Translations under genes and position numbers: made by a program | Notes under the pieces: generated by a model | Told to the model about the DNA's origin: nothing | Database searches by the model: none | What the model saw: the letters and a program-made list of their open reading frames with translations, nothing else | Origin: Balneolia bacterium | Lineage (GTDB): Bacteria; Bacteroidota; Rhodothermia; Balneolales; Cyclonatronaceae | Reading direction: 5' to 3' | DNA length: 35,046 bases | Assembly: GCA_003566635.1 (NCBI GenBank) | Contig: PXCK01000005.1 | Span: forward strand, 1 to 35,046 | Shown here: one piece after another, positions 1 to 35,046 of the stretch | Numbering within the stretch: position 1 is the stretch's first letter | How the letters are laid out: every line of letters starts with the position of its first letter

Positions 1-580
1 CCGTAGGCATGACCGGGTATCATAATCCCGTAATTCATTGCAGGGCAAGAAAAGAAGCAACAAACTCATAACAATTCTACGACTTTTGTAACCTCAAAAC
101 CTTTCGCACCATCCCCCTCGAATTGAATTCGCCTGCTATACACATCAAAACCATCCACTTCGTCATCCCGGAAATGCATTCGGCGAAGCAAATGCATTAT
201 CCGGGATCTTCCAGTTGAGAAATGGGGAAGTCGTGTTTAGGGCTGAATGTCCCTAAGAAAAGCTAAGAATCGGCTGCAAAATGGTCTTGACTCAGTACTG
301 TAAGATCCCGCATAGCCCGCTTGCTACGCTTAGCGGTCTTGCGGGATGACGCTTCGTTATTTTTTTAATTTATAAGTCTTTGCTACCTATTGTTTTATTA
401 ACTAAGCCCCCAAATGCCGTAGGCATGACCCAATATCATAACCCCACGAAGTGAAACCTAGATTACTCAATCATAGCACGTCTTTAAAAAGTTTTTTGGA
501 AAAATAAGTAACCGGATTTGCTAAGTGCCGTAACATCAATATATTCACACATCAATCATTCATAAAAAATATAGTGACTT
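1..580. repeat. Intergenic region with REP-like hairpins and a duplicated short motif
   Basis: No convincing gene lies here. Two strong hairpins are visible. At 165-207, ATCCCGGA-AATGCATT pairs with AATGCATT-ATCCGGGAT, a 16-bp stem with one bulged base. At 305-347, ATCCCGCA pairs with TGCGGGAT, with an inner CCGCT/AGCGG stem. Both use ATCCCG/CGGGAT outer arms, so they look like members of one palindromic family. The motif CCGTAGGCATGACC followed by TATCATAA occurs at 1-30 and again at 417-446. The last ~130 bases are AT-rich and presumably carry the lemA promoter, but no clear promoter boxes were identified. Confidence 0.6.
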
Positions 581-1144
581 ATGGAACTTTGGATAATCCT
601 TCTCATCATTTTTGTACCGCTGTTGGTTATTATCTTAATCTACAATAGGCTTGTAGGTTTACGCAATAAAGCACGTAACAGCTTTGCAAATATCGATGCA
701 CAACTAAAAAAACGTTATGACCTAATTCCAAACCTTGTCGCTTCAGTTCAGCAGTATATGCAACATGAAGCAAGTACGCTTCAAAACTTAACCGAGCTGA
801 GGGCAAAAGCAGTTCGTGGTGGACTAACCGACGATCAAAAGGTTGAAGTTGATAACGAAATACGGTCGGTAATGTCGGGGATTATGGTAAATGTTGAAAA
901 TTACCCAGATTTGAAAGCCAGCGAGAACTTCAATCAACTGCAACGTTCCCTAAATGAAGTAGAAGAGCAGCTTGCAGCATCTCGCCGCTCGTACAATATG
1001 GCGGTTACTCAGTACAATACAGCTACAGAGGTTTTCCCAACTTCAATCATTGCCAATCTATTCAATTTCACCCAAAAAGAATTGTTCAAGATTGAAGAAC
1101 GTGAGCGTCAGAATGTAAATGTAAAAGACTTGTTTAAATCCTGA
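581..1144 (+). CDS. lemA: LemA family membrane protein
   Basis: The 187-residue product is a typical LemA protein. It has one N-terminal membrane segment (about residues 3-21) followed by a long helical, coiled-coil-rich domain exposed outside the cytoplasmic membrane. The signature LRNKARNSFANIDAQLKKRY and DLIPNLV directly after the membrane helix is diagnostic, as is the later SRRSYNMAVTQYN segment. The length is normal for the family. The molecular role of LemA is not established; in many bacteria it sits beside genes for membrane proteins of unknown function. Here the next gene starts 5 bases downstream and encodes a DUF3137 protein, a recurrent partner, so the two are almost certainly co-transcribed and may act together at the membrane. 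Confidence 0.93.
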   Translation: MELWIILLIIFVPLLVIILIYNRLVGLRNKARNSFANIDAQLKKRYDLIPNLVASVQQYMQHEASTLQNLTELRAKAVRGGLTDDQKVEVDNEIRSVMSGIMVNVENYPDLKASENFNQLQRSLNEVEEQLAASRRSYNMAVTQYNTATEVFPTSIIANLFNFTQKELFKIEERERQNVNVKDLFKS

Positions 1145-1149
1145 GTTAG

Positions 1150-2136
1150 ATGAAAACATCACAAGAATTTTGGGCTTTCTACCAAAACAGACTAATAACT
1201 TCTTTAAACGAAGTAGAAGAAAAGAGAAAAGAAAGGCTTAAATACGGTTTAATATTATTTGTTGTCCTGGGTTTGGCTCCATTATATCTGTGGATTATTT
1301 TTAGTGTTTTTGGTAGCTCATTTGCCAAAAGTTGGGATGGAGGTATCGTTTTTTTCATAACGATAATTACTTCGATATTTTCATTTCTGATTAGTTCTCA
1401 ATTACCGGCCTATAAAGCCTATAAACGTTATTACAAAGATCATGTAATTGAACCTATTGTTAAGTTTATCTCATCTGATTTGCAATATGATGCAACCCAT
1501 CATATCTCTAAATATGATTTTGAACGATCAACAATTTTCCCCGGCCGAATAGATAATTTTAACGGTGATGACTATGTTAAAGGGTTTATTGATAAAACTG
1601 CTTTTGAGTTTTCAGAAGTTAAAGCTACACGACGAGAGACATCCGGTTCCGGTAAAAATCGAAGGACAAAAACAGTAACTGTTTTTCAAGGGCTCTTTTT
1701 TAAAGCTGATTTTAATAAAGAATTTTTCGGATCAACTGTGTTGGTTCCAAATTATGTAGGGCGATTTAGTTTCTTAAAAAAAATGGCAGGTGTAGCACGT
1801 CCACAAAAGTATATAGAACTTGAAGACCCGGAGTTAAATAAGCTTTTTAATTGTTATAGTACCGATGATGTGAAAGCGAGATATGTTCTTTCTCCTGCTT
1901 TAATGCAACGTATTGTTCAGTTCAAAAATAAATATCCAAAAAACCAAGTCCATCTTTCTTTTGTTAATGGCACTCTTTTCGTAGCTATAAGTTATTTACA
2001 TAATCTATTTGAAGCACCTTTGTTTAGGTCAGCTATAAATTTTAAACGAATAGAATCCTATTTCGATGATATTCGACTTGTGGTAGAAACTGTAGAAGAC
2101 TTCAACCTAAATACCAGAATCTGGACGAAAGAGTAG
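1150..2136 (+). CDS. DUF3137 domain membrane protein
   Basis: This 328-residue protein starts five bases after lemA. Two hydrophobic segments (about residues 30-54 and 65-86) are followed by a large soluble domain. The C-terminal stretch with LSFVNGTLFVAIS and NLFEAPLFRS matches the DUF3137 pattern as remembered, a family of unknown biochemical function. The N-terminal ~30 residues are charged and helical (EVEEKRKERLK). Its pairing with lemA fits the common LemA-DUF3137 arrangement and suggests a membrane-associated complex, but no enzymatic role can be inferred. There is no recognisable terminator directly downstream; the following ~500 bases are repeats. Confidence 0.85.
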   Translation: MKTSQEFWAFYQNRLITSLNEVEEKRKERLKYGLILFVVLGLAPLYLWIIFSVFGSSFAKSWDGGIVFFITIITSIFSFLISSQLPAYKAYKRYYKDHVIEPIVKFISSDLQYDATHHISKYDFERSTIFPGRIDNFNGDDYVKGFIDKTAFEFSEVKATRRETSGSGKNRRTKTVTVFQGLFFKADFNKEFFGSTVLVPNYVGRFSFLKKMAGVARPQKYIELEDPELNKLFNCYSTDDVKARYVLSPALMQRIVQFKNKYPKNQVHLSFVNGTLFVAISYLHNLFEAPLFRSAINFKRIESYFDDIRLVVETVEDFNLNTRIWTKE

Positions 2137-2170
2137 TTGTAGTAACGGGTGCTTAAAATTTCAGCATAGT

Positions 2171-2645
2171 TTAACCCGGATTATTCACCAAAAAATTTTC
2201 TTGGTAGCAAGGCGAAGGTGGAAAATCAGCTGGGGGATGTTTCCTGAGTACCCTGAGCATGGTCCTTCGTCTTAAACGCAGCTAATGGGGAAGTCAATTA
2301 GTAACCTCAGTTCAATTATTATTACACTTGATTCACTCTGTTAGGTACTATTTATGCCCTTTAAATAAAAAAATAAGTTCTTTGAGTGATTTGAACCACA
2401 GAGCCCACCTGACGAAGAGTTACTGAATAAGCTAAAATAGTGTAAGTACGGCAGACAGTTTTTGCAGATTTCTTTCCCTTGTAAAATTGGTAAGCCAATT
2501 ACATCCAGCTCTTTTTTAGCCAAGCTCTGTGTAACTCAGCGCTTTACTCCGTGACCTCTGTGTTAAAAAATAGAGATGGTTAAAAATCGAACTCAGGTTA
2601 GTACTATACCACAATCAAACTTGAGTGCGAAGTGTATTTATCTAT
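2171..2645. repeat. Dispersed intergenic element, copy 1, interrupted by a second repeat
   Basis: The left part (about 2175-2285) is closely similar to 18273-18380. They share a near-identical ~56-base block beginning CCCGGATTATTCACC and ending GAAAATCAGC, plus a weaker match ending CGCAGCTA. The right part (about 2608-2645, ACCACAATCAAACTTGAGTG onward) resembles 18432-18470 (ACCACACTCAAATTTGAGTG onward). Between them copy 1 has roughly 300 bases (2301-2600) not found in copy 2, so this copy appears to have been interrupted. No matching right terminal repeat is visible; the end runs into the stop codon region of the hydrolase gene. The 2137-2641 interval contains no credible gene. Confidence 0.55.
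2301..2600. repeat. Candidate nested insertion with short inverted ends and ACACAGAG repeats
   Basis: The segment is bounded by TAACCTCAGTTC (2302-2313) and GAACTCAGGTTA (2589-2600), which are inverted repeats matching at 11 of 12 positions. On the minus strand it contains ACACAGAGGTCACGGAG and GAGTTACACAGAG, the style of dispersed repeat seen between genes in many bacterial genomes. A 60-codon open frame on the minus strand (2341-2523) lies inside; its product is unrecognised and it is probably not a gene. The boundaries are inferred by comparing the two copies of the surrounding element by eye. Confidence 0.45.
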
Positions 2646-3400
2646 ATCTCAATCGAAAGCTGATCATAAGCAAGCTTCACATGGTCAGGTAGGCGCTCGG
2701 ATACCTCTTTGTGAACTACATAAGACGATATATGCACGAGATAGGTAATTGGAATTTCAAGTTTTGTAGCAATTTCTACTGCGTCGGGTATAGACAGATG
2801 TGTCGGGTGGTCAGGCGACCATCGTAATCCGTTCAGTACTAATACTTTTGATCCTTTAACTTTTTCAAGCGTTTCATCAGAAATAATTTTCGCATCGGTA
2901 ATGTAAGACAAATCGTTGATCCTAAACCCCATTACGGGCATGTTTATATGATCTACCATTAGAGGGGTGATCGTGCAATCTCTAAATTGAATGGTATCTT
3001 TCATTACCTGCAAATCAAGATCAACAGAACCGGGTGTTTTATTCGGTCCGAACATATAGTCGAATTTTCGTCGGATGGTTTTAACACAACCTTCGGTGGT
3101 GTAGGTGGGGATGGCTTTCCCACGGGTGAAACAGTAAGGACGCAAATCATCCAATCCGGCGATATGGTCGGTATGCTCGTGAGTCAATAAGAGGAGGTCA
3201 ATTGCACCAATACCTGAGCGAAGGGTTTGAAGGCGGAATTCCGGCCCTGTATCAATTACAATAGATGTTTCTTTAGTTTGTACCCAGGCGGAGGTTCGGT
3301 ATCGATTATCGCGAAAATCCAATGCACGGTTTTCAAAACCAAACCCACCGGCAACCGGTACTCCCATCGATGTTCCTGTACCCAAAAATGTTAATCGCAT
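2642..3400 (-). CDS. MBL-fold metallo-hydrolase, PhnP-like
   Basis: The 252-residue product is a metallo-beta-lactamase fold hydrolase of the PhnP / beta-lactamase superfamily I group. The N-terminus MRLTFLGTGTSMGVP is typical. The zinc-binding HxHxDH motif appears as THEHTDHIAGLDDLR at about residues 74-88, and further metal ligands are probably the His in MVDHINMP, the Asp in YITDAK and the His in LVHISS. Relatives act on cyclic phosphodiesters or related small phosphoesters, but the substrate here cannot be read from sequence. The ATG follows the stop of the upstream 101-aa gene with no gap (TAA then ATG), so translation is probably coupled. The final codons abut a dispersed repeat. Confidence 0.88.
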   Translation of the reverse strand: MRLTFLGTGTSMGVPVAGGFGFENRALDFRDNRYRTSAWVQTKETSIVIDTGPEFRLQTLRSGIGAIDLLLLTHEHTDHIAGLDDLRPYCFTRGKAIPTYTTEGCVKTIRRKFDYMFGPNKTPGSVDLDLQVMKDTIQFRDCTITPLMVDHINMPVMGFRINDLSYITDAKIISDETLEKVKGSKVLVLNGLRWSPDHPTHLSIPDAVEIATKLEIPITYLVHISSYVVHKEVSERLPDHVKLAYDQLSIEI

Positions 3401-3706
3401 TTAATCATCCTCAGTGGTGAACAGATCCGCATTTTTTCGTTCTGATAATTCAAACTCTGCCCATTTATTTTCAAGTTCGCGCCGGGTTGCAGGCTTCATA
3501 AAGATATCATCAAGTTGTTGATCTTTAAGAAACCGAGCTAAAAAGCCCGCTTGTACATCAGGTGGGTGGTTTTTATTAATCATAACAAGTCTGGTACCAC
3601 TTACCACACAAAAACCGCCGCGAAAACTTCCACGTTCTTTTCTAACTTTATATCCTAACTGTTCAGTGATTTCTTCGAGTTCTAAAAAAAACTTTTCTGG
3701 TTTCAT
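3401..3706 (-). CDS. Conserved small protein of unknown function
   Basis: This 101-residue protein is soluble, with no signal peptide or membrane segment. It has a charged helical N-terminus (FFLELEEITEQLGYKVRKE), a central RGSFRGGFCVVSGTRLVMINKN stretch that reads like a small beta sheet, and a charged C-terminus. I do not recognise a named family, although its position between a barrel protein gene and an MBL hydrolase, with a zero-base gap to the hydrolase, shows it is a real translated gene. It could be a partner or regulator of the hydrolase; that is inference only. Confidence 0.75.
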   Translation of the reverse strand: MKPEKFFLELEEITEQLGYKVRKERGSFRGGFCVVSGTRLVMINKNHPPDVQAGFLARFLKDQQLDDIFMKPATRRELENKWAEFELSERKNADLFTTEDD

Positions 3707-3709
3707 ACA

Positions 3710-4447
3710 TCAAAAAGTAAATCCGGCAACTATTGAAATAGATGAATAATCATATTTGAAGCGTTCATTGGTGTTGTCAAATCTTGAATAGCGTAGGTCA
3801 AAACCGGCAACGAGTCCGAATCTCTGAATCAGATTATCAGCGTAAATCCTAAATTGTTGATATAGCTTGTAAGAAGCGCCTCCACCGGCACCAAGAGACC
3901 CTGTTGTGTACCCTATTGCTATTGTAGATCTTGAAGCAATACGTGCATTGTTTCCCGCTCTGACCAACATATTTAAGCCTGTTCCTAAGTAGACAGAGCT
4001 TTGTGAAAATTCGGCCGCTGTATTAGCAGTTTCACTTGTTCTAACCAACGCATAATCGGTACTTAACATTAATGGAATAGCCATAGTAAAACGTTCTCTT
4101 CTTAATATGGGGTAAAGTGTTTCCAGATTAGCCCCTATTAGGGTTGCTCTTACATCCTCATCATCACCTAAATTATTCCCTAAAGCAGCATATAGTTGAA
4201 TAAGAGGAGATTCATAGCGAACACCAAATAAATTTCCTGAAAAATTATACCGATCATTATTTACATTGTCTCCTTCGGTAAGATCACCAAAGTAATTAAA
4301 ATCAGCAAAGTCTGTAAATCCCACAATTGCATTAATTGGTGTTCCCGGAGTGGAACGGTCTGTACTACTTTGAACCGAAAACATTTGCGCATGTGCACTA
4401 ATGCAAACAAATAAAAAGGTCGTTAAAAAAAGAAGTGTAACTTTCAT
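3710..4447 (-). CDS. Putative outer-membrane beta-barrel protein
   Basis: The 245-residue product starts with a clear signal peptide (MKVTLLFLTTFLFVCISAHA, cleavage probable after AHA). The mature part has alternating hydrophobic/polar strands rich in Gly, Tyr and Asn, and ends in an aromatic residue (SIVAGFTF), the usual outer-membrane barrel C-terminal signature. No plug domain or enzymatic motif is visible, so a small porin-like or structural barrel is the best description; the function is unknown. It is the first gene of a minus-strand three-gene run with the 101-aa protein (3-base gap) and the MBL hydrolase, and is divergent from the glutathione peroxidase gene. Confidence 0.72.
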   Translation of the reverse strand: MKVTLLFLTTFLFVCISAHAQMFSVQSSTDRSTPGTPINAIVGFTDFADFNYFGDLTEGDNVNNDRYNFSGNLFGVRYESPLIQLYAALGNNLGDDEDVRATLIGANLETLYPILRRERFTMAIPLMLSTDYALVRTSETANTAAEFSQSSVYLGTGLNMLVRAGNNARIASRSTIAIGYTTGSLGAGGGASYKLYQQFRIYADNLIQRFGLVAGFDLRYSRFDNTNERFKYDYSSISIVAGFTF

Positions 4448-4529
4448 GCGTAGAATTTAAAACTTTAATATGGAACGAATCCTAAATTATTTAAATTTGA
4501 GTATTCAAAATAACCAAACTTACTGACTT

Positions 4530-5078
4530 ATGATTCATTTATTGTTCTTACTATTCATATCCGCTATGTTAAACCAAAATCCAGAGACTTCTGTTCACAA
4601 TTTTGCTGTACCTTCGCTAATGGGTCAAGACACAATTAAGCTATCTTCTTACGAAGGAAAGGTGCTTCTTATTGTAAATACTGCTTCAAAGTGTGGGTTT
4701 ACCAGACAATATGAGGGCTTGCAAAATTTACATGAAAAATTTGAAGGCGCCGGTTTTGCTGTAATTGGTTTTCCGGCTGCTAATTTTGGAGGGCAGGAGT
4801 TTGATGATGATTCTGAAATCGCTGAATTTTGTGAGGTAAACTTCGGTGTTACGTTCCCGCTATCGTCAAGAGTTTCTGTTAGGGGTGATGATAAACATGA
4901 GCTTTTTGAAATGTTAACCAATCTTCCAAACCCTGACTTTACAGGTGATATTAACTGGAATTTCGAAAAGTTTCTAATTGATCAAAATGGAAATTTAGTA
5001 CGACGCTTTAGAAGTAACGTTGAGCCAGAGTCAGAGGAGTTAATTGGAGCAATTGAAAGCCTTTTGGCTGCTGAGTAG
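4530..5078 (+). CDS. Glutathione peroxidase family thiol peroxidase
   Basis: The 182-residue protein belongs to the glutathione peroxidase (BsaA/BtuE-like) family, which reduces hydroperoxides. The peroxidatic Cys55 lies in NTASKCGFT, the catalytic Gln in NFGGQE and the Trp/Asn in the NWNFEKFL block. A second Cys in EIAEFCEVNFGVTFP matches the resolving cysteine of thioredoxin-dependent members, so thioredoxin is the likely reductant rather than glutathione; a trxB gene lies elsewhere in the window. The N-terminal ~14 residues are hydrophobic and could be an export signal or membrane anchor, which would place it outside the cytoplasm. It is a Cys form, with no in-frame TGA selenocysteine codon. 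A strong hairpin terminator follows. Confidence 0.92.
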   Translation: MIHLLFLLFISAMLNQNPETSVHNFAVPSLMGQDTIKLSSYEGKVLLIVNTASKCGFTRQYEGLQNLHEKFEGAGFAVIGFPAANFGGQEFDDDSEIAEFCEVNFGVTFPLSSRVSVRGDDKHELFEMLTNLPNPDFTGDINWNFEKFLIDQNGNLVRRFRSNVEPESEELIGAIESLLAAE

Positions 5079-5104
5079 GTAATATCTTAATTGTGATTTT
5101 TTTT

Positions 5105-5138
5105 AAGGTCTGGACTTTAATGGTTCAGGCCTTTTTTT
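5105..5138 (+). terminator. Rho-independent terminator after glutathione peroxidase
   Basis: AAGGTCTGGAC pairs with GTTCAGGCCTT through a short loop (with G-U pairs), followed by a run of T. It lies about 27 bases after the peroxidase stop codon. Confidence 0.8.
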
Positions 5139-5506
5139 ATGATATCGTTTACGCTTGTTATCATATTTTTATTAGGTTTTATTAGTACCGTTTTAGTCTT
5201 TTAAATACAGATTTATACTTAGTGATTTTGGGTTAAAAAAACTTTAAGCAGACATATTTAAATAACTGGAAAATCAATATGTTGGACAAAGTGGGATACT
5301 CATAATGTGATGATATGTCAACGTCAACCGGAATTACGTCATTAAAATTGAACTACAGTGGGTCAGTACAGTTTTACAGCAAATAGAAGGGTTAAAGATG
5401 ACTTCAACCTCAATTAAGAGGAGATTTAATGAAGTAATTTTGATCGAAAAAGGTCCGTTATACGCTAATTTAATCGCTGCTATGCGAATATTTTGAGGAA
5501 GATGAA
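5139..5506. other. AT-rich leader region upstream of the cheB-cheR locus
   Basis: About 370 bases without a confident gene. A possible 32-codon open frame (5398-5496, product beginning MTSTSIKRRFNE) ends just before the next small open frame; its Shine-Dalgarno sequence is weak. No tRNA, riboswitch fold or clear terminator was recognised. The region presumably holds the promoter of the sensory locus. Confidence 0.35.
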
Positions 5507-5590
5507 ATGAAGCTGAGAATATTATGTTATAACTTACCAAGAGAATTAAGTGTCGATGTAAACTTATACGTAATTGGAGGTACCCTATGA
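5507..5590 (+). CDS. Possible 27-aa leader ORF coupled to cheB-cheR
   Basis: This short frame (MKLRILCYNLPRELSVDVNL...) is too short for the ORF track. It is preceded by a good Shine-Dalgarno sequence, GAGGA at 5495-5499, seven bases before the ATG. Its TGA stop overlaps the ATG of the cheB-cheR gene in an ATGA arrangement (5587-5590), typical of translational coupling. The peptide matches no family I know. It may be a regulatory leader or chance; the SD plus the ATGA overlap are the only support. Confidence 0.3.
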   Translation: MKLRILCYNLPRELSVDVNLYVIGGTL

Positions 5591-7545
5591 AAAAGACAAG
5601 TACCCCTGACCATATCGTAGCCATAGGCGCATCAGCCGGAGGGTTGGAAGCTCTGCAACAACTACTGAGAAATCTGCCTGAGCTTAAGAAAACGGCCATT
5701 ATTATTGCGCAGCATTTAAGTCCTACGCATAAAAGCCATCTGGTTGACTTGCTAAGTCGTGTAACAAAGCTTACCGTTTTAGAAGCAAAAAATGGGCTTA
5801 AGCTTTCCTCTAATCACATTTATATTACTCCACCGGATGCAGAAATTTCTGTTGAAAAACAAAAAATTATCCTCAAAAAACCGGAATCTTCAATTGGGCC
5901 AAAGCCAAGTGTAGATGTTTTATTCCAATCTATTTCCAAAATTCCGGATATCAAAATTACGGCTATAATTCTATCCGGTACGGGCAAAGATGGGGCAGAA
6001 GGGTTAAAGGTTTTAGATAAGAACAGATCCTTTATAATGGTACAGGATTTGGCATCAGCAAAATACGATGGCATGCCTGCTTCGGCTTTGGATACGGGCT
6101 TGGTTGATACTATTCTGACACCAGATAAGATGGGTGAAGAAATTCTTCGGTTCGTTGAAAATGGATTGACAGCTAAGAAAAATAAGCCTGAGGAAGAGCA
6201 TAAGAATGAGGGGCAATTTGAAAAGATACTTGAAGTTCTGTCTAATCGAACAGGTACAGATTTTACGCATTATAAAAGAGCGACATTACTGCGACGCCTT
6301 GAAAAAAGGATGCAGCAGCTGAAAATAAGAGATATAGATAGTTATCTGTCCTACCTTAAAAAGCATCCGGATGAAGTATCCATCATGTTTAACATGATAC
6401 TGATTGGAGTAACACAGTTTTTCAGAGACAGCGAGGCTTTTGATGCACTTAAGAATGCACTAAAAAAAGTGCTGGACGATAAAGGTGAAGATGAATCCAT
6501 TCGAATTTGGGTTCCTGGTTGTTCTACAGGAGAAGAAGCCTATTCTATTTCAATGATATTGGATATGCTTAGCGCGGAAAAACCGCAACGAAATATCCAG
6601 ATATTTGCTACAGATATAGATGAAAGAGCTATTCAATTTGCCAGATTAGGCAAATACACCAAAGATAGTCTTAAAGGGTTACCTGAAGAAATTATAAGCC
6701 GCTATTTTAAGAAAAATGGGAAATATTACGAAGTAGATAAATTTCTAAGAAGCCGTGTGTTATTCTCCAAGCATGACCTCACCCAACACCCACCATTTTT
6801 ACGATTGGATTTAATTTCTTGTAGAAACCTTCTCATATACTTTGATATCAAATTGCAACAGTATGTGCTACCTGTTTTTCACTATGCTTTAGAGCCGGGT
6901 GGGCTGTTATTTTTGGGTAAATCAGAAACGGTAGGGCAATTTACAGCTCTCTTTTCCACATTAGATTCGGTGAGTAAAATATACAAGCGTAAAGCCGGTA
7001 AAAGTATTCATGAGGTTCGTTTTTCTGCATTTCGCCCTAAAATTTTCAAGCCACAAAGAACTGCGCCTACAGTTTCAGACTACGAAACCACTCTGGAACA
7101 GCAAATTAAAGAGACACTCTTTAAGACCTATGAAAACCCCTTTGTTATTATAGACAGTGAGTATGAAATAAAGGAAGTCTTTGGGGACGTGCGCCTGTTT
7201 GTAAGCCTAAAGCCGGGTAATATTCAGGTGAATCTAATCAATATGGTTAACCCTGAATTGAAAATTGAACTCAGGAGGTTACTCGCTGAAATTAGCCTCA
7301 ATGGGCAGAATGTACGGGGAGAAATCAAAAAGTTTAACCTTTATGAAAAAGATTACTTTGTTCGCTTATCGGTTCGCATAATACCATCAGATGCCGACTC
7401 AAGCGGTCTTTATATGGTAATTTTTGAACAATTAGATATTGAAAAGTTTATTACCAAAAGTGAGTCGCGCTCTACTTCTCATTCCGCTAATGTAGAGATT
7501 CAGGATTTGGAACGAGAGTTAGAGGCTACAAAAGAACAATTGTAA
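5587..7545 (+). CDS. CheB-CheR fusion protein, truncated by an in-frame stop
   Basis: The 652-residue product joins a CheB methylesterase domain (about residues 8-195) to a CheR methyltransferase domain (about 210-475). In CheB the catalytic triad is visible: Ser16 in GASAGG, His43 in AQHLSP and Asp135 in GTGKDGAEG. In CheR the N-terminal helical part (HYKRATLLRRLEKRM), the SAM-binding VPGCSTGEEAYS loop and ISCRNLLIYF are all present. A further PAS-like region (about 505-620) follows, then a coiled coil that stops at TAA 7543-7545. The next codons continue the same coiled coil in the same frame (TYIEELETSNEELQS), so the stop interrupts a larger protein. The start has GGAGG at 5576-5580, six bases upstream. 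Both N-terminal enzyme domains look intact and may still be made. Confidence 0.88.
   Translation: MKKTSTPDHIVAIGASAGGLEALQQLLRNLPELKKTAIIIAQHLSPTHKSHLVDLLSRVTKLTVLEAKNGLKLSSNHIYITPPDAEISVEKQKIILKKPESSIGPKPSVDVLFQSISKIPDIKITAIILSGTGKDGAEGLKVLDKNRSFIMVQDLASAKYDGMPASALDTGLVDTILTPDKMGEEILRFVENGLTAKKNKPEEEHKNEGQFEKILEVLSNRTGTDFTHYKRATLLRRLEKRMQQLKIRDIDSYLSYLKKHPDEVSIMFNMILIGVTQFFRDSEAFDALKNALKKVLDDKGEDESIRIWVPGCSTGEEAYSISMILDMLSAEKPQRNIQIFATDIDERAIQFARLGKYTKDSLKGLPEEIISRYFKKNGKYYEVDKFLRSRVLFSKHDLTQHPPFLRLDLISCRNLLIYFDIKLQQYVLPVFHYALEPGGLLFLGKSETVGQFTALFSTLDSVSKIYKRKAGKSIHEVRFSAFRPKIFKPQRTAPTVSDYETTLEQQIKETLFKTYENPFVIIDSEYEIKEVFGDVRLFVSLKPGNIQVNLINMVNPELKIELRRLLAEISLNGQNVRGEIKKFNLYEKDYFVRLSVRIIPSDADSSGLYMVIFEQLDIEKFITKSESRSTSHSANVEIQDLERELEATKEQL
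7543..7545 (+). other. In-frame ochre stop inside the coiled-coil linker
   Basis: The codons run AAA GAA CAA TTG TAA ACT TAC ATT GAA GAA. In this protein family the same place normally reads LQxxxEELETSNEELQS, so TAA most simply replaces CAA (Gln) by a single C-to-T change. The frame is unchanged for the following 816 codons. Confidence 0.85.
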
Positions 7546-7581
7546 ACTTACATTGAAGAACTGGAAACCAGCAATGAAGAA

Positions 7582-9996
7582 TTGCAATCGCTCAATGAAG
7601 AACTGCAAAGTACAAACGAAGAACTCCAAAGCAGCAATGAAGAATTAGAAACTACGAACGAAGAATTACAGAGCAGTAACGAAGAAATTCAAATCACCTA
7701 TGCCGAACTTAAGGAAACCCATGAAGTTCTGGCGAAAAAAGAGGAATTATTAAAAACAGAGCAAGCGTATTCGAGGGCATTGTTATCCAATACGTTACAG
7801 GGATTTGTTTTAATAGATAACAATTATCAGGTATTAGATTATAATAGCAGAGCCAATGAAATTCTTGGAAGAATAAGTAAGCATGCTGTAAGAAAAAGAT
7901 CACAATTTCTTGATTCTGTTCCGGAAAAGGATGTTGCAGAAATGCTTATAACCTTTAAAGAGTGTTTTAAAGGTTCGAAAGAACATGTAGAAGATGTAAT
8001 TCTGCTAAAAACTCTTGATGAACAGGATTTATGGCTATCCTTTAGCGTTAATCCCGTTATAAATTCTAATGGGAAAGTTGTATCACTGGCAATTGGTCTT
8101 TTGGATATTACAAGCCAGAAAATATATCAAAAAGAACTTGAGAGTCTTAATCGAAGACAAGAAACCTTGTTAAATGCTCAAACTCATTATGTATTACGTA
8201 CTGACATGGAAGGGCGGCATACGTATTGGAATCAAATTTTTGAAGAAGATTATGGTTGGTTATATAAAGATGGAAAAATCGATGGTACCGATAGCTTAAT
8301 CTCCATCAGTGGGCACGATCATCATAAGGCATTTAAAGCTGTAGAAGAATGTGTTGCGGAGCCAGGTAAAGTCGTTAAAGTGGAGTTAGATAAACCGGCG
8401 AAGGAAGGTGGTGTAAGAACAACTCTCTGGGAGTTTATGTGTCTTACGGATGAAAACGGGCAGCCATCTGAAATGCAATGCATGGGTATAGAAATTACTT
8501 TACTCAAGGAATTACGAAAGAGTGAAACTCAGTTTAGAACATTATTTGACGATGCTCCCGTCTCCATTTTAGTTCATGACAGAGAGACCGGCGAAATTTT
8601 AGATGCAAATGGAATAGCATGGAAGTCGTATGGCTTTGATAGCCTTAAAGAACTAAAGGAAAATGATTTTTGGCTGGAACCTCCTTACTCCTTTAAAGAG
8701 GCTAAAGAAAAGATGGATGAAGCGGTTCGCGAAGGATATACTCAGTTTGAATGGAAGTCGAAAAATGTAAATGGAGAAGTTTTCTGGGAATTGGTTACCC
8801 TTAGGCCTATTACCATCAATGAAGAAGAGCAAATATTATCGGTTGCGATAGATATAACCGAAAAAAAGGCGATTGAAGAATCTCTTAAGGATAATGAGCT
8901 GCAACTTCTTAACACTAATTCGTTATTAGAATATGTGATTGAACATACCAATAGTGCAGTAGCCATACTTGACGACAAGCTGCATTTTGTTTATGTAAGC
9001 GAACGGTTCAAAAAAGATTTTCAGGTACAAGATGAGACGATAATTGGAAGGCACCACTACGATGTATTCCCGGATTTGCCACAAAAATGGAGAGATGTGC
9101 ATGCACGTGCCTTGAAAGGCGAAGTATTACATGCGGATGCAGATCCATACGTGCGAGATAGTGGAGAAGAATTGTTTACAAGGTGGGAATGTCGCCCATG
9201 GTATAAGTCTGGTGACCAAATCGGAGGCATAGTTTTATACACTGCTGTAATAACAGATGAAATTCTAAGAGAAAGAGAGCTCAAAAAATTATCCACTGCA
9301 GTTACACAAAACCCGGCCAGTGTTGTTATAACAGACATAGATGGCACAATTGAATATGTGAATCCTAAATTTTCTGAATTAACCGGATATACTCAGGAAG
9401 AGGCCATTGGTAAAAATCCACGAATATTAAAATCAGGATTTCAACCTAAAGCTCTCTACGAAAAATTATGGGATACCATATCTAATGGCAAAATTTGGCG
9501 TGGTGAATTACTAAATAAGAAAAAAAATGGAGAATACTACTGGGAATTTGCCACAATGGCGCCCATTTTTGGCAAAGATGGTATCATAAAAAACTATCTG
9601 GCAATAAAACAAGATATAAGCGAACAAAAAAAATCTCAAAAAGAAGCAGAGCGTTTTAAAGCAATAGCAGAAGAATCTGAATTTGGTTTGGCTGTAGCAA
9701 ACCTGCAGGGTGAGATTATTTATATCAATAATTTCTTTGCCCGCATACACGGATTCGAGCCTGAAGCATTGAAAGGGAAGCATTTGTCTATCTTCCACAC
9801 AGAAGAGCAAATGGAGCGGGTGCAAATGTTACATAATCAACTCTTTAATGATGGGTATTACCAACCGGCTGAAGTAGAACATGTGAACCAAGCTGGGCAT
9901 ACATTTTCGATGTTAATGAGTGGGGTCTTACTAAAAGATGAATTTGGTGAACCGGAATTTATAGCTGCTTCAGGAAGAACAACCCGAAATGTATGA
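7582..9996 (+). CDS. Multi-PAS sensor segment, in frame with the upstream CheB-CheR gene
   Basis: This open frame continues the CheB-CheR protein after the TAA. It begins with a repetitive coiled coil (NEELQSSNEELETTNEE-type units, ~45 residues) and then has about six PAS domains, at roughly residues 60-180, 190-320, 320-440, 445-570, 570-690 and 690-804. Several end in DIT/DIS-type motifs (LDITSQK, AIDITEKK, KQDISEQKK). The listed start is a TTG with no good Shine-Dalgarno sequence, and the first in-frame ATG lies about 120 codons in. Independent translation is therefore doubtful, and the segment is probably an orphaned piece of one gene. It ends in GRTTRNV, then TGA, overlapping the next frame by eight bases. 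Confidence 0.7.
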   Translation: MQSLNEELQSTNEELQSSNEELETTNEELQSSNEEIQITYAELKETHEVLAKKEELLKTEQAYSRALLSNTLQGFVLIDNNYQVLDYNSRANEILGRISKHAVRKRSQFLDSVPEKDVAEMLITFKECFKGSKEHVEDVILLKTLDEQDLWLSFSVNPVINSNGKVVSLAIGLLDITSQKIYQKELESLNRRQETLLNAQTHYVLRTDMEGRHTYWNQIFEEDYGWLYKDGKIDGTDSLISISGHDHHKAFKAVEECVAEPGKVVKVELDKPAKEGGVRTTLWEFMCLTDENGQPSEMQCMGIEITLLKELRKSETQFRTLFDDAPVSILVHDRETGEILDANGIAWKSYGFDSLKELKENDFWLEPPYSFKEAKEKMDEAVREGYTQFEWKSKNVNGEVFWELVTLRPITINEEEQILSVAIDITEKKAIEESLKDNELQLLNTNSLLEYVIEHTNSAVAILDDKLHFVYVSERFKKDFQVQDETIIGRHHYDVFPDLPQKWRDVHARALKGEVLHADADPYVRDSGEELFTRWECRPWYKSGDQIGGIVLYTAVITDEILRERELKKLSTAVTQNPASVVITDIDGTIEYVNPKFSELTGYTQEEAIGKNPRILKSGFQPKALYEKLWDTISNGKIWRGELLNKKKNGEYYWEFATMAPIFGKDGIIKNYLAIKQDISEQKKSQKEAERFKAIAEESEFGLAVANLQGEIIYINNFFARIHGFEPEALKGKHLSIFHTEEQMERVQMLHNQLFNDGYYQPAEVEHVNQAGHTFSMLMSGVLLKDEFGEPEFIAASGRTTRNV

Positions 9997-10933
9997 AAAT
10001 GAAATAACACAACTTCTCAAAGAATCAGCTATAAAATTAGAAAATACCATACTTGACTTGAACAACGTACTGAAAATCCAGCTTGGTACTAATCTGAAGC
10101 TAACGGATGTTAATGTTTATAAGTTGGTAAATAAAATCATCGATAATAAACAGGATGTAGTACGAAAATCATCTGTTAAGTTGTACAATAACATACCAGA
10201 CGACCTGACTTTAAAAACCGTTAAATCTTATTTAAAAGCCACCCTTATAACACTCATTTCGAATAGCATAAAATATTCAAGTCCGGAAAGAGATTCATGG
10301 GTAAAAATTTCTTCAAATAAAACCAAAGGATACATTGAAATTAGTGTGGAAGACAATGGCATAGGGATTGACCTGGAAAGACATGGTCGCATTATTTTTG
10401 GTATGTATAAAAGATTCCATAATAAAGATTCAAAGGGAATAGGTTTGTATATTAGTAAAAATCAAGTTGAAGCTTTAGGAGGCGAAATAACGGTTGATAG
10501 CGAAGTAGGTAAAGGTTCAATATTTAGAGTTTTGTTGCCCTATGAAAAATTTAAGGAAATATCTCTAATTGAAGATGACAATGTTCAGATTTTTCTCTTG
10601 AAGAAATTTATTGAAAAGACCAATCTGGTAGAAAGTATTACTTCATTTAAAAATGGGAAAGAGGCATTTAATGAAATGAAAGAACGATCGGAAAAGCTGA
10701 GCGCTTATCCTGATTTAATCTTTCTCGATTTAAATATGCCAGTTTGGTCCGGATGGGATTTTTATGATGCTTTCAAAACCTTGCCGAATTATAAAAACGC
10801 GAGGATTATGATACTTACAAGCTCTCTTAGTGAAGAAGATTATCAAACTGCACTAAAGCACGGCTTGGATGATTCTTATATTGTGAAGCCAATCAACTAT
10901 GAGAAATTGGAAAAAACACTAAAAAGTTTGTGA
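9989..10933 (+). CDS. Histidine kinase remnant: HATPase plus receiver, no phospho-acceptor His
   Basis: The 314-residue product carries the second half of a dimerisation (DHp) domain (KESAIKLENTILDLNNVLKI, residues 11-30), a HATPase domain and a receiver. The HATPase boxes are present: Asn92 in LISNSIKYSS, DNGIGID at 122-128 and GIGLYIS at 150-156. The receiver has the acidic EDD (195-197), the phospho-accepting Asp247 in FLDLNMP and Lys300 in IVKPI. The first DHp helix with the conserved His (the H-box) is absent, and no His occurs before residue 132. The frame starts eight bases before the stop of the PAS segment. It therefore looks like the tail of the same hybrid kinase after a deletion that removed the H-box and shifted the frame. 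Confidence 0.78.
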   Translation: MYENEITQLLKESAIKLENTILDLNNVLKIQLGTNLKLTDVNVYKLVNKIIDNKQDVVRKSSVKLYNNIPDDLTLKTVKSYLKATLITLISNSIKYSSPERDSWVKISSNKTKGYIEISVEDNGIGIDLERHGRIIFGMYKRFHNKDSKGIGLYISKNQVEALGGEITVDSEVGKGSIFRVLLPYEKFKEISLIEDDNVQIFLLKKFIEKTNLVESITSFKNGKEAFNEMKERSEKLSAYPDLIFLDLNMPVWSGWDFYDAFKTLPNYKNARIMILTSSLSEEDYQTALKHGLDDSYIVKPINYEKLEKTLKSL

Positions 10934-10947
10934 TTAATCACGAACCA

Positions 10948-11337
10948 TCAATTCAGCAAATGCGAGCGAAGTAAAAATTCCGGGATTCTAACTTTAATGT
11001 AATCCCCGTTATCTTTTTCCATAGTATAAAAACCTTTCATACTGCCTTTCATAGACTTTAACACACAGTAGCTGTTGTATCTGTAGGAAGAACCGGGCTC
11101 AATACGTGGTTGGCGCCCGATGACACCATCGCCTTCTACTTCATTAACCTCACCGGTGCTGTCCATTATTTTCCAATATCTGCTAAGCAACTTTACAGGT
11201 TTATTGCCAAGGTTTTCAATCATCACATAATATGCATAGATGAATTTTTTTCGGATTACATCCGAATCACTCTCTACAAATACAGGTTGAACACTAATTT
11301 TTATATCGTGGGATATTTCCGTAAAAAGTAGTTGCAT
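10948..11337 (-). CDS. apaG: ApaG family protein
   Basis: The 129-residue protein is a standard-length ApaG (Co2+/Mg2+ efflux-associated; immunoglobulin-like fold related to F-box-associated domains). Diagnostic stretches are FIYAYYVMIENLG, LLSRYWKIMDSTGEVNEVEGDGVIGRQP and the PG-S-YRYNSYC segment. It is cytoplasmic and of incompletely known function. It starts three bases after the end of the ferric ABC ATPase gene on the same strand, so it is probably the last cistron of the iron-importer transcript. It converges on the kinase remnant with only 14 bases between stops and no obvious terminator, only the short palindrome GTGATTAATCAC. Confidence 0.92.
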   Translation of the reverse strand: MQLLFTEISHDIKISVQPVFVESDSDVIRKKFIYAYYVMIENLGNKPVKLLSRYWKIMDSTGEVNEVEGDGVIGRQPRIEPGSSYRYNSYCVLKSMKGSMKGFYTMEKDNGDYIKVRIPEFLLRSHLLN

Positions 11338-11340
11338 AAA

Positions 11341-12399
11341 TTATTGAAGTGGGGTTTCGTCTTCTAAAACAACAGCGGGTTCAAGTGGACGAACCACAAC
11401 ATTATCCCCAACTGCGAATGGCATTCTATTATCGGTATGAACAAGGCAAGCACAATCTTTTAACTTAACATTGTAGGTGATGTCGTGCCCTTTAAATTCC
11501 CTTGTAAGAACAGTACCGCATATACCGCCACAATTGGCAGGAGTCGTTTGTTCTAAAGTTAAGTGCTCGGGTCTTATAGAAATGATCACATTTCCCCGAG
11601 CAGGACGGTCAAGCATAATTGATCCAATTGTAGACTGAGCTTCCAGTCCTGAGGCTTGTGCGTTAAACAAATTGGTTCTACCAAGAAAATTTGCAACAAA
11701 CTTAGTTTTAGGGCGATAGTACACATCCTCCGGAGTACCAATCTGAACAATGCGCCCATTTTCCATAACACCTATCCGGTCGGCTACAGATAATGCTTCT
11801 TCCTGATCGTGCGTTACTAGAACAGCACTCATTTTAGAAGCCTTTAAAATTTTTCTCACCTCGTTACGGGTTGATTCTCTTAGTACGGCATCAAGGTTGG
11901 AAAATGGTTCATCCATTAAAATGATTTCCGGTCTGGGAGCAAGAGCCCTTGCAAGTGCAACACGTTGTTGTTGCCCCCCGGATAACTCCTGTGGCTTCCT
12001 GTCCTTAAAGGACTTCATTCCAATAAGTTCGAGTATTTCAAGAGCACGATGATTACGTTCACCACGACTTAACTTTTGCAACCCAAACATCACATTCTCT
12101 AATACCGTGAGATGTGGGAATAACGCATAATCCTGAAATACGAATCCTATTCCCCGTTTTTCCGGGTTGATGTGATTATAAGGACATTCCAACGTTTGTC
12201 CTTTAAGCTGAATGGAACCTTCGTCAGACCGTTCAAATCCGGCAAGTAAGCGTAAAGTGGTCGTTTTCCCACAGCCGGATGGGCCAAGAATGGCAAAAAT
12301 CTCCTCCTGTTCAACCGTAAAGCTCACCTTGTCAACAATGGGTGGCTCGTTGAAATCGAAATATTTAGTAAGATTGGTAACTCTGAGTAAACAGTCCAT
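11341..12399 (-). CDS. fbpC: Ferric iron ABC transporter, ATP-binding protein (FbpC/FutC-like)
   Basis: This 352-residue ATPase energises the permease encoded just upstream. Walker A is GPSGCGKTT (39-47), the Q-loop is FVFQD, the signature is LSGGQQQR (139-146), Walker B is IILMDEPF (159-166) and the H-loop is LVTHDQEEAL. Residues from about 240 form a TOBE-like regulatory domain (ISIRPEHLTL) as in the FbpC/AfuC iron family, where that region senses state or substrate. The gene follows the permease with a gap of three bases and precedes apaG. Iron is inferred from the three-gene set; thiamine or other importers of the same superfamily are less likely. Confidence 0.9.
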   Translation of the reverse strand: MDCLLRVTNLTKYFDFNEPPIVDKVSFTVEQEEIFAILGPSGCGKTTTLRLLAGFERSDEGSIQLKGQTLECPYNHINPEKRGIGFVFQDYALFPHLTVLENVMFGLQKLSRGERNHRALEILELIGMKSFKDRKPQELSGGQQQRVALARALAPRPEIILMDEPFSNLDAVLRESTRNEVRKILKASKMSAVLVTHDQEEALSVADRIGVMENGRIVQIGTPEDVYYRPKTKFVANFLGRTNLFNAQASGLEAQSTIGSIMLDRPARGNVIISIRPEHLTLEQTTPANCGGICGTVLTREFKGHDITYNVKLKDCACLVHTDNRMPFAVGDNVVVRPLEPAVVLEDETPLQ

Positions 12400-12402
12400 A
12401 GG

Positions 12403-13974
12403 TTAACTTTTCCATTCGCGGGAAAATAAAATTCCCACGAAAAATACTGAAAAAAACAAAATACTTAATGCAAAAGGCGCAGCTTCTGCAAACATACCTT
12501 CAGCCGAATAACTCCAAACGTTTACTGCAAGTGTATCAAGACCGATAGGAGCTAATAAAAACGTGATAGGAAGTTCTTTCATTGCTGATAAGAAAACAAA
12601 CGACGCCCCCACAATAATTCCATTAAACAATAATGGGAGAGTAGATTTTAAAAAAGCTTTAAAACGGTTCATACCTAATGACATAGCCGCTTCTTCCAGT
12701 TTAGGTGATGCCTGATACAGGGAGCTTCTTACAGGACCAATTGCTTCAGCTAAAAAATGTAGAGCGTAAGCAAAAATTAAAAGGGCAAATGTTTGATATA
12801 AAACCGGAACAACATTTAAACTAAAGAAAATAAAAGCAAGTGCAAGTGCCAGTGGAGGTGTTGCATAACCCAAGTAGGCAAATCGCTGTAGAATATTGGA
12901 TGTACGGGATGGAAATCTAACGGCTATATAAGCCAATGGAATAGCCATTAATACGGAAAGTACAGCCGCCGGTGCCGATACAAGCACAGATGATCGAATG
13001 GCATCTCCAAGGTTAGCCCACACTGCCGGTGATACACCTTGTGCCATCCAATACAAAATGGTAAAAATGGGTATAATAAGAGAGAATAAAATAATAGCAC
13101 CTACAAATCCATAGCTTATCCAGCGGAGTTTGCCGAGTTTGCTTTCCCTCATTTTTCTGCCCGTGCCTGTTCCCGCGCGGTAGAATAACAAACCCTTAAG
13201 CAATTTATACTCTAAAACGAGCACAACAACGGTTATGGAAATGAGGATAAGTGCAATAATAGCAGCATAAATTCGATCAAAAGAAGCGGCATACTGGATG
13301 TATAGTGAATAGCTGAGTGTTTCGAAACGCATGAGTGAAACAGCTCCAAAATCACCCAAAACATAAAGGGTGATAATTAAAATGCCTGCCAAAAAAGATG
13401 GCCGAAGTTGTGGTATGGTTACCTTCCGTAAAATTTGAAACGAACTGTACCCTAAAGATCGGGCAGCCTCTTCGGTGGATGGGTCCAACCCTAAAAAACC
13501 TGCCCGAAGGTTTAAGAATAAATATGGAAAGGTGTATAAGCTTACGGCAAGAAGAGAGCCCCAATATCCGGTTAGTCTGGAGATTTCGAGACCAAACACC
13601 ATTGCTAAAGTACCATTATCGCCTCCCAGACCTAAAATAGCATATGCGACAACATAGCCGGGTAAAGCAAGGGGTAAAACGCCAATCATGGTTATAAACT
13701 TTTTGGCGGGTATATCTGAACGGGTACTTAGCCAAGCTAAAGGATACGAAACAAGTGTAGTTACGACCACCACCCCAAGTGTGAGGGAGACCGTATTCCA
13801 AAAAAGTACGAGGTTACGCTGACGAAACAGTAGCTCCGTAGTTTCTGAGAAATCACCACCCAAAGCTCTTATTATAAGATAAACAAGCGGAATAGAAACT
13901 GCCAGACCGATAAATACGGATGGCAGTAAAAAATACCAGGGTGGAAGTTTTCTAAGAAAATATGGTAATCTCAA
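12403..13974 (-). CDS. fbpB: Ferric iron ABC transporter, permease (FbpB-like)
   Basis: The 523-residue inner-membrane protein is a tandem duplication of a binding-protein-dependent permease domain, with about 12 hydrophobic segments. Both cytoplasmic EAA loops are visible: EEAARSLGYSSFQILRKVTIPQLRP in the first half and EEAAMSLGMNRFKAFLKSTLPLL in the second. These contact the ATPase. Length and layout are typical of FbpB/SfuB/FutB ferric permeases. It sits 10 bases after the binding-protein gene and three before the ATPase gene, a classic A-B-C order. Confidence 0.9.
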   Translation of the reverse strand: MRLPYFLRKLPPWYFLLPSVFIGLAVSIPLVYLIIRALGGDFSETTELLFRQRNLVLFWNTVSLTLGVVVVTTLVSYPLAWLSTRSDIPAKKFITMIGVLPLALPGYVVAYAILGLGGDNGTLAMVFGLEISRLTGYWGSLLAVSLYTFPYLFLNLRAGFLGLDPSTEEAARSLGYSSFQILRKVTIPQLRPSFLAGILIITLYVLGDFGAVSLMRFETLSYSLYIQYAASFDRIYAAIIALILISITVVVLVLEYKLLKGLLFYRAGTGTGRKMRESKLGKLRWISYGFVGAIILFSLIIPIFTILYWMAQGVSPAVWANLGDAIRSSVLVSAPAAVLSVLMAIPLAYIAVRFPSRTSNILQRFAYLGYATPPLALALAFIFFSLNVVPVLYQTFALLIFAYALHFLAEAIGPVRSSLYQASPKLEEAAMSLGMNRFKAFLKSTLPLLFNGIIVGASFVFLSAMKELPITFLLAPIGLDTLAVNVWSYSAEGMFAEAAPFALSILFFSVFFVGILFSREWKS

Positions 13975-13984
13975 AAGGGATGAA

Positions 13985-14971
13985 TTAGAGTAAACCTACC
14001 GATCTTAAAAGCCTGAGTGTGGCATCTAAATCACTCAGTAACTCCAAATCCATAGATGGTGAAACTTCAAGGGCTTCAATTAACTTAGAATCGTAATCAT
14101 CCATTCCGTAAATTACCGGGTATTCGAAAGTTTCATTCACGAAATAGCGTTGGATTTCATCCGATAATAAAAATGCTATAAAGCGTTCGGCATTCTCCTT
14201 GTTTCGGCTTGAATTTAACACCCCAACACCTGCAACATTCAGTAAGTTTCCGATATCATTATCTGAAAAGAAAGTCATGTTAACGGTATAAGTAGGGTTT
14301 TCTGACCGCATTCTTTCAATATAATAATGGTTAGTAATACCTAATTCTACTTCGCCTGCCGCTATAGCCTGAATAATTGAATTGTTGTTATTGTATGCAA
14401 CCGCCCCGTTATTTTTCATATCTGTAAGCCATTGTCGTGTTTGCTCTTCACCAAGGTTTTTACGCATAGCTGTTACAAACGATTGGAATGAGGCATTTGC
14501 CGGCGACCATCCAACTTTACCTCTCCATTCAGGCTTGGTTAAATCAAATATGGATTCCGGAAGGTTGTCTTGAGAAACTCTCCGCTCATTATAAGCTAAA
14601 ACGCGAGCTCTGCCACTTGTCGCAACCCATGTACGATCATTATTTTTAAAACCTTCGGGTATTCCGCCCAAAATAGGTTCAGGTAAATTAGCTAACAACC
14701 CTTGGTTGTGAAGTGCGCCAAGAGCGCCTCCATCTTGTCCCCAAAACACATCAGCCGGAGACCTGCGCCCTTCTTCCATTATAGCTACTGCCAATTGTGT
14801 TGTACCTCCAAAACGAATGCGAACATTAATGCCGGTTTCTTCTTCGAACTTTGCAATTATGGGATCAACCAATGCTTTGCTTCTGCCGGAATAAATGGTA
14901 AGCTGCGCTAATGCATCGCCTGTAAAAAACAGAAAGAGGGCAGTAAATAGAATAAAATTATGGAGTTTCAT
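13985..14971 (-). CDS. fbpA: Ferric iron ABC transporter, periplasmic binding protein (FbpA/FutA-like)
   Basis: This 328-residue protein has a signal peptide (MKLHNFILFTALFLFFTGDA, cleavage probable after ALA) and a periplasmic ferric-binding fold. LTIYSGRSKALVDPI opens the mature chain as in FbpA/FutA proteins, and TNHYYIERM holds the paired tyrosines that usually coordinate Fe3+. It is the first gene of the importer operon. A TTAGACTAAATCTAA sequence 16-30 bases upstream of the ATG may be a metal-regulator operator. Confidence 0.9.
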   Translation of the reverse strand: MKLHNFILFTALFLFFTGDALAQLTIYSGRSKALVDPIIAKFEEETGINVRIRFGGTTQLAVAIMEEGRRSPADVFWGQDGGALGALHNQGLLANLPEPILGGIPEGFKNNDRTWVATSGRARVLAYNERRVSQDNLPESIFDLTKPEWRGKVGWSPANASFQSFVTAMRKNLGEEQTRQWLTDMKNNGAVAYNNNNSIIQAIAAGEVELGITNHYYIERMRSENPTYTVNMTFFSDNDIGNLLNVAGVGVLNSSRNKENAERFIAFLLSDEIQRYFVNETFEYPVIYGMDDYDSKLIEALEVSPSMDLELLSDLDATLRLLRSVGLL

Positions 14972-14986
14972 GAAATTAATGTGTTA

Positions 14987-15001
14987 TTAGACTAAATCTA
15001 A
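14987..15001 (-). promoter_or_regulatory. Candidate metal-responsive operator upstream of fbpA
   Basis: TTAGA and TCTAA arms flank five bases, and the minus strand contains TTAGTCTAA, which equals the TTAGnCTAA core of DtxR/IdeR iron boxes. The outer parts of that consensus fit poorly. Placement just upstream of an iron importer makes iron-dependent repression plausible. By eye only. Confidence 0.3.
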
Positions 15002-15133
15002 ATAAAGGTACGAAGTTTTCATGAATTTTTTATGTGATAGAGAAAGGGAATTGGTGGGAGTAACACAGCAATTCTAATCTTTTATTTCAATATTTTGCTA
15101 CATCACCTATACTCAATCTTAAATAGAAGCTCA

Positions 15134-16225
15134 ATGAAAAAAACATCCTTACTCATTATTGCTTTAATCCTTTTTGGTTGCCATGCAATCGAAAGTGAAA
15201 CAATATCACTAGAAGGTATTCCTGTAATTACACCGAATTTGTTGCATGAGTATGATGGTGTATCTGATGATGACTTCTTTGCACATCTCGCATATAAAAC
15301 AATCGTACTTGATGATGGCACTATTTTTCTTGGCGACCGTGAAACGAACAGAATTTATAAAATTAAGTCAAATGGTAATTTGGTAGATGTACTAGCACGT
15401 GAAGGCAGAGGACCCGGTGAGTTCCGAGATATCACTTCAATTAGCCGCTCATTTGATGGTTCAGTTATAGTGTATGATCAATTCAATTCGAAAGTTATTC
15501 GATTTGACCAAAGTGGTAATTTTATGGGAGAATATGTAATCAGAAGCAGGGGCGAGGGTATGCTCACTGAAGTTTTTGATATTAATGAAGAACAATTATT
15601 ACTGACTTACAGAATATTAGGAGATTTCAACCAAAGTGGTGTAAATCCTCAACAACATATCGTAGCCTATCAAAAAGAAACTGAGGTGTTTCAAGATTAT
15701 ATTTCCATAGCATCTAATCCAATTGCATGGATTTTGATGGATGGTCAACCGGTTGGTGGAAGGGTTGTTCCGTTCACTGCAGCCAACCTTCTTTATTTTA
15801 ACCATTCCGATGCATCTATTTACTCATATTATTCCGATGGTACAAAAATTGTCCAATTATCAGCAGATTTTGATACGCTCAGTACAGTTAGATTTGAATT
15901 AACCGCCGAAATCTTATCAGAAGAAGATATCACCGAATTGAGAGATGACACTTCTCCGGACCAATGGCCTTCATTAGCAATATTGCTTCCTGAGTACAAA
16001 GCGATAGCTGAGGATTTTAAACTTGATGATGAAAATAGATTCTGGTTACGTCTCAACCATAGAAGTGATTACCAAAAATGGTTAGTTCTGTCATCATCAG
16101 GTGAAAAACTTGCCATTGTACAGTTTCCGGAAAGTGGCATTCTCACACATATTTCAAGTCAGCATATTGGGTACAGACTTGATGATCATTTATTTGGGAT
16201 TTTTGAGACTATAAATCTACCCTAA
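15134..16225 (+). CDS. Six-bladed beta-propeller lipoprotein
   Basis: The protein is best started at the second Met of the ORF (ATG 15134), because MKKTSLLIIALILFGC is a perfect lipoprotein signal with lipobox LFGC; this gives 363 residues. The ORF-track start at 15095 would bury the signal. The mature chain has repeating propeller blades: NRIYKIKSNGNLVDVLAREGRGPGEF is the typical blade of the 6-bladed beta-propeller (BF4221-type) lipoproteins common in Bacteroidota, followed by VIRFDQSGNFMGEYV and others. Such proteins are surface or periplasmic and their ligand is usually unknown. It lies 90 bases upstream of a TonB-dependent receptor gene, so a joint role at the outer membrane is possible. 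Confidence 0.82.
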   Translation: MKKTSLLIIALILFGCHAIESETISLEGIPVITPNLLHEYDGVSDDDFFAHLAYKTIVLDDGTIFLGDRETNRIYKIKSNGNLVDVLAREGRGPGEFRDITSISRSFDGSVIVYDQFNSKVIRFDQSGNFMGEYVIRSRGEGMLTEVFDINEEQLLLTYRILGDFNQSGVNPQQHIVAYQKETEVFQDYISIASNPIAWILMDGQPVGGRVVPFTAANLLYFNHSDASIYSYYSDGTKIVQLSADFDTLSTVRFELTAEILSEEDITELRDDTSPDQWPSLAILLPEYKAIAEDFKLDDENRFWLRLNHRSDYQKWLVLSSSGEKLAIVQFPESGILTHISSQHIGYRLDDHLFGIFETINLP

Positions 16226-16315
16226 CCCCGGCAATCGAGTCAACTATCAGTCTCTCAATTAAATTCAAATTATTATTAACTTCTCTTTTTTTCTAAATCG
16301 AACTTTTATTTAAAA

Positions 16316-18262
16316 ATGAAGCATTCAATCGTGTTAATCGCCCTTTTGGGACTTACTTTTTATGGGTATAAAACCTCAGTCTTTGCACAAGAATCTGATA
16401 CTACAATAACCATGCAGGTAGATTTATCATCTGTGGTAGTGAGCGCGCAGCGAACGCCTGTTATGCGGGGTGAGCTCATGCGGTCGGTTCAGGTAATTAC
16501 CGCGGCTGAAATCCGCCAAAGTGGCGCCAATGATTTAGCCGGTGTGCTGGAACATGTGCGTGGCGTGGATATCCGAAAACGAGGTACATTCGGGATGCAG
16601 GCGGATGTCAGTATTCGTGGCGGCACATTCGATCAAACCCTCATTTTGCTAAACGGCGTGAACATCACTGATCCCCAAACCGGCCACCATAATTTAAACG
16701 TACCTGTAGATTTGGAAACCATCGAACGGATTGAGGTGCTTCATGGTCCCGGTGCCAGAGTTTTTGGGCCTAATGCCTTTAACGGAGCCATCAATATTAT
16801 TACCAAACAACCGGGCAAACAAAATGCTACGCTGCGGCTGACGGGCGGTGAGCACATGTTCGGTGCAATATCGGCAACGGCTGGACTTACCACCGGGCCG
16901 GTATCTCATTTTTTATCCGTAAGCGGTTTAACAAGTGATGGCTTTACAAATAATACAGACTTCAAATCCGAAAACATCTTCTACAGGTCGAACCTACAAA
17001 CCGATGCCGGTCGCCTTGATCTACAAGCCGGATATAACCAAAAAGCATTTGGAGCGAACAGTTTTTACACGCCTCGTTTTCCTGATCAATACGAGCAGAC
17101 AAGAGCGGGATTTCTGTCTTTAAGGTGGCTTCCCGATGGAGGGATAAACCTTTCCCCGACCGTTTATTGGCGTCGTCACCATGACCGCTTTGAGCTTTTT
17201 CGGGATGAAGCCCCCGTCTGGTACACCACCCACAATTATCACCGCACGGATATTTTGGGGGCATCCGTAAATTGGGTGCACGTTTCTCAATTTGGAACCA
17301 CCGCGCTCGGACTCGATTACCGTTATGAGCATATTTTTAGTAATGTTTTGGGGGATGAGATGTCCTCGCCCTTGCCGGTGCCCGGCTACGAAGACGCGTT
17401 TTTTACCAACTCCTACGACCGCAACACTTACAGCCTGATGGCCGAGCAAACGGTTCAGTATGGGGATGTTACCGTGAGTGGCGGAACCCTGGTTTTTGTG
17501 AACACAGAACTGGATAATAACGTGAGTTTCTTCCCCGGTTTGGATATCGGCTGGCAGGTAAATCCCAACTGGAGGATGTACACCACAGCAAACCGCACGC
17601 TCCGTTTACCCACCTTCACTGATTTGTTTTATGAAGGTCCCGATAATCTCGGAAATCCCGACTTAAAACCCGAAGAGGCCATTTCTGTAGAGGCCGGCGT
17701 GAAACTCAATTACGGCAGGTTTAGCGCTGATGCGGCTTTATTCAGAAGATGGGGTACCAATATGATAGACTGGGTTCGCGCCCCCGGTGATCCGGTTTGG
17801 AGAAGTGAAAACCTCACGGATGTAGTCATTACCGGTGTAGAAACGGGCGTTACCTTTTTACTACCGTATGATGACAGGGCAAGACTCTCTGTACAATACG
17901 GATATAATCATGCTGACAGATCAAGTGGTGATTTGGTTTCTAATTACGCACTCGATTTTCTTCGAAATAAGGTGGATGTCGTGTATTCTACGCCTGTCCT
18001 CAGAGACGGCGGCATAAACCTTTCAGCTTCCTGGCTCGACAGAAATGGCTCCTATCTGGTATTTGATGGAATAGATTTTACCGGTGAATCTGACTTTGAA
18101 GCCCAATGGGTCGTAAACGCCAAAGCGCATTGGAATGTTCAATCGGTGCAGCTTTTTGGTGAGGTTTCCAATCTATTTGCCACCCAATACGCACCCATAG
18201 CAAATGTCCCTCAACCAGGTCGTTGGGTACGTTTTGGCATTGCAACACAATTTTCTTATTGA
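16316..18262 (+). CDS. TonB-dependent outer-membrane receptor
   Basis: This 648-residue receptor has an N-terminal signal peptide (cleavage near VFAQ), a TonB-box-like VVVSAQRTP region, and a plug domain with SIRGGTFDQTLILLNGV, DPQTGHHNLNVP and IERIEVLHGPGARVFGPNAFNGAINI. A barrel follows, ending in an aromatic C-terminus (FGIATQFSY). It resembles BtuB/CirA-like receptors in plug and length and has no CarboxypepD_reg domain. The substrate is unknown: vitamin, siderophore or metal chelate. The coding sequence from about 16440 onward is clearly more GC-rich than its neighbours, hinting at separate origin. A dispersed repeat begins right after the stop codon. Confidence 0.92.
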   Translation: MKHSIVLIALLGLTFYGYKTSVFAQESDTTITMQVDLSSVVVSAQRTPVMRGELMRSVQVITAAEIRQSGANDLAGVLEHVRGVDIRKRGTFGMQADVSIRGGTFDQTLILLNGVNITDPQTGHHNLNVPVDLETIERIEVLHGPGARVFGPNAFNGAINIITKQPGKQNATLRLTGGEHMFGAISATAGLTTGPVSHFLSVSGLTSDGFTNNTDFKSENIFYRSNLQTDAGRLDLQAGYNQKAFGANSFYTPRFPDQYEQTRAGFLSLRWLPDGGINLSPTVYWRRHHDRFELFRDEAPVWYTTHNYHRTDILGASVNWVHVSQFGTTALGLDYRYEHIFSNVLGDEMSSPLPVPGYEDAFFTNSYDRNTYSLMAEQTVQYGDVTVSGGTLVFVNTELDNNVSFFPGLDIGWQVNPNWRMYTTANRTLRLPTFTDLFYEGPDNLGNPDLKPEEAISVEAGVKLNYGRFSADAALFRRWGTNMIDWVRAPGDPVWRSENLTDVVITGVETGVTFLLPYDDRARLSVQYGYNHADRSSGDLVSNYALDFLRNKVDVVYSTPVLRDGGINLSASWLDRNGSYLVFDGIDFTGESDFEAQWVVNAKAHWNVQSVQLFGEVSNLFATQYAPIANVPQPGRWVRFGIATQFSY

Positions 18263-18268
18263 TTATAA

Positions 18269-18530
18269 CTAGCCCGGATTATTCACCAAAAAATTTTCTT
18301 GGTAGCAAGGCGAAGGTGGAAAATCAGCGGAAGGGTACCTAAATACCCTGAGTATGACTTTTTCAACTTCAACGCAGCTAGCATGGAATAGCACTTCGTG
18401 GGAATCGCTTCGCTCGGAGTGCAGCATTTTAACCACACTCAAATTTGAGTGAGTGTGATATCTTTCTATATATAATATTTTTAATAGCATAAGATTCAAA
18501 TTTCATGCTTTCGTGAATAATTCGGGCTAG
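18269..18530. repeat. 262-bp MITE-like element with terminal inverted repeats
   Basis: CTAGCCCGGATTATTCAC at 18269-18286 and GTGAATAATTCGGGCTAG at 18513-18530 are inverted repeats with one mismatch in 18. The left half is shared with 2175-2285. An internal perfect palindrome CACTCAAATTTGAGTG lies at 18436-18451. No transposase is encoded; the 76-codon minus frame across it is not convincing. It fits a small non-autonomous mobile element. Confidence 0.6.
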
Positions 18531-19090
18531 AATATTGCCAAATAATCCTTGCTAATTCGTAACTGGTTGGGGTGTTCCGGTTGTTTTCCGTAGTGATATG
18601 GACGTAATTGGTAGGGATAATCCGAATACTGCGCGTGGTTTAATTTGTTGGGGCGTTTCAGAAAATGTCCATGGTGGTAATTTATATTGGCGACGTTTTT
18701 TTGTAGGGTCATTGGTAATTTATAGGGGTTCTTGTATAGACGTTAATTCATAGGGGCATTGCATTTCGTAAGGACGATTTCGTAGGGACGTTGCATGCAA
18801 CGTCCCTACGAAATTAACGCCTTTACCATGCAACGTCCCCACAATTTGACACCATTACCACCAACGTCCCTACGAATTACACCGATACCACTGTTACCCT
18901 TTACGGCTAACGTCCAATATCGCAACCTCTGTTGCTGCCGTCTACCGATATCTGCAACGTCCCTACAAATTGACACCGTTATCATAATCACACAATGCCA
19001 TCAAAGCTTGATACCTCAAATATCCCTACTAACCACCACGGAAACGGGAATAGGAATCTCACTTAAACACGACCGAATGACCTAAATTTC
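18531..19090. repeat. Degenerate GTAGGGACGTTG repeat array converging on a palindrome
   Basis: No gene is credible here. Left of about 18795 there are many degenerate copies of a GTAGGGACGTTGCAT-like unit in one orientation (for example TTGTAGGGTCATTGG, TATAGACGTTAATTC, CGTAAGGACGATTTC). Right of it the same unit occurs in the opposite orientation (CCATGCAACGTCCCCAC, CCAACGTCCCTACGAATT, TGCAACGTCCCTACAAATTG), spaced roughly 35-60 bases. The two ORF-track frames over this stretch are low-complexity artefacts of the repeats. Confidence 0.6.
18777..18814. repeat. Perfect 38-bp palindrome
   Basis: ATTTCGTAGGGACGTTGCA is followed immediately by its exact reverse complement, with GCATGC at the centre and no unpaired loop. 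The core resembles the GTAGGGACGTTGCATGC-type palindromes seen repeatedly in other bacterial genomes, sometimes linked to REP-associated tyrosine transposases; no such gene is in this window. Confidence 0.85.
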
Positions 19091-19169
19091 ACCAAAACCA
19101 AATAACCTTTCAACCATAAAGTGCCAAGTAGCAATTACAATTTCGGTACATCAAAATAAAAAAACTGGG

Positions 19170-19973
19170 TTAATTATCTGTCTGTTCCCGCATAATTTTT
19201 TCTGAGATATTCATGGAAAGTTTATCAGGTATAATGCCGGTTAGTTTGCTTAATATTTTTAATGATGTGGAGGTTGGAACCACAGGGATATTACGAATCA
19301 AACCATCTAAACCGATTTTTGCTACATCATCTGCTTTTTGGATGTTTCTCATCATGTTTTCTGCTGGCTTTGCACCCGCAACTTCAAAGAACTCCGTTTC
19401 CACAGGCCCGGGACATAAGCATGACACATGAATTCCCATAGGTTTCATTTCATGCCATAAGGCCTGACTAAAGCGCAGTACAAAGGCTTTAGTCGCAGCA
19501 TAGACTGTAAACAATGGAATAGGAGAAAAACCTGCCATTGACGCAACATTTAAAATTCCGCCGGAATTGCTTGGTATCATTTTATTTGCAAAATGATAAC
19601 TCAACTCCGTGAGAACATTCATGTTGAGCGTATTCATTCGGGTATAGGTCTCGGGTTCTGTATTTAAAAAATCACCATTATAACCGAAACCGGCATTGTT
19701 GATAAGTATATCAACCGAAATGTCATGCTTTACCAAAAAAGCATCGATTGTTTGCAGGTAATTACTGTCTAACAGGTCTAGTGGAAGTATAAAAGAATCC
19801 GTTTTATACTTTTTCTTGATTTCATTAGCTAATTCAATCAACCTTTCTTTTCTTCTTGCCAACAAAATAGGTATACCACCTCTTGCAGCAACTTCTAAGG
19901 CAAAGAATTTACCAATTCCAGAAGATGCTCCGGTGATTAAGACGGTTTTTTTATCAATTAATAATTTATTCAT
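19170..19973 (-). CDS. Short-chain dehydrogenase/reductase (SDR)
   Basis: The 267-residue protein is a classical SDR oxidoreductase. The nucleotide-binding TGASSGIG lies at about residues 15-22, an Arg pair (LLARRKERL) after beta-2 suggests NADPH preference, NNAGFG stabilises the fold, and the catalytic Tyr-x-x-x-Lys is YAATK preceded by the Ser in NVASMAG. CPGPVETEF is the usual C-terminal motif. The substrate cannot be read. It is divergently transcribed from the MscS gene; the spacer holds a tandem 15-bp repeat. Confidence 0.9.
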   Translation of the reverse strand: MNKLLIDKKTVLITGASSGIGKFFALEVAARGGIPILLARRKERLIELANEIKKKYKTDSFILPLDLLDSNYLQTIDAFLVKHDISVDILINNAGFGYNGDFLNTEPETYTRMNTLNMNVLTELSYHFANKMIPSNSGGILNVASMAGFSPIPLFTVYAATKAFVLRFSQALWHEMKPMGIHVSCLCPGPVETEFFEVAGAKPAENMMRNIQKADDVAKIGLDGLIRNIPVVPTSTSLKILSKLTGIIPDKLSMNISEKIMREQTDN

Positions 19974-20007
19974 AACTGTTTAAAAAAATAATTACATTTG
20001 GACTGCT

Positions 20008-20039
20008 AAATATGTTATACATATAAATATGTTATACAT
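20008..20039. promoter_or_regulatory. Tandem 15-bp direct repeat between SDR and mscS
   Basis: AAATATGTTATACAT occurs at 20008-20022 and again at 20025-20039, a 17-base period, in the divergent promoter region. Each copy is nearly palindromic (TATGTTATACATA). It could be two operator sites for one regulator or duplicated AT-rich promoter elements. Confidence 0.4.
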
Positions 20040-20084
20040 AATCACTTAAATTAATTACAACGTTCATAAATATAGAGGTTATCT

Positions 20085-20894
20085 ATGGAATCATTCGAAA
20101 TTGATTTTGCAGCTTTGCTTTCTCAGTATGGTCCTAACATACTGTTTGCAATCATCACCCTTGTAGTGGGTCTTTGGATTGCAGGTTTACTCACTAAATT
20201 GACTAAAAAATTACTCGTAAAGGCAGATGTTGAAACAGCTCTTCAAACTTTTCTGGCTAGTTTAGTTTCGATACTATTAAAAGTTATGGTTTACATTACA
20301 GCATTGACTGTACTTGGCGTAGCTATGACATCCTTTATAGCTATACTTGCAGCAGCAGGTTTTGCTATTGGTCTGGCACTCTCCGGTACGCTCCAGAATT
20401 TTGCCGGTGGAGTAATGATATTATTATTCAAGCCATTTAAAGTTGGTCATTTTATTGATGCCCAAGGCCATATGGGCACCGTTAAAGAAATTCAAATTTT
20501 TACTACTATTCTAAAAACCCCTGATAATAAAACCATTATAATTCCCAATGGTCCGTTATCTACAGGTTCATTGACCAACTTCTCTGTTGAGCCTACTCGC
20601 CGTGTTGATTGGACTTTTGGTATTGGTTACGGAGATGACGTAGATAAAGCTACCGAAGTAATTAAGCGTTTATTAGCAGAAGATGAGCGTGTTCTTAAAG
20701 ATCCTGAACCATTCATCGCTGTTAAAGAACTTGGAGACAGTTCAGTAGATTTTACTGTTCGTGCCTGGGTAAATGCCCCCGATTTTTGGGGAGTATTCTT
20801 CCGTATGAATGAACTTGTTTACAAAACGTTCGACAAAGAGGGACTGTCTATTCCTTTCCCACAAAGAGATGTACATATTTACAACGAGAAGTAA
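20085..20894 (+). CDS. mscS: Small-conductance mechanosensitive channel (MscS family)
   Basis: The 269-residue protein matches the size and layout of E. coli-type MscS: three N-terminal membrane segments (about 18-35, 60-82, 86-107) and a cytoplasmic beta domain and vestibule. The pore helix region FAIGLALSGTLQNFAGGVMILLFKPFKVG is diagnostic, with glycines and alanines spaced for tight packing. PDNKTIIIPNGPLSTGSLTNFS follows as expected. The channel releases solutes on hypo-osmotic shock. AGAGG upstream of the ATG is a plausible ribosome site. A strong bidirectional terminator follows. Confidence 0.93.
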   Translation: MESFEIDFAALLSQYGPNILFAIITLVVGLWIAGLLTKLTKKLLVKADVETALQTFLASLVSILLKVMVYITALTVLGVAMTSFIAILAAAGFAIGLALSGTLQNFAGGVMILLFKPFKVGHFIDAQGHMGTVKEIQIFTTILKTPDNKTIIIPNGPLSTGSLTNFSVEPTRRVDWTFGIGYGDDVDKATEVIKRLLAEDERVLKDPEPFIAVKELGDSSVDFTVRAWVNAPDFWGVFFRMNELVYKTFDKEGLSIPFPQRDVHIYNEK

Positions 20895-20913
20895 AACGTA
20901 CTATAAAGAAAAT

Positions 20914-20946
20914 AAAAAAAGCCATCCTAATCGGATGGCTTTTTTT
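20914..20946. terminator. Bidirectional terminator between mscS and the barrel gene
   Basis: A-rich tract, AGCCATCC, loop TAATC, GGATGGCT, then a T run: a perfect 8-bp stem usable from both strands, placed between two convergent genes. Confidence 0.9.
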
Positions 20947-20957
20947 ATGCAATTAAA

Positions 20958-21440
20958 TTAAAAATAATACCGAATACCTAAGCCACCATTACCGGTAAAC
21001 GTTGTATCCGGAGCTAGGTCAAGAATAGGTACAATCTCCATAAAAATTTCAAGAGGATCGTTTGCAAAAAGGTAATTCAATCCCAATGGGAAACGAGCGC
21101 CGAGCTTACTATCGCGGTTATCACGGGCTAACAGCCTTCCGCCAATACCATAATAAAAGCTCATGGAGCCTTGCTCTACGTTAATCAAGCTAAAGTTGTG
21201 GATTTGGTAATCTGCATGAAGATGAATAGAAGCATCCTTTGAAAATGACCAAGATACGGCACCGGCAATGGCAGAGTTTGCCCCGGTCCATAACTTAGGG
21301 GTGATACCTGTAGGTTCTCCTAAGATAATACCGATTCCAAAATCACCGCTGTTTCTTTGAGCTTCAGCAGTTTGTACAGGAATAAAATAGCCTATGAAAA
21401 AAACAATAATTATGAGGGGTTGAATGAATCTTGATGACAT
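20958..21440 (-). CDS. Small outer-membrane beta-barrel protein
   Basis: The 160-residue product has a hydrophobic signal peptide (cleavage probably after AEA, before QRNSG). The mature portion looks like an eight-strand barrel: GDFGIGIILGEPTGITPKLW, AGAVSWSFSKDASIHLHADYQ and a terminal GGLGIRYYF with the C-terminal aromatic. The GIGIILGEPTG motif recalls DUF3996 / BAPKO_0422-type barrels, from memory and with moderate certainty. Function unknown. It is convergent with mscS, sharing a terminator. Confidence 0.75.
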   Translation of the reverse strand: MSSRFIQPLIIIVFFIGYFIPVQTAEAQRNSGDFGIGIILGEPTGITPKLWTGANSAIAGAVSWSFSKDASIHLHADYQIHNFSLINVEQGSMSFYYGIGGRLLARDNRDSKLGARFPLGLNYLFANDPLEIFMEIVPILDLAPDTTFTGNGGLGIRYYF

Positions 21441-21571
21441 AAAGTTAAGTTTAGGTTAATCCGTTTAGAAAAGAATTTCGTTTAATAGAATAGTTATTTA
21501 CTTTGTTAAAATACGACAATATGAAATGTGTTAATATTAAAAACTAAAATCATAATTCTAATTTTTTAATC

Positions 21572-21907
21572 ATGAGTGATACATATTATAACCCCAAAGA
21601 TTTAAGTAAGTTCGGTGAAATCGGTGAATTCGGACAAGAACTGGCAGATAAATTTTTTGACTATTATGGTTCTGTTTTTGCAGAAGGTGAGCTTACGGCC
21701 CGTGAGAAATCATTGATTGCCCTTGCTGTTGCTCATGCTGTTCAATGTCCTTACTGTATTGATGCATATACAGAAGATGCACTTCAAAAAGGATCGAACG
21801 AACTTCAAATGATGGAGGCTGTACACGTTGCTGCTGCTATTCGTGGAGGCGCATCTCTGGTTCATGGCGTACAAATGATGAATAAGGCTAAAAAGATTGG
21901 AATGTAA
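21572..21907 (+). CDS. AhpD-like protein associated with arsenosugar biosynthesis
   Basis: This 111-residue carboxymuconolactone decarboxylase/AhpD-fold protein has the CPYC redox pair in HAVQCPYCIDAYTEDAL, with nearby Glu and His residues (EKSLIALAVAHAVQ) as in AhpD-type thiol peroxidase partners. It is the short form repeatedly found directly upstream of arsS. Its stop codon shares one base with the ATG of arsS (TAATG), so translation is coupled. A role in redox handling of an arsenic-containing intermediate is inferred from context; the reaction is not established. Confidence 0.88.
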   Translation: MSDTYYNPKDLSKFGEIGEFGQELADKFFDYYGSVFAEGELTAREKSLIALAVAHAVQCPYCIDAYTEDALQKGSNELQMMEAVHVAAAIRGGASLVHGVQMMNKAKKIGM

Positions 21908-22962
21908 TGAGTTTAAAATCCTTACTGGCCAGAGGCAACGAACTTGCAGACCCGGTAAAGCAAATCGAAACCATTAATTTCGGTTCAGAAACGCTGACAA
22001 AACTCCCTAAGTTTGAATCGAAACTAAAGGAATCTGATTTCTACCCTTTAAAGCCTACACAACTTGATATCCTACAGATCAATTTAGGTTATATGTGCAA
22101 CATGACGTGTAAGCATTGTCATGTTGATGCAGGTCCTGACCGAAAAGAAATGATGACTCGTGAAAACCTGGAGCACTGCATTCGGGTAGTGAAGGAAACC
22201 AAAGTTCATACGGTTGATCTAACAGGTGGTGCCCCGGAAATGCATCCTGATTTTCAATGGTTTGTAGAGCAAATTGCTGATCATACTCAAACAATAATTG
22301 TGCGGTCGAACCTAACTATTTTGGTGACGAATCCAAAGTATCGAGCGTTTCCTGAATTTTTCAAAAAATACGGACTTGAGGTAACGTGCTCACTTCCTTT
22401 CTATAACAAATTTACAACCGACCGCCAACGTGGCGAAGGAACTTACGACCGTTCTGTAGAAGCTTTGAAAGTTCTTAATGAGTTAGGTTATGGGAAAGAT
22501 GACAGCGGACTAATCTTAAATTTGGTTTACAATCCGGCAGGTGCTTTTTTGCCGGCTGATCAAGATACTTTAGAGGAAGAGTTTAAAGAAAACTTAAAGG
22601 CCAAGCATGGTATTGAGTTTAACAGTTTATTTACCATCACAAACCTGCCAATAAGCAGATATTTAGAGTTCTTGGTGTTATCCGATAATTTAGATGATTA
22701 CATGAATAAACTTGTGCAGGCCTATAACCCTGTTGCTGCGGAAGGTGTTATGTGTAGGAATACCATATCGGTAGCATGGAATGGCGTATTGTATGATTGC
22801 GATTTCAATCAAATGCTTCACATTCCAATAGATGAGAGCGATTCCGGTCATATTAAAGATTTTAATGCGATGAAACTCTTAAATCGAGCCATCAAAACCA
22901 ATCAGCACTGTTATGGTTGCACTGCCGGAGCAGGTAGTAGTTGTGGAGGGGCAACTGCATGA
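21907..22962 (+). CDS. arsS: Arsenosugar biosynthesis radical SAM protein ArsS
   Basis: The 351-residue protein has a radical SAM cluster motif CNMTCKHC (CxxxCxxC) in LQINLGYMCNMTCKHCHVDAGPDRKE, followed by VDLTGGAPEMHPDF as the GGE-like SAM-binding stretch. The C-terminus holds a Cys-rich segment (HCYGCTAGAGSSCGGA) characteristic of ArsS. Known members transfer a deoxyadenosyl group from SAM to dimethylarsenite, giving the dimethylarsinoyl-deoxyadenosine precursor of arsenosugars. All cysteines are encoded as Cys, with no in-frame TGA, so this is not the selenoprotein form. It overlaps its neighbours on both sides (1 and 4 bases). Confidence 0.93.
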   Translation: MSLKSLLARGNELADPVKQIETINFGSETLTKLPKFESKLKESDFYPLKPTQLDILQINLGYMCNMTCKHCHVDAGPDRKEMMTRENLEHCIRVVKETKVHTVDLTGGAPEMHPDFQWFVEQIADHTQTIIVRSNLTILVTNPKYRAFPEFFKKYGLEVTCSLPFYNKFTTDRQRGEGTYDRSVEALKVLNELGYGKDDSGLILNLVYNPAGAFLPADQDTLEEEFKENLKAKHGIEFNSLFTITNLPISRYLEFLVLSDNLDDYMNKLVQAYNPVAAEGVMCRNTISVAWNGVLYDCDFNQMLHIPIDESDSGHIKDFNAMKLLNRAIKTNQHCYGCTAGAGSSCGGATA

Positions 22963-23549
22963 GTAAAAAAGCCATTATCGTTTTTTTGAAAAATCCGGTA
23001 TTGGGAAAAGTAAAAACCAGATTAGCAAAGACCTTGGGTGATACTGAGGCGCTCTCCATATACCAAAAACTTGCAAATCATACGATTAGCGAAGTTAAAA
23101 AAACAAAGGTTGATGCGTTCTATTATTATTCTGAAAATGTCGATAATATTTTCAATCACCCAGCAAAGTCTTCTGTAAAGGTTCAGGTTCCCGGCGATTT
23201 AGGATTACGAATGATGAAGGCATTTGAGGGATTATTCCAAAAAGGATACCAACAGCTTATCATTATTGGAAGTGATTGTCCCGGCATTTCATCCGATTTA
23301 CTCAATGATGCATTTAAGCACTTGTCGATAGTAGATGTAGTAATTGGGCCCGCTCGAGATGGCGGTTACTATTTACTTGGAATGAATGAATTGCACCCGA
23401 ACTTATTTCAAAACAAAAAATGGAGCACACCTTCTGTTTTTGATGATACATTGAAAGATATCCGTGCGCTTTCTCTGAACTACGCACAGCTTGAAACACT
23501 AAATGATATCGATACAGAACAAGATTTGATTCTGTCTGGGTTTGGTTGA
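22959..23549 (+). CDS. Arsenosugar biosynthesis glycosyltransferase, DUF2064/TIGR04282 type
   Basis: The ORF track begins at a TTG (22941), but ATG 22959 is the better start: it overlaps the arsS stop as ATGA and has GGAGGGG at 22945-22951. That gives 196 residues. The N-terminus KAIIVFLKNPVLGKVKTRLAKTLG and the central IIGSDCPGISSDLLNDAF and IGPARDGGYYLLGM are typical of the DUF2064 family, which has a nucleotidyl/glycosyl-transferase A-like fold. Its position between arsS and another glycosyltransferase matches arsenosugar clusters. It presumably builds the sugar part; the precise donor and acceptor are unproven. Confidence 0.9.
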   Translation: MSKKAIIVFLKNPVLGKVKTRLAKTLGDTEALSIYQKLANHTISEVKKTKVDAFYYYSENVDNIFNHPAKSSVKVQVPGDLGLRMMKAFEGLFQKGYQQLIIIGSDCPGISSDLLNDAFKHLSIVDVVIGPARDGGYYLLGMNELHPNLFQNKKWSTPSVFDDTLKDIRALSLNYAQLETLNDIDTEQDLILSGFG

Positions 23550-23552
23550 TTT

Positions 23553-24254
23553 ATGAAAAAGCTAGTTCAGGTTATCATTCCGGCTTACAACGAAGAGCAA
23601 AACCTCGAAAGACTTTTGCCATATCTAAAGAAAATTGCAGATGATAGTATTCGTGTTGTTGTGGTCGATGGCGGAAGTACTGACCAAACGGTGCAGGTAT
23701 GCAAAAAGAACAATATAAATGTGATTTCGGCTCAAAAAAAGGGCAGAGCACCACAAATGAATGAGGGTGCAAAAAAATCAGAAGCATATATTTTGTATTT
23801 CCTTCATGCCGATACAATTCCTCCGAATGATATTTTCCAAAGGATTAGATCAGCGGTTGCTAATGGATATGAATCAGGTTGTTGCCAATTAAAATTTGAC
23901 GAAGAAAATCTAGTTATGGATTTATACTCTTGGTTTACTCGCTTCGACCTTCTTCCATTTCGCTTTGGTGATCAAAGTTTGTTTTGCAGAAGGGACGTTT
24001 TTTTTGAGTTAGGCGGTTTTGATGAGAGCTTTATAGTAATGGAAGATAACTACTTCATTAAAAAGTTAAGAAGTAATGGGAGCTTTACAGTTTTGAATGA
24101 GTTTGTAACGACATCTGCTGAAAAGTACAGAGAGAATGGCTTCATTCGCTTACAGCTCATATTTTCATTCATCTTTATCCTTTTTTACCTGGGGGCATCT
24201 CAAGATACGTTAGTTGCAATTTATAAGGAATTTATCAGGCAGGATAAGGTTTAG
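23553..24254 (+). CDS. Arsenosugar biosynthesis glycosyltransferase, GT2/TIGR04283 type
   Basis: The 233-residue enzyme is a GT-A family 2 glycosyltransferase: VIIPAYNEEQNLERLLPYL at the N-terminus, VVDGGSTDQT for nucleotide-sugar binding, the metal-binding DxD-like LHADTIPP, and FGDQSLFCRRDVFFELGGFDE as the acceptor loop, with MEDNYF as the catalytic ED. A hydrophobic C-terminal segment (about 200-220) suggests membrane association. It starts three bases after the DUF2064 gene, completing a four-gene operon. No strong terminator is visible downstream; the following ~236 bases are AT-rich and precede the Oar-like receptor. Confidence 0.9.
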   Translation: MKKLVQVIIPAYNEEQNLERLLPYLKKIADDSIRVVVVDGGSTDQTVQVCKKNNINVISAQKKGRAPQMNEGAKKSEAYILYFLHADTIPPNDIFQRIRSAVANGYESGCCQLKFDEENLVMDLYSWFTRFDLLPFRFGDQSLFCRRDVFFELGGFDESFIVMEDNYFIKKLRSNGSFTVLNEFVTTSAEKYRENGFIRLQLIFSFIFILFYLGASQDTLVAIYKEFIRQDKV

Positions 24255-24490
24255 ACTCAATTATTTAATTAAAATAATGGGTTCAGTATTGTGTTTTCCT
24301 TTCTAAATTTGTAATTCAAAATCAATATTAACAATTTGATAATATATATTCTAAGTCACATAAAAATAGTAGTATAGATAATATAATCAAATTTGCTTTA
24401 CAATGGCTTAATATTAGTGCCAAAATGAATTCCTAAATTTGATTCACCTATAAAATGAGGTGTTATATCTAAAAATTAAATTTAAGATTC

Positions 24491-27400
24491 ATGAAGCATA
24501 TTTTACTATTCGTTTCTTTAATGCTATTGCCTGTTTTAGCATTTTCACAGGGGGTAACGACCTCTTCAATGACCGGTGTTATTACCGATGAAACAGGTGA
24601 AGGTTTACCGGGTGCTAACATAGTTGCGGTACATGAACCATCAGGAACAAGCTACGGAACATCAACCCGCCTTGATGGTAGTTTTGGTATTGCGAATATG
24701 CGAGTTGGTGGTCCTTACCGTATCACTATTTCATTCGTTGGTTACCGCACGCTTGTTGTTGAGGATGTATTTTTAAGGTTGGGCGAGCCCTATAACCAAT
24801 CTGCTCAAATGGTTCCGGATGATGCAGAGCTTTCTGAAGTAATTGTTACAGCTTTGGGTGATAGAGTTTTTAATTCAGAGCGTACGGGTGCTTCTACAAA
24901 CGTAACATCAGAACGTATTGCATCTGTACCTACAATTACAAGAAGTATTAACGATCTTACAAAGTTATCACCACAAAGTAATGGTACTAGCTTTGGTGGT
25001 CGCGATAATCGTTTTAATAACTACACTATTGATGGTAGTAACTATAATAATAACTTTGGTTTGGGGAATGCTCAATTTGCAGCAGGAAATCCTATCAGTT
25101 TAGACATAATTGAAGAAGTGCAAATTAACCTTGCTCCCTACGACGTGAGACAAGGTGGATTTACCGGTGCAAACGTAAATGCTATTACAAGAAGCGGAAC
25201 TAACGCTTATCGAGGTACGGCTTATTTGTTCTATCGTAATCAGGATTTTTTAGGATCTAAAATTGGTGATAATGAAATTTCGATTGATGATTCTTTCACC
25301 AGAACTATTGGTGCATCGGCAGGTGGCCCAATAATACAAGACAGGTTGTTTTTCTTTGTAAACGTTGAACAAGAAGAAGCCGATAATCCAGGTGATAATC
25401 GTAGGGCATTAAGAGCTGGCCAAAGCCCGGACGGTGCGCAAATTACTCGTGTACCAATTGAGCAAGCTCAGTTTGTAAGAGATCAGATTCAGCAAATTTA
25501 CGGGTATGATCCGGGTGCATTCGAAAGTATAGCTTTTGGTAATGAAGCTTTACGCATAAATGCACGTTTGGATTACAACATCAACCAGAATCACAGAGCA
25601 ATGATTCGTTTTAACAGGTTCGATTCATTTGTAGATAACTTTGTAAATGGTAACAGTATTCGTGGATTTCCGGGATCAGAAAGATACAGAAACACAAACC
25701 GTTTTGGTCCCGAAGCACTTACGTTCAGAAATGGTCATTATTCCACAGATGCAATTGTAACGTCTTTAGTAGCTGAATTAAACTCTACCTTTGGGAATAA
25801 CTTAGCTAATAGCTTTAGAGTAGGTCAAACTTGGGCGGTACCTCAACAGCGAAGTGTGCCGGGAGGAGATGTATTCCCATTTATAGAAATAATGGAACCA
25901 TTAGAAGGTAATGCAAATGTCTACTATATGTCCTTAGGTAATGAATTATTTACCGTTGGTAACCTATTGGAAAATGATACTTTCAACATTTCTAATACAC
26001 TAACCTATTTTACGGGTAGACATACTATTACTGCTGGTGCCAGCTTTGAATATATGACATTTGCCAATGCATTTAACCCTGTATGGAACTCATGGTATCG
26101 TTTTGCAACTTATGAAGATTTTGTTGAATCGGTTATCAACGGAAATGTAAATGTTAGGCCTAGCCATTTTGCTATTGGTTATACTTATGATGTTGATAAT
26201 CCAACTACTTTACCACTCGATGAAGTATCATTCTCTCAACTTGGTTTATATGTTCAAAACGAATTTCAAGTTAATCCAAGATTGAGACTTACTGCAGGAT
26301 TACGAATCGATTTACCTTTCTATCCAATTGATGCGCCAAGAAATCCGGCGGTAGAAGCTCTGAATCTTTCTATTGAAAACCCAAGAGGTGGATCTAATAT
26401 TACTCCTGACGTAAGTCAGTTTCCGGGAGTTAATCCACTTTGGTCACCACGCTTAGGTTTTAACTGGGATGTAAATGGCGACAGAAGTACACAGATTCGT
26501 GGTGGAACAGGTGTTTTTTCCGGTAGATTGCCATTTGTTTGGATTTCTAATCAGGTAAATGCAAATGGGGTAACCAGGGGGCAACGCGGTTATTTTGCAG
26601 ATGATTGGGGTACAGGTAATGCACCTGCATGGCAAGGTTTCCAGGCTGACCCTAATGTTTACAGACCAGATCCAGCTACACTTGAAGCAGAAATACCGAA
26701 TCAAATTAACATAACAGCCGATGACTTCAAACTTCCACAAGTTTGGAGAACTAACCTGGCGTTAGATCAAAGACTACCTCTGGATATTATTGGTACTTTA
26801 GAATTAATTTATTCTAATGATTTCAATAGTCCATTAGCTGTAAATCTAAACCATCGTGCTACAGGAGAAGTTGTGAACATTGCCGGCAATGAATATCCTG
26901 TATATCGTTCTACCCCATTCTTTACTCAAGATAATCCTGATGGTAGTACAACAACAGCGCTTGATGAAATTTATTACCTCACGAACACCAACAAAGGCTA
27001 CTACTGGTCTGCTAATTTTGGCTTGGAGAAAACCTGGGATTTTGGTCTTTTTACAAGTCTCAATTACACCTACAGCCGATCAAGAGACTATGGTTTAATT
27101 GGTGGATCACAAGCACAATCTCTATGGCCAAACGTTGCAAGAAACAATAGAAACGACCCGGAAGAAGGCTTCTCTCGTTTCGATGCTCCAAATAGAATTG
27201 TGGCACAAGTTGAGTACAGTACTCGCCTGTTTGCAGGTCAATTCCCAACTCGCTTCTCATTGATTTATGTAGGTGGCGATCAAGGTAGATACAGTTATAC
27301 CTATGCCGGTAACTTCGGCGATGGTGGCGGTGTTCGCTTGTTCTATGTACCACGTAATTTTGAAGAAGCGCAGCTTATCGATATCGTAAATGATGACGGA

Positions 27401-27811
27401 GTTGTTACAAGAACCGCACAGGAGCAGTGGGAAGATTTAAACCGTTTTATTGAGCAGGATCCTTACTTAAGCAGTAGAAGAGGCGAAGTTACAGAACGTA
27501 ATGGAGCGAAGCTTCCCTGGTTACACCGCTTTGATTTCAGAGTTGCTCAAGATGTAAGCTTCCGTCAGCATAGGTTACAATTAACTTTCGATATTCTTAA
27601 TGTTGGTAACCTTATCAGTAATACCTGGGGTGTAAGTAAATCTCCGGTTCAGTCAAACCCGTTAACGTATCGTGGTGCTGATGACAATGGAAATGCAAGA
27701 TTTACTGTTAATTACCCGTCCGGCGGAAATTTAGACAACTCCTTCCGTGAGAATATTAGCATAGCAAATACCTGGAGCGGACAAATTGGTATTCGCTATT
27801 TGTTTAACTAA
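24491..27811 (+). CDS. Oar-like TonB-dependent receptor with carboxypeptidase regulatory domain
   Basis: The 1106-residue outer-membrane protein starts with a signal peptide (MKHILLFVSLMLLPVLAFSQ). A CarboxypepD_reg domain follows (about 25-105: GVITDETGEGLPGANIVAVHEPSGT and ISFVGYRTLVVEDV). Then comes a plug (about 115-235: RSINDLTKLSPQSNG, GRDNRFNNYTIDGSNYNNNFGL, VQINLAPYDVRQGGFTGANVNAITRSG) and a large barrel ending in IGIRYLFN. This is the Oar-type layout, used for uptake of large ligands or peptides/polymers in Bacteroidota-like bacteria; the ligand is unknown. No SusD partner follows, so a SusCD glycan system is unlikely. It is long but normal for the group. Confidence 0.9.
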   Translation: MKHILLFVSLMLLPVLAFSQGVTTSSMTGVITDETGEGLPGANIVAVHEPSGTSYGTSTRLDGSFGIANMRVGGPYRITISFVGYRTLVVEDVFLRLGEPYNQSAQMVPDDAELSEVIVTALGDRVFNSERTGASTNVTSERIASVPTITRSINDLTKLSPQSNGTSFGGRDNRFNNYTIDGSNYNNNFGLGNAQFAAGNPISLDIIEEVQINLAPYDVRQGGFTGANVNAITRSGTNAYRGTAYLFYRNQDFLGSKIGDNEISIDDSFTRTIGASAGGPIIQDRLFFFVNVEQEEADNPGDNRRALRAGQSPDGAQITRVPIEQAQFVRDQIQQIYGYDPGAFESIAFGNEALRINARLDYNINQNHRAMIRFNRFDSFVDNFVNGNSIRGFPGSERYRNTNRFGPEALTFRNGHYSTDAIVTSLVAELNSTFGNNLANSFRVGQTWAVPQQRSVPGGDVFPFIEIMEPLEGNANVYYMSLGNELFTVGNLLENDTFNISNTLTYFTGRHTITAGASFEYMTFANAFNPVWNSWYRFATYEDFVESVINGNVNVRPSHFAIGYTYDVDNPTTLPLDEVSFSQLGLYVQNEFQVNPRLRLTAGLRIDLPFYPIDAPRNPAVEALNLSIENPRGGSNITPDVSQFPGVNPLWSPRLGFNWDVNGDRSTQIRGGTGVFSGRLPFVWISNQVNANGVTRGQRGYFADDWGTGNAPAWQGFQADPNVYRPDPATLEAEIPNQINITADDFKLPQVWRTNLALDQRLPLDIIGTLELIYSNDFNSPLAVNLNHRATGEVVNIAGNEYPVYRSTPFFTQDNPDGSTTTALDEIYYLTNTNKGYYWSANFGLEKTWDFGLFTSLNYTYSRSRDYGLIGGSQAQSLWPNVARNNRNDPEEGFSRFDAPNRIVAQVEYSTRLFAGQFPTRFSLIYVGGDQGRYSYTYAGNFGDGGGVRLFYVPRNFEEAQLIDIVNDDGVVTRTAQEQWEDLNRFIEQDPYLSSRRGEVTERNGAKLPWLHRFDFRVAQDVSFRQHRLQLTFDILNVGNLISNTWGVSKSPVQSNPLTYRGADDNGNARFTVNYPSGGNLDNSFRENISIANTWSGQIGIRYLFN

Positions 27812-27873
27812 AAAAATTAGTAACAATTAAACATAGAAGTCAGATTTTTCTGAACATCTCATGTAAATCCCAA

Positions 27874-27906
27874 GGGTGGTCGTTTGATAACGGTCGCCCT
27901 TATTTG
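27874..27906 (+). terminator. Terminator after the Oar-like receptor
   Basis: GGGTGGTCGT, loop TTGATA, ACGGTCGCCC (stem with G-U pairs), then a short T-rich stretch. It lies about 60 bases after the stop codon. Confidence 0.75.
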
Positions 27907-28001
27907 TTTAAATAAAAACCATTCGTTAAAAGACGTCAATGAACTTTAGCCATATCTTATGTTTATTTATATTTAATCAAATATCATTAAATAAAACAGT
28001 T

Positions 28002-29237
28002 ATGCAATTTCGACTTTATCTAATAGTATTATTTTTGTTTCATTTATGGGTAATTGGTTGTACAGATGCAGATTCGCAAACAAGTGAGCGTACTCCCTTA
28101 ATTCTTATTTCTATTGATGGCGTAAAACCTTCTTACTTAGAGTTAACCGATACCCCCGTACTCGACAGCCTTATTCAAAGAGGCGTGATGGCAGAATCTA
28201 TGATTCCGGTTTATCCTACCAATACTTTTCCGAATCATTATTCATTAGTTACCGGACTATACACCGAAAACTCCGGTGTGATTTCAAACACCATGTACGA
28301 TGCCGAAATGGAGCGTTGGTTTCGTTTAAGTGATCGTTCTGCTGTTGGCGACGGACGTTGGTATGGGGGTGAACCAATATGGGTTAATGCCGAAAAAAAT
28401 GATATTCGCACCGCCACAATGTTTTGGCCCGGTTCTGAAGCTGAGATTCAGGGTGTAAGACCAACAAGATGGTTTACTTATGATGGCAGTCTTGATTATT
28501 ACGCCCGGGCTGATAGTATAATCCATTGGTTACAAGACCCCACCGAGAATCGACCTGATTTTATGACTTTATATTTTAGTAAGGTTGATGGAATGGGTCA
28601 TCGTTACGGTCCATACGCAGATTCTACACTAGCTGCTCTTACCTTTGTTGATGATGTACTTGGCCACTTGGTAAACCGTCTTGAAGAAGAAGGTTTTTGG
28701 CCGAATGTGAACATGCTTATTACCTCTGATCACGGTATGATTGATTTATCTGATGATCGCCTTGTATTTCTGGATGATATTATTGATTTAGATGATGTGA
28801 ACGTGATAAATTGGTCGCCGGCGGTAATGATGCAGCCTGTTGAAGGTAAAAAAATGGAAGTATATGAGGCACTCAAAGCCAGAGAAGACGAGCTTGAGTA
28901 CAGAGTTTTTCTAAAAGAAGACATTCCCGAGAGGTTCCGTTTTAAAAACCATCATCGTGTTCCTGATATCTTAATGATGGCCGATTTGGGTTGGACTATT
29001 ACCAACCACAGCTTCTATGAGCGTAGGGGAATTTTGGGGGGAACTCACGGATTTGACAATGAGTATCCTGATATGCACACGTTTTTCCTTGCAGCCGGGA
29101 AAGATTTTAAACAGGGTGAAGTGATTCCATCATTCGAGGTAGTTCATATATACGAACTCATGGCCTACATGCTGGGTGTTGAACCTGCACCCAATGACGG
29201 AGACCTTTCCGTTCTCCGAGGGATTTTAAACCGATGA
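28002..29237 (+). CDS. Ectonucleotide pyrophosphatase/phosphodiesterase lipoprotein
   Basis: The start chosen is ATG 28002, since MQFRLYLIVLFLFHLWVIGC is a lipoprotein signal with lipobox VIGC; the ORF-track start at 27939 would add 21 residues before it. The 411-residue product is an alkaline-phosphatase-superfamily enzyme of the NPP type. Its nucleophile is the Thr in TNTFPNHYSLVTGLY. Metal ligands lie in LISIDGVKPSY, KVDGMGHRYGP, LITSDHGM and GGTHGFDN. NPPs split phosphodiester or pyrophosphate bonds of nucleotides or lipids. As a lipoprotein it would act at the cell surface or in the periplasm. A perfect terminator follows. Confidence 0.9.
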   Translation: MQFRLYLIVLFLFHLWVIGCTDADSQTSERTPLILISIDGVKPSYLELTDTPVLDSLIQRGVMAESMIPVYPTNTFPNHYSLVTGLYTENSGVISNTMYDAEMERWFRLSDRSAVGDGRWYGGEPIWVNAEKNDIRTATMFWPGSEAEIQGVRPTRWFTYDGSLDYYARADSIIHWLQDPTENRPDFMTLYFSKVDGMGHRYGPYADSTLAALTFVDDVLGHLVNRLEEEGFWPNVNMLITSDHGMIDLSDDRLVFLDDIIDLDDVNVINWSPAVMMQPVEGKKMEVYEALKAREDELEYRVFLKEDIPERFRFKNHHRVPDILMMADLGWTITNHSFYERRGILGGTHGFDNEYPDMHTFFLAAGKDFKQGEVIPSFEVVHIYELMAYMLGVEPAPNDGDLSVLRGILNR

Positions 29238-29243
29238 TACAAG

Positions 29244-29278
29244 AAGGGCTCCAATTGTTTTAGTCAGAGCCCTTTTTT
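29244..29278 (+). terminator. Terminator after the phosphodiesterase gene
   Basis: AAGGGCTC pairs perfectly with GAGCCCTT across a 15-base loop, followed by a T run. Confidence 0.88.
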
Positions 29279-29343
29279 ATTTTGGTTTGTTAATTGAATT
29301 AGATTCACTTCTGCTTACTAAACTCTCTTACAAGTTATATGTA

Positions 29344-29372
29344 TTGTCAAAAAAGTAAATTAGTGGTACTAT
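29344..29372 (+). promoter_or_regulatory. Sigma70-like promoter for the antitoxin gene
   Basis: TTGTCA (29344-29349), a 17-base spacer, and TACTAT (29367-29372) resemble consensus -35/-10 boxes. The -10 box lies inside the perfect palindrome TACTATAGTA (29367-29376), a possible autoregulatory site. The ATG is only 10 bases beyond the -10 box, so the transcript would be leaderless or nearly so. Confidence 0.5.
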
Positions 29373-29381
29373 AGTATTACT

Positions 29382-29639
29382 ATGAAAACAGAACTTGTAA
29401 CAACACTGAAGCGACATGCTACAAAGCTTCTAAAAGACCTAAAAGAACAAAAAGAACCGGTTTTGATTACTGAGCATGGCAAACCTTCCGCTTATTTGGT
29501 TGATGTTGATCATTTTGAACATATCCAAAATAAATTAAAATTGTTAGAAGGCTTGGCAAGAGGGGAGAAGGCTATTCTTGAAGACCGGATTGTTTCACAT
29601 GATGATGCAAAAAAGCGCATGGCGCGATGGATCGAGTAG
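29382..29639 (+). CDS. Phd/YefM family antitoxin, apparently without its toxin
   Basis: This 85-residue protein has the Phd/YefM antitoxin fold: an N-terminal ATKLLKDLKEQKEPVLITEHGKPSAYLVDVDHFEHI DNA-binding part and a charged C-terminus (EDRIVSHDDAKKRMARWIE) that would wrap a RelE/ParE-type toxin. There is no Shine-Dalgarno sequence before the ATG. In such modules the toxin start usually overlaps the antitoxin end. Here an overlapping ATG (at about 29629) opens only 14 codons (MDRVAKLGAKAVEN, stop). The toxin is therefore missing or reduced to a stub, and the antitoxin is an orphan or acts on a partner elsewhere. Confidence 0.85.
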   Translation: MKTELVTTLKRHATKLLKDLKEQKEPVLITEHGKPSAYLVDVDHFEHIQNKLKLLEGLARGEKAILEDRIVSHDDAKKRMARWIE

Positions 29640-29653
29640 CAAAATTAGGTGCT

Positions 29654-29708
29654 AAAGCGGTCGAGAATTAAAAATAAATCTTTCAGTAATTTTTCTTCTC
29701 GCCGCTTT
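29654..29708. terminator. Possible terminator between the antitoxin gene and trxB
   Basis: AAAGCGGTCGAGAA pairs with TTCTCGCCGCTTT with one bulge across a 28-base AT-rich loop. The loop is long for an intrinsic terminator, but it lies between convergent genes. Confidence 0.4.
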
Positions 29709-29726
29709 GCTACCATTTAAACCGGA

Positions 29727-30677
29727 TTAATGCTCCTCCCTCGATTCTAACCAACGCTCAGCATCCATAGCTGCCATACAGCCGGTGCCCGCTGCCGTTA
29801 CAGCCTGACGATAAATAGAATCCTGGGCATCGCCACAGGCAAAAATACCTTCCATATTTGTTTTGGTTGATTTACCATCTGTTTTGATGTAACCAACATC
29901 ATCCATATCAAGCACATCTTTAAATAAATCGGTATTTGGCTTGTGCCCGATAGCCAGGAAAACTCCGGTAACATCTTCTAAAACAGATTCGTCACCTGTT
30001 TTTTTGTTTTTGATTTTTACACCCTGAACAACCTGTTCGCCAAGAACCTCTGCTACTTCAGAATCCCAAATAATCTCGATTTTATCATTCGCAAAAACGC
30101 GGTTTTGCATGGCTTTTGACGCTCGGAATTCATCTCTGCGGTGAATGATTGTTACTTTGCGAGCATAGCGGGTAAGGAAGGTCGCCTCTTCCATAGCGGT
30201 ATCGCCGCCGCCAATTACTACAACGTGCTCATTTCTGAAGAATGCACCATCGCAGGTTGCACAGGCCGTAACACCACGACCGCGAAGTCGTTGTTCGCTT
30301 TCAATCCCCAACCACTTGGCAGATGCACCGGTTGACACAATAAGTGTGTCGGCGGTTAGTTCTTTTTCCTCATCAACAACCAGTTTAAAAGGGCGGTTGT
30401 CAAAATCGATAGATGTTACCATTCCGTAGCGAATATCAGCTCCAAAACGAGCAGCTTGAGCTTTGAAATCTTCCATCATTTTTGGCCCCATAACACCTTC
30501 GGGATATCCGGGGAAATTTTCCACATCGGTTGTGGTTGTTAGTTGTCCTCCCGGTTCAGGGCCCTCAAAAACGATAGGTGCCAAATCGGCACGGGCAGCA
30601 TATAAAGCTGCGGTTAAACCTGCAGGACCACTTCCTACTATTACTACTTTGTAATGCTTTCCATTAAAATCTTCCAT
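29727..30677 (-). CDS. trxB: Thioredoxin-disulfide reductase
   Basis: The preferred start is the ATG at 30677 (316 residues, MEDFNGKHYK); the ORF track begins five codons earlier at a TTG, and GAGAAG lies suitably upstream of the ATG. FAD-binding GSGPAGLTAALYAAR, the redox-active CATC in VTACATCDGAFF, NADPH-binding GGGDTAMEEA and HRRDEFRA, and the C-terminal GIFACGDAQD are all present and in order. It reduces thioredoxin with NADPH and may indirectly serve the Cys-type glutathione peroxidase in this window. Length is standard. Confidence 0.96.
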   Translation of the reverse strand: MEDFNGKHYKVVIVGSGPAGLTAALYAARADLAPIVFEGPEPGGQLTTTTDVENFPGYPEGVMGPKMMEDFKAQAARFGADIRYGMVTSIDFDNRPFKLVVDEEKELTADTLIVSTGASAKWLGIESEQRLRGRGVTACATCDGAFFRNEHVVVIGGGDTAMEEATFLTRYARKVTIIHRRDEFRASKAMQNRVFANDKIEIIWDSEVAEVLGEQVVQGVKIKNKKTGDESVLEDVTGVFLAIGHKPNTDLFKDVLDMDDVGYIKTDGKSTKTNMEGIFACGDAQDSIYRQAVTAAGTGCMAAMDAERWLESREEH

Positions 30678-30692
30678 AATAATACTTCTCAA

Positions 30693-31084
30693 GAATATGA
30701 TTAAAAATTCTGTTTTGCCTTAATGCTTTACAATAACAATGCCGTTTAAAAAGGTAACGCATATTGGCAGTATTTGTGGCGCAAATTACAAATTATTGAA
30801 CTCTGTTGAGATAAAATATTTTAAAAGTGGGTAACCTTGTAGTTGAAGCGGTAGAATGTGCTAACATGTTATAATACAGATAATCACTTCCAAAATTGTA
30901 CTGCGAACCTATCATACCGCGGATTAAGCAGATTTCCACAGATTAACACAGAGTGTTGCAAAGGATTCGGGGAAGTCTATATATCATTGATGTTTTGGAA
31001 GTATTTATTCAAATGATTGGTATCGAATTTCATATCTTCAACCAAAATCAAAAAAAGAAACAATCGACTGTTAACCAATGCATT
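30693..31084. other. Intergenic region between trxB and tryptophan 2,3-dioxygenase
   Basis: No gene is supported in these ~390 bases, which separate divergent genes and should hold both promoters. A repeat-like stretch GCAGATTTCCACAGATTAAC...ACAGAG lies at about 30917-30955, in the style of the ACACAGAG repeat near 2500. The upstream extension of the dioxygenase ORF (from TTG 30953) starts inside this repeat and is not believable coding sequence. Confidence 0.5.
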
Positions 31085-31873
31085 ATGTCCAAATCACTTA
31101 CCTATACATCATACCTCAAAATTAATGAGTTATTAGAGCTTCAACAGTGTAAATCCAACCCCGAAGAACACGATGAAACCTTGTTCATTATAATTCATCA
31201 GGTTTATGAATTATGGTTCAAACAAATTTTGCACGAATTGGGTCTTTTGCGTTCAGAAATGAAAAAGGGTCATACGTGGAGTAGCGTAAAAACAATGCGA
31301 CGCATACTAACCATCATGAAAACACTGGTGACTCAAATTGATATTCTGGAAACAATGACTCCTTTATCGTTCAATAATTTCAGAAAATTTCTTGACAGTT
31401 CAAGCGGATTCGAAAGTGTCCAGTTTCGGGAGCTTGAAATATTATGCGGACTCCGTTATTCCCTTATGATTACTGCCCATAAAGAAAACTTGCAGGCTCA
31501 GACTGTCATCAAAAAAAGGATGGAAGAGCAAACCATTTGGGAGGCATTTTGTGAATATTTAACCGTAAGAGGTTACAATATTGAAACGCCTGAAAGGGTG
31601 AATGAGCATGGTTTGATTTTTAATACTTCAGATCACAACCAGGATGTTTTAGTTGAAGTGATGAAAAATAATCCGGTGTCAGCAGTTTTATGTGAGCTGT
31701 TGGTAGATTTTGATGAAGGACTACAGGAATGGCGTTACCGACATGTGAAAATGGTAGAACGGACCATTGGCACCAAAAAAGGAACCGGAGGTTCCGACGG
31801 TGTTGAGTACTTAAAACGAACAACCCACAAAGCGATCTTTCCGGACTTATGGGAAATACGTGCTCGATTGTAA
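31085..31873 (+). CDS. kynA: Tryptophan 2,3-dioxygenase
   Basis: ATG 31085 (MSKSLTYTSYLKINELLELQ) is the natural start because the family begins with an LTYxxYL motif; the ORF-track start adds 44 unrelated residues. The 262-residue haem enzyme opens the indole ring of L-tryptophan to N-formylkynurenine. Visible motifs: HDETLFIIIHQVYELWFKQ (distal His), FLDSSSGFESVQFRELE (substrate Arg) and WRYRHVKMVERTIGTKKGTGGSDGVEYL (proximal haem-ligand His). It is slightly shorter than the usual ~280 residues. No other kynurenine-pathway genes are in the window. Confidence 0.93.
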   Translation: MSKSLTYTSYLKINELLELQQCKSNPEEHDETLFIIIHQVYELWFKQILHELGLLRSEMKKGHTWSSVKTMRRILTIMKTLVTQIDILETMTPLSFNNFRKFLDSSSGFESVQFRELEILCGLRYSLMITAHKENLQAQTVIKKRMEEQTIWEAFCEYLTVRGYNIETPERVNEHGLIFNTSDHNQDVLVEVMKNNPVSAVLCELLVDFDEGLQEWRYRHVKMVERTIGTKKGTGGSDGVEYLKRTTHKAIFPDLWEIRARL

Positions 31874-31933
31874 GATTAAAAAAAGATTGTAAGGCATTTT
31901 AAACTTTCGGATTAGAAAGAAAAAAAATTGAGG

Positions 31934-31959
31934 GAATTGAAAGCGATTATTTTCAATTC
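31934..31959. promoter_or_regulatory. Inverted repeat upstream of recA, candidate operator
   Basis: GAATTGAAA (31934-31942), an 8-base spacer GCGATTAT, and TTTCAATTC (31951-31959) form a perfect 9-bp inverted repeat, 47 bases before the recA ATG. TTGAAA within the left arm could be a -35 box with a CATATT -10 box 18 bases on, so a repressor here would block transcription. It is unlike the E. coli or Bacillus LexA boxes. Confidence 0.45.
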
Positions 31960-32006
31960 ACATATTTTATACATATTATATCCGAAACTCAAAACAAATT
32001 AAGATT

Positions 32007-33053
32007 ATGTCCAATACAGATAGACTCAAAGCACTTGAATTGGCAGTTGGCCAGATTGAAAAAGCACACGGAAAAGGCACTATTATGAAATTGGGTGATA
32101 GCCCGATTCAGAATATCCCATCCATTTCGTCAGGATCGATTTTGATTGATTCTGCACTCGGAATTGGCGGGTTTCCAAGGGGAAGAATTGTAGAAATTTA
32201 TGGCCCTGAATCAAGTGGTAAAACAACGCTTGCACTTCATGTAATTGCCGAGGCTCAGAAAAAAGGTGGTTACGCTGCTTTTATAGATGCAGAAAATGCG
32301 TTTGATGCAAAGTATGCAAGAGCGCTTGGAATCAATACCGAAGAACTTCTGGTTTCTCAGCCCGACAGTGGCGAACAAGCCCTTGAGATTTCTGAAACAC
32401 TAATCAGATCTGCGGCTTTGGATGTGGTAGTCATAGACTCGGTAGCTGCACTCGTTCCTCGTGCTGAACTTGAAGGCGAAATGGGAGATTCTCATATGGG
32501 ACTTCAGGCAAGATTAATGTCGCAAGCCTTGAGAAAACTTACCGGTGTTGTTAATAAAACGCACACTTGTGTAATCTTTATCAACCAAATTCGTGAGAAA
32601 ATTGGTGTAATGTTTGGGAATCCTGAAACCACAACAGGTGGACGTGCACTTAAATTTTATTCATCTGTTCGATTGGATATCCGTCGTATCGGAAGTATTA
32701 AAAAAGCTGATGCCGTTGTTGGTAACAGAACAAAAGTAAAGGTGGTAAAAAACAAAGTTGCACCTCCGTTTAAAGAAGTTGAGTTCAATATTGAGTATGG
32801 TAAAGGTATTTCTCGATTAGGTGAAATACTAGACCTTGCAGTTGAATTCGATATCATACAAAAAAGAGGGAGCTGGTATCGTTATGATGGTGAACCTATC
32901 GGACAGGGAGCAGATTCGGCTCTTCAATTCCTGGCCGAAGACCCTGAGCTTTGCAATAGTATTGAGGCCACTGTTAGGGCAAAAGTTATGCCTGATTTAG
33001 AAGTGTCTACCAACGGTCAGGAGGAACCTCAAAAAGCATCTGCTGAGAAGTAG
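32007..33053 (+). CDS. recA: Recombinase RecA
   Basis: The 348-residue protein is a standard RecA. It opens with [23 protein letters not shown], Walker A is GPESSGKTT (about 66-74), Walker B is the [38 protein letters not shown] region, loop L2 is [34 protein letters not shown], and the C-terminal part is normal. It forms ATP-dependent filaments on single-stranded DNA for recombination and SOS induction. It is followed immediately by recX, and an inverted repeat lies in its promoter region. No intein or insertion is present. Confidence 0.97.
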
Positions 33054-33106
33054 TGCAAAGTAAAAAGTCTTTAGCAACAGAAGAAGAGATTCTTAAAAAG
33101 GAATCC

Positions 33107-33751
33107 ATGCTTCCTGCTGTAATTACTAAAGTAACCGTTCAAGCCCGCGATGCGTCGCGGGCTTCTCTGTTTATAGGTGATGCGTTCTTTTATGGTTTTT
33201 ACAGAGATTCTCTTAGAAAAAGATCTGTTAGTGAGGGTACACGCCTGACGGTCGAAGAGTTTAGAATACTTTTATCATTGGACGAAAGTCGTAAAGTAGA
33301 TAATTACATTGCTAAACTCTTAGGTAACAGAGACCATTCAACCATAGAATTAAAACGTAAGGCAACGCAAAAGAAATTTAATCCCAAGATTATTGAAGAA
33401 GTCTTAAACCTGTATAGTGAAAGAGGTTTTATTTCTGATGTTGGTTATGCAAAGAAGTTTATTCAAAATAAACGCAGTAGCGCTAAATGGGGCGACTTAA
33501 AAATCAAAGCTGAATTATTGAAAAAAGGAGTTCCGCCAAAAGTTATAGATGAGGCTTTGTCAGATCTGGGGGCGGCTGATGAAAAAGCGTTCATGCTGCA
33601 ACTTGTCGAAAAGAAAAAAGCTACTTTTAAAAGAGAAAATGATATTGGTAAACGCCGGAAAAAAATATTTGACCATTTAGCACGTAAAGGTTTTCAACCT
33701 GGTACTATTCTTCAGTATCTTGACACTTTAATACAGGAATTAGAAAACTGA
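33107..33751 (+). CDS. recX: RecA regulator RecX
   Basis: RecX binds and modulates the RecA filament. The body FISDVGYAKKFIQNKRSSAKWGDLKIKAELLKKGVPPKVIDEAL is the typical three-helix RecX repeat. The ORF track starts at GTG 33053, which overlaps the recA stop by one base (232 residues). ATG 33107 (214 residues, MLPAVITKVTVQARD) has AAAAAGGA just upstream and begins where the conserved region begins, so I prefer it; both are possible. The first codons contain a GC-rich 10-bp perfect hairpin (33141-33164). The gene ends one base before the AI-2E permease start. Confidence 0.88.
   Translation: MLPAVITKVTVQARDASRASLFIGDAFFYGFYRDSLRKRSVSEGTRLTVEEFRILLSLDESRKVDNYIAKLLGNRDHSTIELKRKATQKKFNPKIIEEVLNLYSERGFISDVGYAKKFIQNKRSSAKWGDLKIKAELLKKGVPPKVIDEALSDLGAADEKAFMLQLVEKKKATFKRENDIGKRRKKIFDHLARKGFQPGTILQYLDTLIQELEN
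33141..33164 (+). other. Terminator-like hairpin inside the recX 5' end
   Basis: AAGCCCGCGA, loop TGCG, TCGCGGGCTT: a perfect 10-bp stem, very GC-rich for this region, followed by CTCTGTTT. It is translated as part of VQARDASRAS. It could attenuate read-through from recA into recX or be an inserted palindrome. Confidence 0.6.
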
Positions 33752-33752
33752 G

Positions 33753-34832
33753 ATGCCCACGTTCACTTTCGACAAAGTAATTCGATTTTTGCTCATCACC
33801 GGTGTAGGTTTATTGAGCTTGTGGTTGATGTGGAAGTTTTCTGTATTACTTATTTATCTTGGGGTTTCACTCATCCTCAGCTATATGCTCGACCCAATAG
33901 TGAACCGTATGCAGGCCGGGGGCATGAATCGAACGCTGGCAATATTGCTCGTTCTAACCTCTCTTATTCTTCTTATTATTTGGGCTTCAACTACTATTTT
34001 ACCGAATATAGGTAATCAGGCAGCCCGTCTTGCACAACAGTTCGATTTAGATACCTTGGTTTTTATTGCGCGAAATGTAGAAGATTATATATTACAGGTT
34101 TTTCCTTTTTTTGACCCCGGTTTCTTAGAACGTGGAATAACATCTTCTTTTGACTCATCTTTAGAACTAGGAAATTTTCAGGAAGTTATTGGCAATATTC
34201 TTGGCGTATTTACGAATGTTTTTTTTGCTGTTTTAATCATTCCTTTTACAACGTTCTTTTTCTTAAGAGATGGGGCAAAACTAAGGAGGGGAATTCTACA
34301 ATTAGTCCCCAATAAATATTTTGAAACCTCATTAACCATTATATCAAAAATCGAAACACGGTTAGGTTTTCATTTTAGAGGAGTAGCCTTACAAAGTACA
34401 CTTGTTGGTTTATTATCATGGATTTTACTGTCTATTGCCGGACTGAATAATTCGTTATCGGTTGGTATTGCAATAGGGGTCGCAAACACTATTCCTTATT
34501 TCGGTCCCGTTTTTGGCTATTTATTATCTATAGTTATTGCTATTATCGAAACAGGAGATTTTTCACTTGTTATCAACTGTATTTTAGCGGTTGCTGTAGT
34601 TCAGATTTTAGATAATATTGTTTTTTATCCGGCTATCTTTTCCCGAACGTCAGAGATTCATCCGCTATATGTACTTTTTATCATTTTAATTGGTGCCGAG
34701 TTGGCAGGGCTACTTGGTATGCTTTTAGCGATTCCAATTGCAACAATTATAAGGGTAATTATTACGCAGATTGCCTGGAGTTTTAAAAACTATCACGTAT
34801 TCAAATCCAATGTCAACACAGGTAAAACTTAA
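33753..34832 (+). CDS. AI-2E family transporter / PerM-like permease
   Basis: The 359-residue protein belongs to the AI-2E/UPF0118 (PerM) family: about seven to eight membrane segments, a periplasm-facing loop in the first half, and the conserved IPFTTFFFLRDGAKLRRGILQLVPNKYFE followed by GVANTIPYFGPVFGYLLSIVIAIIE. Family members export autoinducer-2 or act as cation/proton exchangers; which applies here cannot be told. It follows recX by one base, so it is probably in the recA-recX transcript. Its 3' end overlaps the next gene by 23 bases. Confidence 0.9.
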   Translation: MPTFTFDKVIRFLLITGVGLLSLWLMWKFSVLLIYLGVSLILSYMLDPIVNRMQAGGMNRTLAILLVLTSLILLIIWASTTILPNIGNQAARLAQQFDLDTLVFIARNVEDYILQVFPFFDPGFLERGITSSFDSSLELGNFQEVIGNILGVFTNVFFAVLIIPFTTFFFLRDGAKLRRGILQLVPNKYFETSLTIISKIETRLGFHFRGVALQSTLVGLLSWILLSIAGLNNSLSVGIAIGVANTIPYFGPVFGYLLSIVIAIIETGDFSLVINCILAVAVVQILDNIVFYPAIFSRTSEIHPLYVLFIILIGAELAGLLGMLLAIPIATIIRVIITQIAWSFKNYHVFKSNVNTGKT

Positions 34833-35046
34833 GCGGCTGCCCGTAAAAGGCACTATAGGAATTTTTGGACCATCAACCCCGGCAGAGGTAGATAGGTTGG
34901 AAAGGGGTATTAAATACGTAGAGGGGCTGGGATATAGAGTTAAACTAGGCAAAACCTGCAAAAGTGGATTGGATTATCTAACAGCTTTAGGAAAAGATAG
35001 AGCCGATGACTTGCACAATTTAATTGATGACAAACAAGTTGATGCC
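34810..35046 (+). CDS. S66 family LD-carboxypeptidase, N-terminal part (runs off window)
   Basis: This frame is not in the ORF track because it is open at the window end. It gives 79 residues starting MSTQVKLKRLPVKGTIGIFG. The pattern GTIGIFGPSTPAE, a following LGYRVKLGK, LTALGKDRADDLHNLIDD and KQVDA is the N-terminal domain of LdcA/MccF-type serine peptidases (S66), which cut the L,D bond in peptidoglycan tetrapeptides during recycling or remove microcin-type peptides. The catalytic Ser lies beyond the window. The ATG overlaps the end of the permease gene by 23 bases in another frame. Confidence 0.82.
   Translation, partial: MSTQVKLKRLPVKGTIGIFGPSTPAEVDRLERGIKYVEGLGYRVKLGKTCKSGLDYLTALGKDRADDLHNLIDDKQVDA

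Follow-up and report, generated by a model that had tools for sequence, protein, structure and literature searches.

The window, meaning the whole stretch of 35,046 nucleotides analysed here, carries between two convergent genes (ends at 18262 and 19170) a perfect palindrome on which two arrays of short degenerate repeats converge (Table 1). The first-pass annotation, made from the letters alone, had placed this structure at 18531 to 19090. The array proper extends from about 18566 to 19029, and the right end up to 19090 takes in a remnant of a transposase gene. On the left a MITE-like element adjoins the array, to which it is probably unrelated. Elements of this type, approximately 190-260 bp long with inverted ends (C/G)GTGAATAAT(T/C)CGGG(C/T)TA, occur genome-wide. 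Their ends were found at 126 genome sites with at most two mismatches, and the reversed control had 0 matches. Copies lie just upstream of the window array and of the C132 gene described below (L052 7405-7597), and also on many other contigs.

Table 1. Features between the two convergent genes, with positions counted from the first letter of the window
Feature	Position	Strand	Remarks
MITE-like element	18270..18529	.	about 260 bp, inverted ends GGTGAATAATCCGGGCTA / CGTGAATAATTCGGGCTA, with many genome copies
Left array	18566..18781	+	9 degenerate GTAGGGACGTT-like half-units, G/T-rich
Perfect 38-bp palindrome	18777..18814	.	19-bp arms, loop 0
28-bp double-foot REP core GTAGGGACGTTGCATGCAACGTCCCTAC	18782..18809	.	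at six genome loci, exact or with one mismatch
Right array	18815..19029	-	5 half-units in opposite orientation, A/C-rich on the + strand
Decayed TnpA-REP 3' part	19015..19119	+	73% identical in DNA to the intact gene at C132 (105 bp)

The palindrome and its converging half-units

The initial description, of repeats in opposite orientation which meet on an exact 38-bp palindrome, was borne out. In the window, half-units were called as GTAGGGACGTT or its complement (11 bases) with at least 8 of the 11 bases matching. At this threshold all 14 half-units (14/14) converge on the centre and the arms contain no opposite-sense half-unit, and shuffled arms gave means of only 0.6 and 0.85 half-units, compared with the 9 and 5 seen. 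The outermost 5 bp on each side of the palindrome (ATTTC/GAAAT) are particular to this locus. In addition, the predicted single-strand fold of 18560-19030 reaches -74 kcal/mol vs -52 kcal/mol in shuffles (z -5.1).

A strong predicted fold at a site between convergent genes could also mean that selection maintains a functional regulatory hairpin, such as a two-way transcription terminator. The terminator scan, however, gave nothing at the palindrome, its two sites being at 18210-18227 and 18434-18457 only, and most of the other cores in the genome lie in or beside transposase remains, thus the structure is not peculiar to the window locus. We consider such a regulatory role very improbable.

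The first reading had also held that the copies near the centre are best preserved, with unit divergence rising with distance. This did not reach significance in the window alone (Spearman rho -0.13, p 0.65), where a right-hand half-unit still matches at 11/11 bases at 160 bp from the centre, but it stood when the arrays of the genome were pooled (within-arm permutation p 0.0035).

Core copies and transposase genes

The proposed genome searches both gave positive results, with five more cores and with 11 Y1_Tnp matches. The core GTAGGGACGTTGCATGCAACGTCCCTAC was found at six loci, namely C9, C50 (the window), C98, C132, C149 and C230, the copies at C98 and C230 each having one mismatch, and the reversed-pattern control had 0 matches in the genome. 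Converging half-units stand on both sides of the core at five of the six loci, whereas the array at C9 is one-sided, with 5 half-units on one side and 0 on the other. The two arms also differ in their unit spacing at C149 (mostly 30-60 bp vs 13-15 bp) and at C230 (33/52 bp vs 13-16 bp). At C230 (L049, 6281-6800), one array arm only carries an 85-bp tandem repeat in about seven near-identical copies, which suggests a recent one-sided amplification.

Parts of TnpA-REP/RAYT genes adjoin five of the six cores. The suspected link to REP-associated transposases was hence confirmed, and it is closer than guessed, since the array belongs to the transposase gene itself. At C132, an intact ORF of 240 codons encodes an HuH/Tyr transposase of the REP-associated kind (TnpA-REP/RAYT), in which the core and array are read in frame and stand between the HuH motif and the Tyr motif. 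The protein has the motifs NHVH, WQ and YIKHNP. Its scores of 57.8 against NCBIfam NF047646 (cut-off 80) and 19.9 against PF01797 (cut-off 23) are below the cut-offs, the probable reason being a match split by the long linker. At C230, C149 and C9, clear remains of a TnpA-REP gene adjoin the array on at least one side; at C98 the array is present, and gene remains were not detected beside it. In the window, besides the decayed 3' part, a tblastn match of 19029-19118 to TnpA-REP shows 57% identity over 30 aa, and the 5' HuH half of the gene is not detectable in the window. Given the place of the core in C132 and the gene remains beside the cores, including those in the window, the array is best read as a dead transposase linker. 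We infer by homology that, in the gene which is now broken, it once stood in frame between HuH and Tyr. The core would presumably be the putative recognition site of the encoded nuclease.

The place between two convergent genes is typical for REPs (PMC3733652), and the locus might accordingly be taken as a BIME/REPIN-like cluster of independent intergenic insertions, with a transposase remnant nearby by chance. This is quite improbable, since five of the six cores are beside transposase parts, one of them in an intact reading frame, and since BIMEs alternate in orientation, whereas each arm here is one-sense throughout. With only six core copies in the genome, the array does not show the classical dispersed REP/BIME pattern of many intergenic copies in alternating orientation.

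The origin from a transposase linker can be compared with what is known of subclass 2.4. In the passages of Quentin et al. 2018 (PMC6006769) on this subclass, REPs are described inside the tnpA-REP genes, generally between HuH and Tyr and with the frame kept; the motifs are given as NH[IFV]H, WQ and YIxNNP and the 'double-foot' REPs as GT[AG]G...C[TC]AC, and REPs flanking the gene are said to be usual, not stated as required. Our loci agree with these passages in the GTAG...CTAC palindrome, the position between HuH and Tyr, the frame kept and the occurrence in Bacteroidetes and Cyanobacteria, so that the in-frame REP in tnpA-REP is, as a kind of structure, already known from that description. 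The intact C132 copy has the motif order of the subclass, with YIKHNP one residue off YIxNNP (which itself occurs in several relatives), and carries the in-frame double-foot REP between HuH and Tyr; the window copy is without the HuH half. Unlike the subclass as described there, C132 has no flanking REPs with arms of at least 10 within the up to 700 bp searched on each side, and among the relatives a palindrome lies outside but near the gene at only 13 of 47 loci, in 7 of these 13 with a half-stem almost the same as that of the internal palindrome. The internal palindrome is more constant than the flanking one, in a sample which was itself chosen for having an internal copy.

Linkers of related genes

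For comparison, a set of 71 intact linkers was used, comprising C132 and relatives from Bacteroidota, Cyanobacteria, Chloroflexi and others. Palindromes with arms of at least 8 were present in 58 of these linkers vs 3.1% of shuffles, and with arms of at least 10 in 47 vs 0.14%. The double-foot pattern with a GCATGC centre was found in 49/396 genomes of the phylum, and the reversed GCATGC-centred pattern had no match among the genomes listed. In 53 intact linkers, 40 further half-units are outward in the same sense and 11 in the opposite sense, with 1.8 expected in shuffles, and the opposite-sense ones are mostly in linkers that have more than one palindrome. In the relatives, the sequence to the right of the palindrome is rich in A/C, but that to its left has no higher G/T content than more distant parts of the gene, and left/right base skew was therefore dropped as an indication of a long hairpin.

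Two further arrangements were observed in these genes. In L058 (1741-1868) and in the L137 linker, palindromes stand in tandem with a spacing of 54 bp (18 codons), in or by the transposase gene. In L082, L114, L102 and other linkers, triplet-type repeats (poly-Pro, poly-Gln, Thr/Ala codons) abut the palindrome, which may mean that slippage close to the hairpin gives rise to short repeats as well.

Near-identical gene pairs allow the sequences beside the palindrome to be compared. L062 and L097, which are 97-98% identical beside the linker, are 21 in-frame bp apart in an unpolarised comparison. These 21 bp are a tandem copy of flank and half-arm, bounded by TTG and adjoining the palindrome on one side; the same pair has a matched change in the two arms, GTGGGG..CCCCAC vs GTAGGG..CCCTAC. 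A 15-bp half-unit is present in L110 and L111 and absent from L066 and L068, again in an unpolarised comparison. In L086 the identical core occupies the same position in the gene and the array is absent. The gene parts on either side of the linker are 93% and 91% identical between L086 and L088, but the two have quite unlike perfect palindromes, and their linkers differ as a whole, suggesting that the block was exchanged or re-inserted.

Furthermore, the palindrome often extends past the 28-bp core with locus-specific sequence, by 5 bp in the window, 7 at C132, 10 at C9 and 12 in L076. Symmetric extension of at least 5 bp was found in 10 of 89 double-foot palindromes vs 0.35% of permuted flank pairs, with p ~1e-12 when related palindromes are counted as independent. 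These extensions argue against a fixed inserted element, since such an element would carry fixed flanks, and they would be directly explained by the copying of one arm from the other through template switching.

Proposed growth of the array

We consider it probable that the window array is the remnant of a TnpA-REP linker of the subclass 2.4 type, whose half-units arose through slippage at the hairpin together with arm copying by template switching; for the mechanism of growth itself, the comparison of loci and relatives gives moderately good support. In genes of this type the double-foot REP palindrome sits in frame in a tolerant linker, which leads from the HuH catalytic motif to the Tyr helix. 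According to our proposal, the palindrome may during replication fold on the single-stranded template and the polymerase may pause in the stem, whereupon the new 3' end would slip back to a short upstream match and re-copy the flank and half-arm. Each slippage would add one half-unit on its side of origin and, as both strands would be capable of it, the two arms would grow independently and converge. Fold-back copying between the arms (quasipalindrome template switching) would keep the centre perfect and extend it into the local flank. A live gene would retain only lengths that keep the frame, and a dead one, such as that of the window, may accumulate units of any length, which then decay. The array itself is probably without function.

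The convergence of the units, the intact centre and the outward decay seen in the pooled arrays would also fit nested insertion, in which the transposase puts each REP into the centre of an older palindrome and the older halves are pushed outward, and so would the differing stem and linker block of L086 and L088, otherwise 91-93% identical. Nested insertion does not account well, however, for the unequal arms (C9, 5 vs 0; C149 and C230 with unlike spacing), nor for the L062/L097 change, which is one-sided and a tandem copy of the local flank and half-arm. We regard it as unlikely. The stems of L086 and L088 are not explained by slippage alone, hence insertion is possible for a new stem and is disfavoured only as the source of the array. 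The first-pass annotation had suggested growth from the centre by slippage or by repeated insertion at a cruciform. On the near-identical relatives one half-unit apart and the unequal arms, slippage beside the centre is favoured over insertion, and the cruciform route was unsupported as the main one.

Several parts of the proposed origin by slippage and template switching have parallels in known systems. Intragenic GTAG REPs (Di Nocera et al. 2013, PMC3733652) and the Rickettsia palindromic elements are likewise palindromes tolerated in reading frames, but they lie in many unrelated genes, whereas here one homologous place in one gene family is concerned. An established class of mutation makes the arms of hairpins perfect by template switching (PMC8794818, PMC7202029). 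Our loci share arm homogenisation and paired hairpin changes with it and differ in that half-units have also grown in tandem within the linker of a transposase. Compared with the REP insertions in the passages of PMC6006769 on subclass 2.4, the present loci differ in their converging half-REP arrays, their locus-specific arm extension and their dead-gene remnants. For arrays or slippage at intragenic REPs, the 2013 and 2018 papers were the nearest precedents in the parts of the open-licence literature that were covered. We did not find described there the converging half-REP arrays, the arms extended symmetrically with locus-specific sequence, or the close gene pairs 15 or 21 in-frame bp apart beside the palindrome, and these features are apparently undescribed in that literature.

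In the present study, an odd intergenic structure is explained as the fossil of a domesticated-transposase gene. The gene pairs offer natural before-and-after examples of the growth, perfection and decay of hairpins, which are usually studied with reporters, and the comparison can be extended to the many genomes of Bacteroidota, Cyanobacteria and Chloroflexi with this type of gene. More speculatively, the in-frame hairpin could act as a built-in mutation generator that maintains the perfection of its arms and raises or lowers the number of half-units, with the result that the length and composition of the linker shift fast. We hold this to be rather doubtful at present; if true, the transposase may be tuned or retired over time.
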